From Fuscovulum blasticum DSM 2131 (lineage in GTDB: Bacteria; Pseudomonadota; Alphaproteobacteria; Rhodobacterales; Rhodobacteraceae), in contig NZ_PZKE01000005.1 in NCBI RefSeq assembly GCF_003034965.1, positions 1 to 64,000 of the forward strand: a stretch of 64,000 bases of DNA. The letters run 5' to 3'. Position numbers and translations under genes: made by a program. The first letter of the stretch is position 1; each line of letters starts with the position of its first letter. The notes beneath the pieces were generated by a model that ran no database searches, was not told the origin of the DNA, and was given only the letters and a program-made list of their open reading frames with translations. Below are positions 1 to 64,000 of this stretch, piece by piece.

Positions 1-2369
1 ATGCCGCCTGGGCCTGCGCCGACCCCGGCATCCAGTTCCACGACACGGTGAACGCCTGGCACACCTGCCAGGAAGACGGGCCGATCCGCGGATCGAACCC
101 CTGCTCGGAATACATGTTCCTGGACGACACCGCCTGCAACCTGGCGTCGATGAACCTGCTGACCTTCTTCCGGGACGGCAAGTTCGATGCCGATGCCTAT
201 GTCCATGCCTCGCGGCTGTGGACGGTGACGCTGGAAGTCAGCGTGATGATGGCGCAGTTCCCGTCGAAGGAAATCGCGCAGCTCAGCTACGACTTCCGCA
301 CCCTGGGCCTGGGCTATGCCAATATCGGCGGCCTGCTGATGAACATGGGCCTTGGCTATGACTCGGCCGAAGGCCGGGCGCTGTGCGGCGCGCTGACCGC
401 CATCATGACCGGCGTCGCCTATGCGACCAGCGCCGAAATGGCGCGCGAGCTGGGGGCCTTCGCCGGCTATGACCGCAACCGCGACCACATGCTGCGGGTG
501 ATCCGCAACCACCGCGCCGCGGCCTGGGGCAAGACCACGGGCTATGAGGGGCTGAACGTCAACCCGGTGGCGCTGGATCACGCGAACTGCCCCGACCAGA
601 CCCTTGTCGCCCTTGCGAAATCCGCCTGGGACGAGGCGCTGTCGCTGGGCGAAAAGCACGGCTTCCGCAACGCCCAGACCACCGTGATCGCCCCCACCGG
701 CACCATCGGCCTGGTGATGGATTGCGACACCACCGGGATCGAGCCCGATTTCGCGCTGGTCAAGTTCAAGAAGCTGGCCGGGGGCGGCTACTTCAAGATC
801 ATCAACCAGTCGGTTCCGGCCGCGCTGGAAAAGCTGGGCTACCCGGGTCATCAGGTGGCCGAGATCGTGGCCCATGCCGTGGGCCATGGATCGCTGGCGC
901 AGGCCCCGGCGATCAACCATACCTCGCTGATCGGCCACGGCTTCGGCCCGGCCGAGATCGAGAAGGTCGAGGCCGCGTTGCCGACCGCCTTCGACATCAA
1001 GTTCGTCTTCAACCAATGGACCCTGGGCGCCGAGTTCTGCACCAAGACGCTTGGCATCCCGGATGAAAAGCTGAACGACCCGACCTTTGACCTGCTGCGC
1101 CACCTTGGCTTCAGCAAGGCCCAGATCGACGCCGCGAATGACCATGTTTGTGGAACGATGACGCTGGAAGGCGCGCCCTTCCTGCGCCCCGAACATTACC
1201 CGGTGTTCGACTGCGCCAACCCCTGCGGCAAGACCGGCAAGCGCTATCTTTCGGTCGAAAGCCACATCTACATGATGGCCGCCGCGCAGTCCTTCATCTC
1301 GGGCGCGATCTCGAAGACGATCAACATGCCGAACTCGGCCTCGATCGCGGAAACGCTGGCGGCCTATGAGCTGTCGCATTCGCTGGGCATCAAGGCCAAT
1401 GCGCTGTATCGCGACGGCTCGAAGCTGTCGCAACCGCTGGCCTCGGCGCTGATCGAGGACGACGAGGAGGCCGAGGAAATTCTTGCCACCGGGTCGGCGC
1501 AGGAAAAGGCGATGGTGATTGCCGAGAAGATCGTCGAGAAGGTGATCGTCAAGGAAATCGTCCGCAGCCACCGCGAAAAGCTGCCCGAGCGCCGCAAGGG
1601 ATACACGCAGAAGGCCATTGTCGGCGGCCACAAGGTGTATCTGCGCACCGGCGAATACCAGGACGGCAGCCTTGGCGAGATCTTCATCGACATGCACAAG
1701 GAAGGCGCCGGCTTCCGGGCGATGATGAACAACTTCGCCATCGCTGTGAGCGTCGGGCTGCAATACGGTGTTCCGCTGGAGGAATTCGTCGAAGCCTTCA
1801 CCTTCACCCGATTCGAGCCGGCGGGCATGGTGCAGGGCAATGACAGCATCAAGAACGCCACCTCGATCCTGGACTACATCTTCCGCGAACTGGCGATCAG
1901 CTACCTTGACCGCACCGATCTGGCGCATGTCGCGCCGAAGGGCCACAGCTTCGACGAGATGGGCCGCGGTGACGATGAGGGCAAGCGCAACTTCGGCGAG
2001 GTCTCGGACACCGCCGCCACCAAGTCGGTGGAACTGCTGAAGTCGATCTCCTCGACCGGCTATCTGCGCAAGCGCCTGCCGCAAGAGCTGATGGTGTTCC
2101 AGGGCGGCGGCAACAGCGGCGCCATCGCCTTTGCCAATGGCACCGATCCGGCGGCGGCGCTCAGCATGCTGGTGCCCGAGGTCCGCACGGCGGGCCTGGC
2201 CGAAACCTCGGCGGTGGCGCTTGGCGCGGTGACGGCGGACGCCCGCACCAAGGCCAAGATGCAGGGCTATACCGGCGATCCCTGCGGGGAATGTGGCAAC
2301 TACACGCTGGTGCGCAACGGCACCTGCCTGAAGTGCAACACATGCGGCGGGACGACGGGGTGTAGCTGA
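1..2369 (+). CDS. nrdJ: Vitamin B12-dependent (class II) ribonucleotide reductase, 5'-truncated by the window edge
   Basis: The enzyme reduces ribonucleotides to deoxyribonucleotides in the cytoplasm using adenosylcobalamin. The reading frame is open from base 3, so the start lies to the left; 788 C-terminal residues are present, against roughly 1,200 for the alphaproteobacterial family. The active-site motif NPCSE (bases 96-110) carries the Asn, radical Cys and Glu typical of class II enzymes, followed by the finger-loop region. A TSCPD-type domain lies around bases 1600-1920. The last 30 residues form a Cys-rich tail with CGEC, CLKC and a final GCS, the expected shuttle or zinc-ribbon element that re-reduces the active site. 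A strong terminator follows at 2393-2416. Dependence on cobalamin is family knowledge. Oxygen-independent reduction would suit a facultative lifestyle. Confidence 0.96.
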
Positions 2370-2392
2370 GGCGACCTGCAAACGAACACAAG

Positions 2393-2416
2393 GAAGGCCT
2401 GCGCAAGCAGGCCTTC
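2393..2416 (+). terminator. Rho-independent terminator of nrdJ
   Basis: A perfect 10-bp inverted repeat GAAGGCCTGC/GCAGGCCTTC encloses a GCAA tetraloop, 23 bases after the nrdJ stop codon. It is followed by a short T-rich stretch (TGTCATTT). Stem length and stable loop make it convincing although the T-run is imperfect. Confidence 0.85.
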
Positions 2417-2436
2417 TGTCATTTCCGGCCTGGCCT

Positions 2437-2502
2437 TGCCGCCCGGGGCGGCACCAAAACGGTTGATCTCGGGCGCAACTGTCCGTAACCCCGGGACAGT
2501 TG
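2437..2502. promoter_or_regulatory. Two inverted repeats upstream of the desaturase gene
   Basis: TGCCGCC/GGCGGCA (2437-2443/2447-2453, 3-nt loop) and CAACTGTCC/GGACAGTTG (2476-2484/2494-2502, 9-nt loop) lie in the 165-bp space between the nrdJ terminator and the desaturase start. The second has operator-like geometry (9-bp arms). They sit downstream of a finished transcript, so they probably belong to the desaturase control region. Function is inferred only from position and symmetry. Confidence 0.35.
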
Positions 2503-2581
2503 GGGGACCGATCGCTTTTCGGGATTCTGCCAGAATTTACCGAAACCTGCCGGGCCCGAACCGGCAAGAAAGCGACAGGCC

Positions 2582-3610
2582 GTGACAGCAGACCACCCGA
2601 AGACCCCGCGCACGGCGCGCGAATGGCTCAGCATCCTTGCGCAATACCGCGAACCTTCAACCTGGCGCAGCCTGTTCGAACTGGTGGCAACGCTGACGCC
2701 CTTCCTGGCGCTCTGGGTGCTGGCCTGGATGGCGCTGTCGGTCAGCCCCTGGCTGGCGCTGGCGCTGGCGGCGGCAAACGGGCTGTTTCTGGTGCGGATC
2801 TTCATCATCCAGCATGATTGCGGCCATGGCGCCTTTCTCAAGAACCGGCAGGCGCAGGATTGGGTTGGCCGCGTGCTGGGGGTGCTGACGCTGACGCCCT
2901 ATGCGGTGTGGCGGCGCACCCATTCCATCCATCACGCCCATCACGGCGATCTGGATCATCGCGGCATCGGCGACGTGCTGACGCTGACCATTGCGGAATA
3001 CCGCGCGCGGTCTGCCTTCGGGCGCTTTCTCTACCGGCTTTACCGGCACCCGTTCATCCTGTTCGTGCTGGGGCCAAGCTACCTGTTCATCCTGCAGAAC
3101 CGGCTGCCCTTCGGGCTGATGAAGTCGGGCTGGCGCTACTGGACCTCGGCCATGGGGACCAATGCGATGATCGGCATCGCGCTGGGGCTGATCCTCTGGT
3201 TCGGCGGCCTGCTGCCGGTGCTGCTGATCTTCCTGCCCACCTCGGTGATTGCCGCCACCATCGGGGTCTGGCTGTTCTACGTCCAGCACCAGTTCGAGGA
3301 AACCCACTGGTCCAAGGGTGAGGACTGGCAGTTGCACAATGCCGCGCTGGAGGGCAGTTCGCATTATGTGCTGCCGCAGCCCCTGCGCTGGCTGTCGGGG
3401 AACATCGGTATCCACCATGTTCACCACCTGTATTCCCGCATCCCGTTCTATCGCCTGACCGAAGTGATCCGCGAACACCGCGATCTGGCCGAGGCGCAGC
3501 GCCTGACCATCCGCGAAAGCCTGGCCACGGTGAAGCTGAACCTGTGGGATGAGGGGCAGGGTCGGCTGATGTCCTTTGCCGAGGCCCGCCGCCGCTACGG
3601 CATCGCCTGA
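2582..3610 (+). CDS. Membrane fatty-acid desaturase (type 1)
   Basis: A 342-aa integral membrane di-iron desaturase that would introduce double bonds into acyl chains of membrane lipids. The three histidine boxes are intact: HDCGH (residues 78-82), HSIHHAHH beginning at residue 114, and HHVHH (278-282). Hydrophobic segments lie around 38-75, 95-108 and in two stretches between about 150 and 230, as expected for the family. The GTG start at 2582 is preceded by a purine-rich stretch (AAGAAAGCGACAG); no better start is available. It stands alone between two terminator-like hairpins, so it is probably monocistronic. Whether it is a delta-9 or delta-12 type, or acts on acyl-lipid or acyl-CoA, cannot be told from sequence alone. 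Confidence 0.88.
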   Translation: MTADHPKTPRTAREWLSILAQYREPSTWRSLFELVATLTPFLALWVLAWMALSVSPWLALALAAANGLFLVRIFIIQHDCGHGAFLKNRQAQDWVGRVLGVLTLTPYAVWRRTHSIHHAHHGDLDHRGIGDVLTLTIAEYRARSAFGRFLYRLYRHPFILFVLGPSYLFILQNRLPFGLMKSGWRYWTSAMGTNAMIGIALGLILWFGGLLPVLLIFLPTSVIAATIGVWLFYVQHQFEETHWSKGEDWQLHNAALEGSSHYVLPQPLRWLSGNIGIHHVHHLYSRIPFYRLTEVIREHRDLAEAQRLTIRESLATVKLNLWDEGQGRLMSFAEARRRYGIA

Positions 3611-3629
3611 CTTCATCTTGGCAGAAATA
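3611..3629 (-). repeat. Copy 1 of a short intergenic repeat
   Basis: Read on the minus strand this is TATTTCTGCCAAGATGAAG, directly after the desaturase stop. It matches the motifs at 10561-10579 and 58101-58119 and partially 40940-40951. All copies are intergenic. Confidence 0.5.
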
Positions 3630-3641
3630 CCCCACGGGGGT

Positions 3642-3662
3642 CCGGGGGTGTGAAACCCCCGG
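3642..3662 (+). terminator. GC-rich hairpin after the desaturase gene
   Basis: CCGGGGGT/ACCCCCGG (3642-3649/3655-3662) with a 5-nt loop, 32 bases after the stop codon. No T-run follows, so it may be a Rho-dependent end, an RNA-stabilising hairpin or part of the adjoining repeat element rather than a classical terminator. Confidence 0.45.
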
Positions 3663-3765
3663 CGCGTGCGTTCCGACAGCAACGTGACTTTCCCTTGCGG
3701 TCTGCGGCCCTATAGTGACCGGCGACCGACGGAAGCCGGCCGTTGCGCCGTATTACCGGCAGCCC

Positions 3766-5031
3766 ATGGGAATGACCGCCTTGACCACCGACCCGCGCCC
3801 CGATCTTGCCAGCCTGGCCCGCATGGCCCCCCGCCGCCGGTTCGGACTGTGGTTCTGGCTGGCGCTTGTGCTGGCCGTTGCCGCCGCCGGCACCGGCTGG
3901 TGGCTGACCCGCGCCCCCGCCGCCGTGACCTATGACACCAGTGCCGTCCGGCGCGGCGACCTGACAGTGACCGTGGTTGCCACCGGCACCATCCAGCCCA
4001 CCACCAGCGTGGACATCTCGTCCGAACAGTCAGGCACCATCGCGGCGGTCGAGGTGGATTACAACGATGAGGTCGAGGTGGGGCAGGTGCTGGCGCGGCT
4101 GGATGACACCACGCTGAAAAGCCGTGTCACCACCGCCGAGGCGCAGCTTGCCTCGGCCCGGGCCAAGGTGATTCAGGCCGAAGCCACGGCGGCAGAGACG
4201 GCCGACGCCTGGGATTCCACCTCGGCGCTGGATGGCCGGGGGCTTGCCACCCGCACCACGGTGATTGCCGCGAAAGCCGCGCATGACCGCGCCGTTGCTG
4301 CGGTCGAGATCGCCCGGGCCGATGTGACGCTGAGCGAAGCCGCCCTGACCGAAGCCCGCAACGATCTGGACAAGGCGGTGATCCGCGCGCCGATCAAGGG
4401 CATCGTGCTGAAACGATCGGCCGAAGTGGGGCAGATCGTGGCCGCCACGCTGAACGCGCCGGTTCTGTTCACGCTGGCCGAAGACCTGGCCCGGATGGAC
4501 CTGCAGGTCGCGGTGGACGAGGCGGACATTGGCCGGGTCAAATCGGGCCAGACCGCCGAGTTCACCGTTGATGCCTATCCCGGCCAGCGGTTCGAGGCGA
4601 CGATCACCAGCCTGCGCTATGCGCCTGACGACAGCGACAGCGTGGTGACCTATACCGCCGTGCTGTCGGTCTCGAACGAAAAGCTGCTGCTGCGGCCCGG
4701 TATGACCGCCACCGCCACCATCACCATCGCCGAGGAAACCGATGCGCTGCTGATCCCGGTCACGGCGTTGCGCTATGCGCCGCCGCAGGCCGACAGTTCG
4801 GCCAGCCGGTCGGGGCGCGGGCTGATCGGCTATATCATGCCGTCGCGCCCGCCGGGCGCCACAGCGGCGCGGGGCAAGGTGGATGGTTCGGGCGTCTGGG
4901 TGCTGCGCGGGGGCGAGCCGGTCCGCGTCAAGATCACCCCCGGCGCGACCGACGGGACCAGCATCGTCGTCACCTCGGACGAGTTGCAGGAAGGCGACGA
5001 GGTTATCCTGGCGCAGCGCGAGGCCGGCTGA
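3766..5031 (+). CDS. Periplasmic adaptor (membrane-fusion) protein of a MacAB-like efflux system
   Basis: A 421-aa HlyD/RND-type adaptor that would bridge an inner-membrane ABC pump and an outer-membrane channel. It has one N-terminal membrane anchor (about residues 27-47), a split biotinyl-lipoyl-like domain, an Ala/Glu-rich coiled-coil hairpin (about 120-220) and beta-barrel domains. The region near residues 340-370 (SSASRSGRG and following) is a probable linker insertion. The start is placed at ATG 3766; an in-frame GTG at 3715 would add 17 residues without homologous character, and a second ATG follows at 3772. The next gene starts two bases after the stop, so the three genes to 6961 form one operon. 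The substrate is unknown (macrolide, peptide or lipid are all possible). No outer-membrane TolC partner is seen nearby. Confidence 0.88.
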   Translation: MGMTALTTDPRPDLASLARMAPRRRFGLWFWLALVLAVAAAGTGWWLTRAPAAVTYDTSAVRRGDLTVTVVATGTIQPTTSVDISSEQSGTIAAVEVDYNDEVEVGQVLARLDDTTLKSRVTTAEAQLASARAKVIQAEATAAETADAWDSTSALDGRGLATRTTVIAAKAAHDRAVAAVEIARADVTLSEAALTEARNDLDKAVIRAPIKGIVLKRSAEVGQIVAATLNAPVLFTLAEDLARMDLQVAVDEADIGRVKSGQTAEFTVDAYPGQRFEATITSLRYAPDDSDSVVTYTAVLSVSNEKLLLRPGMTATATITIAEETDALLIPVTALRYAPPQADSSASRSGRGLIGYIMPSRPPGATAARGKVDGSGVWVLRGGEPVRVKITPGATDGTSIVVTSDELQEGDEVILAQREAG

Positions 5032-5033
5032 TC

Positions 5034-5759
5034 ATGGCCGCGCCGCTGATCGAATTCCGCAACGTCTCGCGCGTCTATGGCGAGGGCGAGGCCGAGGTGC
5101 GCGCGCTGGATGGCGTGGACCTGCGGATCGAGGCGGGGGAATTCGTGGCGGTGATGGGGCCGTCCGGGTCGGGAAAATCGACCGCAATGAACATCATCGG
5201 CTGCCTGGACCGCCCCACCGGGGGCGAATACCAGTTCGAGGGGGTGCCGGTTCAGGATCTGTCGCCCGACGCCCGCGCCTTGTTGCGGCGGCATTATCTG
5301 GGCTTCGTGTTTCAGGGCTTCAACCTGCTGCCGCGCACCTCGGCGCTGGAGAATGTGGAACTGCCGCTGATCTACAAAGGCGTCAGCGGGCCCGAGCGCG
5401 ACGCCCGCGCCAGGGCTGCGCTGGCCAAGGTCGGGCTTCAGGGCCGCGAAGGGCATGATCCGTCGCAACTGTCGGGCGGCCAGCAACAGCGTGTGGCCAT
5501 CGCCCGCGCGCTGGCCGGCAGCCCGACCGTCATTCTGGCCGACGAACCGACCGGCAACCTGGACAGCCACCGCAGCCACGAAATCTTGACGCTGTTGCAG
5601 GAACTGAACCGCGACGAGGGCATCACCATCGTCATGGTCACACATGAGCCCGACATCGCCGCCTATGCCAAGCGCCTGGTGGTGTTCACCGATGGCAAGA
5701 TCACCCGTGACGAACCCTCGGCCGCGCTGGCGCCGGGCCTGACCGGAGCGGCGCCATGA
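5034..5759 (+). CDS. ABC transporter ATP-binding protein, MacB/LolD type
   Basis: The 241-aa ATPase energises the adaptor-permease system flanking it. Walker A GPSGSGKST is at residues 42-50, the Q-loop Gln at 93, the signature LSGGQ at 145-149 and Walker B VILADE at 165-170, followed by the D-loop NLD. Its length fits stand-alone MacB/LolD nucleotide-binding domains. It starts two bases after the adaptor stop and overlaps the permease by ATGA, indicating translational coupling. In E. coli MacB the ATPase and permease are one chain; here they are split, as in many Gram-negative and Gram-positive relatives. Confidence 0.94.
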   Translation: MAAPLIEFRNVSRVYGEGEAEVRALDGVDLRIEAGEFVAVMGPSGSGKSTAMNIIGCLDRPTGGEYQFEGVPVQDLSPDARALLRRHYLGFVFQGFNLLPRTSALENVELPLIYKGVSGPERDARARAALAKVGLQGREGHDPSQLSGGQQQRVAIARALAGSPTVILADEPTGNLDSHRSHEILTLLQELNRDEGITIVMVTHEPDIAAYAKRLVVFTDGKITRDEPSAALAPGLTGAAP

Positions 5760-6961
5760 TCCTTGAGGCGGTTCGTCTGGCGCTGCGGTCGATCCTGCGC
5801 AACAAGCTGCGGTCGTTCCTGACCATCCTTGGCGTGGTGATCGGGGTGGGTGCGGTGATCGCCATGGTCACGGTGGGGCAGGGATCGTCACAGCAGGTGT
5901 CGGCCAGCGTGCAGAGCCTGGGGTCTGACATGGTGGTGCTGCGGCCCGGTCAGCGCGGCTTTGGCCCCGGTTCGGGCCCGCCGGCGCGGCGGTTCACCTT
6001 GCGCGATTCCGACGCGCTGGCGCATCTGCCGGTGGTCCGCTCGGTGGCGCCGACCGCCAATGCCAGCGCGACCGTGGTGTTCGGCAATGCCAATGTCTCG
6101 ACCTCGATCACCGGCAGCACCGAGGCCTGGGCGGAGATCTCGAACTGGACCTTCGCATCGGGGCGCAATTTCTCGGCCTCGGAAGCGCGGGCCGGGGCGC
6201 CGGTCTGCCTGCTGGGCCAGACGGTCCGCACCAAGCTGTTCGGCGCCAGCGATCCGGTGGGGCAGCAGGTGCGCGTAAAGGCCATTTCCTGCACCGTGGT
6301 CGGCCTTCTGGGGGCCAAGGGGGCGGGCAGTTTCGGGCAGGATCAGGATGACCTGATCGTCATGCCGGTGCGGCTGGTGCAGCGGCGGCTGAATGGCAAT
6401 GACGAGGTGAACGCCATCCAGATCGGCATCGCGCCCGGTGTTTCCACCGCCGAGGCGATTGGCCAGATCACCGACCTGATGCGTGACCGGCGGCGCATCG
6501 GCATGGGGCAGGACGACGATTTCTCGGTCACCGACATGAAGGAGGTGGCGTCCATGCTGAATTCGATCAATTCGGTCCTGTCGGGGATGCTGTCTTCGGT
6601 GGCGGCGGTCAGCCTTCTGGTGGGCGGCATCGGCATCATGAACATCATGCTGGTTTCCGTCACCGAACGGACGCGGGAAATCGGCATCCGGCTGGCCATC
6701 GGGGCCACGGGGCGGCAGGTGCTGACGCAGTTTCTGGTCGAGGCGGTGGTGCTGTCGCTGTTCGGCGGGCTGATCGGCATCATCGTCGGGCTGGCGCTGG
6801 CCTGGGGGGCGGGGCGGTTCATGGCCATTCCCTTCGCGCCCGACCCGCTGGTGGTGCTGCTGGCCTTTGCCTTCTCGGCGGTGGTGGGGGTGGTCTTCGG
6901 CTTCTTCCCCGCGCGCCGTGCGGCCCGGCTGGACCCGATCGAGGCGCTGCGGCACCAGTAG
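5756..6961 (+). CDS. ABC transporter permease, MacB/FtsX family
   Basis: A 401-aa inner-membrane protein with the type VII ABC layout: one N-terminal transmembrane helix (about 18-40), a large periplasmic MacB_PCD domain (about 45-250) and three C-terminal helices (about 275-300, 325-355, 365-390). The GGIGIMNIML motif and ERTREIGIRLAIGA segment before and after TM2 are hallmarks of the FtsX/MacB family. The ATG overlaps the ATPase stop by four bases. Such systems transmit mechanical force to periplasmic partners rather than moving substrate through the membrane; that is family knowledge. Confidence 0.93.
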   Translation: MILEAVRLALRSILRNKLRSFLTILGVVIGVGAVIAMVTVGQGSSQQVSASVQSLGSDMVVLRPGQRGFGPGSGPPARRFTLRDSDALAHLPVVRSVAPTANASATVVFGNANVSTSITGSTEAWAEISNWTFASGRNFSASEARAGAPVCLLGQTVRTKLFGASDPVGQQVRVKAISCTVVGLLGAKGAGSFGQDQDDLIVMPVRLVQRRLNGNDEVNAIQIGIAPGVSTAEAIGQITDLMRDRRRIGMGQDDDFSVTDMKEVASMLNSINSVLSGMLSSVAAVSLLVGGIGIMNIMLVSVTERTREIGIRLAIGATGRQVLTQFLVEAVVLSLFGGLIGIIVGLALAWGAGRFMAIPFAPDPLVVLLAFAFSAVVGVVFGFFPARRAARLDPIEALRHQ

Positions 6962-6965
6962 CGCG

Positions 6966-7997
6966 TCAGTTGTAGCGCATCGGCAGGGTGAAGCTGTAGC
7001 TGTCCTTCGCCAGCCCCTTGGGCGCGGCGGGGAAGCGGCCGGCGGCGCGGACGGCGGCAAGGGCGGCCTGATCCAGCGCGGCATGGCCGGACGAGGCCAC
7101 GACCGAGGCCGACAAGAGCTTGCCGCTGCGGGCCACGACAAGCTGCACCTTGACCGTGCCGGTCGCGCCTGCCGCGCTGCGGGGGGTGGATTTCCGCGCC
7201 TCGATGCGGGAACGGATCTTGCCGCCCCAGGCGGTTTTCAGGTCGGTCTCGCTGGCGGCCCCGGCGCCGGCATCGGCGGCCTTGCCGGCAGCCCCGCTGG
7301 CCGCACCGCCCCCCGTGCCGGCGGCCTTGGTCGCGGCCTCTGGCTGCGGCGCGGCGGGACGTTTCTTCTTCTTGGCTTTTTTCTCGACCGGCTTGTCGGC
7401 CACCTTTTCCACGGGTTTGGGCGGCGGCGGCGGGGCCGAGAAGGCGCCATCATCGGCGGGCGGGGCATCGGCCTGCGGCAGATCGGGGCGCAACAGCGGG
7501 GCATCCGCCGGGGGCGGCGGCGTTTCGGCCGCTAGCGCGACCTCGGGCATTTCCGGCGCGGTTTCTGTCAGGCTTTCGGGCAGCGTGTCGGGCGCGACCG
7601 CAGGCACCTCGGGGGCAAGGTCGGGCACCAGATCGGCGGGGGTCATCAGCGTGACCTGCACCGCGGGCGGCGCGGGGCGGCTGAGGCTGTCAAGCCCGGC
7701 TTCCCCGGCGGCACCGGCATCCAGCCAGACCGGCGTGGCGACCAGCGCCAGCGCGGCCCCGGCGTGAAGCCCGGCCGAAACCAGCGCAGACCAGGGCGCG
7801 GCACGGGGCGACGGCGTGGCAGGCCCCGGCAAGGGGGCGGCGGTCAGGGCGGGGGCCGCACCGGGCGGTGACAGATGCGCCAGCGCCTTGCCTGTGGTGA
7901 CGGGGCCGTGAACCGGGCCAAGCGGCACGCGCGGCGCCGGCAAGGCACCGCCCCGCAGCGCCACCAGTGCGGCGGCTGGCTTGGACAACCCGGTCAT
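6966..7997 (-). CDS. tonB: TonB-family energy transducer
   Basis: A 343-aa protein linking the proton-motive force to outer-membrane receptors. A single transmembrane segment lies at about residues 69-91, preceded by an unusually long 68-residue Pro/Ala-rich cytoplasmic extension. A Pro/Glu/Ala-rich periplasmic stretch with a Lys-rich patch follows, and the C-terminal TonB domain occupies about 265-343. The start at 7997 is chosen because GGAGAG stands 5 bases upstream; earlier in-frame ATGs at 8024 and 8105 lack a ribosome site. It is divergent from the Fur-family gene at 8144, consistent with iron control. No exbB/exbD are adjacent. It ends 5 bases from the convergent permease gene. Confidence 0.88.
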   Translation of the reverse strand: MTGLSKPAAALVALRGGALPAPRVPLGPVHGPVTTGKALAHLSPPGAAPALTAAPLPGPATPSPRAAPWSALVSAGLHAGAALALVATPVWLDAGAAGEAGLDSLSRPAPPAVQVTLMTPADLVPDLAPEVPAVAPDTLPESLTETAPEMPEVALAAETPPPPADAPLLRPDLPQADAPPADDGAFSAPPPPPKPVEKVADKPVEKKAKKKKRPAAPQPEAATKAAGTGGGAASGAAGKAADAGAGAASETDLKTAWGGKIRSRIEARKSTPRSAAGATGTVKVQLVVARSGKLLSASVVASSGHAALDQAALAAVRAAGRFPAAPKGLAKDSYSFTLPMRYN

Positions 7998-8143
7998 CCG
8001 TCTCTCCGAAGGTTCGGACGGCATCGGGTTGCGCGCCCGGCGGGGTGTTGTCAAGGGCCGGCCGTCTGCCGGGGGCCGGGCCGGCGCGGCGTTTCGCATC
8101 TGCAAGGGTTGAACCTGAGAACCGCTCTGTTAGGCTTTGGCGG

Positions 8144-8569
8144 ATGAAGAAGCCGCAAGACAAGACCGCCCGGATGACCAAGGCCCTGCGCGAAGGCGGC
8201 GTGCGTGTCACGCGCCAGCGCGAAGCCTTGCTGAAGGTGCTGACCGAGGCCGCCGACCACCCGGATGCGGCCGAACTGCACCGCCGGGCGCAGGTGCTGG
8301 ACGATACCGTGTCGCTGGCCACGGTCTATCGCACGCTGACGGTGCTGGAACGCGAAGGTGTGGTGCACCGCCATTCCTTCGAATCGGGCGGCGCGCGGTT
8401 CGAGGTGGCCGATCCGGTGCATCACGACCACATCGTCGACATCGACACCGGGCATATCATCGAATTCCGCAACGACAAGATCGAGGAATTGCAGCGCCTG
8501 ATCGCGGCGGAGATGGGCTATGAAATCGTCCATCACCGGCTGGAGCTTTACTGCAGGAAGCTGGCGTAA
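8144..8569 (+). CDS. fur: Fur/Mur-family metal-responsive repressor
   Basis: A 141-aa regulator with an N-terminal winged helix (about 15-85; TRQR and the SLATVYRTL recognition segment) and a C-terminal metal-binding dimerisation domain with HHDH at 93-96 and IEF at 105-107. Only one Cys (137) is present, so the structural Cys4 zinc site is absent, as in alphaproteobacterial Fur/Mur. Irr was considered, but this protein keeps the Fur-type HHDH-IEF region. The start at 8144 is set by homology to the family; an in-frame start at 7967 would add 59 residues of unrelated composition and run into tonB. The divergent tonB suggests iron or manganese control of uptake. Confidence 0.88.
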   Translation: MKKPQDKTARMTKALREGGVRVTRQREALLKVLTEAADHPDAAELHRRAQVLDDTVSLATVYRTLTVLEREGVVHRHSFESGGARFEVADPVHHDHIVDIDTGHIIEFRNDKIEELQRLIAAEMGYEIVHHRLELYCRKLA

Positions 8570-8596
8570 GGGGCCGATTTTCTGCGGGAAATCGCA

Positions 8597-8617
8597 CCGG
8601 AGCCTTGAAGGCTCCGG
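8597..8617. terminator. Bidirectional terminator-like hairpin between fur and the ABM gene
   Basis: CCGGAGCCT/AGGCTCCGG (9-bp arms, TGA loop) between two convergent genes. T-runs are weak on both sides. Confidence 0.5.
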
Positions 8618-8619
8618 GG

Positions 8620-8889
8620 TTACCCGATGATCCTGAACTCGCGCCGGATATGGGCGGTTTCCTTGAACCACCGGCTTTCACGCGTGCGGGTCTGATGGGC
8701 GTCAAAGGCGGCGCGGTCGGTGAAGGTTTCGTTCACCTGCCAGACCAGCGGGTCACTGGTCGGGACCACATCGAAGGACAGGCAGCCGGGTTCGGCCCGG
8801 GTCAGGCGGATGTGGTCAGGCAGATAAAGCTGCACCAGGGCCGCTTGCGCCGCATCGGCGCAGATCAGGCGGCCGGTCAGGGTGATCAT
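8620..8889 (-). CDS. Small antibiotic-biosynthesis-monooxygenase (ABM) domain protein
   Basis: An 89-aa ferredoxin-like alpha/beta-barrel protein. It shows the ABM pattern: an N-terminal strand MITLTGRL, the EPGCLSFDV strand, and the NETFTDRAAFDAHQ helix region. Members include quinol monooxygenases and heme-degrading or dimeric regulatory proteins; the substrate cannot be assigned. It lies downstream of guaA on the same strand, 55 bases past the guaA stop, and may be co-transcribed. Confidence 0.75.
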   Translation of the reverse strand: MITLTGRLICADAAQAALVQLYLPDHIRLTRAEPGCLSFDVVPTSDPLVWQVNETFTDRAAFDAHQTRTRESRWFKETAHIRREFRIIG

Positions 8890-8944
8890 GGCAGGGTCCG
8901 CGCGGAAACCGCGCCCGGATGTCGTGGGAAATCCGGAGCGCGTC

Positions 8945-10501
8945 TCACTCCAGCTCGATCGTGCCGGGGGGCTTCGAGGTGCAGTCGTAGAAGACGCGGT
9001 TCACGCCCTTCACTTCGTTGATGATCCGCGTGGCGGTTTCGCCAAGGAAATCATGGGTGAAGGGATAGTAGTCGGCAGTCATGCCGTCGACCGAGGTGAC
9101 CGCGCGCAGCGCCAGCGCATAGTCATAGGTGCGCCCGTCGCCCATCACGCCCACGGTGCGCATCGGCAGGATGGCCGCGAAGGCCTGCCAGATGTCATCG
9201 TAAAGCCCGTGCTTGCGGATCTGGTCGATATAGACCGCATCGGCGCGGCGCAGGATCTCCAGCTTTTCGCGGGTGATCTCGCCGGGGCAGCGGATGGCCA
9301 GGCCGGGGCCGGGGAAGGGATGGCGGCCGATGAAGGATTGCGGCAGGCCCAGTTCGCGGCCCAGAGCGCGGACTTCATCCTTGAACAGCTCGCGCAGCGG
9401 TTCCACCAGCTTGAGGCCCATCTTTTCCGGCAGGCCGCCGACATTGTGGTGCGACTTGATGGTGACCGAGGGGCCGCCCGAGAAGGAGACCGATTCAATC
9501 ACGTCGGGGTAAAGCGTGCCCTGCGCCAGAAACTGGGCGCCACCCACCTCATGCGCGTGTTTCTGGAACACGTCGATGAACAGCTTGCCGATGGTCTTGC
9601 GCTTGACCTCGGGGTCGCTGATGCCTTCCAGCGCGCCAAGGAACAGGTCGCTTTCGTCGGCATGGATCAGCGGCATGTTGTAATGGTCGCGGAACATGCT
9701 GACGACCTGTTCCGCCTCGCCCAGACGCAGCAGGCCGTGGTCGACGAAGACGCAGGTAAGCTGGTCGCCGATGGCTTCGTGGATCAGCACCGCGGCGACC
9801 GAGGAATCAACCCCGCCGGACAGGCCGCAGATCACCTTGGCATCGCCCACCTGTTCGCGGATCTTGCGGATCGCTTCTTCGCGGTAGGCGCCCATGGTCC
9901 AGTCGCCCTTGAAGCCGGCGAGACGGACGAAGTTTTCATAGAGTTTCGCGCCGCGCGGGGTGTGGTGCACCTCGGGGTGGAACTGCACGGCGTAGAACCG
10001 GCGCTCGGGGTCGGCGGTGATGGCGAAGGGCGCGTTGGGCGAGGTGCCATAGACGCGGAAGCCGGGGGCGATTTTCGACACATGGTCGCCGTGGCTCATC
10101 CAGACCTGTTCGTCGCCGGCATCGAACCAGCCGTCCAGAAGCGGCAGGCGGTCGGCGGTGGGGGTGACGAAGGCCTTGCCGAATTCGGCTGTGCCGTGGC
10201 CGCCTTCGACATGGCCGCCGAGGACGTGCATCATCACCTGCTGGCCGTAGCAGATGCCAAGGATCGGCACGCCCAGATCGAACACGCCTTTCGGCGGCAT
10301 CGGGGCGCCGTCCCAGTAGACGCTGGCCGGCCCGCCCGAGAAGATCACGGCCTTGGGGGCGAAGGCCTGAAGAAAGGCGTCGTCCACGCGGTTGTAGGGA
10401 TGGATCTCGCAATAGACGTTCAGCTCGCGCAGGCGGCGGGCGATGAGCTGCGTGACTTGCGAGCCGAAGTCGATGATGAGGAGGCGGTCATGCTGGGTCA
10501 T
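8945..10501 (-). CDS. guaA: GMP synthase (glutamine-hydrolysing)
   Basis: A 518-aa cytoplasmic enzyme that converts XMP to GMP with glutamine and ATP, the last step of guanine nucleotide synthesis. The class I glutamine amidotransferase domain has Cys84 in GICYGQQ and the His175/Glu177 pair in FHPEV. The ATP-pyrophosphatase domain has the P-loop SGGVDS (228-233), and the GMP_synt_C dimerisation domain ends in the typical IEWE-like tail (here IELE). Length and start match the family. The frame stays open upstream to 12031, but that part is antisense to the methyltransferase gene and is not coding. Confidence 0.97.
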
Positions 10502-10560
10502 GCGCCCGCGTAGCGCGCAAGGGCTGGCGTGGCAAGAGGGCGGTTGGCCGGGCGAACGGG

Positions 10561-10579
10561 TATTTGGGCCAAGGTGAAG
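10561..10579 (+). repeat. Copy 2 of a short intergenic repeat
   Basis: TATTTGGGCCAAGGTGAAG lies in the divergent guaA/methyltransferase spacer. It matches copy 1 (3611-3629, minus strand) at 16 of 19 positions. Confidence 0.5.
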
Positions 10580-10699
10580 CCGGGGTCGTTTTCCGGCGCG
10601 AGCCGTGTCGCTTTTGGCGGTCATGCGCCGCAATCGGGGGGCGGGGCGGCCGGGTTTGCGGGCATAAGGACGGCAACGGATTCCCCTTTGGAGGCGGAG

Positions 10700-12259
10700 A
10701 TGAGCGAGACGGATGTGGCGGAAGCAGGGGCAGGCCGGCGGGCGCGGGGCGGTGGCGGCAGCGCGCGGCGGGCCGAGCGCACGGCGGTCAGCTTCGAGAC
10801 CGCGCGCTATATCGAGCGCAACATCCCGAATTTCGAGATTCTGAACGAAGAAGCGTTGCAGATCATCGAGCACAACGCCGAGACGGTGCTGGAAGAGATC
10901 GGCGTCAACTTCGTGGAGAACCCGGGCGCGCTGGCGCGCTGGCGCGAGGCGGGGGCCGATGTGCGGGGCGAGCGGGTGCATATTCCGCGCGGCCTGGCGC
11001 GGCAGTTGTGCGCCTCGGCGCCCGGCAGCTTTACCCAGCACGCCCGCAACCCGGCCCGCAACGTGGAAATCGGCGGCAAGGGGCTGGTGCTGGCGCCGGT
11101 CTATGGCCCGCCCTTTGTCCGCGATGCGGAAGGCGGGCGTCGCTATGCGACGATGGAGGATTTCCGCAATTTCGTGAAACTGGGCTACATGTCCAAGTGG
11201 CTGCACCATTCGGGCGGCACGGTCTGCGAACCGACCGACATTCCGGTGAACAAGCGGCATTTCGACATGCTGCTGGCCCATATGACGCTGAGCGACAAGC
11301 CCTATATGGGATCGGTTACCGAACCCAGCCGCGCGGCGGATTCGGTCGAGATGTCGAAGATCCTGTTCGGCGACGATTTCGTTGACCAGAACACGGTGAT
11401 GACCAGCCTGATCAACATCAACAGCCCGATGACCTTTGACGGCATCATGATGGGCGCGCTTGAGGTTTATGCGCAGGCCAATCAGGCGGCGATCATCAGC
11501 CCGTTCATCGTGGGCGGCGCCATGGCGCCGGTGACGGTGGCCGGCACGCTGACGCAGGTGCTGGCCGAATGTCTGGCCGGGGTGGCCTACAGCCAGCTTG
11601 TCCGCAAGGGCGCGCCGGTCATCATGGGGGCCTTCGTCACCAGCATCGACATGAACAGCGGCGCGCCTACCTTCGGCACGCCCGAGGCGGCGCATATCAC
11701 CTATGGCGCGGGGCAGTTGGCGCGGCGGCTGGGGCTGCCCTATCGCAGCGGCGGCGCGTTCTGCGGATCGAAGCTGCCCGACGCGCAGGCGGCCTATGAA
11801 ACCGCCAACAGCCTGAACATGGCGCTGCTGGCCGGTGTCAACTTCATGCTGCACGCCTGCGGCTGGCTGGAGGGCGGTCTTGTATCGTCCTACGAGAAGT
11901 TCGTGATGGACGCCGACCAGTTGGGCTGCCTGCACGGGCTGGCCAAGGGCGTGGCGGTGGATGCCAACGGGCAGGGCATGGACGCGATCCGCGAGGTCGG
12001 GCCCGGCGGTCACTATCTGGGCTGCGAACATACCCAGGCCAACTTCAAGTCGGCCTTCTGGCGCACCGACCTGCTGGATTACAAACCCTTCGAGACCTGG
12101 GAAGAGGAAGGCGCGCGCGACACGCAGGCGCTGGCATCGGCCCGCGTGAAGAAGATGCTGGGCGACTATCAGGCGCCGGCGCTGGACGAAGGCAAGCGCG
12201 AGGCGCTGGAAGCCTATGTCGCGCGCCGCAAGAGCGAGATGCCCGACGCTTTCCTGTAA
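10700..12259 (+). CDS. Trimethylamine/glycine-betaine methyltransferase superfamily protein (MttB-like, non-pyrrolysine)
   Basis: A 519-aa TIM-barrel protein of the MttB superfamily, whose members transfer a methyl group from quaternary or tertiary amines to a corrinoid protein. Family regions seen include [18 protein letters not shown] near residue 45, [11 protein letters not shown] near 150, and the conserved C-terminal VGPGGHYLG and THFRTEFW-like (here ANFKSAFW) segments. The frame is continuous with no in-frame TAG where pyrrolysine sits in true MttB, so it belongs to the non-pyrrolysine (MtgB-like) group. The first 35 residues are Gly/Arg/Ala-rich low complexity. GGAGG 6 bases upstream fixes the ATG at 10700. 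No corrinoid protein or reactivase gene adjoins it, so the substrate remains open. Confidence 0.85.
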
Positions 12260-12311
12260 GCGCCCGATCCGCCGGCACGCTTAACCGGCGTTTCGACAGC
12301 GGAAACAATAG

Positions 12312-12342
12312 GCCCGCGTTCCGCCTGGAACGCGGGCTTTTT
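12312..12342 (+). terminator. Rho-independent terminator of the MttB-like gene
   Basis: A perfect 11-bp stem GCCCGCGTTCC/GGAACGCGGGC with a GCCT loop is followed directly by five T (12338-12342). One of the clearest terminators in the window. Confidence 0.93.
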
Positions 12343-12359
12343 GCTGCCAGAAGGCCGGA

Positions 12360-12644
12360 TCAGCCGACAGGCCGGCCTGCGGCAAGGCGGGCTTCGGCCA
12401 GAAGCGCCACCAGCATCTCGACATGGGCGGGAATGGAATAGGCGGCATCGCCGCGAAGCCGGGTTTCTTCCAGCCGCGCCTCGGCCTCGATCAGACGGGG
12501 CAGGGCGCGTTCGGGCCGGGTTTCCCCGCCCAGAAGCCGCGGCAGCAGGCGCGCGCGGCGGTAATGGGCCAGCCCGTGACGGGCGGCCTGCATCAGCAGC
12601 CCTGGACGGCGCAGCGTTGCAAGGCCGGGGTGGGAAAGCGTCAT
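12360..12644 (-). CDS. Small conserved Rhodobacterales protein (DUF6477-like)
   Basis: A 94-aa basic, Leu/Ala/Arg-rich soluble protein, predicted largely helical, with the N-terminus MTLSHPGLATLRRPGLL. AGGAGG 6 bases upstream sets the start at 12644; a longer frame to 12689 lacks one. I recall this as the DUF6477 family, found beside DUF6456 genes in Rhodobacterales; the family name is from memory. It diverges from the DUF6456 gene across a 217-bp AT-richer spacer, so both may share regulation. Function unknown. Confidence 0.72.
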   Translation of the reverse strand: MTLSHPGLATLRRPGLLMQAARHGLAHYRRARLLPRLLGGETRPERALPRLIEAEARLEETRLRGDAAYSIPAHVEMLVALLAEARLAAGRPVG

Positions 12645-12769
12645 GGCAACCTCCTGCAGAATCTCGGAGGTCAGTTTGCACCGGAACAACCCTGCGTTGC
12701 ATTTCGGCCATTTCCTGCGCGCGGCGTGGTTGGGATTGTTTAGGATTTAGTTACGATTATGGCCAGAAG

Positions 12770-12794
12770 GTTAAGGGTTAACTTTCAGGTAACC
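12770..12794. promoter_or_regulatory. Candidate operator / CtrA-like box in the DUF6477-DUF6456 spacer
   Basis: GTTAAGGGTTAAC (12770-12782) is a 13-bp inverted repeat (GTTAA/TTAAC). It overlaps TTAA-N7-GTAAC (12778-12793), one mismatch from the CtrA consensus TTAA-N7-TTAAC. The spacer is much richer in A/T than its surroundings, as expected of a promoter. Assignment to CtrA is inference. Confidence 0.4.
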
Positions 12795-12861
12795 AATTCT
12801 TCTCTAGGTTGCATCGTCCGGTTTCCCGGATGATGCGCTCTCATGTAGCCGCAAGCCCAGG

Positions 12862-13986
12862 ATGACAGGATTGTCCGCCACTGCCGTAGCCCCCTTGCCC
12901 GACTGGCTGCCAGCCAAGGTGCGTCTTTACCTCAGCCATACCGAAGACGGAGTGCCTCTGCGGGCGCTGGCGCGGGAGGTCGGGCTGAATGCCTCGACCG
13001 TGCTGCGGCAGGTGCGGCGGTTCGAATGTCGCCGGGATGATCCGCTGATGGACGGCGCGCTGGAGGCGCTGGCGCGGGCGGCCCGTTCCGACATCCCCGA
13101 TCCCAGCCGAAAGGACGCATCCGACATGACCGCACCGATCCGAAACCTGCCCGTCCTGCCTGACGAGGCCCAGCTTGAGCGCGAGGGGCGGCGGGTGCTG
13201 CGCCGGCTGGTCGAGCCGGGCGCGGTGCTGGCCTTTGCGCCCGAGATGGAGAAGGCGGCGGTGCTGCGCGAGTTTCCCGACGGCAAATCGGCGCGGACGG
13301 CGGTGCTGGACCGTTCCGTCGCGCAGGCGATGAGCGTGAAGGACTGGATCGCCTGCCGCAAGGCGGGCCGCATCTCGGTTTATGAAATCACGGCGGCGGG
13401 GCGGGCGGCGCTGAAACGGATGCTGGATGCCGAGGACCGGCGCCGCAACGGCGGGCTGGCCGAGGCGGCGGCCCCCTTCGGCGACCAGCACCGGAGCTGG
13501 GGCGAGCGCACGGTGCCCGAAGCCGACGGCCTGCGGCGGGTGCGCTGCAATCTGGCGGAAAGCCCGGTCGCGGTGCTGGGACGGCGGCGCGACAAGGACG
13601 GCAAGCCGTTTCTGGAAACCTCGCTGATCGACGCGGCCGAACGGCTGCGCGAGGATTTCGAGCTGGCGCAGATGGGGCCGCGCGTGGCGCAGAACTGGGA
13701 AAAGTTCCTGACCGGCGGCGACCGGGGCAGCTATCGCGCCGATGCCGGGCTGGCCGAAGGGCCGGGCCGGGCGCGCGAACGGGTGGCGGCGGCGCTGCGC
13801 GATCTGGGGCCGGGTCTGGGCGACGTGGCGCTGCGGGTGTGCTGCTTTCTGGAAGGGATCGAGGCGGCCGAGCGGCGGATGGGCTGGGCGGCGCGGTCGG
13901 GCAAGATCGTGCTTCGCATCGCGCTGATGCGGTTGCGGCGGCATTATGATGAAACCTATGGCCGGTCAGGCCCGCTGATCGGCTGA
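12862..13986 (+). CDS. DUF6456 helix-turn-helix protein
   Basis: A 374-aa protein with an N-terminal helix-turn-helix (about 17-55; ALAREVGLNASTVLRQVRR) and a C-terminal DUF6456 region (about 215-374, from SWGERTVPEADGLRRVR onwards). The domain name is from memory of annotated Rhodobacterales genomes. The C-terminal part includes VCCFLEGIEAAERRMGW and a final RLRRHY, which suggest a nucleic-acid-binding or regulatory role without proving it. ATG 12862 is the first in-frame start after a stop; the ribosome site is weak. Convergent with LysE, 7 bases apart. Confidence 0.75.
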   Translation: MTGLSATAVAPLPDWLPAKVRLYLSHTEDGVPLRALAREVGLNASTVLRQVRRFECRRDDPLMDGALEALARAARSDIPDPSRKDASDMTAPIRNLPVLPDEAQLEREGRRVLRRLVEPGAVLAFAPEMEKAAVLREFPDGKSARTAVLDRSVAQAMSVKDWIACRKAGRISVYEITAAGRAALKRMLDAEDRRRNGGLAEAAAPFGDQHRSWGERTVPEADGLRRVRCNLAESPVAVLGRRRDKDGKPFLETSLIDAAERLREDFELAQMGPRVAQNWEKFLTGGDRGSYRADAGLAEGPGRARERVAAALRDLGPGLGDVALRVCCFLEGIEAAERRMGWAARSGKIVLRIALMRLRRHYDETYGRSGPLIG

Positions 13987-13993
13987 GGCGGGC

Positions 13994-14566
13994 TCAGGCG
14001 CCAAGGCCGCGCAGGACAAGCACCACCGACAGCGCGCCGAGCCAGACCGACGCCACCCGCCGGATGATCAGCATCTGCCTTGCTGGCTGGTCCTTGCGCC
14101 CGGCCAGCAGGGCGCCGCCGGTGATCCAGAGGCAGGCCACAAGCACGACCTGCGCCGAGAAATTGGCCAGGTTAAGCGCAAGCCCGGTTGGCGCCGGCAG
14201 CAGCACCAGCCCGAAGATCAGGGCCTTGGGGTTCAGAAGCGTGGTGAAGAACACGGTGCGCGCGCCAACGCTGGGCGTTCCGGCCGCAACGTCCGGCAGG
14301 CGCCACAGCCGCACCGCAAGCACGGCCACCCACAGCCCGGCCAGCAGGGCAATCGCGGCGCGGGCGTGGGGCAGGCCGTTCATCAGATGCGCGCCGGCCA
14401 GCGTCAGGGGAAGGACTGTTGTCAGGTAGCCGGCCAGTTCGGCCGGGATCAGGCGCAGGGCCTTGGCCGCGCCGCGTTCGCTGCCGGCGACGAACATCAG
14501 GGTATTGGTCGGCCCGGGCGTGATCAGCAGCCCGAGTATGGCAAGGGACAGTTCGAGCGTGGTCAT
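13994..14566 (-). CDS. LysE/RhtB-family amino-acid exporter
   Basis: A 190-aa inner-membrane exporter with six hydrophobic segments and the family motif ITPGPTNTLMF near residue 15. It would export an amino acid or homoserine-lactone-like compound by proton antiport. The start is placed at 14566, because the 22-residue-longer frame to 14632 is hydrophilic and runs close to the aqpZ terminator at 14661-14689. The ribosome site is weak. Slightly shorter than the usual 205 residues. Substrate unknown. Confidence 0.85.
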   Translation of the reverse strand: MTTLELSLAILGLLITPGPTNTLMFVAGSERGAAKALRLIPAELAGYLTTVLPLTLAGAHLMNGLPHARAAIALLAGLWVAVLAVRLWRLPDVAAGTPSVGARTVFFTTLLNPKALIFGLVLLPAPTGLALNLANFSAQVVLVACLWITGGALLAGRKDQPARQMLIIRRVASVWLGALSVVLVLRGLGA

Positions 14567-14660
14567 GGTGGCCTGCAGTTTGTCTGTGCCGATGTGCCGC
14601 GACAAGGCCGGTTGCGCCTTGATGCGTATCAAACTCAGGTTATGGCGGCGCGCAATGCAA

Positions 14661-14689
14661 AACGGAGGGCGCCTTGCGGGCCCTCCGTT
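14661..14689 (-). terminator. Rho-independent terminator of aqpZ
   Basis: AACGGAGGGC/GCCCTCCGTT (10-bp arms) with a 9-nt loop; read on the minus strand it is followed by TTTTGC (the arm's last two bases plus two more T). It lies 22 bases past the aqpZ stop. Confidence 0.82.
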
Positions 14690-14710
14690 CCATAGTCGTT
14701 CAGGTCAGGA

Positions 14711-15394
14711 TCAGTCGGCGCGGGTCAGGCCGGCCTTGTGGACGATGCCCGCCAGCGCACCGCCGACCAGCGGCGCCACGATGAAGACCCAAAGCTGCGA
14801 CAGGGCGGTGCCGCCCACCAGCAGCGCCGGGCCGATCGAGCGGGCCGGGTTGACCGAGGTGCCGGTGACGGCGATGCCGACGAGGTGGATCATCGTCAGC
14901 GTCAGGCCGATGGCCAGGCCGGCCATGGCGGCCGGGGCACCCGACTGGGTGGCGCCAAGGATCACGGTCACGAAGATGAAGGTCGCGACGCCTTCGAACA
15001 CCAGCGCCGAGGTCAGCGAATAGCCGCCCTGATAGCCCGCGCCATAGCCGTTCTGGCCAAGGCCGTTGACGGCGATGTCATAGCCCTGACCGCCGCTGGC
15101 GATCAGCAGCAGCACGGCAGCCGCCAGAATGGCCCCGGCCACCTGGGCCAGTGCATAGACGGCGAAGGTGGTCGCGTCGATGCGGCCGGCCATCAGCGCG
15201 CCCAGGCTGACGGCGGGGTTCAGGTGCGCGCCCGAGATCGCGCCAAGGCCGTAGGCGGCCGCGACGATGGTCAGGCCGAAGGCCAGCGCGATGCCCATCA
15301 GACCGATTTGTGCCCCCATCAGAACGGCGGCGCCGCAACCGAAGAAGACAAGGATGAAGGTGCCCAGCACCTCGGCGAAGAACTTCTTGCCCAT
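14711..15394 (-). CDS. aqpZ: Aquaporin Z water channel
   Basis: A 227-aa inner-membrane water channel with six helices and two NPA half-helices: HLNPAVS (NPA 59-61) and SVNPARS (NPA 182-184). The selectivity-filter Arg (185) and the His in TM5 (TMIHLVG) are those of water-selective aquaporins, not glycerol facilitators. GGAG 5 bases upstream supports the start at 15394. Divergent from lipA and followed by its own terminator, so probably monocistronic. Confidence 0.95.
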   Translation of the reverse strand: MGKKFFAEVLGTFILVFFGCGAAVLMGAQIGLMGIALAFGLTIVAAAYGLGAISGAHLNPAVSLGALMAGRIDATTFAVYALAQVAGAILAAAVLLLIASGGQGYDIAVNGLGQNGYGAGYQGGYSLTSALVFEGVATFIFVTVILGATQSGAPAAMAGLAIGLTLTMIHLVGIAVTGTSVNPARSIGPALLVGGTALSQLWVFIVAPLVGGALAGIVHKAGLTRAD

Positions 15395-15446
15395 GGTAAC
15401 TCCACTGTTTTTCAGAACCGGCGGTTCGCGCAAAAGGCGCGACACG

Positions 15447-15475
15447 TTGCCTGCCGGCATGTTAGCGCATATGTC
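15447..15475 (+). promoter_or_regulatory. Possible sigma70 promoter of lipA
   Basis: TTGCCT (15447-15452), a 17-bp spacer, then TATGTC (15470-15475). The -10 is only moderate. Confidence 0.35.
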
Positions 15476-15525
15476 AGAAGAACCCCGATACGGCTAGGGG
15501 GAAAAACCACAGAGGGCTTGCAGCT

Positions 15526-16476
15526 TTGCGCGACCTGAAAATTCCCGAAGAGCGCCACCCCGAAAAGGCGCATCGTCCTGACAACGCCCAGCCGAAGAAG
15601 CCGGCCTGGATCAGGGTAAAGGCCCCCACGTCAGAGGGTTACAAGACAACCCGCGACATTCTGAAGGCCAAGAAACTGGTGACGGTCTGCGAAGAGGCGG
15701 GCTGCCCCAATGTCGGCGAATGCTGGAGCCAGGGTCACGCCACCATGATGATCATGGGCGAGATCTGCACCCGCGGCTGCACCTTCTGCAACGTCGCCAC
15801 CGGCAAGCCGCAGGCGCTGGATGCCTTCGAGCCGGGCCGTGTGGCCCATGCCGTTTCGGAACTTGGGCTGAAGCATGTCGTCGTCACCAGCGTGGACCGC
15901 GACGATCTTGCCGATGGCGGGGCCGAACATTTCGCCCAGACCATCCGTGCCATCCGCCATCGCGCGCCCGACACCACCATCGAGGTGCTGGTGCCCGATT
16001 TCCTGAAATGCGGGCCCGAAGCGCTGGAAACCGTGGTTGCGGCGCGGCCCGATGTGCTGAACCACAACCTTGAAACCGTGCCCGGGCTTTATCCGGGGGT
16101 GCGGCCCGGCGCGCGCTATTTCCACAGCCTGCGGCTGTTGCAGCGGGTCAAGGAACTGGACCCGACGATGTTCACCAAATCGGGCATCATGGTCGGGCTG
16201 GGCGAGGATCGCGCCGCCGTGCAGCAGGTGATGGATGACATGCGCAGCGCCGATGTCGATTTCCTGACCATCGGCCAGTATCTGCAGCCGACGCCGAAAC
16301 ACCATGCCGTGGCGCGCTTCGTGACGCCCGAGGAATTCGCGGCCTATGAGACGGCGGCCTATGGCAAGGGATTCCTGATGGTGTCGGCCACGCCGCTGAC
16401 GCGGTCCAGCTATCATGCGGGGGACGATTTCGCCCGGCTGCGGACGGCCCGGCTGGAAAAGCTGGGGCGGGCCTGA
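15526..16476 (+). CDS. lipA: Lipoyl synthase (radical SAM)
   Basis: A 316-aa cytoplasmic enzyme that inserts two sulfurs into octanoyl groups on lipoate-dependent enzymes. The auxiliary iron-sulfur cluster Cys are at 55, 60 and 66 ([12 protein letters not shown]), the radical-SAM cluster CTRGCTFC at 81-88, and the C-terminal Arg-Ser-Ser-Tyr-His motif (RSSYHAG) supplies the auxiliary-cluster Ser. Translation appears to begin at TTG 15526, giving [16 protein letters not shown], the usual N-terminus in this group; GAGGG lies upstream. The terminator at 16482-16520 follows directly. Confidence 0.97.
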
Positions 16477-16481
16477 CACGA

Positions 16482-16530
16482 CCGTCTGAAAGACAGACGG
16501 CCGCCCGGAAAGGGGCGGCCGTTGTCTTGT
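16482..16530 (+). terminator. Overlapping terminator hairpins after lipA
   Basis: CCGTCTG/CAGACGG (16482-16488/16494-16500) overlaps GGCCGCCC/GGGCGGCC (16499-16506/16513-16520), then GTTGTCTTGT. The two stems share GG and are mutually exclusive at that point. They lie between convergent lipA and the barrel protein and could serve both. Confidence 0.75.
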
Positions 16531-16549
16531 CCGGTGATCTGATCCGCGA

Positions 16550-17446
16550 TCAGAACTTAAGACCGACGCCGATGTCGTAGATCTGGTCATTGTCGACAAA
16601 GGACGCGCCGCCCTCGACAAAGCCGACCTGACCAAAGCGGTATTCGGCCCCCAGCGAATAGATGTTCTCGCTGTTCTCGATCAGCAGCATGTCGCCCTTG
16701 ACGGTCAGTTCGGGCATCACGTCATAGGTGCCGAACAGGCGCCCTGTGGTGATGCCTTCGCTGCCGTAATCCACCCGCGCCAGTTCCCCGCCGAAGGAAT
16801 AGACATCGGCGCTGTAGAGGCCACCGATCTTGACCACCGACGGATCGACGCTGAGCAGATCGCCCAGTTCGCCGCTGATGAACAGCGTCGTCGCGCCGTT
16901 GGAATAGTTCATCACGCCCTGGATCAGGTCCAGATCGTCGCCACCGATTTCAAAGCGGTGGTAGGACAGGCCATAGCTGACCGAACCGGATTGCCCGGTG
17001 AAGGCCAGGCCCGGCGCAAAACCATTGTCCTCGAAGCCGGCCGCGGTCGACAGCGGACCACGGGCGAAAGAGGTTTCAAGATCCAGCAGTCGCGAGGTGC
17101 CGAAGCGCGGCAGCACGGCCATCGATTCGACCACCGGCCGCGGGGCGCCGACAGAGAACTCGCCCATGTCGGTCGAGAAGACGAGCGCGGCCCAGATGTT
17201 GGTCAGGTCTTCGTCGGAATCGCCGATATAGGTTGAATCAAGCGCCGCATCGAAGCCGATCAGCCCGCCCGAACGCCAGCTCAGTCCAAGATCGGCATCC
17301 AGAACGGCGGTGTCGTCCGATTCGTACTTGTCATATTCCAGCTTGACCGAGCCGGTCACGGCCAGACCGTTGCCAAGATCGAAAGCCGAGGCGGCAGACG
17401 GCGGGATTGCACCGACGGCAAGCAGGGCAAGGAGAGAAACGCGCAT
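16550..17446 (-). CDS. Outer-membrane beta-barrel (porin-like) protein
   Basis: A 298-aa secreted protein with a clear Sec signal peptide (MRVSLLALLAVGAIPPSAASA, cleavage near residue 21), alternating-hydrophobicity strands throughout, Asp/Gly-rich turns and a C-terminal Phe (VGLKF) as required for BAM-mediated barrel insertion. GGAGG 8 bases upstream supports ATG 17446; ATG 17449 directly before it is equally possible. It resembles general porins of Rhodobacterales, but strand number and selectivity cannot be set by eye. Acidic overall (many Asp/Glu), typical of such barrels. Single-gene unit, 163 bases below the cytochrome gene. Confidence 0.8.
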   Translation of the reverse strand: MRVSLLALLAVGAIPPSAASAFDLGNGLAVTGSVKLEYDKYESDDTAVLDADLGLSWRSGGLIGFDAALDSTYIGDSDEDLTNIWAALVFSTDMGEFSVGAPRPVVESMAVLPRFGTSRLLDLETSFARGPLSTAAGFEDNGFAPGLAFTGQSGSVSYGLSYHRFEIGGDDLDLIQGVMNYSNGATTLFISGELGDLLSVDPSVVKIGGLYSADVYSFGGELARVDYGSEGITTGRLFGTYDVMPELTVKGDMLLIENSENIYSLGAEYRFGQVGFVEGGASFVDNDQIYDIGVGLKF

Positions 17447-17609
17447 CATGGGAGCCTCCGATCTTCTTGTTCCTGCTTTCGCGCAATCTGGGGGCGAACG
17501 AAACAGTTGGCTGGGCCATTGCGAAACCTTGGCCGCGTCTGTTGCCGCGATACAACGCAAATTCTTGTGTCTGGCGGTGTCGGACGCCGCAAGGGAAGGC
17601 GTCTGGCCG

Positions 17610-18512
17610 CTATGGCCCGCTCGAAGGCGGCACGGCCTTGAGATAGGCCGCAACGGCGGCGGCATCCTCGGCCGGCAGGCGGGCGAAGTTTTCCACCACA
17701 TGGGCCATATGGCCGCCAACACTGTCATAGTCGGGGGTGAAGCCGGTGGTCAGGTAGCTGGCGATTTCGTCTTCCGTCCAGGTCAGGCGGGCAGGGGTGA
17801 TGTCGGGCACACGCGCCTTGCCGCTGGCGTCTGACGGATCGGGCGCACCGGCCAGCCAGCGGCTTGTCTCCAGACCGCCCAGGGCATTGCGCGGGGTGTG
17901 ACATTCGCCGCAATGCGCCATCGCCTCGACCAGATAGCGGCCACGGTCGGCGGTGGGCGTCAGGTTGCCGGGCAGCGCCCAGTCGGTTGACAGGAACAGG
18001 AGCTTCCAGCCGCCAAGGCTGGCGCGGATGTTGAAGGGAAAGCCGATCTCATGCGCGGCGCTTGGCGTCGGGTCGGCGGGCAGGGTTTTCAGGAAGGCGA
18101 AAAGATCGGCCACGTCCTGCATCTGCATCTTGCCATAGGCGGCATAGGGCAGCACGGGGTAAAGGTGTTCGCCCTGCGGGGACACGCCCCGGGTCAGGGC
18201 ATTGGCCAGATCCAGCAGCGACCAGGTGCCGATGCCCGCCTGCGGGTGCTGGCTGATGTTCGGGGCGATGAAGGTGCCGAAGGGCGAGGCGAAGCGTTGG
18301 CCGCCGGAAAGGACCAGTTGCGCCTCCCCCTTGGCGCCCGGCGCCATGTGGCAAGAGGCGCAGCCTGCGGCCCAGAACACCTGTTCGCCATGGGCGGCGT
18401 CCCCCACAAGGCCCGCCACGGCCGAGGCGGGCAGGGGCGCGGGGCGGGTCAGCCACCAGCCTGCGGCGGCACCGGCAAGGGCAAGCAACAATAGCTTGGG
18501 CACAAGGCGCAT
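17610..18512 (-). CDS. Diheme cytochrome c, membrane-anchored or periplasmic
   Basis: A 300-aa protein with an uncleaved or signal-like N-terminal hydrophobic segment (residues 3-21) and two heme c sites: CASCH (51-55) and CGECH (201-205). Candidate Met ligands follow both (for example around 129-131 in the first domain). The two-domain layout and the spacing with APNISQHP resemble cytochrome c subunits of periplasmic alcohol or sugar dehydrogenases. No catalytic dehydrogenase subunit adjoins it, so its donor is unknown. It lies below hpt and a small membrane protein on the same strand, with a 62-base gap. Confidence 0.88.
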   Translation of the reverse strand: MRLVPKLLLLALAGAAAGWWLTRPAPLPASAVAGLVGDAAHGEQVFWAAGCASCHMAPGAKGEAQLVLSGGQRFASPFGTFIAPNISQHPQAGIGTWSLLDLANALTRGVSPQGEHLYPVLPYAAYGKMQMQDVADLFAFLKTLPADPTPSAAHEIGFPFNIRASLGGWKLLFLSTDWALPGNLTPTADRGRYLVEAMAHCGECHTPRNALGGLETSRWLAGAPDPSDASGKARVPDITPARLTWTEDEIASYLTTGFTPDYDSVGGHMAHVVENFARLPAEDAAAVAAYLKAVPPSSGP

Positions 18513-18574
18513 GACGGTTGGCCTTCTTGAAGGGCAGGAAGTGCCAGCCTAGCGCGAAATGCTGAACCTGTCAG

Positions 18575-18751
18575 TCAGGGTTTGACGCGCATCCGGTCGG
18601 GGGTCAGCCAGGCGGGCCAGCCCCAGATCCATTCGATGCCGGCAATCGTCAGGCAGACGGCGATGATGGCGGCATAGAAAAGGACCTGCCGCATCGAGGG
18701 CGGGTTCTGCGCCCAGCGCTTTGCCCGGATCAGCCAGCGGATCGGGTCCAT
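18575..18751 (-). CDS. 58-residue membrane protein, conserved beside hpt
   Basis: The product has a basic amphipathic N-terminus (MDPIRWLIRAKRWAQNPP) and one transmembrane helix (about residues 21-42), with a Trp-rich segment WGWPAWL near the end. It starts 7 bases after the hpt stop, with CAGGA upstream, so it is translationally close to hpt. I recall similar short proteins of this N-terminal sequence in Rhodobacter relatives. Function unknown; a frame running further upstream is only the shadow of hpt. Confidence 0.7.
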   Translation of the reverse strand: MDPIRWLIRAKRWAQNPPSMRQVLFYAAIIAVCLTIAGIEWIWGWPAWLTPDRMRVKP

Positions 18752-18758
18752 GGCCGGC

Positions 18759-19310
18759 CTATCCTGCGGATGTGTCGGTGAAGCGCACCTTGCCGATATA
18801 GGGCAGGTTGCGGTTGCGCTGCGCGAAGTCGATTCCATAGCCGACGACGAATTCATCGGGGATCTCGAACCCGGTCCAGGTGGCCTTGATCGCCACCTCG
18901 CGGCGCGAGGGCTTGTCAAGCAGCGCGCAGACCTCAAGCCGCCGGGGTTCGCGCGACAGCAGCATGTTCTTGACGTGGTGCAGGGTGAAGCCGGTATCAA
19001 CGATGTCTTCCACCACCAGCACATCGCGACCGGCGATCTCGCCGCGCAGGTCTTTCAGGATGCGCACCTCGCGCGACGAATGAAGCGCGTCGCCGTAGGA
19101 ACTGGCTTCCAGGAAATCCACCTCGACCGGAAGGTCGATCTCGCGCACCAGATCGGCGATGAAGACGAAGCTGCCGCGCAGAAGGCCGACGACGACCAGC
19201 TTGTCGGTGCCGCGGTAATGGGCGGTGATCTCGCGGGCCAGCGCCTCGACCCGGGCGGCAATTGCCTTGGCACTGATGAGCTGGTCGATCACATAGGGGC
19301 GGTCGGGCAT
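18759..19310 (-). CDS. hpt: Hypoxanthine phosphoribosyltransferase
   Basis: A 183-aa cytoplasmic purine-salvage enzyme that makes IMP (and GMP) from the base and PRPP. The PRPP loop [14 protein letters not shown] (near residues 100-113), the LLRGSFVF segment and the C-terminal [18 protein letters not shown] are characteristic. The start at 19310 gives [13 protein letters not shown]; the longer frame to 19484 is Arg/Pro-rich and antisense to the START gene. First gene of a minus-strand cluster with the small membrane protein and perhaps the cytochrome. Confidence 0.94.
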
Positions 19311-19509
19311 CTGGGGCTTCCCTGCTTGACGACCCTTCCTAGCGCCAAGCGAACCGGGTTTCGAGAGCGATCTTGACCGTGGCGGCCTGACGCTGTGGCA
19401 AGGGCAAGGCTTCGGGCGCCGGACTTTTCGTCGCCCCCCGTCGCGGCTGGCGCCGCTTGACCGCCGGGCAGAGACGCGCCACATGGAAGGGCCTTACAGC
19501 CGCAGACCG

Positions 19510-19962
19510 ATGCCCACCCATCACGAAACCAAGCGACTGCCCTACACCGCCCAGCAGATGTATGATCTGGTGGCCGATGTCGCACGTTACCCCGAATTCC
19601 TGCCGTGGAATTCCGCCGCGCGCATCCGGTCGCGCACCCCCATTCCGGGCGGCGAGCTGATGGAGGCCGATCTGGTGATCAGCTTCAAGGTGTTCCGCGA
19701 AAGGTTCGGCAGCCGGGTGCAGTTGTTGTCCGAGGATCGCCGCATCCTGACGGAATACATCGACGGGCCGTTCCGCTTCATGCGGTCCACCTGGGAATTT
19801 CGCGATGCGCCGGGTGGCTGCGAGGTTGAATTCTTCGTGGATTTCGAATTCCGCAACGCGATCCTGCAAGGCATCATCGGCGTGGTCTTCAACGAGGCGA
19901 TGACGCGGATCGTGCGCGCCTTTGAACGCCGCGCGGCCGATCTCTACGGTCGCGCCGCCTGA
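19510..19962 (+). CDS. COQ10/RatA-type START-domain protein (ubiquinone-binding)
   Basis: A 150-aa polyketide-cyclase/START fold protein. The N-terminal LPYTAQQMYDLVADVARYPEFLPW and FEFRNAILQGIIGVVF segments fit the COQ10 family, which binds coenzyme Q and supports respiration; RatA-like toxins share the fold. ATG 19510 gives the usual N-terminus; ATG 19483 would add nine residues. Divergent from hpt across about 200 bases. Confidence 0.87.
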   Translation: MPTHHETKRLPYTAQQMYDLVADVARYPEFLPWNSAARIRSRTPIPGGELMEADLVISFKVFRERFGSRVQLLSEDRRILTEYIDGPFRFMRSTWEFRDAPGGCEVEFFVDFEFRNAILQGIIGVVFNEAMTRIVRAFERRAADLYGRAA

Positions 19963-20003
19963 CATCACGCGCGGCGCGACGGAAACCTGCGGTTGTGGCG
20001 TTT

Positions 20004-20022
20004 CAGCGGGAACAGCCCGCTG
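20004..20022 (+). promoter_or_regulatory. Hairpin just upstream of the esterase ribosome site
   Basis: CAGCGGG/CCCGCTG with loop AACAG, ending a few bases before the Shine-Dalgarno CGGAG. It could end the COQ10 transcript or influence esterase translation. Confidence 0.35.
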
Positions 20023-20035
20023 ACCGGAGACCGCA

Positions 20036-20965
20036 ATGACCGCAGTTGACCCCGCATTTGCCCGGCTTGCCCGGATACAGACGGCCCGTTCGGTGCTGGT
20101 CTGGGCAGCAATGATCCTGGCCGCGCTGACGCTGCCCGCCCTGGCGCGGACCGAGCGGGTGGAGCTGGGCGACCGCTGGTATCTGGTGGACCTGCCGTCG
20201 CAGGCCCGGGGCGCGCCGGTCATTCTGGCGCTGCACGGCGGCGGGGGCGACCCTGGGCAGTTCACGCGGTCGTCAGGTCTGGCCAAGGCGGGCACGGCCA
20301 AGGGATATGCGGTGGTGTTTCCCGCCGGCACCGGGCGCAAGGGCGACCGGCTGCTGACCTGGAACGCCGGTTATTGCTGCGGATCGGCCGCGCGCAAGGG
20401 CGTGGCGGACGAGGGCTTTCTCAAGGCGGTGATCGCGGATGTGACGGCCCGCTACGGGCTGGATGGCGGGCGGGTGTTCCTGACCGGCATGTCGAACGGG
20501 TCCATGATGTCGGAAACCTTTGCCGCGCGGAACCCGCGGCTGGTGCGGGCGGTGGCCGGCGTTTCGGGCACGATGGACAGCGGACGGGTGGTCGTCCGGG
20601 GGCCGGTTCCGGCGCTGATCGTGCACGGCACCGCCGACAGCCGGGTGCCCTATGCCGGCGGGCAGGGCGACAGCAGCCTGACGCGCACCGATTTCGCCTC
20701 GGTCGCATCGGTGGTGCAGGCGTTTCTGGCGCCGCAACCGGGGCCTTTGGCGCAGACCAAACGGCGCATCGACGCCAAGGACGACGGAACGGCGGTCGAG
20801 GTGACGGACTGGGTGGCGGGCGGCAGGGTGCGGCTGCGGCTGATGACGGTCGAAGGGGGCGAGCATGTCTGGCCGGGAAGCCGGAAGGCACGGCTGGACA
20901 GCGGCAAGACCCGCGAGATCGACGCGACGCAGGAAGTGCTGCGGTTCTTTGACGGCTGGCGCTGA
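20036..20965 (+). CDS. Secreted alpha/beta-hydrolase, LpqC / PHB-depolymerase-like esterase
   Basis: A 309-aa protein with a signal-like hydrophobic segment (about 19-37, ending LPALA). The nucleophile Ser153 sits in GMSNGSMM, the acid in HGTADSRVPY and the His in GGEHVWPG, a complete triad. The WNAGYCCG motif is typical of LpqC/feruloyl-esterase-like members with a vicinal Cys pair. It probably hydrolyses an ester outside the cytoplasm; polymeric hydroxybutyrate or feruloyl esters are family options. GGAG 6 bases upstream of ATG 20036 supports the start. Confidence 0.85.
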   Translation: MTAVDPAFARLARIQTARSVLVWAAMILAALTLPALARTERVELGDRWYLVDLPSQARGAPVILALHGGGGDPGQFTRSSGLAKAGTAKGYAVVFPAGTGRKGDRLLTWNAGYCCGSAARKGVADEGFLKAVIADVTARYGLDGGRVFLTGMSNGSMMSETFAARNPRLVRAVAGVSGTMDSGRVVVRGPVPALIVHGTADSRVPYAGGQGDSSLTRTDFASVASVVQAFLAPQPGPLAQTKRRIDAKDDGTAVEVTDWVAGGRVRLRLMTVEGGEHVWPGSRKARLDSGKTREIDATQEVLRFFDGWR

Positions 20966-20983
20966 GGCCGGTTCCGTCTGCGG

Positions 20984-21472
20984 TCAGTCCATCGCGGCCA
21001 GCAGCAGCGCCAGCGCGTGTTCGGTGCTGGCGGCGCGCACCTTGGCCCGGCCGATGGCGCCATAATGCACCGTCTCGGTCCGGGTCATGTGGCCGGCCTT
21101 GGCCAGCGCAAAGCAGACCCGGCCTTCCGGCTTGAACTCGCTTGAGCCGGGGCCGGCGACGCCGGTGATGGCCACCACAAGCCCGGCATCGGCGCGGGCC
21201 AGCGCGCCTTCGGCCATTTCGCGGGCGGTGGGTTCGGAAACGGCGCCGTTGGCGGCAAGCGTTTCTTCCCGCACGCCCAGCATCTGCATCTTGGACAGGT
21301 TGGAGTAGGTGACATAGCCGCGATCAAAGACCGTGGACGATCCGGCCACATCGGTCAGCGCGGCGGCGACCATGCCCCCGGTGCAGCTTTCGGCGGTGGC
21401 GATGCGCAAACCCCAGTAGCGGGCGCGATCCAGCACCTCTTCCGCCGTCACAATCCCATCACGCCGTGCCAT
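20984..21472 (-). CDS. pncC: CinA-type nicotinamide-nucleotide amidohydrolase
   Basis: A 162-aa stand-alone CinA C-terminal domain protein that hydrolyses NMN to NaMN in NAD recycling. ATAESCTGG near residue 25 and the GVAGPGSSEFKPEG stretch near 105 are diagnostic. Its start overlaps the pgpA end by 25 bases, so it is the last gene of the ispDF-pgpA-pncC operon. Confidence 0.92.
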   Translation of the reverse strand: MARRDGIVTAEEVLDRARYWGLRIATAESCTGGMVAAALTDVAGSSTVFDRGYVTYSNLSKMQMLGVREETLAANGAVSEPTAREMAEGALARADAGLVVAITGVAGPGSSEFKPEGRVCFALAKAGHMTRTETVHYGAIGRAKVRAASTEHALALLLAAMD

Positions 21473-21939
21473 ATCCCTGCCGTCACCATGATCATCAACC
21501 CAGCAAACAGCCCCGCCCAGAGATCGTCAAGCATCACGCCTGTCGCATCCCCCCGCCGGTCGGCACGGCCAACCAGCCAGGGCTTCCAGATGTCGAACAG
21601 CCGGAAGAACAGGAAAGCGGCCACCCAGCCGGGCCAGGCGTCCAGCGCCCAGTCGGTCAGGCCGCGGTTCCAGAAGGCGAAGGCGGGGAACAACAGCGCC
21701 AGCCATTGACCGGCCACTTCATCAATCACCACCTCGGCGGGGTCTTCGCCGGGGCCGCAGACGGCGGCGCAGGCGCGGAAGCCAAGGGCGGTGACGATCA
21801 CGAAAGCGGCCAGCAGGCCCCAGACGGTGAACAGCCGGTCAATGGCCACGCCCGCGACAATGGCCGCGGCCGAGCCCCATGTCCCCGGGGCCGGGCGCAG
21901 GCGGCCGATGCCGAAGACGGTGGCGATGGTGCGCATCAT
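21448..21939 (-). CDS. pgpA: Phosphatidylglycerophosphatase A
   Basis: A 163-aa inner-membrane enzyme that makes phosphatidylglycerol. The N-terminal [14 protein letters not shown] motif, [17 protein letters not shown] and [10 protein letters not shown] are all family signatures, with hydrophobic segments around 22-50 and 80-115. The first of two consecutive ATG codons (21939) overlaps the ispDF stop as ATGA. Confidence 0.95.
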
Positions 21940-23060
21940 GCGCGCACCAGAACGCAGGTGGCGATGGAGGCGATGCCTTCTTCCCGGCCGGTGAAGCCAA
22001 GCCGTTCCGAGGTGGTGGCCTTGACGCTGACGCGGCCCGGCTCAACCCCCATGATGCGGGCAAGTTCCTGTTGCATTGCATGGGCATGGGGGCCGATCTT
22101 CGGGCGTTCGCAGACCAGCGTCACGTCGCAGTTGGAAATCACATAGCCCTTTTCGCGGACCATGTTCGCGGCATGGGCCAGGAAGATGTGGCTGGCCGCG
22201 CCCTTCCATTGCGGGTCGCTGGGGGGGAAGTGGCGGCCGATGTCGCCCATCGCCATGGCGCCATAGATCGCATCGGTCAGGGCGTGCATCCCGACATCGG
22301 CGTCGGAATGGCCCAGCAGCGCCTTGTCATGCGGCACCTTCACGCCGCAAAGCCAGACGTGATCGCCCGCCGTGAAGGCATGAACGTCATAGCCGTTGCC
22401 CATCCGCACATCCATGGTCCGCCCCTCCAGAAGCCGCCCGGCGCGCGCAAAGTCGCCGGGGAAGGTGAGTTTCAGATTGTCCTCGTCGCCCTCGACGATG
22501 GCAACGTCAAGTCCTGCGGCCCGCGCTACTTCGACATCATCGGCGGCATTGCCCGGATGGGCGCGGTGCGCCGCAAGGATTTCGGCAAAACGGAAGGCCT
22601 GCGGCGTTTGCGCGCGGTAAAGGCCATCGCGCGACTGCGTGCCCGAGACAAGGCCCGCTTCGCCGCGCCACAGCGCATCGGTCACCGCCAGCGCGGGGGC
22701 GGCGCCGGGGTGGGCATCCAGCGCCGCCTCCAGCCGGGCGATCAGCGCGCGGCTGACCAGCGGGCGGGCGCCGTCATGGATCAGAACCTTGGTCACGCCG
22801 GTTCCTTCCAGCGCCTCAAGCGCGTTTTTCACCGATTGCGCCCGCGTGGCGCCGCCTTCAACCAGAGGGATGTCCGGCGCAAGGGCTGCGGCGCGGGCGC
22901 GGTCGTCGGGGTGGATGGCCAGCACGATCCGCATCCCGGCAAAGGCGGCCAGCGTATGGGCCAGCACCGGCTTGCCGCGAAGCAGTTGCCACTGCTTCGG
23001 AATTTCGCCTCCGGCCCGAGTTCCCCGGCCAGCGGCAACGATAAGTACGGCGGTGGTCAT
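21936..23060 (-). CDS. ispDF: Bifunctional IspD/IspF enzyme of the MEP isoprenoid pathway
   Basis: A 374-aa fusion. The N-terminal IspD domain (about 1-215) is a CDP-ME synthase with [19 protein letters not shown] and HDGARPLV; the IspF domain (about 216-374) is a cyclodiphosphate synthase with [23 protein letters not shown] and the C-terminal [11 protein letters not shown]. Fusion of the two is common in alphaproteobacteria. The start is set at ATG 23060 ([11 protein letters not shown]). Divergent from dusB over 194 bases. Confidence 0.96.
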
Positions 23061-23132
23061 GGCGGCAGGCTTCCCGGTTGTGCCCATCCTGTCTAGGCCA
23101 GCCCCGCGGCGCTGACAATGTGGCGGGAAAGC

Positions 23133-23164
23133 AGGCATATCTGCCTAGTTATTGTGCAATGCAC
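23133..23164. promoter_or_regulatory. Inverted repeats in the ispDF/dusB divergent spacer
   Basis: AGGCA-N4-TGCCT (23133-23146) and GTGC-N3-GCAC (23154-23164), the latter overlapping ATTGTGCAAT (23151-23160). This is the AT-richest stretch upstream of the dusB-ntrBC operon and a plausible operator zone. No factor is assigned. Confidence 0.35.
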
Positions 23165-23254
23165 GTTTTTCAGTCAAAGGTTGTTCCGCGCGCTTTGGAC
23201 CTTTGCCGCCCGGGGCGCTAAGGCTTGGCCCATCCCTTGCAGGACAGAACACCC

Positions 23255-24232
23255 GTGACCCTGACCCTTGGCCCGATTTCGGTTTCCCCTCCGGTGCTGC
23301 TGGCGCCGCTGGCCGGCATCACCGACCTGCCGTTCCGCCGGCTGGTGGGGCGGTTCGGGGCCGGGCTGGTGGTCAGCGAGATGGTCGCCAGCGACGAGGT
23401 GCTGCGCGCCCGGCCCGAAGCGCGGGCCCGGGCCGAACTGGGCTTCGGCGAGGTGGCGACCAGCGTGCAGCTTGCGGGCCGGGAACCGGCGCTGATGGCG
23501 GAAGCCGCGCGCTGGTGCGAAGGGCAGGGCGCGCAGGTGATCGACATCAACATGGGATGCCCGTCCAAGCGGGTGACCACGGGCCTGTGCGGCAGCGCCT
23601 TGCTGCGCGATCTGGATCTGGCGCTGCGGCTGATCGAGGCGGTGGCGACGGCGGTGCAGGTGCCGGTCACGCTGAAAACCCGGCTGGGCTGGGACGACAG
23701 CGATCTGAACGCGCCGGCACTGGCGAAACGGGCGGAAGCGGCGGGTGTGCGGATGGTGGTGATCCACGGCCGCACCCGTTGCCAGTTCTACAAGGGCCGG
23801 GCCGACTGGGCGGCGATTGGCGCGGTGAAGGACGCGGTGTCGATCCCGGTTGTCGCCAATGGCGACATCGTGGATGCGGACACCGCGCGGCAGGCGCTGG
23901 CGGCCAGCGGTGCGGATGGCGTGATGGTGGGGCGCGGGGCGCAAGGCGCGCCCTGGCGGCTGGCAGAGATTGCCCATGCGCTGCACGGCACCCCGGCCCC
24001 GGCGATTCCCGAAGGGGCGGACCGCGCCGCGCTGATCGTGGCGCATTACGAAGACATGCTGGGTTTTTACGGCCGCGATCTGGGCCTGCGCTGCGCGCGC
24101 AAGCATCTGGGCTGGTATCTGGACGAAGCGGGTCTGCCGCAGGCGCGCGAGGCGATCCTGACCGCCACCGACCCGGCCGAGGTGATCCGGCTGGTCCTTG
24201 CGGCCTTCGATGACATGGAGGTGGCGGCATGA
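23255..24232 (+). CDS. dusB: tRNA-dihydrouridine synthase B (NifR3)
   Basis: A 325-aa FMN-dependent enzyme that reduces uridines in tRNA. LAPLAGITDLPFR, the catalytic-Cys motif NMGCPSKRV, KTRLGWDD, IHGRTR and GRGAQGAPW are in order. GTG 23255 preceded by AGGA is preferred; TTG 23225 would add 10 residues. It overlaps ntrB by ATGA, the nifR3-ntrB-ntrC arrangement first described in Rhodobacter capsulatus. The role in nitrogen regulation is only positional. Confidence 0.94.
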   Translation: MTLTLGPISVSPPVLLAPLAGITDLPFRRLVGRFGAGLVVSEMVASDEVLRARPEARARAELGFGEVATSVQLAGREPALMAEAARWCEGQGAQVIDINMGCPSKRVTTGLCGSALLRDLDLALRLIEAVATAVQVPVTLKTRLGWDDSDLNAPALAKRAEAAGVRMVVIHGRTRCQFYKGRADWAAIGAVKDAVSIPVVANGDIVDADTARQALAASGADGVMVGRGAQGAPWRLAEIAHALHGTPAPAIPEGADRAALIVAHYEDMLGFYGRDLGLRCARKHLGWYLDEAGLPQAREAILTATDPAEVIRLVLAAFDDMEVAA

Positions 24233-25326
24233 GCGCCTATCGCTCGCCCTATCCGGTGCCGGGGGTGGTCTGGGCCTCGCTGCCCTTGCCGGCGCTGCTG
24301 GTGAACGAGGCGGGGCGGGTGCTTGAGGTCAACCCGGCGGCCGAGGCCTTTCTGAACACCTCGGCGCGGGCTCTGGCGGGCCAGCCCGTGCTGGACCGGC
24401 TGGCGATCGACGCCCCGATGGAAGAGGCGATGGCGCGGGCGCGGTCGAACCAGGCGGCGCTGAACATCAACGATGTGGACGTGACCAGCGGCGAACGCGC
24501 CCCGGTGCAATGCACCATCCATCTGGCCCCGATGCACGACAACCCCGGCATCCTGCTGCTGATCCTGTCGCCCCGCGAACTGGCCGACAGGCTGGGCCGG
24601 TCGATGGGGGCGAAGACGGCGGCGAAATCGGCCATCGGCATGGCCGAGATGCTGGCGCATGAGATCAAGAACCCGCTCGCGGGCATTGCGGGCGCGGCGC
24701 AGCTTCTGTCGATGTCGCTGACGCCCGAAGACCGCGAGATGACCGACCTGATCGTCGAGGAAACACGGCGCATCGTGAAACTGCTGGAACAGGTCGAACA
24801 GTTCGGCAACCTGCGGCCACCGGACCGTCGCGCGGTGAATGTGCATGACGCGCTGGACCGCGCCCGCCGCTCGGCGCTGGTGGGGTTTGCCGCGCATATG
24901 ACGATCATCGAGGATTTCGATCCCTCGCTGCCGCCCACCTGGGCCGACCCCGACCAGTTGATGCAGGTGTTCCTGAACCTGATCAAGAACGCGGCCGAGG
25001 CGGCGGGGCGCAAGGGCGGCACCATCCGGCTGCGCACCTTCTATGACATCAGCCTGCGGATGCGGCGCAAGGATGGCGTGCCCGCCGCGCTGCCGCTGAA
25101 TGTCGAGATCATCGACGATGGCCCCGGCCTGCCGCCCGACATTGCCGGCGATGTGTTCGAGCCCTTCGTTTCGGGCCGCGAGAACGGCACCGGCCTGGGG
25201 CTGGCGCTGGTGTCCAAGATCATCTCTGACCACGACGGCTGGATCAGCGTGGAATCTGTGCCCGGACGCACCGCGTTCCGCATTTCCCTGCCGCTCGCCC
25301 CGAAAGACAAACGGAAGGACCTGTAA
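24229..25326 (+). CDS. ntrB: Nitrogen-regulation sensor kinase/phosphatase NtrB
   Basis: A 365-aa cytoplasmic histidine kinase controlling NtrC in response to PII. It has an N-terminal PAS domain (about 15-115), the H-box LAHEIKNPL with His144, and an HATPase domain with NLIKNAAEAAG, DDGPGLP and GRENGTGLGLALV. It overlaps dusB by ATGA and ends 3 bases before ntrC. No membrane segment is present, as expected of NtrB. Confidence 0.95.
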   Translation: MSAYRSPYPVPGVVWASLPLPALLVNEAGRVLEVNPAAEAFLNTSARALAGQPVLDRLAIDAPMEEAMARARSNQAALNINDVDVTSGERAPVQCTIHLAPMHDNPGILLLILSPRELADRLGRSMGAKTAAKSAIGMAEMLAHEIKNPLAGIAGAAQLLSMSLTPEDREMTDLIVEETRRIVKLLEQVEQFGNLRPPDRRAVNVHDALDRARRSALVGFAAHMTIIEDFDPSLPPTWADPDQLMQVFLNLIKNAAEAAGRKGGTIRLRTFYDISLRMRRKDGVPAALPLNVEIIDDGPGLPPDIAGDVFEPFVSGRENGTGLGLALVSKIISDHDGWISVESVPGRTAFRISLPLAPKDKRKDL

Positions 25327-25329
25327 GCC

Positions 25330-26697
25330 ATGGACGGCACCATCCTTGTCGCCGACGATGACCGCACCATCCGCACGGTGCTGACCCAGGCGCTGACGCG
25401 CGCCGGCTGCAAGGTGCACGCGACCGGCAGCCTGATGACGCTGATGCGGTGGGTCGAGGAAGGGAAGGGTGATCTGGTCATATCCGACGTGATCATGCCC
25501 GATGGCAACGGACTGGACGCGCTGCCGCGGATCGGCCGGATGCGGCCCGGCCTGCCGGTGATCGTGATTTCGGCGCAGAACACCATCATGACGGCCATTC
25601 AGGCGGCCGAGGCGGAAGCCTTCGACTATCTGCCAAAACCCTTTGACCTGCCCGACCTGATGAAACGGTCGGCCCGCGCGCTGGACCAGCGCCGCCGCGC
25701 GCCGCAAGTGGCGGTGCAGCCGCTGCGCGAGCCGTCGGAAGACCTGCCGCTGGTGGGCCGGGCCCCGGGGATGCAGGCGCTGTACCGGCTGGTGGCGCGG
25801 GTGATGAACACCGACCTGCCGGTGCTGATCACCGGCGAATCCGGCACCGGCAAAAGCCTGCTGGCCCGCGCGATCCATGATTTCAGCGACCGCCGCAACA
25901 TGCCTTTCGTGGTGGTGCAGGCGGCTGACCTGCAAGGGATGGAAGGCCCGTCGAACCTGATCGCGCGGGCACGCGGCGGCACGCTGGTCTTTGACGAGGT
26001 GGCCGATTACGACGACGATACGCAGGCCCGCGCCGTGCGGCTGCTGGATCTGCCGGGCGACAGCGCGCCGCGGGTGATCGCCACCAGCCAGGCCGACCTG
26101 AGCCAGAAGATCGAGGCGGGCAGCTTCCGGCAGGATCTGTATTTCCGGCTGGCCGGCGTGACGCTGCACATGCCCAGCTTGCGTGAACGGGTCGAGGATA
26201 TTCCGCTTTTGGCCGACCATTTCCTTGGCCGGGCCGAACGCGACCTGGGCACCGGGCGGCGGCTTTCGGCCGAGGCGCGCGAGATGGTGCGCGCCCATGC
26301 TTGGCCCGGCAATGTGCGGCAATTGGAAAATGCCCTGCGCCGGCTGGCGGTGACGGCCAGCGACGCCGAAATCACCAAGGCCGAGGTGGCGCAGGTTCTG
26401 GGCCAGTTGCCGCCGGCCGAGCCTGTGAAATCGGCGCTGGAGGGGGAAAAGCTGTCGGCCAGCGTGGCGCGGCACCTGAAACGCTACTTCGATCTGCACG
26501 GCGGGCAACTGCCGCCTCCGGGCGTCTATCAGCGCATCCTGAAGGAAGTGGAGACGCCGCTGATCGAGATTGCGCTGGATGCCACGGGCGGAAATCAGGC
26601 GAAATGCGCCGATCTGCTGGGGATCAATCGCAATACCTTGCGCAAGAAGATCACCGACCTCGATATCCGCGTGACACGGCGGCGCAAGCTGATGTAA
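25330..26697 (+). CDS. ntrC: Nitrogen-regulation response regulator NtrC, GAFTGA-less
   Basis: A 455-aa activator of nitrogen-assimilation genes. The receiver domain has Asp53 (ISDVIMPDG) and Lys103 (LPKPF). The AAA+ domain has Walker A GESGTGKS (169-176) and Walker B TLVFDE (218-223), and a Fis-type HTH ends the protein ([20 protein letters not shown]). Between residues 195 and 215 the usual ESELFGHxxGAFTGA loop is missing and is replaced by a short [11 protein letters not shown] segment. In R. capsulatus the same loss goes with activation of sigma70 rather than sigma54 polymerase. Confidence 0.95.
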
Positions 26698-26730
26698 AAC
26701 CGCAACATCAAGCGTGGCACACGGGTCGCA

Positions 26731-29046
26731 ATGCCCGAACGCCACAAGATGTTGCAGGTCATGAGCCCTTCAGAACGCGCCCTTCACCGGGATGTCTGGT
26801 CCAGATTGTCAAGGCTGCGGCGCCAGAAGCGTGTGCAGACGGCAACGACTCTGGGCCTGGTGTTTCTTGGCCCCGTGCTGGTGGTGGCCACCTTCCTGGC
26901 GCTGGGGCCGTTCAATCAGGGCGCGACAACGCCGCAACTGCGGCTGATTCTGCTGGCCGATCTGGTCTATGTTCTGCTGGTGGCGGCGCTGGTGCTGTAC
27001 CGCGTGGCGCGGCTAGTGGCCGACCGGCGCAGCCAGTCGGCCGGATCGCGGCTGCACCTGCGGCTGTCGGGCGTGTTTGCCGGGGTGGCGCTGGTGCCCA
27101 CCGTGCTGGTCGCGGTCTTTGCGGTCTTGTCGGTCAACCTGGGGCTTGAGGGCTGGTTTTCCGACCGGGTGCGCTCGGTCGTCGGGTCGTCACTGGCCGC
27201 CGCCGAAGCCTATGAGGGCGAACAGCGCGAAGACCTGATGCAGGATGCGCATGCGCTGGCATCCTATCTGAACCTTGCCAAGCAGAAGACCTTTTTCCTG
27301 CGGGACGATCAGTTGCGTCCGCTGCTGAGCCAGGGGCAGGATGCCATTCAGCGCGGGCTGAAAGAGGCCTATCTGATTGACGGAACCGGCACGCTGAAGA
27401 CGCGCGGCGATCGGTCTTACCTGTTCGGCTTTGAAACCGTGACGCCCGAACAACTGGCCCGCGCCCGCACCGGCGAGACGGTGATGATCGAGGACTGGCC
27501 GAACAACGAATTCCGGGCGCTGGTGCATCTGGAGGCCTATCCCGACCGCTATCTTTACGTCAGCCGCGATGTGGACGGGTCAATCCTGTCGCTGCTGGAT
27601 GAAACCAAGGAAACGGTGCGGCTTTACAGCCAGCTTGAAAGCGACCGGGGCAAGCTGCTGCTGAATTTCGGGCTGATCTATCTGGGCTTCGCGCTGATCC
27701 TGATCCTGGCGGCAATCTGGCTGGGCCTGTGGTTCGCGGAACGGCTGTCGCGCCCGGTGGGGCGGCTGGCGGGGGCGGCGCAGCAGGTTGGGGCGGGCGA
27801 TCTGGATGTGCAGGTCCGCGAGGAAGAAGGCGATGACGAAATCGCCATGCTGGGCCGGCTGTTCAACCAGATGACGCGGCAGTTGAAGGGCCAGCGCGAG
27901 GCGCTGATGGAAAGCAACCGCCAGACCGAACGGCGGCGGCGGCTGTTCGATTCGGTGCTGTCGAACGTGACGGCCGGGGTGATTGGTCTGGATGCCAACG
28001 GGCAGGTCGATTTCATCAACCGCGCCGCCGAAGGCCTGCTGGACATCACGGGCGAATTGCATGGCGTGACCATGGCCAGTGCCGTGCCCGAGTTTGAACC
28101 GCTGTTCGCGCGGCTCAAGGACGAGGGCGGCGCGGGGGTGCAGGAAGAGGTGAAGCTGACGCGTCGGGGCAAGCTGGAAAGCCTGCTGGTGCGGATGAGC
28201 GTGCGGCGCAGCGACAGCGGCCGGCTGGAAGGCTATGTGGTGGCCTTTGACGATGTGACCGATCTGGTCACCGCGCAGCGCATGGCGGCCTGGGGCGATG
28301 TGGCGCGGCGCATCGCGCATGAGATCAAGAACCCGCTGACGCCGATTGCCCTGTCGGCCGAACGGCTGAAGCGCAAGTTCCTGACCCAGGTGCGCGACCC
28401 CGAAGACCTGGAACAGTTGACCGACGTTATCGTTCGCCAGACCAATGACTTGCGCCGCATAGTTGATGAATTCTCCAAATTCGCCCGGATGCCCGAACCG
28501 GACCGGCGCGAAAGCAATCTGGTGCAGATCCTGCGCGATGCCGTCACCCTGCAAGTGGCCGGCCAGCCGGATGTGCGCTTCGTGACCGAGATCCCCGAGG
28601 GGCCGGTGACGATGGATCTGGATGCCGCCATGATCGGGCAGGCGCTGACAAACCTGATCAAGAACGCTGGGGAGGCGATTGACTCCTTTAAGGAAAAGAA
28701 TTCATTGCAGGACATCGCGCCCGAAATCAGGATCAGCCTGACCTCGGATGACATCGAAAGCGTGATCCGCATCGCCGACAACGGCATCGGCCTGCCGCCC
28801 GACCGGGCGCGGCTGTTCGAACCCTATGTCACCACGCGCGCCAAGGGCACCGGCCTTGGCCTGCCCATCGTCAAGAAGATCATCGAAGAACATGGCGGCA
28901 CGCTGGCGTTGCTGGACGCGCCCCTGTTCGAAGGCAATGCCCATGCCGGCGCGCTGGCCGAGATCCGGCTTCCGCGCCTTGCCAAGCGCCGCATGGGCCG
29001 CAACATCGGGCCGCAATCGCCGGCCCAAGGGGGAACCGCAGCATGA
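26731..29046 (+). CDS. ntrY: Sensor histidine kinase NtrY
   Basis: A 771-aa membrane kinase of the NtrYX system linked to nitrogen and redox or envelope signals. It has three N-terminal transmembrane helices (about 45-66, 78-100, 110-135), a periplasmic segment, a fourth helix near 310-335, a HAMP domain, a PAS domain, the H-box with His530 (AHEIKNPLTP) and an HATPase domain ending near residue 745. The start is not certain: ATG 26731 is used, while 26749 and 26761 (MSPSERALHRDVW) are in frame and 26761 has AGGT upstream. It overlaps ntrX by ATGA. Confidence 0.93.
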   Translation: MPERHKMLQVMSPSERALHRDVWSRLSRLRRQKRVQTATTLGLVFLGPVLVVATFLALGPFNQGATTPQLRLILLADLVYVLLVAALVLYRVARLVADRRSQSAGSRLHLRLSGVFAGVALVPTVLVAVFAVLSVNLGLEGWFSDRVRSVVGSSLAAAEAYEGEQREDLMQDAHALASYLNLAKQKTFFLRDDQLRPLLSQGQDAIQRGLKEAYLIDGTGTLKTRGDRSYLFGFETVTPEQLARARTGETVMIEDWPNNEFRALVHLEAYPDRYLYVSRDVDGSILSLLDETKETVRLYSQLESDRGKLLLNFGLIYLGFALILILAAIWLGLWFAERLSRPVGRLAGAAQQVGAGDLDVQVREEEGDDEIAMLGRLFNQMTRQLKGQREALMESNRQTERRRRLFDSVLSNVTAGVIGLDANGQVDFINRAAEGLLDITGELHGVTMASAVPEFEPLFARLKDEGGAGVQEEVKLTRRGKLESLLVRMSVRRSDSGRLEGYVVAFDDVTDLVTAQRMAAWGDVARRIAHEIKNPLTPIALSAERLKRKFLTQVRDPEDLEQLTDVIVRQTNDLRRIVDEFSKFARMPEPDRRESNLVQILRDAVTLQVAGQPDVRFVTEIPEGPVTMDLDAAMIGQALTNLIKNAGEAIDSFKEKNSLQDIAPEIRISLTSDDIESVIRIADNGIGLPPDRARLFEPYVTTRAKGTGLGLPIVKKIIEEHGGTLALLDAPLFEGNAHAGALAEIRLPRLAKRRMGRNIGPQSPAQGGTAA

Positions 29047-30455
29047 GCATCCTTATCGTCGACGATGAAAAGGACATCCGTGAACTGATCGGCGACATCC
29101 TTCGCGACGAAGGCTATCTCGTCCGTCTTGCCGGCAATTCCGATGACTGCATGACCGAGATCAACGCCGACCCGCCGGCGCTGATGATCCTGGACATCTG
29201 GCTCAAGGACAGCCGGATGGACGGGATCGACATTCTCAAGACCGTCAAGCGCGACAACCCGGACATTCCCGTCATCATCATCTCGGGGCATGGCAATATT
29301 GAAATCGCTGTCGCCGCCATCAAGCAGGGCGCCTATGACTTCATCGAAAAACCGTTCAACATCGACCAGTTGATCGTGGTGGTGACGCGGGCGATGGAAA
29401 CCAGCCGCCTGCGCCGGGAAAACCACGAACTGCGCCGCCGCGATGTCAGCTCGGCCGAGATGGTCGGCAGCTCTGCCGCCTTCAAGGGGCTGAAATCGCA
29501 ACTGGAAAAGGTCACCAAGTCGAACGGCCGGGTCATGCTGACCGGGCAGCCCGGATCGGGCAAGGAAATGGCGGCCCGCTTCATTCATTCCAATTCGAAC
29601 CGGGCCGCGGCCCCGTTCATCAGCGTCTCGTCGGCCACGATCGAGCCGGAGCGGATGGAAGAGGTGCTGTTCGGGCGCGAAACCCCGGATCGCGGGGTGG
29701 AACCGGGCCTGCTGGAACAGGCGCATGGCGGCGTGGTCTATTTCGACGAAGTGGGCGACATGCCGCTGGGCACCCAGTCCAAGATCCTGCGGGTGCTGAC
29801 CGAACAGCAGTTCACCCGCGCGGGCGGGGCTGACAAGGTGCGGGTCGATCTGCGGGTGATCTCGTCCACCACGCGCGATCTGCCGGGGGAAATCCGGGCC
29901 GGGCGCTTCCGGCAGGAGCTGTACGACCGACTGAACGTGGTGCCGATTGCGGTGCCGTCGCTGTCAGAGCGCCGCGAGGACATTCCCGAACTGGCGCGGC
30001 ATTTCATCGACTGGTTCCACCGCAGCCAGGGCCTGCCGGCGCGCGCCCTCAGCCAGGAAGCCGAGGCGACCCTGCAGACCATGGCCTGGCCCGGCAACAT
30101 CCGCCAGTTGCGCAATGTGATCGAGCGGGTGCTGATCCTGGGCGAAAGCGGCGGCGCCATCGAGGCGCGCGAATTGCCCGGGCCAGAGCAGCACAGCGGT
30201 TCGGGCGAGGGCATGGTTCTGGGCGGGCAGATCGCCACGCTGCCCCTGCGCGAGGCGCGCGAGCTGTTCGAACGCGAATACCTGCTGACCCAGATCAACC
30301 GCTTCGGCGGCAACATCAGCCGCACCGCGGGCTTTGTCGGGATGGAGCGCAGCGCGCTGCACCGCAAGCTGAAATCGCTGGGGGTTGTCACCTCGTCCCG
30401 CGGCTATCGCGGCGAGACGGGCGAGGGCGACGATGACCTTGGCGGCGATGAGTGA
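29043..30455 (+). CDS. ntrX: Response regulator NtrX
   Basis: A 470-aa AAA+ regulator. The receiver has Asp51 (LMILDIWLKDSRMDG) and Lys103 (IEKPF). Walker A reads GQPGSGKE (168-175) instead of the usual GESGTGKE, and the GAFTGA loop is absent (the LFGRETPDRGVEPG stretch occupies its place). The arginine-finger and sensor II region (FRQELYDRLNV, WPGNIRQLRN) and the C-terminal Fis HTH are present. Alphaproteobacterial NtrX proteins generally lack GAFTGA; family knowledge. A Gly/Asp/Glu-rich tail follows the HTH. Confidence 0.94.
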   Translation: MSILIVDDEKDIRELIGDILRDEGYLVRLAGNSDDCMTEINADPPALMILDIWLKDSRMDGIDILKTVKRDNPDIPVIIISGHGNIEIAVAAIKQGAYDFIEKPFNIDQLIVVVTRAMETSRLRRENHELRRRDVSSAEMVGSSAAFKGLKSQLEKVTKSNGRVMLTGQPGSGKEMAARFIHSNSNRAAAPFISVSSATIEPERMEEVLFGRETPDRGVEPGLLEQAHGGVVYFDEVGDMPLGTQSKILRVLTEQQFTRAGGADKVRVDLRVISSTTRDLPGEIRAGRFRQELYDRLNVVPIAVPSLSERREDIPELARHFIDWFHRSQGLPARALSQEAEATLQTMAWPGNIRQLRNVIERVLILGESGGAIEARELPGPEQHSGSGEGMVLGGQIATLPLREARELFEREYLLTQINRFGGNISRTAGFVGMERSALHRKLKSLGVVTSSRGYRGETGEGDDDLGGDE

Positions 30456-30530
30456 CGGCAGGCTGCGCCGATTGACCCGCTGGCATGGACGTGACATTCA
30501 GGCCCGACGTGGAACCGACCGGGGTATCTG

Positions 30531-31910
30531 ATGAAGGTGATCATCTGCGGCGCGGGACAGGTGGGCTGGCAGATCGCGCGCCAGCTTTCGGGCGAAAAGA
30601 ACGATGTCACCGTGGTTGACGTGAACGCCGATCTGGTGCGCCGGGCGACGGAAACGCTGGACGTTCAGGGTGTTGTGGGGTTTGCCAGCCACCCGGATGT
30701 GCTGGAAAAGGCCGGGGCGCGCGATGCCGACATGATCATCGCCGCGACCCATTCCGACGAAGTGAACATGGTGACCTGCCAGATCGCGCAGGCGGTGTTC
30801 AACGTCACCCGCAAGATCGCGCGGGTGCGGGCGCAAAGCTATCTGTCGGACGCCTACAGCGACCTTTACACGCAGGACCGGCTGGCGATCGACGTGGTGA
30901 TCAGCCCCGAGCATGAGGTGGCCGAGGCCGCGCTGCAACGGCTGGCGGCCCCGGCGACCTTTGACACCGAAGTGTTCATGGGCGGGCGGGCGCAGCTTCT
31001 GGGCATCCAGTTGACCGAAGATTGCCCGGTGCTGAACACGCCCCTGCGGCAGTTGAACGAACTGTTTTCCACCCTGCGGGCCATTGTCGTGGGCGTGCGG
31101 CGCGAGGGGCGGCTTTTCGCACCCGAACCGGGCGACCAGTTGCTGGCCGAGGACCAGATCTATGTCTTCACCCATTCCGAAGACGTGAACCGCTGCCTGG
31201 AAATCTTTGGCAAGAAGAACAAGAAGCAGGAACGCCTGGTTATCATCGGGGCGGGCAATGTGGGCCTTGGCGTGGCCATCGCGCTGGAAAAGCGCAGTGC
31301 CCGCGTGCGGACCAAGATCATCGAGAAGGACCGCCCCACCGCCGAACGCGCCGCCGATGCGCTGGAGCGGACCATCGTGCTGAACGGCGACGGCATGGAC
31401 ATGGACCTGCTGATGGAAGCCGCCATTGACCGCGCCGACGCGGTGCTGGCGGTGACGGATGATGACAAGACCAACCTTCTGGTCTCGGTCCGGGCCAAGC
31501 AGGCAGGCTGCCCGATGGCGATTGCGCTGGTGAACGATCCGACGCTGGCGCCGCTGATGGCGCCGCTGGACATTGACGCCTACATCAACCCCCGCGCGAC
31601 CACGGTGTCGTCGATCCTGCGGCACATCCGGCACGGGCGGGTGCGGCATGTCTATGCCATCGGCGATGCCGAGGCCGAGCTGATCGAGGCGCAGGTGATG
31701 TCCACCTCGCCGCTGGCGGGCAAGCTGATCCGCGATGTCGAATTTCCCGAAGGTGTGCTGGTCGGCGCGGTGATGAAATCCGGCGACAAGGTGCTGAAGC
31801 CGACCGGCGATCTGCGGATCGAGGCGGGCGACGTGATCGCGCTGTTCGCGATGGCCAAGGACGTGACCGAGGTCGAGCGGCTGTTGCTGGTCTCGATCGA
31901 CTTCTTCTGA
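30531..31910 (+). CDS. trkA: Trk potassium-uptake regulatory protein TrkA
   Basis: A 459-aa peripheral membrane protein that gates TrkH through NAD(H)/ATP binding. It contains two RCK units, each with a Rossmann motif (GAGQVGWQIA near residue 7, GAGNVGLGVA near 239) and a TrkA-C domain. The end of the gene is 4 bases from trkH. ntrYX-trkAH linkage is common in alphaproteobacteria. Confidence 0.96.
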   Translation: MKVIICGAGQVGWQIARQLSGEKNDVTVVDVNADLVRRATETLDVQGVVGFASHPDVLEKAGARDADMIIAATHSDEVNMVTCQIAQAVFNVTRKIARVRAQSYLSDAYSDLYTQDRLAIDVVISPEHEVAEAALQRLAAPATFDTEVFMGGRAQLLGIQLTEDCPVLNTPLRQLNELFSTLRAIVVGVRREGRLFAPEPGDQLLAEDQIYVFTHSEDVNRCLEIFGKKNKKQERLVIIGAGNVGLGVAIALEKRSARVRTKIIEKDRPTAERAADALERTIVLNGDGMDMDLLMEAAIDRADAVLAVTDDDKTNLLVSVRAKQAGCPMAIALVNDPTLAPLMAPLDIDAYINPRATTVSSILRHIRHGRVRHVYAIGDAEAELIEAQVMSTSPLAGKLIRDVEFPEGVLVGAVMKSGDKVLKPTGDLRIEAGDVIALFAMAKDVTEVERLLLVSIDFF

Positions 31911-31914
31911 CGCG

Positions 31915-33453
31915 ATGCTGGCCCGGCTGACCGCATTGCCGTTGCTGGTCGTCCTGCTGGGCGGCACGGCGCTGGTGGCGTTGCTGCCGTCGGGCCATGC
32001 GCTGATTCTGGGTGACATGCGAACGGCGCGGGCGTTCTTCTATGCCGCGCTGATGCTGGCCGTGCTGACGGTGATGCTGGGGCTGGCCACCGCGCATTGG
32101 CGGCCGCGCAATGCGGCGCGGGCGCAACTGGCGGCGCTGGTCGGGGCCTATGTCGTGCTGCCGGTGGCGATGGCGTTGCCCGTGGTCTGGGCGGTGCGCG
32201 ACACCAGCCTGATCAACGCCTGGTTCGAGATGATGACCTGTTTCACCACCACCGGGTCATCGGTCTATGAACCGGGCCGGCTGCCACCTTCGGTGCATCT
32301 GTGGCGGGCGCTGGTGTCCTGGCTGGGCGGCTATTTCATCCTGCTGGCGGCCTATGCGATTCTGGCGCCGCTGAATCTGGGCGGGGCCGAGGTGATTTCC
32401 GGCCGGGTGCCGGGGCGCGGCGCGCATGGCGCGACGCAGATCACCCGCGTTGCCGACCCGGCGCTGCGTCTCAGCCGCTATGCGATGGCGATCCTGCCGG
32501 TCTATGCCGGGCTGACGCTGGCGCTGTGGGTGGCGCTGCTGATCGCGGGTGAGGATGGCCTGCTGGCGCTGACCCATGCCATGGGCACGCTGTCCACCTC
32601 GGGCGTCTCGGCGGGGATCGGGCTGTCGGTCACCGGGTCGGGGCTGGCGGGCGAGGTGCTGATCCTTGGATTTCTGGTCTTTGCCCTCAGCCGGCGGCTG
32701 ATGCCGGTGCCGGGGGTGGGGCTGTCGGACCGCAAGATCTGGCACGACCCCGAGCTTCGGCTGGCGGCCTTCCTGACGGCGGTCGTGGTGCTGGTCCTGA
32801 TGACACGGCACCTGATGTCCGAGGTCGAGGCGCCGCGCGAAATGGCCACGGCCACCGGCATTGCCCGTGCGCTGTGGGGGGCGATGTTCACCGCCTTGTC
32901 GTTCCTGACAACCACCGGCTACGAATCCGCCTACTGGTCATCGGCGCGCGACTGGGCCGGGCTGGGGGCGCCGGGTCTGATGCTGCTGGGGCTGGCAATT
33001 GTCGGCGGCGGGGTCGCCACCACGGCGGGCGGGGTCAAGCTCTTGCGGGTCTATGCGCTGCTGCGGCAGGGCGAGCGCGAGCTGGAGCGGATCATCCACC
33101 CCAATTCGGTGGGCGGGCAGGGCGCCGAAGGGCGGCGGCTGCGCGGGGAAGGCGCCTATATGGCCTGGGTCTTCTTCATGCTGTTCGCGCTGTCCATCGG
33201 CCTTGTGACCGCGGTGCTGACGCTGACCGGCCAGGCCTTTCAGCCGGCGCTGGTCCTGGGCATTTCGGCGCTGACCACAACCGGCCCGCTGATCCAGGTC
33301 GCCACGGCCGAGCCGCTGTCCTATGCGGTGCTGAGCAATGCCGAAAAGATCGTGCTGGGCGTGACCATGGTCGTGGGCCGGCTGGAGACTTTGGCGCTTA
33401 TCGCGCTGGTTGCACCGGGGGGCTGGCGGGGCAAGGCGCAATTCCACATGTAA
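31915..33453 (+). CDS. trkH: Trk potassium-uptake channel TrkH
   Basis: A 512-aa inner-membrane channel with four pore-loop repeats, visible as TTTGSS, STSGVS, TTTGYE and TTTGPL, each contributing a filter glycine. About ten hydrophobic segments cover the length. With TrkA it forms a K+ uptake system. Confidence 0.95.
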   Translation: MLARLTALPLLVVLLGGTALVALLPSGHALILGDMRTARAFFYAALMLAVLTVMLGLATAHWRPRNAARAQLAALVGAYVVLPVAMALPVVWAVRDTSLINAWFEMMTCFTTTGSSVYEPGRLPPSVHLWRALVSWLGGYFILLAAYAILAPLNLGGAEVISGRVPGRGAHGATQITRVADPALRLSRYAMAILPVYAGLTLALWVALLIAGEDGLLALTHAMGTLSTSGVSAGIGLSVTGSGLAGEVLILGFLVFALSRRLMPVPGVGLSDRKIWHDPELRLAAFLTAVVVLVLMTRHLMSEVEAPREMATATGIARALWGAMFTALSFLTTTGYESAYWSSARDWAGLGAPGLMLLGLAIVGGGVATTAGGVKLLRVYALLRQGERELERIIHPNSVGGQGAEGRRLRGEGAYMAWVFFMLFALSIGLVTAVLTLTGQAFQPALVLGISALTTTGPLIQVATAEPLSYAVLSNAEKIVLGVTMVVGRLETLALIALVAPGGWRGKAQFHM

Positions 33454-33597
33454 CGGCCTGATTTTCGGGCTGGAATCTGCGCGATTCGCAGCTAATACTG
33501 CTTTCATTCGCAGGGCCTGCGGATACCGCGGCCTTTCCGGCCAGAAACTTCAACCGTGCCGCGACAAAACGCGGCCATCGCGCAAGGCAAAACAACA

Positions 33598-33831
33598 ATG
33601 GCTGGCGACAAGCAAAACCTGCAGGACGCGTTTCTCAATCACGTCCGCAAGGCCAAGGTTCCGGTAACGATCTTCCTGATCAACGGCGTCAAGTTGCAGG
33701 GCGTGATTACCTGGTTTGACAATTTCTGCGTGCTGTTGCGCCGTGACGGTCAATCCCAGCTTGTCTACAAGCACGCGATCTCCACCATCATGCCGGGTGC
33801 GCCGATCAGCCTTTATGAAGGTGAAGACTGA
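33598..33831 (+). CDS. hfq: RNA chaperone Hfq
   Basis: A 77-aa hexameric RNA-binding protein that supports small-RNA regulation. The Sm1 motif ([21 protein letters not shown]) and the Sm2 motif YKHAIS near residue 58 are intact. The alphaproteobacterial form is short, without the long C-terminal tail of E. coli Hfq. ATG 33598 with AAGG upstream. TAATAC at 33493-33498 is a possible -10 upstream. Its TGA shares a base with the proposed hflX start. Confidence 0.96.
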
Positions 33832-35165
33832 TTTCCGACCTTCCCGAAGATGACGACGACGATCCGCTGTTCGAAGACGGCGGAATCGACGCCTATGAAA
33901 CGGCGGCGCGGCCCACCCGTGCCTGGGTGCTGCACCCCGACCTGAAGGCCCGCAACACCCGCCGCCTGCCCGAACACGGGCTGGCGGAAGCGGTGTCTCT
34001 GGCCATGGCGCTGCCCGCGATCGAGGTGGTCGGGTCCGAAGTCGTGCGGCTGTCCAAGGTGGCGCCGGGCACGCTGTTCGGGACCGGCAAGCTGGAAGAG
34101 CTGAAGACCCGTTTCAAGGCCGAAGGCATTGAGCTGGTGCTGGTAGACGGGCCGGTGACGCCGGTGCAGCAGCGCAATCTGGAAAAGGACTGGGGCGTCA
34201 AACTTCTGGACCGGACCAGCCTGATCCTTGAAATCTTTGCCGACCGCGCCCGCACCCGCGAAGGTGTGTTGCAGGTGGAACTGGCGGCGCTGTCCTATCA
34301 GCGGTCCCGCCTTGTGCGGGCCTGGACCCACCTTGAACGTCAGCGGGGCGGCTTTGGCTTTGTCGGCGGTCCGGGGGAAACCCAGATCGAATCCGACCGC
34401 CGCGCCATTGACGATCAGGTGGTGCGGCTGAAGCGCCAGTTGGAACGGGTGGTCAAGACACGCGAGTTGCACCGGGCCGCGCGGGCCAAGGTGCCGTTCC
34501 CGATTGTCGCGCTGGTCGGCTATACCAATGCCGGCAAATCGACGCTGTTCAACCGGATCACCGGCGCCTCGGTCATGGCCAAGGACATGCTGTTCGCCAC
34601 GCTTGACCCCACGATGCGCGGCGTGGTGCTGCCCTCTGGCCGCAAGATCATCCTGTCCGATACGGTGGGGTTCATCAGCGACTTGCCGACGCAACTGGTG
34701 GCCGCCTTCCGCGCCACGCTGGAAGAGGTGCTGTCGGCCGATCTGATCTGCCATGTCCGCGACATCAGCCACCCCGAAACCGCCGAACAGGCCGCCGATG
34801 TGGCCGATATTCTGGCCAGCCTTGGCGTGACCTCGGCCACCCCGCAGATCGAGGTCTGGAACAAGCTGGATCTGGTCGGTCCCTCGGACCGCGAGGCGCT
34901 GGTGGCGCAATCGGCCCAGCGGTCCGATGTGCTGCCGGTTTCGGCGCTGACGGGCGAAGGGATCGACGCGCTCCTGGACCGCATCTCGCAGTCGTTCGAA
35001 GAGGAAAAGACCGAGGTGACGCTTCACCTTGGCTTTGCCGACGGCCGCCGTCGGGCCTGGCTGCACGATCAGGCGGTGGTGGTGTCGGAAGCCGATACCG
35101 AAACCGGATGGGATGTGACCGTGCGCTGGACCGCGCGCCAGCAGAAGCGCTGGCGCGAGGCCTGA
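33831..35165 (+). CDS. hflX: Ribosome-associated GTPase HflX, apparently starting at ATT
   Basis: A 444-aa (from ATT) GTPase that splits stalled ribosomes. The N-terminal HflX domain (RAWVLHPDLK, GTGKLEELK), the glycine-rich linker and the G domain with GYTNAGKST, DTVGFI and NKLD are present. No ATG, GTG or TTG exists between an in-frame TGA at 33822 and GTG 33927; starting at 33927 would remove residues of the RAWVLHPDL segment plus an acidic leader. ATT at 33831 overlaps the hfq stop (TGATT), follows AAGGTG, and gives [10 protein letters not shown], like the MSDLP starts I recall in relatives. CTG 33828 is the other option. A sequencing error here is possible. Confidence 0.85.
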   Translation: MSDLPEDDDDDPLFEDGGIDAYETAARPTRAWVLHPDLKARNTRRLPEHGLAEAVSLAMALPAIEVVGSEVVRLSKVAPGTLFGTGKLEELKTRFKAEGIELVLVDGPVTPVQQRNLEKDWGVKLLDRTSLILEIFADRARTREGVLQVELAALSYQRSRLVRAWTHLERQRGGFGFVGGPGETQIESDRRAIDDQVVRLKRQLERVVKTRELHRAARAKVPFPIVALVGYTNAGKSTLFNRITGASVMAKDMLFATLDPTMRGVVLPSGRKIILSDTVGFISDLPTQLVAAFRATLEEVLSADLICHVRDISHPETAEQAADVADILASLGVTSATPQIEVWNKLDLVGPSDREALVAQSAQRSDVLPVSALTGEGIDALLDRISQSFEEEKTEVTLHLGFADGRRRAWLHDQAVVVSEADTETGWDVTVRWTARQQKRWREA

Positions 35166-37640
35166 TCAGTCAGCCGCCGGGGCGGGGGTCAGCACCATCA
35201 CCCCAAGGGCCGCCGCCCGCGCCAGCGCGGGGTCAAGGCTCATGGGGATATACTCGCCACGCCGCCACAACTCTCCCAGATCGTCGTAATGGCGGCTGAG
35301 GGGATGGCCCGACTGGCCGGTCGCGGTGATGAAGACCGAAGAATCCGGGTCGGCGAAATCATAGACGCCGCGATAGCCCGCGCCATGCACGTTCAGGAAC
35401 GGGTTGTCGCCGGTGCCGGCGGTGCGGCCGCGCATCAGCGTATCGTCGCCGCCGCTGGTGGATTGGCGGATGTTCACGAAATGCCGCAGCAGGGGCACCT
35501 GACCCAGAACCGGGTGGTCATGCGTGGCCTGGTGGGCATCGCCCCAGCGCCAGCTTTCCAGGTTCGGCCCCCATTTTTCCTGCAACCGCAACAGCGCCTC
35601 ATCCAGCGCGATGCGGGCCAGATCGGTGCAGGTCTCGACCGCCGCAGACTGGATCACGTCGCACCAGACCGAGGCGCCGTTCACATTGCGGAACACCCGT
35701 TCGATGAACACCGGGTCGGGGTGGGTGAAACTGTCGGCCATCGGGCCAAGCTCATCGCGGATCAGCCGGTCCATCAGGGCGCGAATCCAGGCATCCGCGA
35801 TCAGCGGTTCGGGCAGATGCTCGTTCATCTCGCCGTTCCATTCGGCCAGCAGCATCAGCGCGCGCTGGCGGAACCGTTCCGGCGTGCCTTCGGGGGCGGG
35901 GTCGCCCGTGAACCACAGATCGGCGCCGATCAGCGGCAGCAGGGCGCGCGAGGTGGGATCGACCGTATCAAGCTGCGCCTCGATGAAACTTTCGCGGGTA
36001 TGCACCTCGCGCGATTTCATCAGCGTCAGCCAGCGCTGGATGCGCTGCGTATCGCCCCAGAGGAAGCTGAGATGGTCGGGGAACGGGCGGTCCACCGTCT
36101 TGTTGTTGGTATTGCCCAGCAGGCCCGAGGGCGGGTTCAAGAAGCGCGGGTTGTCTTCATAGGGGAAGCTGCCCTTGAAGCCGGTGGCCGGCAGCCAGCC
36201 CGGCGCGGGCATCCGGCCCTGCGTCGGGTGGGCGGCATCGCGGGCCGGCATCTGGCCGATCACCTGAAGGGCAATGCCATCGGGGCCGGCCAGCATCAGG
36301 TTCTGCGCCGGCGCGATCTGCAGCCGGCCCGCCTCGATGGCCTCGGCCACGTTTTGCGATGACATCAGCCGCAGCGCGGCGGTCATGGTCGTGTCCGCGC
36401 CCGACAGTGCCGTCCAGGACAGCGCCGCGACATGGCCGGGGGGCGTGACGGTGCCCACCTCGAACTGCTTGCCGGACAGGATCGGGCCGTGGTCGGACCA
36501 GCGCAGCGTCAGGGTCAGTGGTGTGCCGTCCTTGACGGTGACAATGCTTTGCCGGCTGTCGAAACGGGCATAGCTGCCATCGGGGCGCAGGTATTCCTCG
36601 GGGTTGTCGGGGTTCAGCTTCTCGATCACCAGATCCTGATCGTCGAGATAGGCCGTGGTCAGGCCCCAGCCCATCTGGTCGCTGCGCCCGACCAGCACGG
36701 CGGGAACGCCGGGAATGGTGCCGCCGATCACGCCGCCGGTGGTCAGTTCCAGCCGCGCCAGATACCAGATCGTCGGCGCGGTAAAGCCAAGGTGCGGATC
36801 GCTGGCCAGAAGGGCGGCCCCCGCGGCCGAGCGCGACGGCGCGGCGGCCCAGGCGTTCGAGGCGCCCGCCATGCCCAGCGGCGGCAGGGGCGAGAACGGG
36901 CCAAGCGCGAAATCCAGCGGCTTGCTGTCGGGCAGGGCGCCGGGCACAAGCGCGGCATAGTCGGGCAGGGCGGCCACGCCCTTGCCCGGGTCTTCCGGCA
37001 GGATGTCGGCCAGCCGGTCCGCCGACAGGATCATCGACAGGCGCGCACGCAGCACCTCGGCCTCGGCATGGCCGGACAGTTGCAGCGCCATCAGCTTCAG
37101 GATGGCAATGGAATCGGCCGGGGCCCAGGCGGAAATCTCGGGTTCGAACATCCAGAATTCAGGCGCCCCCCGGCCACGGGCGCCCGAGTTCACCTGTTCG
37201 ATCCAGGCATTGACGCCGGCCGAATAGGCCTGAAGCGCGGCCAGAGTCTTGGGATCTTGCGCCGCCACGCTGTCCAGCGACAGGGTGTAGAGGTCCAGCC
37301 GACGCATCAGTTCATCCACGCCCAGCGTGGCAGAGCCGAACAGTTCCGAAAGCCGCCCCTGCGCGGTGCGGCGCAGCATCGTCATCTGCCAAAGCCTGTC
37401 CTGCGCATGAACGAAGCCAAGCGCGAAATAGACATCCTCGTCACTCTTGCCGAAGATATGCGGCACGCTGTCGTTGTTGCGCACCACTTCGACCGGGGCG
37501 GTGATGCCTTTGACGGTAAAATCCTCGTCGTAATCGACCAGTGACCGCGACAGGAACCAGTAAAGCAGCAGAAGGCCCACGCCGCCCAGAACGGCGGCGG
37601 CGGTCAACAGGCGGACAAGCCAGCGGAACAGCGTGTACAT
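35166..37640 (-). CDS. Penicillin-acylase-family Ntn hydrolase
   Basis: An 824-aa periplasmic or membrane-anchored acylase. A hydrophobic N-terminal segment (about 8-30) may be an anchor or signal. The precursor would cleave itself before Ser261 (GMAGA|SNAW), making an alpha subunit, spacer and beta subunit with Ser as N-terminal nucleophile. HIFGKSDEDVYFALGFVHA near residue 61 and DPHLGF are family motifs. Known members cleave penicillin G, cephalosporin side chains or acyl-homoserine lactones, so the natural substrate is open. It ends directly against the hflX stop, tail to tail. Confidence 0.9.
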   Translation of the reverse strand: MYTLFRWLVRLLTAAAVLGGVGLLLLYWFLSRSLVDYDEDFTVKGITAPVEVVRNNDSVPHIFGKSDEDVYFALGFVHAQDRLWQMTMLRRTAQGRLSELFGSATLGVDELMRRLDLYTLSLDSVAAQDPKTLAALQAYSAGVNAWIEQVNSGARGRGAPEFWMFEPEISAWAPADSIAILKLMALQLSGHAEAEVLRARLSMILSADRLADILPEDPGKGVAALPDYAALVPGALPDSKPLDFALGPFSPLPPLGMAGASNAWAAAPSRSAAGAALLASDPHLGFTAPTIWYLARLELTTGGVIGGTIPGVPAVLVGRSDQMGWGLTTAYLDDQDLVIEKLNPDNPEEYLRPDGSYARFDSRQSIVTVKDGTPLTLTLRWSDHGPILSGKQFEVGTVTPPGHVAALSWTALSGADTTMTAALRLMSSQNVAEAIEAGRLQIAPAQNLMLAGPDGIALQVIGQMPARDAAHPTQGRMPAPGWLPATGFKGSFPYEDNPRFLNPPSGLLGNTNNKTVDRPFPDHLSFLWGDTQRIQRWLTLMKSREVHTRESFIEAQLDTVDPTSRALLPLIGADLWFTGDPAPEGTPERFRQRALMLLAEWNGEMNEHLPEPLIADAWIRALMDRLIRDELGPMADSFTHPDPVFIERVFRNVNGASVWCDVIQSAAVETCTDLARIALDEALLRLQEKWGPNLESWRWGDAHQATHDHPVLGQVPLLRHFVNIRQSTSGGDDTLMRGRTAGTGDNPFLNVHGAGYRGVYDFADPDSSVFITATGQSGHPLSRHYDDLGELWRRGEYIPMSLDPALARAAALGVMVLTPAPAAD

Positions 37641-37723
37641 CGGGGCCCTTCTTGACGGCGGCGGCGCCTTGGCGTCCTAGTCCATCTTCGGTTCAAGGGC
37701 AAATCACAGGCGGAGGCAAGCGC

Positions 37724-38587
37724 ATGGCAAAGGTGGCATTTCTGGGTCTGGGCGTGATGGGCTTTCCGATGGCCGGGCATCTGGCCCGGGCCGGACATCG
37801 CGTGACGGTCTGGAATCGCTCGTCCGGCAAGGCGGAACGCTGGCTGGAACAGCATGAAGGCACCGCAGCGCCCACCGCGCGCGAGGCTGCCCTTGGTGCC
37901 GAATTCGTGATGGCCTGCGTGGGCAATGACGACGACCTGCGCATGGTCTGCCTTGGCCCGGACGGGGCCTTTGCCGGCATGGACCCCGGCGCGATCTTCG
38001 TCGATCACACCACGGTTTCGGCGCGTGTGACCCGAGAGCTGGCCGAGGTGGCCGCCGAAAAGGGGCGGGGCTTTGTCGATGCGCCGGTGTCGGGCGGGCA
38101 GGCGGGGGCTGAAAACGGCCAGCTTTCCATTATGTGCGGCGGCCGCGAGGACGATTACGCCGCCGCCGAGCCGGTGATCGCCGCCTATGCCCGCATCTGC
38201 CGCCGTCTGGGCGACAGCGGCGCGGGACAACTGGCCAAGATGATGAACCAGATCTGCATCGCCGGGCTGATGCAGGGGCTGAGCGAGGCGCTGGCCTTTG
38301 GCCAGAAGGCCGGCCTGGACGGCGAGGCGGTGGTGGAAGTCATCAGCCAGGGCGCCGCGGGAAGCTGGCAGATGGCGAACCGGCACAAGACCATGCTGGC
38401 CGACCAGTTCGATTTCGGCTTCGCGGTGGACTGGATGCGCAAGGATCTGGGCATCTGCCTTGCCACCGCCGACGAGATCGGCGCGCGGCTGCCGGTGACG
38501 GCGCTGGTCGATCAGTTCTACAAGGATGTGCAACTGATGGGCGGCGGCCGCAACGATACCTCAAGCCTGATCCGCCGGCTTCGCTAG
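37724..38587 (+). CDS. NAD(P)-dependent beta-hydroxyacid dehydrogenase family oxidoreductase
   Basis: A 287-aa dehydrogenase of the 3-hydroxyisobutyrate / tartronate-semialdehyde reductase family. The N-terminal Rossmann motif FLGLGVMGFPMAGHL, the substrate motif DAPVSGGQAGAENG and the catalytic Lys in GAGQLAKMMNQ (near 169) are present. GGAGG 8 bases upstream of ATG 37724 sets the start. Asn/Arg after the first strand (WNRS) suggests NADP preference. Substrate undetermined. Divergent from the acylase gene, convergent with the DedA gene. Confidence 0.92.
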   Translation: MAKVAFLGLGVMGFPMAGHLARAGHRVTVWNRSSGKAERWLEQHEGTAAPTAREAALGAEFVMACVGNDDDLRMVCLGPDGAFAGMDPGAIFVDHTTVSARVTRELAEVAAEKGRGFVDAPVSGGQAGAENGQLSIMCGGREDDYAAAEPVIAAYARICRRLGDSGAGQLAKMMNQICIAGLMQGLSEALAFGQKAGLDGEAVVEVISQGAAGSWQMANRHKTMLADQFDFGFAVDWMRKDLGICLATADEIGARLPVTALVDQFYKDVQLMGGGRNDTSSLIRRLR

Positions 38588-38590
38588 ACC

Positions 38591-39211
38591 TCAGCCCTTC
38601 GGCGAGCGGCGGAACACCAGACGGTGCGCCGCCAGCCCGGCCAGCGCCAGCCCGGCCACCAGCCACAGCCAGTGATGCGCGGCCAGCCGGCCCAGAAGCG
38701 CCTCGGCGGCAAGGCCGAAATGGTAGCCAAGCCCGGTGAACAGCAGCGCCCAGACACATACCGACGCCCCGTTCAGCGCCGCGAAGGCGGGCCAGGACAG
38801 CGCGGTCTGCGCCAGCAGGATCGGGCCGGCGATGCGGGTGCCGGGGATGAAGCGGAACAGAATGGCCATCAGGTGGCGGCTGCCTTCCAGCCGGCTTCGC
38901 AGCGGGCTGGCGGCGGCGGCCTGCCTCAGCCGGCGCAGCGGCCCGACATCGGGCGCATGGCGCGACAGCAGGAACCACATCTGATCGGCCAGAAAGGCGC
39001 CCAGCCCGGCGACGGCCGCCATGCCCGCCCAGGCCCCGATACCGAACCCGCGCGCAGATCCAACCGGATCGGGCATCAGGGCGGCGGTGCCGCCGTCCAG
39101 CCCGCGATGGGCAAAGACGCCGCCCAGCAGGGCCGCCGTCTCGCCTTCGAAAAAGCAGCCCAGAAAAACCGCCGCCGGGCCATAGGCCTGAATCAGGGAT
39201 TCGATCGACAT
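38591..39211 (-). CDS. DedA-family membrane protein
   Basis: A 206-aa inner-membrane protein of the SNARE-associated/DedA family, involved in membrane homeostasis and possibly lipid flipping. FFEGETAALLGGVFAHRG and GAFLADQMWFLLSRHAP are the conserved N-terminal features and FRFIPGTRIAGPI the central motif. A stretch near residues 39-62 (DGGTAALMPDPVGSARG and following) looks like an insertion relative to usual members. It begins 19 bases after the SYLF lipoprotein stop. Confidence 0.88.
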   Translation of the reverse strand: MSIESLIQAYGPAAVFLGCFFEGETAALLGGVFAHRGLDGGTAALMPDPVGSARGFGIGAWAGMAAVAGLGAFLADQMWFLLSRHAPDVGPLRRLRQAAAASPLRSRLEGSRHLMAILFRFIPGTRIAGPILLAQTALSWPAFAALNGASVCVWALLFTGLGYHFGLAAEALLGRLAAHHWLWLVAGLALAGLAAHRLVFRRSPKG

Positions 39212-39230
39212 CGCCGGCGGCGCGCGTCGG

Positions 39231-39788
39231 TCAGGGGATGATGCGGGTGTATTTCACGCCCGCCAGCGAGGCGCCTGCGATCAGCCCCTGCTGGCCGAAC
39301 ACCAGCGCGATCACCGGGTCGATCTCGGTCGTGGCCTTGCCGATGCTGCCGCCTTCTTCCGGCGTGGCATAGCGCAGGTCGGCCGAGGCCGCCCAGCCCT
39401 GCGAGCGGCGGAAGTCGGACAGCGCCTCGGGCGTCATGAAGAACAGCGCGTGGGCGTATTGCTGGGCGCCGACCTGCAGGCCGATGCTGGCCTTGGTGGC
39501 CGAGTAGTAATCCACCGTGGCGCCTTGAATCTGCAGCGCGCCGCGCCCGTAGGAACCGCCCCAGATCAGCCCCGCCTCGGTGATCAGCGGCATGTACAGC
39601 ACGCCCGAGGCGCGCGCGGCCAGATCGCTGGTGCCGGGATAGCGGCTGAAAAGATAGTTCTTCGTGGCATCGACACGGGCGTCGATCTGCGCCGACCCGT
39701 TCGAGCCAACCCCGTTGCCGCAAGCCGCAGTCAGAAAGGCCGTCGCGCCGGCCCCTGCCAGAAGTCCACGTCGTGTGATCCTGTCCAT
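39231..39788 (-). CDS. SYLF (YSC84/DUF500) domain lipoprotein
   Basis: A 185-aa exported lipoprotein. The N-terminus has a twin-arginine-like TRRGLLAG followed by a hydrophobic core and the lipobox LTAAC (lipidated Cys near residue 22). The rest is a SYLF lipid-binding domain with GVLYMPLITEAGLIWGGSYGRG and GLQVGAQQ. Role unknown; eukaryotic SYLF proteins bind phosphoinositides. AAGGG lies 10 bases upstream of ATG 39788. Probably co-transcribed with dedA. Confidence 0.85.
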   Translation of the reverse strand: MDRITRRGLLAGAGATAFLTAACGNGVGSNGSAQIDARVDATKNYLFSRYPGTSDLAARASGVLYMPLITEAGLIWGGSYGRGALQIQGATVDYYSATKASIGLQVGAQQYAHALFFMTPEALSDFRRSQGWAASADLRYATPEEGGSIGKATTEIDPVIALVFGQQGLIAGASLAGVKYTRIIP

Positions 39789-39935
39789 CGCTCTGCCCTT
39801 TTGCCTGATCCGGGGGTCTGAGGCCCCATTGACGCAAAATCTAGCGTGTTCCGGCGCAGTTGTCATGCGTTTCGCACAGACAGGGCCCGCATCGGCGGGA
39901 TCACGCAAAGACCATCGGGCGGTGCTTTCGCCGGT

Positions 39936-41571
<1,636 letters not shown>

Positions 41572-41579
41572 TCCGCAGC

Positions 41580-44500
41580 ATGGCAGGCGAACGCATCATC
41601 CTGGGCGGCGCGCCCGAGGGCTGGGACGCCTTCCTTCTGGCGCGGGAAGTGGCCAAGGGCCGCCCTGTGATCCATGTCGCGCGCGACGACAAGCGGGCCG
41701 AGGCGATGCGGGCCGCGCTGGCGGTGGCGGCGCCGGGGCTGGTGGTGGTCGATTTTCCGGCCTGGGATTGCCTTCCCTTCGACCGTGTGTCCCCCAACCC
41801 CGAGATTGCCGCCCGTCGCATGGCCACGCTGGCGTTGCTGGCCGATGGTCTGCCGGGGCCGTTCGTGCTGCTCACCACGCTGGGCGCCGCCACCCAGCGG
41901 TTGCCCGCGCGTGAGGTGGTGCAGGCCTCCTCCTTCCGCGCCACGGTGGGCGACCGGGTGGATGAGGCGCGGCTCAAGGGATTTCTGGCGCGCATGGGCT
42001 TCACCCCGGCCTCGACCGTGGCGGAGCCCGGCGATTTCGCCATTCGCGGCGGTATCGTCGATATTTACCCGCCGGGGCCCGGCGGGCCGATCCGGCTGGA
42101 TTTCTTCGGCGATGTGCTGGACGGCGCGCGCCGCTTCGATGCGGCCACGCAACGGACGGTGGAAAAGCTGGCCCGCGTCGAATTCGCGCCGGTGTCCGAG
42201 GTGATCCTGGACCCGGCGGCGATCACCCGGTTCCGCCAGAACTACCGTGCCGAATTCGGGGCCGGCGGATCGGAAGATCCGCTGTATGAAGCCGTCAGCG
42301 CCGGCCGCAAGCATCAGGGGATGGAGCACTGGCTGCCGTTCTTCCATGACCGGCTTGAGACACTGTTCGATTATCTGCCGCAGGCGGTGGTGATGCTGGA
42401 TGATCAGGTCACGCCCATGCGGCTGGCCCGGTGGGAGGCCATCGACGACGCCTATGACGCCCGCGCCGAGGCCCTGTCGGCCAAGGGCCGCATCGACACG
42501 GTCTACAAGCCGGTCGCGCCGGGGCTGCTGTATCTGGACGATGCCGGCTGGGAGGAAACGCTGGCCGACCGCCGGGTGATCCAGCTTTCGCCGCTGCCGC
42601 AGGCGCCGGGGCCGGGTGTGTTGGATGCCGGCGGCCGGATCGGACGCAATTTCGCGCCGGAACGGCAGCAAGAGAAGATCAGTCTTTTTGCAGCTTTGGC
42701 CGACCATGTTCGCAGTTTACGCGAACAATCTCCGGTCGTGATCGCCAGTTGGTCCGAAGGCGCGCGGGACCGGCTGAAAGGGCTGCTGTCCGATCAGGGC
42801 CTGGCCACCGAAGACCTGCCCGACCTGCGGGCGCTGCCCCCCGCCAAGGGTGGTGTGCATCTGGTGGTCTGGGCGCTGGAAGCGGGCTTTACCGCGCCGG
42901 GCCTGACGGTGATCTCGGAACAGGACGTTCTGGGCGACAGGCTGACAGGAAAGCCGAAAAAACGCCGCAAGGCCGATAACTTCCTGCGCGAAGTTGATAC
43001 GTTGTCGCCGGGCGATCTGGTGGTGCATGTCGAACATGGCGTCGGGCGCTATCTGGGGATCGAGACGATTACCGCCCTTGGCGCGCCCCATGCCTGCGTG
43101 GCGCTGGAATATGCCGACAATGCCAAGCTCTATCTGCCGGTCGAGAACATCGAACTTCTGTCGCGCTATGGTCATGACGAAGGGCTGCTTGACCGGCTGG
43201 GCGGCGGGGCCTGGCAGGCCAAGAAGGCCAAGCTCAAGGAACGCATCAAGGAAATCGCCGACCGGCTGATGCGGGTCGCGGCGGAACGGGCGCTGCGCCA
43301 TGCGCCGATCCTGGAAGCCCCTCATTCCATCTGGGAGGCCTTTGCCGCCCGTTTCCCCTATCAGGAAACCGACGACCAGCTTGCCGCCATCGCCGATGTT
43401 GTGGCCGATCTGGAAAAGGGCAGCCCGATGGACCGGCTGATCGTCGGCGACGTGGGCTTCGGCAAGACCGAGGTTGCCATGCGCGCGGCCTTTGTCGCCG
43501 CGCTGTCGGGGATGCAGGTGGCGGTGATCTGCCCGACCACGCTTCTGGCCCGCCAGCATTACCGCAGTTTCGCCGAACGCTTCCGCGGCTTCCCCATCAC
43601 GGTGCGCCCGCTGTCGCGCTTTGTCGGCACGAAAGAGGCCAATGCCACGCGGGCCGGGCTGACCGATGGCACGGTGGACATCGTGGTGGGCACCCATGCG
43701 TTGCTGGCCAAGTCGATCAGCTTCAAGAACCTTGGCCTGCTGATCATCGACGAAGAGCAGCATTTCGGCGTGACCCACAAGGAACGCCTGAAGGAAATGC
43801 GCAGCGAGGTTCACGTCCTGACGCTGACCGCGACGCCCATTCCGCGCACGCTGCAACTGTCGCTGACGGGGGTGCGCGACCTGTCGATCATCGCCACCCC
43901 GCCGGTGGACCGGCTGGCGATCCGCACCTACATTTCCGAATTCGACAGCATCACCATCCGCGAGGCGCTGCTGCGCGAACGGTATCGCGGCGGGCAGACC
44001 TTCTATGTGGTGCCGCGGGTGGCGGATATTCCCGAGATCGAGGATTTCCTGAAAACCCATGTTCCCGAAGTGTCCTATGTCATCGCACATGGGCAACTGG
44101 CGGCGGGCGATCTGGATGACCGGATGAACCAGTTCTACGACGGCAAGTATGACGTGCTGCTGGCCACGACCATCGTGGAATCCGGGCTGGATATTCCGAC
44201 GGCGAACACGATGATCGTGCATCGGGCCGACATGTTCGGCCTGTCGCAACTGTATCAGATCCGTGGCCGGGTGGGGCGGTCCAAGACTCGCGCCTATTGC
44301 TATCTGACGACCAAACCACGCAGCCCGCTGACGCCGCAGGCGCAGAAGCGGCTGAAACTGCTTGGCAGCCTTGACAGCCTTGGCGCCGGTTTCAACCTGG
44401 CCAGCCATGACCTTGACCTGCGCGGTGCCGGCAACCTGCTGGGCGAGGAACAGTCGGGCCATATCCGCGAGGTCGGGTATGAACTGTACCAGCACATGCT

Positions 44501-45047
44501 GGAAGAGACGATCGCCCGGATCAAGGCCGGTGAGTTGCAGGGTCTGTCCACGATTTCAGACGACTGGAGCCCGCAGTTGAACCTGGGCGTTCCGGTGATG
44601 ATCCCCGAGGACTATATCCCCGACCTCGACATCCGGCTGGGTCTGTACCGCCGCCTCAGCAGCCTGACCACCAAGGTGGAACTGGAAGGCTTTGCCGCCG
44701 AGCTGATCGACCGTTTCGGTCCGCTGCCGAAAGAGGTGAACACGCTGATGCTGATCGTGCGCATCAAGGCGATGTGCAAGCGGGCGGGCATCAGCCGGCT
44801 GGATGCCGGACCGAAAGGCGCGACGGTGCAGTTCCACAACGACAAGTTCGCCAATCCGGCCGGGCTGGTCGAATTCCTCAAGGCGCAAGGCGCGGCGGCC
44901 AAGGTGCAGGGCAACAGGATCGTGCTTCAGGGCGAGATGAAGTCCGAAGCGGACCGCATCAAGGGCGCCTTCGCCATTGCCCGCGATCTGGCCGAACAGG
45001 CGCGGGCCGCTACGCCCGCCGCATCAGCAGCAGCGAAGCCGCGATAA
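41580..45047 (+). CDS. mfd: Transcription-repair coupling factor
   Basis: A 1,155-aa ATP-dependent translocase that removes stalled RNA polymerase and recruits UvrA. Domains in order: UvrB-homology N-terminal region, CarD-like RNA-polymerase interaction domain (about 470-570, VVHVEHGVGRYLGI), the helicase core with Walker A GDVGFGKTE and DEEQ (IIDEEQHFG), the helicase C domain (VESGLDIPTANTMIV, QIRGRVGRS) and the TRCF C-terminal domain. ATG 41580 is preferred over TTG 41568. The 3' end overlaps the convergent MFS gene by 38 bases. Confidence 0.97.
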   Translation: MAGERIILGGAPEGWDAFLLAREVAKGRPVIHVARDDKRAEAMRAALAVAAPGLVVVDFPAWDCLPFDRVSPNPEIAARRMATLALLADGLPGPFVLLTTLGAATQRLPAREVVQASSFRATVGDRVDEARLKGFLARMGFTPASTVAEPGDFAIRGGIVDIYPPGPGGPIRLDFFGDVLDGARRFDAATQRTVEKLARVEFAPVSEVILDPAAITRFRQNYRAEFGAGGSEDPLYEAVSAGRKHQGMEHWLPFFHDRLETLFDYLPQAVVMLDDQVTPMRLARWEAIDDAYDARAEALSAKGRIDTVYKPVAPGLLYLDDAGWEETLADRRVIQLSPLPQAPGPGVLDAGGRIGRNFAPERQQEKISLFAALADHVRSLREQSPVVIASWSEGARDRLKGLLSDQGLATEDLPDLRALPPAKGGVHLVVWALEAGFTAPGLTVISEQDVLGDRLTGKPKKRRKADNFLREVDTLSPGDLVVHVEHGVGRYLGIETITALGAPHACVALEYADNAKLYLPVENIELLSRYGHDEGLLDRLGGGAWQAKKAKLKERIKEIADRLMRVAAERALRHAPILEAPHSIWEAFAARFPYQETDDQLAAIADVVADLEKGSPMDRLIVGDVGFGKTEVAMRAAFVAALSGMQVAVICPTTLLARQHYRSFAERFRGFPITVRPLSRFVGTKEANATRAGLTDGTVDIVVGTHALLAKSISFKNLGLLIIDEEQHFGVTHKERLKEMRSEVHVLTLTATPIPRTLQLSLTGVRDLSIIATPPVDRLAIRTYISEFDSITIREALLRERYRGGQTFYVVPRVADIPEIEDFLKTHVPEVSYVIAHGQLAAGDLDDRMNQFYDGKYDVLLATTIVESGLDIPTANTMIVHRADMFGLSQLYQIRGRVGRSKTRAYCYLTTKPRSPLTPQAQKRLKLLGSLDSLGAGFNLASHDLDLRGAGNLLGEEQSGHIREVGYELYQHMLEETIARIKAGELQGLSTISDDWSPQLNLGVPVMIPEDYIPDLDIRLGLYRRLSSLTTKVELEGFAAELIDRFGPLPKEVNTLMLIVRIKAMCKRAGISRLDAGPKGATVQFHNDKFANPAGLVEFLKAQGAAAKVQGNRIVLQGEMKSEADRIKGAFAIARDLAEQARAATPAASAAAKPR

Positions 45048-46212
45048 AGACGGAAACCCCGGCCAGCAGCGGCAGCGCCGTGCCGTCGAAGGCCTGACCC
45101 ACCGGAATGGCCAGCAGGACCGAGGCGACGGTGGCAATCGCCGAAATCACGCTGGCCGCCAGCCCGGCGATATGGCCCACCGGCTCCATCGCCAGGGCGT
45201 TCAGGTTGCCGATGGTCAGCCCCATCATGCCGAACATCGCAACGCCCCAGGCCACGAAGGCCGCAAAAGCCAGCGTTTCGGGCATCAGGCCCGTCGCCAC
45301 CAGCGCCAGATGCAGCAGCGTCAGTGCCAGCACGGCGGCATAGCTTGCCGTCACCATGCGGCGCATCCCGACCTTGACCACCACCTTCGCGTTGAGGATC
45401 GAGCCGAAGGCGGACAGCACCGCGATCACCCCGAACCACAGCGGAAACTGGTCGGCGCGGTCAAAGCGCAGGTCGAAGATGCCCTGAATCGACGACAGCA
45501 TCGAAAACAGCGCGCCCAGCGTCAGCGACTGGCACAGGATCGAGATCAGCACGACGCGGTGGCTGAACAGTTCCCGCGTGGCGGCGGCCAGCGCGCGCAC
45601 CGACAGCGGGCGGCGTGCCGGGGGCGGCAGCGTCTCGGGCTGGCGCAGGCCCAGCCAGACCATCGTGATCGCGGCAAAGACGATGTAGACCAGAAAGATG
45701 GTCTGCCAGTCCGAAAGCGCGATCACGCCCTGTCCCATCAGCGGCGCCAGCGCGGGCACCATGGTGAAGACCATCATGGCAAAGGACATGATCCGCGCCA
45801 TTTCGCGGCCCTGGAACAGATCGCGCATCAGCGCCATCGACACGGTGCGCGGCCCGGCCGAGCCGATACCCTGCACCACGCGGGCCACCAGCAGCAGCTC
45901 CAGCGAGGACGCGAAGTAGCAGGCCAGCGCCGCCGCGCAGTACAGCGCCGATCCGAACAGGATCACCGGCTTGCGGCCAAAGGCATCGGACAGCGGGCCT
46001 GCGACCAGCGTGCCCAGCCCCATGCCGAAGACAAAGCTGGTGAGCACCAGTTGCGCGCGGTTCGGCGCGTCGGGGGTCAGCGTCTGGGCGATTTCGGGCA
46101 GCGCGGGCAGCATCGCGTCGATCGACAGCGCGATGGTGGCGAACAGCATCGCGATCAGCGCGATGAATTCGCCCTGGCTCAGGCGTTCGGGCGCCGGGAT
46201 CGGACGGGTCAT
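45010..46212 (-). CDS. Bcr/CflA-type multidrug MFS exporter
   Basis: A 400-aa twelve-helix transporter. The Bcr/CflA pattern appears as IDAMLPALPEI in TM1, GPLSDAFGRKPVILFG in the loop 2-3, and VQGIGSAGPRTVSMALMRDLF in TM4. It would expel a drug or metabolite in exchange for protons. Its ATG overlaps the stop of the DsbA-type gene by ATGA, so it is the third gene of a minus-strand operon; its last 38 bases are antisense to mfd. Confidence 0.9.
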   Translation of the reverse strand: MTRPIPAPERLSQGEFIALIAMLFATIALSIDAMLPALPEIAQTLTPDAPNRAQLVLTSFVFGMGLGTLVAGPLSDAFGRKPVILFGSALYCAAALACYFASSLELLLVARVVQGIGSAGPRTVSMALMRDLFQGREMARIMSFAMMVFTMVPALAPLMGQGVIALSDWQTIFLVYIVFAAITMVWLGLRQPETLPPPARRPLSVRALAAATRELFSHRVVLISILCQSLTLGALFSMLSSIQGIFDLRFDRADQFPLWFGVIAVLSAFGSILNAKVVVKVGMRRMVTASYAAVLALTLLHLALVATGLMPETLAFAAFVAWGVAMFGMMGLTIGNLNALAMEPVGHIAGLAASVISAIATVASVLLAIPVGQAFDGTALPLLAGVSVFIAASLLLMRRA

Positions 46213-46841
46213 TCCTGGGCCTTCAACTCGTCAATCACCTGCGCCCAGACCTCGGGCGGTTGCGCGCCCGAGACGACATATTGCTGGGCGATCAGGAAGG
46301 TGGGCACCGCGTTCACGCCCTTTTCCCGCGCATCGGCATCGCGGGCGCGCAGGTCGTCGGCATCGGCGTCGCTGGCCAGCAGGCGCAGGGTGGCGGCGCG
46401 GTCCATGCCGCAGGCATCGGCGATGTCGGCCAGAACCTCATGCTGGCCGATGTCGCGGCCGCCGGTCCAGTAGGCGCTGAACAGGGCCGAGACAACGGCC
46501 ATCTGCCGCCCCTCGATCCCGGCCCAATGGATCAGCCGGTGGGCATCCAGCGTGTTGGGAATCCGCTTCGGCTTGTCGGGGTCCAGCGCCACGCCGGCGG
46601 TGCGGGCCACTTCGCGCAGCCGTTCATGGACGGCGGCCAGCCGGTCCTTGCCGCCCATCTTGGCCTCAAGATAGGCGCGCTTGTCCATGCCTTCGGGCGG
46701 CATGTCCGGGTTCAACTGGAACGGATGCCACTGGATGGCGAAAGGGTGGTCGGGGGCCGCCGCCAGCGCCCGGTCAAGGTTGGCCTTGCCGATGAAGCAC
46801 CAGGGGCAGACGGGATCGGAAAAGATATCAAGCCGGATCAT
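46209..46841 (-). CDS. DsbA-family oxidoreductase, FrnE / 2-hydroxychromene-2-carboxylate isomerase type
   Basis: A 210-aa cytoplasmic thioredoxin-fold protein without signal peptide. It has CPWC at residues 12-15 (FSDPVCPWCFIG) and the cis-Pro loop GVNAVPTF. The CPWC motif suits FrnE-like disulfide oxidoreductases, while the helical insert matches the isomerase family; the exact reaction is open. The start at 46841 overlaps the upstream ligase end by 14 bases and its own end overlaps the MFS start. Confidence 0.85.
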   Translation of the reverse strand: MIRLDIFSDPVCPWCFIGKANLDRALAAAPDHPFAIQWHPFQLNPDMPPEGMDKRAYLEAKMGGKDRLAAVHERLREVARTAGVALDPDKPKRIPNTLDAHRLIHWAGIEGRQMAVVSALFSAYWTGGRDIGQHEVLADIADACGMDRAATLRLLASDADADDLRARDADAREKGVNAVPTFLIAQQYVVSGAQPPEVWAQVIDELKAQE

Positions 46842-48309
46842 TCGTGCCGTTTCCATAAAGGGCGGCCAGCGCCCGGCGGTTGACCTTGCCGGTGGGTCCG
46901 CGCGGAATCTCGGACACATGGACATAGCCTCGGGGGCATTTGTAGCGGGCCAGGCGTTCGGCCGCAAAGGCCTGAGCCGTGCCTTCCGGCAGAGGCTGGC
47001 CTGCGTAGAAGCACAGGGCCACGCGGGTGCCGGGCGCCACCTCGACCTCGGCCACGGCCAGATCGGTGACACCGGGCAGGCCCAGCAGGGCCTGTTCCAC
47101 CTCGCGCGGGGAAACCCGCACGCCGCCCGGGTTCATCATCTCATCGGCGCGTCCGTGGTAATGGATCGCGCCGCCATGGTCCTGATGCACCAGATCGCCG
47201 GTCGCGAACCACGGGCCTTGCGGCGGATCGGCGCCTTCGTAAGACAGCATCAGCCCCGGATCGGCGGTCGAGATCGCCAGCACGCCGATTTCACCCGGCG
47301 GCAGCGGGCGGCCATCGTCGCCCAGCACCGCAACGCGGCGGCCGGTTTGCGGAAAGCCGGTGGCGCCCATCGGCGCCGGCCGGTCAGGCGCGCCGGAGAT
47401 GAAGGTGGAAACCTCGCTCATCCCCAACGCCTCGTGAATGTCGGTGCCGGTCGTGGCCTGCCAGTCCGCGCGCAGGTCGCGCGGCAGCGGTTCGCCGGCG
47501 GACAGCGCGTGGCGCAGCCGGGGTAGGGCCGGCAGACCGGCCCGCAGCAGGCGGCGCAGCACGGTGGGCACGGCGGCAAGGATCGTGGCATCATGCCGGC
47601 GCAGCACCAGCGACAGGTGGTCAAGGCTGACCGAGGGCGCCGCGATCAGGGCGGTGGCCCCCACCGTCCAGGGGTCCATCAGCCCGGTGCCCATGGTATA
47701 GGTCCAGTTGAAGGCGCCCGCATGTAGCAGCCGGTCGTTCGGACCCAGCCCTTCCCAGCCCTGATACATGTAGCCGCGCGCCAGAATCGCCCGGTGGGCG
47801 TGGCGCACCGCCAGCGGCGTGCCAGAGGTGCCCGAGGTGAAGACGATGTAGCCTTCCCGCTCGGCCGGGCCGAGGTGCCAGTCACAGGGTGCCGCCGCTT
47901 CCCATTCCGCCAGATCGGCGCGCAGGGCGGGCACGCCTTCGGGCACCGCCACCGCCTCATCCGCCACGGTAAGCCTGGGGCGCACCACGGCGGCCATTTT
48001 GGTGATCTCGGGCGCGGTCAGCAGCGGCGAGGTGGCCACCGGCACCATCCCGGCGGCAATCGCGCCCAGATACAGCACCGGATAGGCCGGGCGGTTGCCC
48101 AGCCGGATCAGCACGCGGTCGCCGGGGCGCAGGCCCTGCGCGCGCAGCCAGCCGCCGCAGCCCCGCACGGCGCGGATCAGCCGGGCATAGCTCCAGCGTT
48201 CGGCGCCGGTCAGCGTCAGGATGGCCAGCGCCACCTTGTCGGGCGTTTCCGCCCCTGCCGCCAGCACATGGGCGGCCAGGTTGAAGCGGGAAAGATCGGG
48301 TGTGGTCAT
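46828..48309 (-). CDS. AMP-dependent acyl/aryl-CoA ligase
   Basis: A 493-aa adenylate-forming enzyme resembling benzoate-type CoA ligases. The P-loop region reads FTSGTSGTPLAVRH, lacking the usual Lys of TGxPKGV. The A5-like motif GMSEVSTFIS, the A7/A8 region YHGRADEMMNPGGVRVSPREVE and the C-terminal catalytic Lys in PTGKVNR are present, so thioester chemistry is likely kept. First gene of an operon with a DsbA-type protein and an MFS exporter, divergent from an XRE-cupin regulator. The carboxylate substrate is unknown. Confidence 0.87.
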   Translation of the reverse strand: MTTPDLSRFNLAAHVLAAGAETPDKVALAILTLTGAERWSYARLIRAVRGCGGWLRAQGLRPGDRVLIRLGNRPAYPVLYLGAIAAGMVPVATSPLLTAPEITKMAAVVRPRLTVADEAVAVPEGVPALRADLAEWEAAAPCDWHLGPAEREGYIVFTSGTSGTPLAVRHAHRAILARGYMYQGWEGLGPNDRLLHAGAFNWTYTMGTGLMDPWTVGATALIAAPSVSLDHLSLVLRRHDATILAAVPTVLRRLLRAGLPALPRLRHALSAGEPLPRDLRADWQATTGTDIHEALGMSEVSTFISGAPDRPAPMGATGFPQTGRRVAVLGDDGRPLPPGEIGVLAISTADPGLMLSYEGADPPQGPWFATGDLVHQDHGGAIHYHGRADEMMNPGGVRVSPREVEQALLGLPGVTDLAVAEVEVAPGTRVALCFYAGQPLPEGTAQAFAAERLARYKCPRGYVHVSEIPRGPTGKVNRRALAALYGNGTNDPA

Positions 48310-48326
48310 AAGCCCGGCATTAACAT

Positions 48327-48345
48327 GCTTGCACAGGCTTGCAAG
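48327..48345. promoter_or_regulatory. Candidate operator between the ligase and XRE-cupin genes
   Basis: Direct repeat GCTTGCA-N3-GCTTGCA (48327-48333 and 48337-48343), period 10 bp, ending in the palindrome CTTGCAAG (48338-48345). It lies 18 bases upstream of the ligase start in the 67-bp divergent spacer. TTGCAA-like boxes are known for XRE regulators of acyl-CoA metabolism (RamB/ScfR group), which fits the context. Confidence 0.5.
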
Positions 48346-48376
48346 GCCCCGAGGCGCTGGCGTATCCGCATGGAGC

Positions 48377-49000
48377 ATGACGCATCCCGATCCCAAGAGC
48401 TTGATCCGCATCGCCCGCGAGGACGGGGGCGAGGCGCATGTCGAGCCGCTGGATCTGGGCGCCCGGGTGCGCGCCCTGCGCAAGGAACGCGGCTGGACGC
48501 TGGAACAGGCCGCCGGCAAGGCGGGGCTGGCGCGGTCAACGCTGTCCAAGATCGAGAACAGCCAGATGTCGCCCACCTACGAGGCGCTGAAGAAACTGGC
48601 CGAGGGGCTGGCGATCAGCGTGCCGCAACTGTTCACCCCGCCATCGCGGACGCAGGTCAACGGCCGCATGGCGGTGACGAAATCGGGCGAGGGTCAGGCC
48701 AGCGCAACCGCCACCTATGAACACGAACTGCTGGCCAGCGGCTTGCGCAAGAAGCAGATGCTGCCCTACCGCGCCCGTATCCGGGCCCGCGAATTTGGCG
48801 AATTCGACGGCTGGGTGCGGCATGACGGGGAAGAGTTCCTCTATGTCCTGACCGGCATCGTGCGGCTTTACACCGAGTTCTATGAGCCGGTGGACCTGCG
48901 CCGGGGCGACAGCGCCTATTACGATGCCTCGATGGGGCACAATGTCATCAGCCTGTCGGAAGAGGACGCGACGGTGCTTTGGGTCACCTCGCTGGTGTAG
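48377..49000 (+). CDS. XRE-family regulator with C-terminal cupin domain
   Basis: A 207-aa regulator with an HTH_3 domain (about 29-80; VRALRKERGWTLEQAAGKAGLARSTLSKIE split over its helices) and a cupin sensor domain (about 130-205; DGEEFLYVLTGIVRLYTEFYE). This architecture commonly senses a small metabolite. GGAG lies just before ATG 48377, closer than usual. Divergent from the ligase operon, which it probably controls along with itself. Confidence 0.88.
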   Translation: MTHPDPKSLIRIAREDGGEAHVEPLDLGARVRALRKERGWTLEQAAGKAGLARSTLSKIENSQMSPTYEALKKLAEGLAISVPQLFTPPSRTQVNGRMAVTKSGEGQASATATYEHELLASGLRKKQMLPYRARIRAREFGEFDGWVRHDGEEFLYVLTGIVRLYTEFYEPVDLRRGDSAYYDASMGHNVISLSEEDATVLWVTSLV

Positions 49001-49128
49001 GGCTGGCGCAGCTCTGGCCACGCGCCCCTTGCGCAAAGATGATTCCACGGCCTTTGATCTGTCGCATGGCGCGGGCGGAAAATGCCTTCCAGCGTCGGGG
49101 CTGAGGGGAACGCCTTGGGAGGGGCCGG

Positions 49129-49869
49129 ATGAAATATGCCATCCTGACGGACATCCATGCCAACCGAGAGGCGTTCGAAGCCGTGCTAGCGGATGTCGGG
49201 GGGCGCGGGGTGGACCGGATCGTCCTGCTGGGCGATCTGGTCGGCTATGGGGCCGATCCCGAATGGTGCACCGAGAAAGCCGCCGATCTGGTAGCCAAGG
49301 GCGCCATCTGCGTGCGCGGCAACCATGACAATGCCGCCGCCGGGGCGCCCGAGATGATGTCGACCTATGCCAAGCGCGCGATGGACTGGACCAAGACCCG
49401 CGTGACCGACGCGCATCGCCGGTTTCTGGCGGGCCTGCCGATGACGGCCGAGGAGGAAGGTATCCTCTTCGTCCACGCCTCGGCCAATGCGCCCGAGGAC
49501 TGGACCTATGTCACCTCGGACACCAAGGCGACGCCCTCGTTCCGGGCCAGCAAGGCGCGGCTGATCTTCTGCGGCCATGTGCATGTGCCGCTGCTGGCCA
49601 GTTGCGACATGGGCGGCATGGTGCGCCAGCAGACGTTTCGCGTGGGCTTCCCGATCCCGCTGCTGCGCAGCCGGCGCTGGCTGGCGGTGGTCGGATCGGT
49701 GGGGCAGCCGCGTGACGGGGTGGCGCAGGCATCCTGGGCGTTGCTGGACACCGCGATCAACGACCTGACCTTCCGCCGCGTTCCCTACAACACCGCCGCC
49801 GCCGCGCAGAAGGTGCGGGCGGCGGGCCTGCCCGAGGAACTTGCCATCCGTCTGCTCAAAGGACAGTAG
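49129..49869 (+). CDS. Metallophosphoesterase (calcineurin-like, phosphatase candidate)
   Basis: A 246-aa enzyme with the complete dimetal motif set: DIHAN (Asp8, His10), GDLVGYG (near 36), GNHDN (near 64) and GHVHVP (near 149). The YfcE/PP-family-like layout fits protein or nucleotide phosphatases. GGGAGGGG ends 5 bases before ATG 49129. The next gene, a Ser/Thr kinase, begins 4 bases downstream, so the two very likely form an operon and may act on a shared substrate. Confidence 0.88.
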   Translation: MKYAILTDIHANREAFEAVLADVGGRGVDRIVLLGDLVGYGADPEWCTEKAADLVAKGAICVRGNHDNAAAGAPEMMSTYAKRAMDWTKTRVTDAHRRFLAGLPMTAEEEGILFVHASANAPEDWTYVTSDTKATPSFRASKARLIFCGHVHVPLLASCDMGGMVRQQTFRVGFPIPLLRSRRWLAVVGSVGQPRDGVAQASWALLDTAINDLTFRRVPYNTAAAAQKVRAAGLPEELAIRLLKGQ

Positions 49870-49872
49870 CCC

Positions 49873-51321
49873 ATGCCCGTGCGCCCCCATCCCGGCCTTG
49901 AGATCGACGGCTTCACCCTGGGTGAAAAGCTGCACACCGGCGGCTTTGCAACGATCTGGGAAGCAACCCACGCCAAGTATCGCACGCCCATGGTGATGAA
50001 GGTGCCAACCATCATGGACGGTTATGACGGGCCAACCATCGTGGGCTTCGAGATCGAGCAGATGATCATGCCGCGCCTGACCGGCCCGCATGTGCCCCGC
50101 GTGATGGGGATCGGCGATTTCGAGGTGATGCCCTATATCGTGACCGAGCGGATCGAAGGCGAAAGCTTCCTCAAGGTGTTCCAGAAGGCACCGCTGCCGC
50201 TGTCCGATGTGCTGGAGATTGCCGCCCGCATGGTGGATGCGGTGGCCGACCTGCACCGCCAGCATGTCATCCATCTGGACCTGAAGCCCGAGAATTTCCT
50301 GCAACGCCCGACCGGCGAGATGGTGATCGTCGATTACGGCCTGTCGCGGCACGACCAGTTGCCCGACCTTCTGGCCGAGGAATTCACCATTCCGATGGGC
50401 ACCTATCCCTATATCGCGCCGGAACAATACCTGCGCTGCCGCGACGACCCGCGGTCAGACCTGTTCGCGCTGGGGGCCATGCTTTACGCGCTGGCCACCG
50501 GCAAGAACCCCTGGGGCACGCCGGAAACCCTGCGCGGCGTGCGCAAGCGGCTGTGGCGCGATCCGGTGCCGCCCCGTGCGATCCGGCCGGAAATTCCCGA
50601 ATGGCTGCAGGAAATCATCATGCGCGCGCTGGTGGTTGATCCGATGCGCCGCACCCAGACGGCGGCGCAGATGGCCTTTGACCTGACGCATCCCCAGCAG
50701 GTGAAGCTGACCGCGCGGGCGCACAAGCTGAAGCAGGACAGCCTGCTGACGGTGTTCGACCGCTGGCGGGTGATGCGCAAGATCCGCCAGTTCAAGGCGC
50801 CGGATTCGGTGGCCTCGCAACTGGCCTCGGTGCCGATCATCGCGGTGGCCGTGGACCTGTCGCCCGAGGGCGAAAAGCTGTCATCCGTGCTGCGGTCGGC
50901 GGTGAAGCGGATGCTGCTGATCGAACCGGACGCCCGCATCGCCTGCGTCAACGTCATCAAGACGGCGCGGATCGGCATTGATCAGGGCACCGACGATCAG
51001 GGCAACAACATCCATGTGATGCGGCTGGTGCAGTTGAAACACTGGGCGGAAGAGATCGAACTGCCCGACGACCGGCTGACCTTCACCATTCTGGAAGGCA
51101 GCGATCCGGGGCAGGCGATCCTGGATTATGCCACCGCGAACCATGTGGACCACATCATGATGGGGGCGCGGGGCCATTCCACGACGCGGCGCTATCTGGG
51201 GTCGGTGTCGGCGCATGTGGTGGCCGAGGCGCATTGTTCGGTCACGGTGATCCGGCTGCCCGAGCGGCGCGAGGACCGTGCGCCGGCCGAGGCCGAAGGG
51301 GCAAGCAAGGCGGCGGAATAG
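49873..51321 (+). CDS. Ser/Thr protein kinase fused to a universal-stress-protein domain
   Basis: A 482-aa cytoplasmic protein. The kinase domain (about 10-280) has a glycine loop GEKLHTGGFA, Lys43 (VMKV), Glu60, a catalytic HLDLKPEN (Asp136, Lys138, Asn141) in place of HRD, and DYG (Asp154) in place of DFG; GTYPYIAPEQ marks the activation segment. After a basic linker (about 285-318) a Usp domain (about 322-470) ends in GARGHSTTRRYLGSVS, the ATP-binding Usp signature. All catalytic residues are present, so activity is expected. No transmembrane sensor domain is present. A Glu/Ala-rich tail closes it. Confidence 0.88.
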   Translation: MPVRPHPGLEIDGFTLGEKLHTGGFATIWEATHAKYRTPMVMKVPTIMDGYDGPTIVGFEIEQMIMPRLTGPHVPRVMGIGDFEVMPYIVTERIEGESFLKVFQKAPLPLSDVLEIAARMVDAVADLHRQHVIHLDLKPENFLQRPTGEMVIVDYGLSRHDQLPDLLAEEFTIPMGTYPYIAPEQYLRCRDDPRSDLFALGAMLYALATGKNPWGTPETLRGVRKRLWRDPVPPRAIRPEIPEWLQEIIMRALVVDPMRRTQTAAQMAFDLTHPQQVKLTARAHKLKQDSLLTVFDRWRVMRKIRQFKAPDSVASQLASVPIIAVAVDLSPEGEKLSSVLRSAVKRMLLIEPDARIACVNVIKTARIGIDQGTDDQGNNIHVMRLVQLKHWAEEIELPDDRLTFTILEGSDPGQAILDYATANHVDHIMMGARGHSTTRRYLGSVSAHVVAEAHCSVTVIRLPERREDRAPAEAEGASKAAE

Positions 51322-51336
51322 CGCCGGGCTCAAGGA

Positions 51337-51370
51337 AAAGGGGCTGCGCCATGGCTGGCACAGCCCCTTT
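51337..51370. terminator. Bidirectional terminator between the kinase and entericidin-like genes
   Basis: AAAGGGGCTG/CAGCCCCTTT (51337-51346/51361-51370), 14-nt loop, between convergent genes. On the minus strand it is followed by TCC after four T. Confidence 0.78.
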
Positions 51371-51390
51371 GTCACGCGCCGGAGGCGGGT

Positions 51391-51510
51391 TCAGCCGAAC
51401 CAGCCCTGCACGGTGCGGGCGCCGCCCGACACGTCATCCCCGACGCCGGCGATGGTGTTGCAGCCTTGAAGGGCGGCCAGAAGCGCCCCCAGAAGTATGA
51501 TCTTTTTCAT
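51391..51510 (-). CDS. Entericidin-like small lipoprotein
   Basis: A 39-aa lipoprotein with a basic N-terminus (MKKIILLGALLAALQGC), lipobox LQGC with lipidated Cys17, and an entericidin-type tail NTIAGVGDDVSGGA. A relaxed AGGCAAGAG stretch precedes the start. Entericidins are small envelope lipoproteins with stress or toxin-antidote roles; here no second copy is visible. It is 24 bases downstream of the peptide-binding protein gene on the same strand and may be part of its transcript. Confidence 0.82.
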   Translation of the reverse strand: MKKIILLGALLAALQGCNTIAGVGDDVSGGARTVQGWFG

Positions 51511-51534
51511 GCTCTTGCCTGCCGTTTGTTGTTT

Positions 51535-53349
51535 TCAGTCCTGATACCACCAGATGTCGGGCTGGAATCCGATCCAGTCGCCATAGAGCGGGATGCGGTC
51601 GGGGAATCTGAGTTCCTTCCGATGCGCGATCCGAGCCTTGTCAGCATACCAGATCGGAATCACGTATCTACCCGTTGTCAACACACGATCCAGCGCCTGT
51701 GTCGCCGCTGCAAATTCGGCCGGGTCCGAGGCCTTGACCATATCGGCGATCATCGCCTCGGCGGCGGGGCTGTTCATCCCCATCCAGTTGCGGGTGCCCG
51801 GTTCCGTCACCCCGGCCGACCCCCAGTACAGCGTCTGTTCGTTGCCGGGGCTGAGAGACAGCGAGCGTATGTAATGCGTCATGTCGAAGTCATACTTCGT
51901 CATACGTTCCTTCATCTGCGCGCTGTCCAGCATGGTGACGGTCGCACTGATGCCAAGCGCCTTGAGCGACTCGATATAGATCGCCGCGATCGAGGCCATT
52001 TCGTCCTGTCCGACGGTCAGCACGATGTCGAAGGCGAAGGGCTGGCCTGCGGCGTTGCGCAGGATGCCATCGTCGCCCACGGCCCAGCCCGCCTCTTCCA
52101 GAAGGGCGGTGGCCTTGCGGATGTTGCGGCGGTTGGAACGGTCAGTGGCCACCGGCAGGGCATAGCCGTCCAGCGCGCCGGGAAGAAGCTGGTCCCTGAA
52201 CGGCGCCAGCAGGTCCGCCACGCGGCCTTCGGCGGGTTTGCCGGGCTCCATCGCCAGCGTGCTGTTCGAGAAGTAGCTCTGGATGCGCGGTTCGGTGCCG
52301 CCGGTGATGGTCTGGTTGATGAATTCGAAGTTGAAGGCCAGGATCAGCGCCTCGCGCACGCGCCAGTCGGCAAAGATGGGGCGCCGGGTGTTGAACACCA
52401 GCCCCTCGATGCCCGAGGGCCGCTTGTGCGGGATTTCCGATTTCACCACATCACCCGACTGCACCGCCGGGAAGCTGTAGTTCGACAGCCATTTCGCGGC
52501 ATTGCCTTCGCGGTAAGTGCTGAGCGCACCGGCCTTGAACGCCTCGAAGATCGCCTGCGAATTGGCGAAGTATTCGTGGCGGATCTCGTCAAAGTTCCAT
52601 TGGCCCCGGTTGAAGGGCAGATCCTTGCCCCACCAGTCTGGGTTGCGGCGGAAGCTGATGAAGACGCCGGGTTCCATCTTGTCCACCACATAGGGGCCTG
52701 AACCAATGGGGGCCTCGAAGGTGGTGGCCTCGAAATCCTTGCCCTGCCACTGGGCCTTTTTCAGGATCGGGCGCAGGCCCAGGATCAGCGGCAGTTCGCG
52801 GTCTTCGGTGTTGAAGGTGAACCTGACGCTGCGCGGCCCGGTCTGTTCGACCGAGGCGACCTTTTTCCAGGCGGCGTGGTAGCGCGGGTTTCCGAAGGTG
52901 CCCAGCGTCTCCATCGACCAGATGACATCCTCGACCGTGACCGGGCTGCCGTCCGAGAATCGGGCTTCTTCACGAAGGGTAAATTCTGCGTAACTGCGGG
53001 CCTCGTCCGTGCTGACCGATTCGGCCAGCAGGCCATAAAGCGAGAACGGCTCGTCATAGTTCCGGCCCATCAGCGTCTCGACCACATAGGTCGAAACGCC
53101 GGTCGCGGGCTGGCCTGCGGTGATGAACGGGTTGAGCGTGTCGAAGGTGCCGGACTGGCCGAAGACGATGCGGCCACCCTTGGGGGCATCGGGGTTCACC
53201 TGGGGCAGGGACACAAAATCCGGGGGCAGCGCGGGTTCGCCATACATAGCGATGGCGTGTCTGGGTTCGGCCTGCACGGCGCTTGCCGCAAGCGACAGCA
53301 TCAGGGCGGCGGCAAGGGTCTGCAACCTCGCGTAGATGTGACGGACCAT
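51535..53349 (-). CDS. Periplasmic peptide-type ABC solute-binding protein (SBP_bac_5, YejA-like)
   Basis: A 604-aa secreted binding protein. The signal peptide covers residues 1-27 (RLQTLAAALMLSLAASAVQA) and the mature start AEPRHAIAMYGEPALPPDFVSL fits the YejA/microcin-C-uptake branch. SBP_bac_5 features include DTLNPFI, the FSDGSPVTVEDVIWSMETL segment and the C-terminal IPIWYADKARIA. No ABC permease or ATPase genes adjoin it, so it is an orphan here. ATG 53349 lies about 34 bases below the predicted transcription start. Confidence 0.9.
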   Translation of the reverse strand: MVRHIYARLQTLAAALMLSLAASAVQAEPRHAIAMYGEPALPPDFVSLPQVNPDAPKGGRIVFGQSGTFDTLNPFITAGQPATGVSTYVVETLMGRNYDEPFSLYGLLAESVSTDEARSYAEFTLREEARFSDGSPVTVEDVIWSMETLGTFGNPRYHAAWKKVASVEQTGPRSVRFTFNTEDRELPLILGLRPILKKAQWQGKDFEATTFEAPIGSGPYVVDKMEPGVFISFRRNPDWWGKDLPFNRGQWNFDEIRHEYFANSQAIFEAFKAGALSTYREGNAAKWLSNYSFPAVQSGDVVKSEIPHKRPSGIEGLVFNTRRPIFADWRVREALILAFNFEFINQTITGGTEPRIQSYFSNSTLAMEPGKPAEGRVADLLAPFRDQLLPGALDGYALPVATDRSNRRNIRKATALLEEAGWAVGDDGILRNAAGQPFAFDIVLTVGQDEMASIAAIYIESLKALGISATVTMLDSAQMKERMTKYDFDMTHYIRSLSLSPGNEQTLYWGSAGVTEPGTRNWMGMNSPAAEAMIADMVKASDPAEFAAATQALDRVLTTGRYVIPIWYADKARIAHRKELRFPDRIPLYGDWIGFQPDIWWYQD

Positions 53350-53389
53350 CTTCGACGGTATCCCTTCGGCTTGGCTTCGATTTGCGGCC

Positions 53390-53418
53390 ACCCTAAGCGG
53401 CGTCCCGTGCCTTTTCAA
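53390..53418 (-). promoter_or_regulatory. Predicted sigma70 promoter of the peptide-binding protein gene
   Basis: On the minus strand: TTGAAA (53413-53418), a 17-bp spacer, TAGGGT (53390-53395). It stands back to back with the promoter at 53428-53456. Confidence 0.6.
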
Positions 53419-53427
53419 ACTTTTAGC

Positions 53428-53456
53428 TTGGCCATCGGCGGCGGGGGGACTATATA
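53428..53456 (+). promoter_or_regulatory. Predicted sigma70 promoter of a short transcript
   Basis: TTGGCC (53428-53433), a 17-bp spacer, TATATA (53451-53456). Near consensus in both elements and spacing, and unusual for this GC-rich DNA. The -35 boxes of this and the divergent promoter are 9 bases apart. Confidence 0.68.
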
Positions 53457-53462
53457 GAACTT

Positions 53463-53538
53463 ACTGCTCGATAGGTTTCTTGCCTGTATGAAACCTGCCT
53501 CAACGACTGAACGCCGGCCTAGCGCCGGCGTTTTTTTT
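53463..53538 (+). ncRNA. Candidate small RNA (about 76 nt) or attenuated leader
   Basis: From the predicted start near 53463 the transcript folds into hairpin 1, AGGTTTC/GAAACCT (53473-53479/53490-53496) with a 10-nt loop, an unpaired stretch 53497-53509, and terminator hairpin 2 ending in eight T. No ribosome site precedes the ATG at 53488 inside it, and that frame does not end before the terminator. bdhA begins 83 bases further on with its own AGAAGGG ribosome site, so the unit is either a free-standing sRNA or an attenuator in the bdhA leader. No family is recognised. Confidence 0.58.
53510..53538 (+). terminator. Strong terminator without an upstream annotated gene
   Basis: AACGCCGGC/GCCGGCGTT (53510-53518/53524-53532), loop CTAGC, with eight T (53531-53538). 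It lies on the plus strand only 54 bases after the promoter at 53428-53456, with the nearest plus-strand gene upstream being the kinase that already has its own terminator. Confidence 0.93.
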
Positions 53539-53620
53539 GGCCCGGTCCCCCTGCGCTTTGTGCTGTCATTCCCGAACCCCGGGTGTAAGTTTGCCGCAGT
53601 TGCAGCATGGGAGAAGGGTC

Positions 53621-54394
53621 ATGGACCTTAAGGGAAAGCGTGCCATCGTCACCGGGTCGAACTCGGGTATCGGGCTGGGCGTGGCCGAGGAACTGGCCCG
53701 CGCCGGGGCCGATGTGGTGCTGAACAGCTTCACCGACAACGACGCCGATCACGCCCTTGCGAGCGACATGTCGGCCCGATTCGGGGTGACGGTCCGCTAC
53801 ATCCGCGCCGACCTGTCCAAGGCCGAAGACGCGCGCGCGCTGGTCGAACAGGCCGGCGGCTGCGACATCCTGGTGAACAATGCCGGCATCCAGCATGTCG
53901 CCCCGGTCGAGGACTTCCCGGTCGAGCAATGGAACCGCATCCTTGCGATCAACCTGTCCTCGGCCTTCCACACCTCGGCCGTCGCGCTGCCGGGGATGCG
54001 GGCCAGGGGATGGGGCCGGATCATCAACATCGCCTCGGCGCATGGGCTGACCGCCAGCCCGTTCAAATCGGCCTATGTGGCGGCCAAGCATGGCGTGGTC
54101 GGGCTGACCAAGACGGTGGCGCTGGAAACCGCGGGGCAGGGCATCACCTGCAACGCGATCTGTCCGGGCTATGTGCTGACCCCGCTGGTCGAGGCGCAGA
54201 TCCCCGACACGATGAAACAATACAACATGGACCGTGAGACGGTGATCCGCGAGGTCATGCTGCTGCGCCAGCCGTCGCGCCAGTTTGCCACCACCGAACA
54301 GATCGGCGGCACGGCGGTCTGGCTGTCCTCGCCCTATGCCGATCAGGTGACGGGCACCACGATTTCGGTCGATGGCGGCTGGACGGCGCTGTGA
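53621..54394 (+). CDS. bdhA: 3-hydroxybutyrate dehydrogenase (SDR family)
   Basis: A 257-aa short-chain dehydrogenase that oxidises 3-hydroxybutyrate to acetoacetate during polyhydroxybutyrate use. TGSNSGIG (11-18), NNAG and the catalytic SerTyrLys (IASAHG, SAYVAAKHG) are present, as are the FKSAYVAAKHGVVGLTKT helix and ICPGYVLTPLVEAQI segment typical of BdhA. AGAAGGG precedes ATG 53621. The patatin gene follows 28 bases downstream. Confidence 0.92.
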   Translation: MDLKGKRAIVTGSNSGIGLGVAEELARAGADVVLNSFTDNDADHALASDMSARFGVTVRYIRADLSKAEDARALVEQAGGCDILVNNAGIQHVAPVEDFPVEQWNRILAINLSSAFHTSAVALPGMRARGWGRIINIASAHGLTASPFKSAYVAAKHGVVGLTKTVALETAGQGITCNAICPGYVLTPLVEAQIPDTMKQYNMDRETVIREVMLLRQPSRQFATTEQIGGTAVWLSSPYADQVTGTTISVDGGWTAL

Positions 54395-54422
54395 GGCGGG
54401 GTCTGGCGACGCGGGGGGCGGA

Positions 54423-55436
54423 ATGGCGCGTGTAAGTCTGGCGCTGCAGGGCGGCGGGGCGCATGGGGCCTTTACCTGGGGCGTGCTGGACCGCCTGCTT
54501 GAGGAAGACAGCCTTGAGATCGCGGCGGTCTCGGGCACCTCGGCCGGGGCGCTGAACGGTGCCGCGCTGAAGGCCGGGCTGGTGGCGGGCGGGCGTGAAG
54601 CCGCCCGCAAGCGGCTGCGCAAGCTGTGGGAGGATGTTGCCGACGTGGGCGATCTGCGGATGATCCCCTGGCTGCAACCCTTTGCGCCGGTGATGCAATA
54701 CTGGCAGGACATGGCCGAAGCCCTGTTGCCGGTCAGCCCGCAGGGCATCGCGGCGCAGTTCTATTCGCCCTACGCCTGGGGCGGGGCCTGGTCGAACCCG
54801 CTGGAACCGATCGTGCGCGATCTGGATTTCACCCACATCTGCGCCGAGACCGAGCCGCGTCTGTTCATCGGTGCCACCAATCTTCGCACCGGCAAGGCGC
54901 GGGTGTTCGCCGGCCAGGACATCTCGCCCGAGGCGCTGATGGCTTCGGCCTGTATTCCGACGGTGTTCCAGGCGGTCGAGATCGACGGCGAGGCCTATTG
55001 GGATGGCGGATTCGCCGGAAACCCCTCGCTCTGGCCGCTGTATGATCGCCATCTGCCGGACGATCTGCTGATCGTACAGGTCAACCCGATGCGGCGCGAC
55101 GCGGTGCCGGACACGCCGCTGGAAATCCAGAACCGGATGAACGAGATCAGCTTCAACGCCTCGCTCATGTCAGAGCTGCGGGCGGTGGGGTTCGTCAAGC
55201 GGCTGATCGCGCAGGGGCATATTGCGAAAGGCCAGATGAAGGACTTGCGGGTCCATATCATTGCCGACGATCCGCTGATGAACGACCTTTCGGCCACGAC
55301 CAAGCTGCAACCGTCCGAACATATCGTGACGCGGCTGTTCGAGGCCGGGCGCAGCGCGGCAGAGGCGTTCCTGGCCACCTGCGACGGCGATCTTGAAAAG
55401 GCGGTGCCGGTCGATCTGGCGAAGGTCTATAGCTGA
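54423..55436 (+). CDS. Patatin-like phospholipase
   Basis: A 337-aa lipid acyl hydrolase with the catalytic dyad: oxyanion hole GGGAHG (10-15), Ser40 in GTSAG and the Asp in WDGGF. It acts on acyl esters in the cytoplasm or at the membrane. GGGGGGCGG precedes ATG 54423. Its position behind bdhA is recurrent in Rhodobacterales as I recall and suggests a lipid or polyhydroxybutyrate link, which the sequence alone does not prove. Confidence 0.88.
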   Translation: MARVSLALQGGGAHGAFTWGVLDRLLEEDSLEIAAVSGTSAGALNGAALKAGLVAGGREAARKRLRKLWEDVADVGDLRMIPWLQPFAPVMQYWQDMAEALLPVSPQGIAAQFYSPYAWGGAWSNPLEPIVRDLDFTHICAETEPRLFIGATNLRTGKARVFAGQDISPEALMASACIPTVFQAVEIDGEAYWDGGFAGNPSLWPLYDRHLPDDLLIVQVNPMRRDAVPDTPLEIQNRMNEISFNASLMSELRAVGFVKRLIAQGHIAKGQMKDLRVHIIADDPLMNDLSATTKLQPSEHIVTRLFEAGRSAAEAFLATCDGDLEKAVPVDLAKVYS

Positions 55437-55440
55437 CGGG

Positions 55441-56118
55441 TCAGCGCGGTTCCTTGGGCAGCGGATAGACCAGCCCGCCCGACACGATCAGCTTGGCGGC
55501 ATCCTCGACCTTCATGTCGAGGATGACCAGCTTGCTGGTGGGAACGAACAGCAGCATCCCGCTGGTGAAGGGGGTCAGGCCGACGAAGACCGAGGACATC
55601 TCTTCGCCATTGTCGGCCAGCCGGTCGGCCAGTTCGCCCTTGGGCCGGGTCGAGATGAACCCCAGCGCCCAGCTTCCGGGGCGGGGAAATTCGACCAGGC
55701 AGACCTTGTCGAAACTTTGTTCCTTCTTGTTGAAGAAGGTCTCGGCCACCTGCTTGATCGCGCCATAGACCGAACGCACGATCGGCGTGCGGTCCACCAG
55801 ATTCTCGCCGGTGCGGATGATCGACCGGCCGATCAGGCCCTTGGCCATCCAGCCGATGATCACCGTGGCGAACAGGAACACCAGCACGCCGACACCGCGC
55901 ACCGGGAATTCGTATTCCGGGCCGAACCAGCGCCCGATCAGGGCATCGGGCTGATAGGCGGCGGGGATGAGCGGCAGGATCCAGCCGTCTAACCAACCGA
56001 TGAACGCCCAGACGATGTAGATCGTCAGGCCGATGGGCAAGACCACCACAAGCCCGGTCAGGAAACTGGCGCGAAGCCCGGCCAGAAGGCCGCGGCGGGG
56101 GGGATGGGGTTCGGTCAT
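55441..56118 (-). CDS. DUF502 membrane protein
   Basis: A 225-aa inner-membrane protein with two N-terminal helices (about 17-45 and 75-96) and a soluble C-terminal domain. The LRASFLTGLVVVLPIGLTIYIV segment, PIVRSVYGAIKQV and GFISTRP are the DUF502 signature. ATG 56118 gives the usual N-terminus. Function unknown. Convergent with the patatin gene (4 bases apart). Confidence 0.9.
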   Translation of the reverse strand: MTEPHPPRRGLLAGLRASFLTGLVVVLPIGLTIYIVWAFIGWLDGWILPLIPAAYQPDALIGRWFGPEYEFPVRGVGVLVFLFATVIIGWMAKGLIGRSIIRTGENLVDRTPIVRSVYGAIKQVAETFFNKKEQSFDKVCLVEFPRPGSWALGFISTRPKGELADRLADNGEEMSSVFVGLTPFTSGMLLFVPTSKLVILDMKVEDAAKLIVSGGLVYPLPKEPR

Positions 56119-56194
56119 TGGGGCACCTGCATGGGCCCTAAATAGGCCGCAGGCCCCGGTCCGCGCAATGCCGCGCTGCCGAAAATCTGGCCGT

Positions 56195-57112
56195 TCACGA
56201 CGCTTTGGCCAATTCCGCGGCAATCGCGGCGGCCAGCCGGGCATTCGACAGCACCAGCGCGATGTTCGCCTTCAGCGACCGGCCTTCGGTCCGCTCGAAA
56301 ATCCGCTGTAACAGGAAGGGTGTGACGGCCTTGGCGGCGATGCCCTGCGCGGCGGCCTCGGCCAGCGCGGCCTCGACATGGGGCATGATTTCTGCGCGGG
56401 GGATTTCGGCTTCAACCGGAATGGGGTTGGCAACCAGTTGGCCGCCCGGCAGGCCCAGAACACAGCGCAGGCGGTGTGCGGCGGCGATCTCGGCGGCGCT
56501 GTCCATCCGAAGGGGCGCCTTCAGACCCGAGACGCGCGACCAGAAGGCGGGAAAGTCATCCTGCCCGAAAGCGATGACCGGCACGCCATGGGTTTCCAGC
56601 ACCTCAAGCGTCTTTGGCAGATCGAGAATGGCCTTGGCCCCGGCGGCAACCACCGTGACCGGCGTCTGCGCCAGTTCCAGAAGGTCGGCGGAAATGTCGA
56701 AACTGTCTTCGGCACCGCGATGCACCCCGCCGATGCCGCCGGTGGCAAAGACCGAAATCCCCGCCAGCCGGGCGCAGATCATGGTGGCGGCCACCGTGGT
56801 TGCGCCGGTGGCGCCGCTGGCCAGGCAGGCGGCAATGTCGGCGCGGCTGAGCTTGGCCACATTCTGCGCCTGACCCAACTGGTCCAGCGTGGCATCGTCC
56901 AGCCCGGCATGTATGCGGCCGCCGATCACCGCCATGGTGGCCGGCACCGCCCCGGCGGCGCGCACCTCGGCCTCAACCGCGCGGGCGGTTTCCACGTTCT
57001 GCGGCCAGGGCATCCCATGGGTGATGATGGTGGATTCCAGCGCCACCAGCGGCGCGCCGGTTTCCCGGGCGCGCAGCACTTCGGCCGAGCAGGTGAGGGG
57101 CAGGGTCGTCAT
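56195..57112 (-). CDS. psuG: Pseudouridine-5'-phosphate glycosidase
   Basis: A 305-aa enzyme that splits pseudouridine 5'-phosphate into uracil and ribose 5-phosphate. VALESTIITHGMPWPQN, VFATGGIGGVHRG and GLPGGQLVANPIP are strong family motifs. The ATG at 57112 overlaps the kinase stop by ATGA, so both are translated together. Confidence 0.96.
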   Translation of the reverse strand: MTTLPLTCSAEVLRARETGAPLVALESTIITHGMPWPQNVETARAVEAEVRAAGAVPATMAVIGGRIHAGLDDATLDQLGQAQNVAKLSRADIAACLASGATGATTVAATMICARLAGISVFATGGIGGVHRGAEDSFDISADLLELAQTPVTVVAAGAKAILDLPKTLEVLETHGVPVIAFGQDDFPAFWSRVSGLKAPLRMDSAAEIAAAHRLRCVLGLPGGQLVANPIPVEAEIPRAEIMPHVEAALAEAAAQGIAAKAVTPFLLQRIFERTEGRSLKANIALVLSNARLAAAIAAELAKAS

Positions 57113-58002
57113 GTTCCAACATCTCCTGAAACATAGGTGGCGGCGGCCTGAAGGGCGGCCTGCAAGGCCGCCTCACGCGGGGCGCCGCGCCGTTCGGCCA
57201 CCAGATGGGCGGCCATGAAGGTATCGCCCGCGCCGGTCACGCGGGTGACCAGAACCTCGGGCGGCTTGCCGATGATGACGCCCTTGCCCTGCGTGCCCTC
57301 GGCGGCGGGGCGGCCGCCGTCGGTGACCAGAACCCGCTGCGCGCCGCGCGCCAGCAGCGCCTCGGCCGCTTCGGCGGCGGTGGCCGCGCCGGCGCGCGAC
57401 AGAAGATTGGCCTCTTCAAGGTTCACATAAAGCGTGGTGCCGGGGTGGGCCAGCAGCGGGCGCAGCCGTTCGGCCTTGCCGGGGCTGGCGGGGGCCACAC
57501 GCAGATCGGCGGCGGCAAACAGCGGCGAGGCGGCAATGTCGGACAAGAGCGCCTCGGTCAGGTTGCCGTCCAGCGCCACCTGTCCGGCCCAGGGCGCCGT
57601 GGCCGAGCCAAGCCGGCCATCGGCCAGCGGGCGCAGGATGCGGTCGCCCGCGGTTTCCAGCGAATGGGCATCCGCCACCGCCGCAATCAGCCCGTTCGCG
57701 CCTTCGACCGCCATGTAGCGGTCGGTCGGCAGATCGTCCGAGCGATAGGCGAAGGAGGTGTCCACCCCCATTCGCTGACAGGCGGCAACCAGTTCGTCGC
57801 CTTCGGCATCGCGGCCGATGGCGGTCAGGGCGGCGGGTTGCAACCCGAAACGCGCCAGCGTCATCGCGATGTTCATGGCCACGCCGCCGGGCAGGCGGGT
57901 GATGCGGCCCGGCACGTCGGACCCCAGCCGCATCGCCGAGGGCGAGCGACCGATGATGTCCCACAGGACCGAACCTATGCAAAGGATGTCGGGTTTCGTC
58001 AT
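57109..58002 (-). CDS. psuK: PfkB-family kinase, pseudouridine kinase
   Basis: A 297-aa ribokinase-fold enzyme. The N-terminal [16 protein letters not shown] and C-terminal [12 protein letters not shown] (catalytic Asp) are PfkB signatures. Assignment as pseudouridine kinase rests on the ATGA overlap with psuG; together they degrade pseudouridine from RNA turnover. AAGGCGG precedes ATG 58002. Divergent from rpsB. Confidence 0.92.
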
Positions 58003-58100
58003 GCCGCCTTCATCGCCCAAGGCCCGCCCGCGCGCAAGGACCGCCCGCAAGCGCCGCACCAGCCTTTGCGCAAGCACCGGGCCGGGGCCTGCGGCGCGGG

Positions 58101-58119
58101 TATTTGGCCCAAGTGGACG
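58101..58119 (+). repeat. Copy 3 of a short intergenic repeat
   Basis: TATTTGGCCCAAGTGGACG lies in the psuK/rpsB spacer, matching copy 2 at 14 of 19 positions. Confidence 0.45.
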
Positions 58120-58129
58120 GGCAAGGGGG

Positions 58130-58158
58130 TTGCGCCGGGGGCAGGGGGCGGCTATATG
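58130..58158 (+). promoter_or_regulatory. Predicted rpsB promoter
   Basis: TTGCGC (58130-58135), a 17-bp spacer, TATATG (58153-58158), about 110 bases upstream of the rpsB start. The transcript leader contains a small hairpin TGCGGG/CCCGCA. Confidence 0.6.
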
Positions 58159-58277
58159 CGCGCCACTTCACAGGTGGAGCTTGGGCTTTTGCGGGGAGAA
58201 ATCCCGCAGGGTCCGCCGGTTGGGGCGCAAGCCCTGAAGACGGCTTCACCGAGGATCAAACCGGAAAAGGACAAGGC

Positions 58278-59039
58278 ATGGCTCTTCCCGAGTTCTCCAT
58301 GCGTCAGCTCTTGGAAGCTGGCGTTCACTACGGCCACCAGACCGCCCGCTGGAACCCCCGCATGGGCGAGTACATCTATGGTGACCGCAACGGCATTCAC
58401 ATCATCGACCTGACGCAGACCGTTCCGCTGCTGGACCAGGCGCTGAAGGTTGTGCGCGACACCGTCGCCAAGGGCGGCCGCATCCTGTTCGTCGGCACCA
58501 AGCGCCAGGCACAGAAGCCCGTCGCCGAAGCCGCCGAAAAATGCGCGCAATACTACATGAACCACCGCTGGCTGGGCGGCACCCTGACCAACTGGAAGAC
58601 CATCTCGGCCTCGATCCAGCGCCTGAAGCAGATCGACGAAGTGCTGGCTGCCGGCGCCGAAGGTCTGACCAAGAAGGAACGCCTGAACATGGAACGCGAC
58701 CAGGCGAAGCTGCAGGCTTCGCTGGGCGGCATCCGTGAAATGGGCGGCGTGCCGGACCTGCTGTTCATCATCGACGTGGGCAAGGAAGACCTGGCCATCC
58801 TGGAAGCCAACAAGCTGGGCATCCCGGTGGTGGCCGTGGTCGACACCAACTGCTCGCCCAAGGGCGTGAGCCATGTCATCCCGGGCAACGACGACGCCGC
58901 CCGCGCGATTGCGCTCTATTGCGACCTGATCGCCCGCGCCGCGCTTGACGGCATGTCGGCCCAACTTGGCGCCGCCGGCGTCGATCTCGGCGCGCTGGAA
59001 GCCGCGCCGGTGGAAGAGGCCGCCGCCGCCGAGGCGTGA
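58278..59039 (+). CDS. rpsB: Ribosomal protein S2
   Basis: A 253-aa small-subunit ribosomal protein. [28 protein letters not shown] and DTNCSP are conserved S2 blocks; an Ala/Glu-rich tail closes it. AAGGACAAGGC precedes ATG 58278. tsf follows 73 bases later, the usual order. Confidence 0.98.
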
Positions 59040-59062
59040 GCTTTTGTCACCCATCTGACATG

Positions 59063-59084
59063 CGGCGGGGGGATACCCCCGCCG
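59063..59084 (+). promoter_or_regulatory. Hairpin between rpsB and tsf
   Basis: CGGCGGGGG/CCCCCGCCG with a GATA loop, 28 bases before tsf. No T-run, so attenuation, RNA processing or stability are all possible; an inter-cistronic structure in this operon is also known in E. coli. Confidence 0.5.
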
Positions 59085-59112
59085 GACCTCATTCCGATTC
59101 CAGGAGACTGAC

Positions 59113-60021
59113 ATGACCGTCACCGCACAGATGGTGAAAGAACTGCGCGATTCGACCGGCGCAGGCATGATGGACGCCAAGAAGGCGCTGACCGAAACCA
59201 ACGGCGACATGGATGCCGCGGTGGACTGGCTGCGCACCAAGGGCCTTGCCAAGGCCGCCAAGAAGGCCGACCGCGTGGCCGCCGAAGGTCTGGTGGGCGT
59301 GGCCGTGGCCGATGGCCGGGGCGTTGCCGTCGAGATCAACTCGGAAACCGACTTCGTGGCCAAGAACGCCGACTTCCAGTCGCTGGTGCGCGAGGTGACC
59401 AAGGTTGCCCTGCAGACCGGCGATTCGGTCGAAGTGGTGCGCGCGGCCGACCTGAACGGCAAGACCGTGGATGAGGTGATCCAGGAATCGATCGCCCGCA
59501 TCGGCGAGAACATGACCCTGCGCCGCCTGCACGTTCTGGAAGGCGACACCGTGGTGTCCTATGTCCACAACGCCGCGACCGACGGCATGGGCAAGATCGG
59601 CGTGCTGGTCGCGCTGAAGGGCCCGGCCGACAAGGCGAAAGAAATCGGCAAGCAGTTCGCGATGCACATCGCCGCGACCTCGCCGCTGGCGCTGTCGGAA
59701 GGCCACCTCGACCCGGTGGTGCTGGAGCGGGAACTGGCCGTGCAAACCGCCAAGGCGCTGGAAGAAAACGCGTCCTCGGCCAAGCCGAAGCCCGATGCGG
59801 TGATCCACAACAACATCATCCCGGGCCGGATGAAGCGCTTCCTTGCGGAAAACACGCTGCTGGGCCAGGCCTTCGTGGTGAACCCCGACCTGACCGTCGA
59901 ACAGGCGGCCAAGGAAGCCGGGGTCGAGATCACCGGCTATGCCCGCGTGGCCGTGGGCGAAGGCGTCGAGAAGAAGGCGGAAGACTTCGCCGCCGAAGTC
60001 GCCAAGATGGCGCAAGGCTGA
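59113..60021 (+). CDS. tsf: Elongation factor Ts
   Basis: A 302-aa nucleotide-exchange factor for EF-Tu. The N-terminal UBA-like part ([16 protein letters not shown], with the TDFVAKN core motif) and the coiled-coil and C-terminal EF-Ts domains are present. AGGAG precedes the ATG. Terminated by the hairpin at 60044-60077. Confidence 0.98.
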
Positions 60022-60043
60022 TCAGACCGTAGGGTCTGGCGGC

Positions 60044-60077
60044 AAGGCCCGTGCCGGGGAAACCCGGTGCGGGCCTT
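60044..60077 (+). terminator. Terminator of tsf
   Basis: A 15-bp stem (AAGGCCCGTGCCGGG pairing with CCCGGTGCGGGCCTT, two G-T wobbles) around a GAAA tetraloop, 22 bases past the stop. No clear T-run. Confidence 0.75.
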
Positions 60078-60376
60078 CGCATCTGTGCCGAACGGGGAAG
60101 GGGGCGCGGACCTGCCCCCGATGACGCTGGGGATGAGGACAAGGAGGGCAGGTCGCGCATAGGCCGGCCATGGGGAACTCATGACCAGCGGCGTCCCGCC
60201 GACCGCAAAATCCGGCACGGAGAGACAGGCAGAGAGCGGTCGACCGTAACTCCGTAATGCGGTGGGTCGGCCGCCCCTGTTCCCTGGCCCAAGGCCACCT
60301 TCCACGGAACGGCCTGACCTTGCGTCATGCCCTGACTGGCGGCGAGTGGGGGATTCCCCACCTGCGCGGTTTTGTC
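60078..60376. other. Gene-free stretch between tsf and the LuxR-type gene
   Basis: About 300 bases between convergent genes. Short open frames here lack ribosome sites and recognisable products. No tRNA or repeat is apparent. Confidence 0.6.
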
Positions 60377-61165
60377 CTATCCGGCCGCCTGGGCCTGCGG
60401 TTGTGTCGGGCGCTGGAAGATCATGTTCAGCAGGGCGCCCTTGGCCACCGCCTGCGCGGTTGTCTCGACCGCAAGCGCCTCGCGCGCAAGGCGAAGGTGC
60501 TTTTCCACCATGGCCGGGCTGACACCCATCAGCAGGGCCACGTCCTGCGTGGTCTTGCCATCGGCCACCCATTCCAGCGCCTCGCGCTGGCGGGGGGACA
60601 GGGCGCGCGCACGGGCCAGATGCGGTAGTTGGACAATACGCAGGTGCATCACATGCGCCAGCGCCAGGATTTCGTCCTGATGCGTGGCCCAGATCCGTTC
60701 CACGGCGTCATGATCCAGCCCCGGATCGGCCAGCAGGCCCATGGCCCCCTTGGCGCGGGCCGAGGCTTCGGGAAAGCTGACGGTGATGCCGGCGTTGACG
60801 CCCATCGCCACGTTCTGCCGCACAGACTCGGCTTCTTCGACGGTCAGGCGGCCGGCTTCATAGGCGTCTTTCACCCATTTCCAGGTGCAGGCGCCGGAAT
60901 TGTGTTCGGCCCAGCGGAAGACCGGGGTCCGGGCGTAGAAGCCGCCGCGAAAATACCGCTTGGCATAATCGGCGTCGCAGGTGGTCAGGAACAGCGCATC
61001 GTCCGGGTCACCGATGGTGCGCAGGTGGCGGAACCGGGTGAAGCCATAGTTCACGCGCGAAAAGCCCAAGGTCGCGAAATGCCCGGTGGCCAGTGTCCAG
61101 GCGTCGTCTATGCTGGTCGCCTCGGCCACGCCGATCAGCAGTTTCAGCAAGGTGCTGCCGCTCAT
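60377..61165 (-). CDS. LuxR-family regulator with autoinducer-binding-like domain (LuxR solo)
   Basis: A 262-aa regulator. The N-terminal ligand domain (about 15-165) precedes a GerE-type HTH (about 195-250; LSPRQREALEWVADGKTTQDVALLMGVS split over its helices). At the position of the conserved Asp-Pro that contacts the AHL amide the protein reads YARTPVF, so Asp is replaced by Thr80 before Pro81, while Trp85 is present. No luxI synthase adjoins. AAGGAG precedes ATG 61165. It diverges from a FAD oxidoreductase gene. Confidence 0.86.
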   Translation of the reverse strand: MSGSTLLKLLIGVAEATSIDDAWTLATGHFATLGFSRVNYGFTRFRHLRTIGDPDDALFLTTCDADYAKRYFRGGFYARTPVFRWAEHNSGACTWKWVKDAYEAGRLTVEEAESVRQNVAMGVNAGITVSFPEASARAKGAMGLLADPGLDHDAVERIWATHQDEILALAHVMHLRIVQLPHLARARALSPRQREALEWVADGKTTQDVALLMGVSPAMVEKHLRLAREALAVETTAQAVAKGALLNMIFQRPTQPQAQAAG

Positions 61166-61230
61166 CTCAGTCTCCTTCACGCCACAGATGTCGCGTCTGG
61201 AACGGGGCAGGTTGTCCTTGTCCCTTCTCC

Positions 61231-61245
61231 TGTCATATGCAGACA
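61231..61245. promoter_or_regulatory. Candidate operator between the LuxR and FAD-oxidoreductase genes
   Basis: TGTC-N7-GACA inverted repeat (61231-61245) in the centre of the 120-bp divergent spacer. Arms are short, so this is tentative. Confidence 0.35.
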
Positions 61246-61285
61246 CCGGCGCCCTGTCGAGACTCAGGGCTATCAGGATGGAATC

Positions 61286-62461
61286 ATGACGGAAGATGTC
61301 ATCATCATTGGCGGCGGGGTCATGGGGGCCTCGGCGGCTTACTGGCTGACGCGGTTTTCGCCCGGTTTGCGCGTTCTGGTGGTTGAGCGCGACCCCGGAT
61401 ATGAGCGTGCCGCAACCGCGCTGTCGGTGGCATCGGTCCGGCAGCAGTTTTCGTCGGCCGTCAATGTAAGGATCTCGCGCTTCGGCATCGACTTCATCAG
61501 GAACTTCGCGGAACGCATTGGTCCTGCTGCGGAAATTCCGTCACTGGGGCTTAAGGAAAACGGCTATCTTTTCCTGACCACGCGGCCCGAGCAGGTGGCG
61601 GTGATGCAGGAACTGGCCGAGATGCAGCGCGCCGAAGGCGCCGCGACCGAGGTCTGGGATGCCGCCGAACTGGGCCGGCATTACCCCTGGTTGAACACCG
61701 AAGACATCGCCGCCGCCAGCTTCGGCCCGCGCGATGAGGGCTGGTTCGACAACATGGGCCTGTTGCATGGCTTCCGCAACGCGGCCCGCGCGCAAGGCGC
61801 GAAATTCATCAAGGCCGAGGCGACGGGCCTGCAAATGACCGCCGGCCGCGTGACCGGAGTCGAGATCGAGGGCAGGGGTCTGGTGCCCTGCGGCGTGGCG
61901 ATCAACGCCGCCGGCACCCGCGCGTCGCGCGTCATGGCCTGGGCCGGGCTTGACCATCCGGTTGAACCGCGCAAGCGCACGGTCTTTGTGATCGACGCGC
62001 CCAATGCGCGCCATCCCGATGCGCCGCTGATGATCGACCGCGATTATTACCTGCGTCCCGAAGTTCAAGGTCGCTGGATCGTGGCGACGGTTCCGCAGGA
62101 TGACGGGCCTTGCGACGTCAATGACTTCGAGCCGGATCTTCACTTGTTTGAAGAGGCCATCTGGGAACCGCTGTATCACCGCGCACCGGGGTTCGACGCG
62201 GTCAAGGTCGTTCGGCACTGGGTTGGCCATTACGATTACAACACGCTGGACCAGAACGCGATCCTTGGCCCGCATCCGGCGGTGCCGAACCTGTTCCTGA
62301 TGAGCGGCTTTTCAGGCCACGGCTTGCAGCAATCGCCGGCCATTGGGCGTGGCACGGCTGAATATGTTCTGAACGGTGGATGGCAAAGCCTTGATCTATC
62401 AGAGCTTTCGATTGACCGCGTGCTGCGGGGCGAACCGCTGCTGGAACGGGCCGTGGTCTGA
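61286..62461 (+). CDS. FAD-dependent oxidoreductase of the DAO (D-amino-acid oxidase/sarcosine-oxidase) family
   Basis: A 391-aa flavoprotein with the N-terminal FAD motif IIIGGGVMGASAAYWL and acceptor Glu (VVERD), a substrate region, and the C-terminal MSGFSGHGLQQSPAIGRG flavin loop. Such enzymes oxidise amino acids or N-methyl amino acids. ATG 61286 follows GGATGGAATC. Its expression is probably tied to the divergent LuxR-type regulator. Confidence 0.9.
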   Translation: MTEDVIIIGGGVMGASAAYWLTRFSPGLRVLVVERDPGYERAATALSVASVRQQFSSAVNVRISRFGIDFIRNFAERIGPAAEIPSLGLKENGYLFLTTRPEQVAVMQELAEMQRAEGAATEVWDAAELGRHYPWLNTEDIAAASFGPRDEGWFDNMGLLHGFRNAARAQGAKFIKAEATGLQMTAGRVTGVEIEGRGLVPCGVAINAAGTRASRVMAWAGLDHPVEPRKRTVFVIDAPNARHPDAPLMIDRDYYLRPEVQGRWIVATVPQDDGPCDVNDFEPDLHLFEEAIWEPLYHRAPGFDAVKVVRHWVGHYDYNTLDQNAILGPHPAVPNLFLMSGFSGHGLQQSPAIGRGTAEYVLNGGWQSLDLSELSIDRVLRGEPLLERAVV

Positions 62462-62504
62462 CGGACAGGCAGTTATTTTACATAATACTGATTATGCGAA
62501 AAAT

Positions 62505-62535
62505 GGATGAGGCAGTTAAAGCACCTGCCTCATCC
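62505..62535. terminator. Bidirectional terminator between the FAD and HNH genes
   Basis: GGATGAGGCAG/CTGCCTCATCC (62505-62515/62525-62535), 9-nt loop. On the minus strand it is followed by ATTTTTCG, on the plus strand by TGTTCT. Confidence 0.88.
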
Positions 62536-62574
62536 TGTTCTGGCCCCTTGTTCTGGCTCTGTGCGGCCCCCGGA

Positions 62575-63159
62575 TCACGCCTCCAGCTCGGCGTCCCAAT
62601 ACAGGAAGTCGAGCCAGCTTTCGTGCAGGTGGTTTGGCGGGAACTTGCGGCCGTGGGTCTGCATCTCTTCGGCGGACGGTGCCACGGGCGGCCGGCGCAA
62701 GGTCAGCCCGGACTGGCGCAGCGTCTTACTGCCCTTGCGCAGGTTGCACGGCGAACAGGCTGCGACGACGTTTTCCCAACTGGTCAGCCCGCCCCGCGAC
62801 CGCGGGATGACGTGATCGAAGGTCAGGTCGCCCTTCGATCCGCAATACTGGCAACAGAATTCGTCGCGCAGAAAAAGATTGAAGCGCGTGAAGGCCACGC
62901 GCTTCTGGGGTTTGACGAATTCTTTCAGGACGACGACCGACGGGATGCGGACTTCCTGCCTCTGGCTTCGGACAACCTCGTCATATTCGGCCAGGATCTG
63001 CACCCGGTCCAGAAAGACCGCCTTGATCGCCTCTTGCCAGGGCCAGAGGCTGAGCGGGTAATAACTGAGCGGCCGGAAATCGGCATTGAGCACCAAAGCC
63101 GGAAAATGCTTCAACGCACCGGGATCGCGTACGAAATGGGTCCTGAAGTCGCCGTCCAT
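62575..63159 (-). CDS. HNH endonuclease domain protein
   Basis: A 194-aa protein with an N-terminal conserved part (LVLNADFRPLSYYPLSLW) and an HNH domain with CQYCG, DHVIPRSRGG, ENVVAACSPCN. The two Cys pairs bind zinc. This family is chromosomally conserved and need not be a mobile nuclease. ATG 63159 is the start that keeps the conserved N-terminus. Confidence 0.88.
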   Translation of the reverse strand: MDGDFRTHFVRDPGALKHFPALVLNADFRPLSYYPLSLWPWQEAIKAVFLDRVQILAEYDEVVRSQRQEVRIPSVVVLKEFVKPQKRVAFTRFNLFLRDEFCCQYCGSKGDLTFDHVIPRSRGGLTSWENVVAACSPCNLRKGSKTLRQSGLTLRRPPVAPSAEEMQTHGRKFPPNHLHESWLDFLYWDAELEA

Positions 63160-63228
63160 CCGTAGATGACTCCCGCTTCGCCTGACTGCCACTGGCATCA
63201 GGACGGGCACCCCGCCCCGACGGCACCG

Positions 63229-63273
63229 ACTATATCTGGAAGGATTGTGCTGGCAACCCCGAGATATTGTCAA
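63229..63273 (-). promoter_or_regulatory. Predicted promoter of the HNH gene
   Basis: On the minus strand TTGCCA (63251-63256), a 16-bp spacer, TATAGT (63229-63234). A second -35-like TTGACA (63268-63273) lies just upstream. Confidence 0.55.
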
Positions 63274-63347
63274 TGTGCGCCCGCTTTCTGGCAGGCGCAC
63301 ATGACAGGCGTTTGACAGTCTGCCTGCCCGGAAAGCGGGCGATGTGG

Positions 63348-64000
<653 letters not shown>

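Follow-up and report, generated by a model that had tools for sequence, protein, structure and literature searches.

A near-invariant small RNA of the Rhodobacteraceae with complementarity to the mraZ/dcw leader and its terminated product UpsM

UpsM (RSs0682) is a terminated mraZ leader, a leader-derived RNA that stands at the head of the division operon and for which lengths of 206 and 130 nt have been published. It is described as the most abundant sRNA of Rhodobacter sphaeroides, making up about 60% of the Hfq-bound sRNA, and is reportedly restricted to one family, the Rhodobacteraceae (PMC5089854), and an RNase E cut in it has been placed at genome position 694,720 (PMC6238624). The stress-dependent cutting of UpsM has been ascribed to StsR, a 72-nt sRNA of R. 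sphaeroides formerly called RSs0827, together with RpoHI/HII, and the passages concerned make no mention of the sRNA studied here (PMC8307010, PMC8625941, PMC5089854). A northern probe sequence for StsR has been published (PMC11354728).

The locus considered here lies in a window of 64,000 nucleotides (the whole stretch of DNA analysed) from Fuscovulum blasticum. An earlier note had claimed a promoter, a 7-bp hairpin with a 10-nt loop and a terminator followed by eight T for an unannotated transcription unit, and each of these was found where the note had placed it, as was a divergent promoter 9 bases away. The features of the locus are as follows.

51535-53349, minus strand: gene for an orphan ABC-transporter substrate-binding protein (peptide/nickel type), the conserved divergent neighbour, with an inferred ATG start
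53390-53395, minus strand: -10 element TAGGGT of the divergent promoter, 17 bp after TTGAAA
53413-53418, minus strand: -35 element TTGAAA of the divergent promoter (peptide-binding-protein gene), 9 bases from the forward -35 element
53428-53433, plus strand: -35 element TTGGCC of the sRNA gene, its TTG kept at -35 to -33 in the set of 145 loci
53451-53456, plus strand: -10 element TATATA of the sRNA gene (family consensus TATAAA)
53463-53538, plus strand: sRNA gene, 76 nt including T8, with +1 inferred from the onset of conservation and the promoter spacing
53464-53470, plus strand: 5' tail CUGCUCG (nt 2-8), complementary to mraZ leader site 2 (CGAGCAG)
53473-53479, plus strand: hairpin 5' arm AGGUUUC, from fold and covariation analysis
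53480-53489, plus strand: 10-nt hairpin loop TTGCCTGTAT, seen in the sequence
53480-53498, plus strand: loop UUGCCUGUAU with the 3' arm and two further bases (nt 18-36), the predicted pairing region for mraZ leader site 1
53490-53496, plus strand: hairpin 3' arm GAAACCU, from fold and covariation analysis
53499-53509, plus strand: linker, kept up to nt 40 (53502) and variable beyond
53510-53532, plus strand: intrinsic terminator hairpin with 9-bp stem arms at 53510-53518 and 53524-53532, compensatory changes in 8 of 9 pairs
53531-53538, plus strand: T8 tract (U tail), seen in the sequence
53621-54394, plus strand: bdhA, 3-hydroxybutyrate dehydrogenase, a common but not constant neighbour

Computation gives the anatomy of a short independent unit that starts with the A at 53463 and whose product, much as had been proposed, is a non-coding RNA some 76 nt long, and transcription from its own promoter in F. 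blasticum is to be expected. That promoter (TTGGCC and TATATA separated by a 17-bp spacer) is present, but its description as near-consensus was overstated, a stricter sigma-70 rule calling 0 sites in 50000-57000. Counting the first core base as +1, the bases T/T/G at -35 to -33 are conserved in 100/91/97% of 145 loci; for T/A/T at -12 to -10 the figures are 99/99/96%. This TTG/TAT spacing is compatible with RpoHI/RpoHII and also with the housekeeping sigma factor. The 4 terminator-like sites of 50000-57000 are no excess over the 3.7 expected from shuffles, and the sRNA terminator is the only one of the four followed by eight T. The statement that the upstream plus-strand gene is already terminated could not be confirmed, the scan having called no plus-strand terminator after 51321; between that position and the sRNA there are about 2.1 kb, mostly occupied by the opposite-strand gene. 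The upstream gene itself (49873-51321, plus strand) encodes a PknB-like Ser/Thr protein kinase with a match to a universal-stress-protein model at its C-terminus, an unusual fusion. The segment 53460-53537 folds with a z-score of -3.45 (0/200 shuffles as good) and the longer segment 53455-53545 with one of -2.43 (3/200 shuffles as good), the lowest-energy fold of the latter having a competing first hairpin about equal in stability to the one described. A small ORF was considered and rejected, in agreement with the earlier view that no open frame fits, and a peptide is unlikely: over the first five codons of an ATG frame within the sRNA (MKPAS...) synonymous changes are absent, and beyond them the 145 copies yield 57 different readings.

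The distribution of the element was established in several sets of genomes, of which the least biased for conservation consists of family members found by BLASTN alone. With a query of 118 bases the element was found in 36/36 genomes of the family and in 0/24 from other families (60 genomes in all), and in the 36 nt 1-40 are identical in 34, one loop base differing in the other two (nt 26 in G029, locus L307; nt 19 in G027, locus L309). BLAST with the 76-nt RNA detected it in 383 of the 393 Rhodobacteraceae genomes searched, including 344 of the 346 of high quality; weaker hits within the family, e.g. in G425 (E 2.9e-7), mean that further variants of the sRNA occur. There are two matches in ten of the 383 genomes (G166, G209, G217, G288, G305, G322, G340, G378, G387 and G405), and the second copy could differ in seed or role. 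A larger set was assembled from 30 of the 36 BLAST hits and 118 loci among the matches listed from an exact 30-mer scan, giving 148 loci in 145 distinct neighbourhoods; three were left out as incomplete and 145 analysed. In these nt 1-40 are identical in 145/145, a figure to which the 118 pattern-selected loci contribute free evidence from nt 1-7 and 38-40 only, and free variation begins at nt 41.

An alignment of 54 of the 148 copies showed the first helix to be invariant and the terminator stem to covary, with two-sided changes in 8 of its 9 pairs, and over the whole structure there were 58 cells with two-sided changes, a value reached in 0/500 shuffles, compared with 15.6 expected. The sRNA is hence composed of a near-invariant business end and a terminator constrained in structure alone. 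Promoter bases, core and terminator covariation together are the decisive evidence against a chance arrangement. In a covariance search, a step that had been suggested in the earlier note, a model named R1 was run against a class-wide sample of 241 genomes, the matches listed including four genomes of the same family at 102.5-106.5 bits; matches outside the family in eight genomes of the sample scored 25.8-32.1 bits and are presumed to be chance resemblances of terminators. A phage origin was rejected, the exact hairpin 22-mer being absent from a viral contig collection and phage records giving no match to the sRNA. Four Paracoccus records that carry the sRNA are classed as plasmids (1.5-2.2 Mb). 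Judged by its distribution the sRNA belongs, to all appearances, to the core genome of the Rhodobacteraceae, and some 40 nearly unchanging RNA bases across a whole family are unusual and point to a basic function.

The arrangement with the divergent gene is also widespread. The box TCAAACTTTTAGCTTGG upstream of the sRNA, which contains both back-to-back -35 elements, is exact in 80/145 loci, and the reverse promoter pattern TTGANN-N16-18-TANNNT occurs in 100/144 loci compared with 3/144 after one shuffle of each. The fetched stretches, some of them short, contain the peptide-binding-protein gene in 136/148 loci and bdhA in 116/148. At three loci (L038, L056 and L068, from one uncultured Paracoccaceae and two uncultured alphaproteobacterial assemblies) the sRNA adjoins DUF502/PsuG genes and no peptide-binding-protein gene was found; here the inter-promoter box is decayed and the sRNA core intact. 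It had been suggested that the RNA might regulate its neighbours, and control of the two adjoining genes by base-pairing was rejected, the longest exact complement to the side of the substrate-binding protein being 6.40 compared with 6.45 in shuffles (143 loci) and that to the downstream neighbour 6.37 compared with 6.42 (139 loci).

The loop and linker had been put forward as possible seed regions, and both stand as candidates. The strongest target found, which was absent from the candidates of the earlier note, is the mraZ/dcw leader, chosen because of the published StsR-UpsM pair of sRNAs. It holds an exact complement of the sRNA loop and 3' arm (site 1), which measures at least 12 nt (12-18) in 20/20 leaders found by DNA similarity (19 and one further), and a second complement, CGAGCAG, to nt 2-8 (site 2) starts 46-53 nt downstream of site 1 in all 20. 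Among family mraZ loci found independently by way of the MraZ protein family, site 1 of at least 12 nt is present in 17/18, the miss being G020, in which the sRNA core is intact; site 2 is absent from the leaders of G013, G016 and G020. The two sets overlap, and their union comprises 23 leaders, 22 of them with site 1 and 20 with site 2. The leader of G013 (L164, L228) is of a diverged UpsM type that has lost site 2 and kept an exact site 1 of 18 nt. The specificity of the match is likewise a computed result: mraZ loci outside the family have complements of at most 9 nt (12/12), and of 20,000 random 250-nt segments drawn from the neighbourhoods of the sRNA genes none reached 12 nt, the maximum being 11. 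In its own genome the 12-mer TTCATACAGGCA occurs at three places. One is in the leader (G000:C21:28148-28159), and the other two are antisense matches, one to the sRNA gene itself and one to a long open frame.

For the own-genome pair, site 1 has a calculated hybrid energy of -31.3 kcal/mol with opening costs of 5.9 (leader) and 9.1 (RNA) kcal/mol, and site 2 one of -12.8 with costs of 0.5 and 0.9 kcal/mol, so that the modelled energies favour pairing after opening costs; in UpsM, site 1 is partly structured (opening about 5-6 kcal/mol). The leader sites vary around TTCATACAGGC and are less conserved than the sRNA core, and since the core is the more invariant of the two, UpsM alone is insufficient to account for it, and there must be other targets as well or a constraint from a protein. 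Additional partners beyond UpsM are accordingly likely, and two pattern searches, both shallow (4 and 8 genomes), produced no convincing second target. Recurring sites L279 and L282 were rejected as targets because they fall in a protein-coding motif of a helicase-like frame, and L255 and L266 because they are antisense to a shared frame. The sequence TTGAGGCAGG, complementary to the sRNA linker, is found at G000:C2:52320-52329 (L254), some 50 nt upstream of an ORF that begins MRCPFCG and that we take to be nrdR-like; no frame similar to this ORF was found among the matches of the other three genomes searched. Before and over an rpoE-like gene of the own genome there are sRNA matches of 7 nt only.

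The published coordinates for R. sphaeroides allow the predicted duplexes to be placed on UpsM. Genome G087 was taken as strain 2.4.1; the published SorY 5' end (1,632,642) falls on a match to the SorX family at 1,632,636-1,632,725 in it, and the published RNase E site falls inside its UpsM, at nt 77 by the published lengths. The sRNA homologue lies on the minus strand of chromosome 1 at 1,443,996-1,444,071, flanked as it is in the window, and is predicted to be an RNA of 72-76 nt with its 5' end at ACUGCUCG. Site 1 covers UpsM nt 46-63 (12 nt exact and 5 more after a mismatch) and site 2 nt 99-105, and the cut sits 14 nt past the first predicted duplex and before the second. Because the cut lies between the sites, binding of the sRNA should change UpsM cutting or read-through, or else UpsM should act as a sponge for the sRNA. 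The same kind of test applied to StsR recovers as its longest exact match to UpsM 11 nt at UpsM nt 5-15, and so serves as a positive control.

The reading that we consider probable is that 53463-53538 encodes a trans-acting core-genome sRNA, which probably uses Hfq and whose main partner is most likely the mraZ/dcw leader together with UpsM. Two general traits of Hfq-dependent trans-acting sRNAs are present, the one in the sequence (an own promoter and an intrinsic terminator with a U tail), the other as a prediction (a seed that is conserved and exposed and has its complement in an RNA encoded elsewhere). The sRNA would be transcribed from a promoter placed back to back with that of the orphan peptide-binding protein; the exposed loop would be the likely nucleation point of a pairing that spreads along the 3' arm, and the 5' tail, which is free, would pair at the second place in the leader. 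Both complementary sites would be available on the mraZ/dcw leader and on the terminated UpsM, about 48 nt apart from start to start, and binding in the cell would be predicted to alter UpsM cutting or the read-through of the leader into the division genes, with a presumed effect on those genes that may go in either direction, as the sRNA may promote or block the cutting by RNase E; conversely, the very abundant UpsM could soak up the sRNA. The evidence makes the sRNA a probable second RNA input, and a widely conserved one, to UpsM and the division operon. If true, a further conserved partner of this kind would change the StsR-only picture of the control of division by RNA, and the prediction is open to direct experiment in R. 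sphaeroides. An extended form of this reading, which we think unlikely, is that of a family-wide division switch in which the sRNA would clamp UpsM, and likewise the dcw leader during its synthesis, at one site on either side of the RNase E cut, acting with or against StsR to set cutting, termination and read-through, and would be the older and conserved arm of a control by two sRNAs that is coupled through its promoter to peptide uptake.

It is conceivable, if somewhat doubtful, that the relationship runs the other way, with UpsM a sponge that inactivates the sRNA in exponential phase and releases it on cutting under stress or in stationary phase, the key targets being other mRNAs and not the division operon. 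The reported abundance of UpsM among Hfq-bound sRNA (PMC5089854) would suit such a role, and a core more invariant than the UpsM sites suggests several targets, but the pattern searches described above, shallow as they were, yielded no convincing other target. That the complementarity is instead a functionless relic of an inverted copy of a fragment of the sRNA gene is very unlikely: site 1 is indeed exactly reverse-complementary to up to 18 nt of the hairpin, but it has been kept in 22/23 leaders while the leader around it diverged, G013 and G016 have lost site 2 only, and in R. sphaeroides it stands just before the RNase E cut.

Two further explanations concern the identity of the unit itself. 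The position of bdhA, next on the same strand and found in most of the fetched loci, would suit an attenuator in the leader of that gene, or its 5' UTR, but this reading appears highly improbable. A strong terminator closes the unit, with 82 bases still to go to the ATG of bdhA, and since the hairpin is invariant and the terminator stem varies independently of it, a conserved antiterminator pairing between the two cannot be accommodated; neither such an antiterminator nor a constant position before bdhA was found. In L031, L077, L079, L094, L104, L119 and L123 the sRNA remains beside the peptide-binding-protein gene with bdhA 1.0-2.3 kb off, and bdhA was not found in the fetched stretch of e.g. 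L016, L025 and L027 (about 1.6 kb downstream in each), in which the sRNA is present. Since the sRNA stays in place when bdhA is displaced, it is not a bdhA leader. An ortholog of StsR might also be suspected from the complementarity to UpsM, from the similar length (about 72-76 nt) and from a TTG/TAT promoter of the kind described for RpoHI/HII, yet this identity was rejected and can be given practically no credence, for the published probe, taken as printed in PMC11354728, matches G087 exactly at 858,073, in an unrelated sequence 586 kb from the sRNA that forms a separate unit ending in a T8 terminator, and the probe target aligns with the sRNA at best with 12 mismatches in 20. The preferred reading of an sRNA distinct from StsR, with the mraZ/dcw leader and UpsM as its main partner, is the one retained here.

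Whether the sRNA already carries a name was also considered. Interpolation of RSs numbers between RSs0682 (694.7 kb), RSs1624 (5' end 1,724,505) and SorX/RSs2461 (2,598 kb) puts it near ordinal 1367 of R. sphaeroides, and the R. sphaeroides RNA-seq list of 2009 may well contain it under a number. RSs1368, a designation reportedly used in the 2009 paper, is a guess only; a full-text literature search found no mention of it. Among the matches listed from open-licence main texts there was no description of the sRNA or of a second partner of UpsM. The 'intergenic 134' of Paracoccus denitrificans might be this sRNA (PMC5107571).

Comparison with described systems sets the RNA apart from each of them. 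No Rfam family reaches its threshold on the sRNA stretch. SorX (RF02784), which has the lowest E-value among the sub-threshold matches (0.0017), shares the layout of hairpin, linker and terminator, but membership was rejected at 22.8 bits compared with a gathering threshold of 46.6, and the SorX gene itself lies elsewhere in G087, at 2,598,225. MmgR/suhB (RF00519) is likewise an alphaproteobacterial sRNA of about 77 nt, and membership of that family was rejected at 17.5 bits compared with a threshold of 41. GcvB is transcribed divergently to the gene of a regulator, and the GcvB and AbcR sRNAs both regulate ABC-transporter genes; the neighbour of the present sRNA is an orphan peptide-binding protein and, unlike those RNAs, it has no enriched complementarity to the adjoining transporter gene. 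UpsM has the same reported restriction to the family (PMC5089854) and is the predicted partner of the sRNA, but it is a 206-nt RNA derived from a leader and shows no kinship to it in sequence. StsR resembles it as a short Rhodobacteraceae sRNA of similar length that is likewise complementary to UpsM and to the dcw leader, but the two are different genes of different sequence and they match different parts of UpsM, StsR with its longest exact match at nt 5-15 and the sRNA described here on both sides of the RNase E cut.
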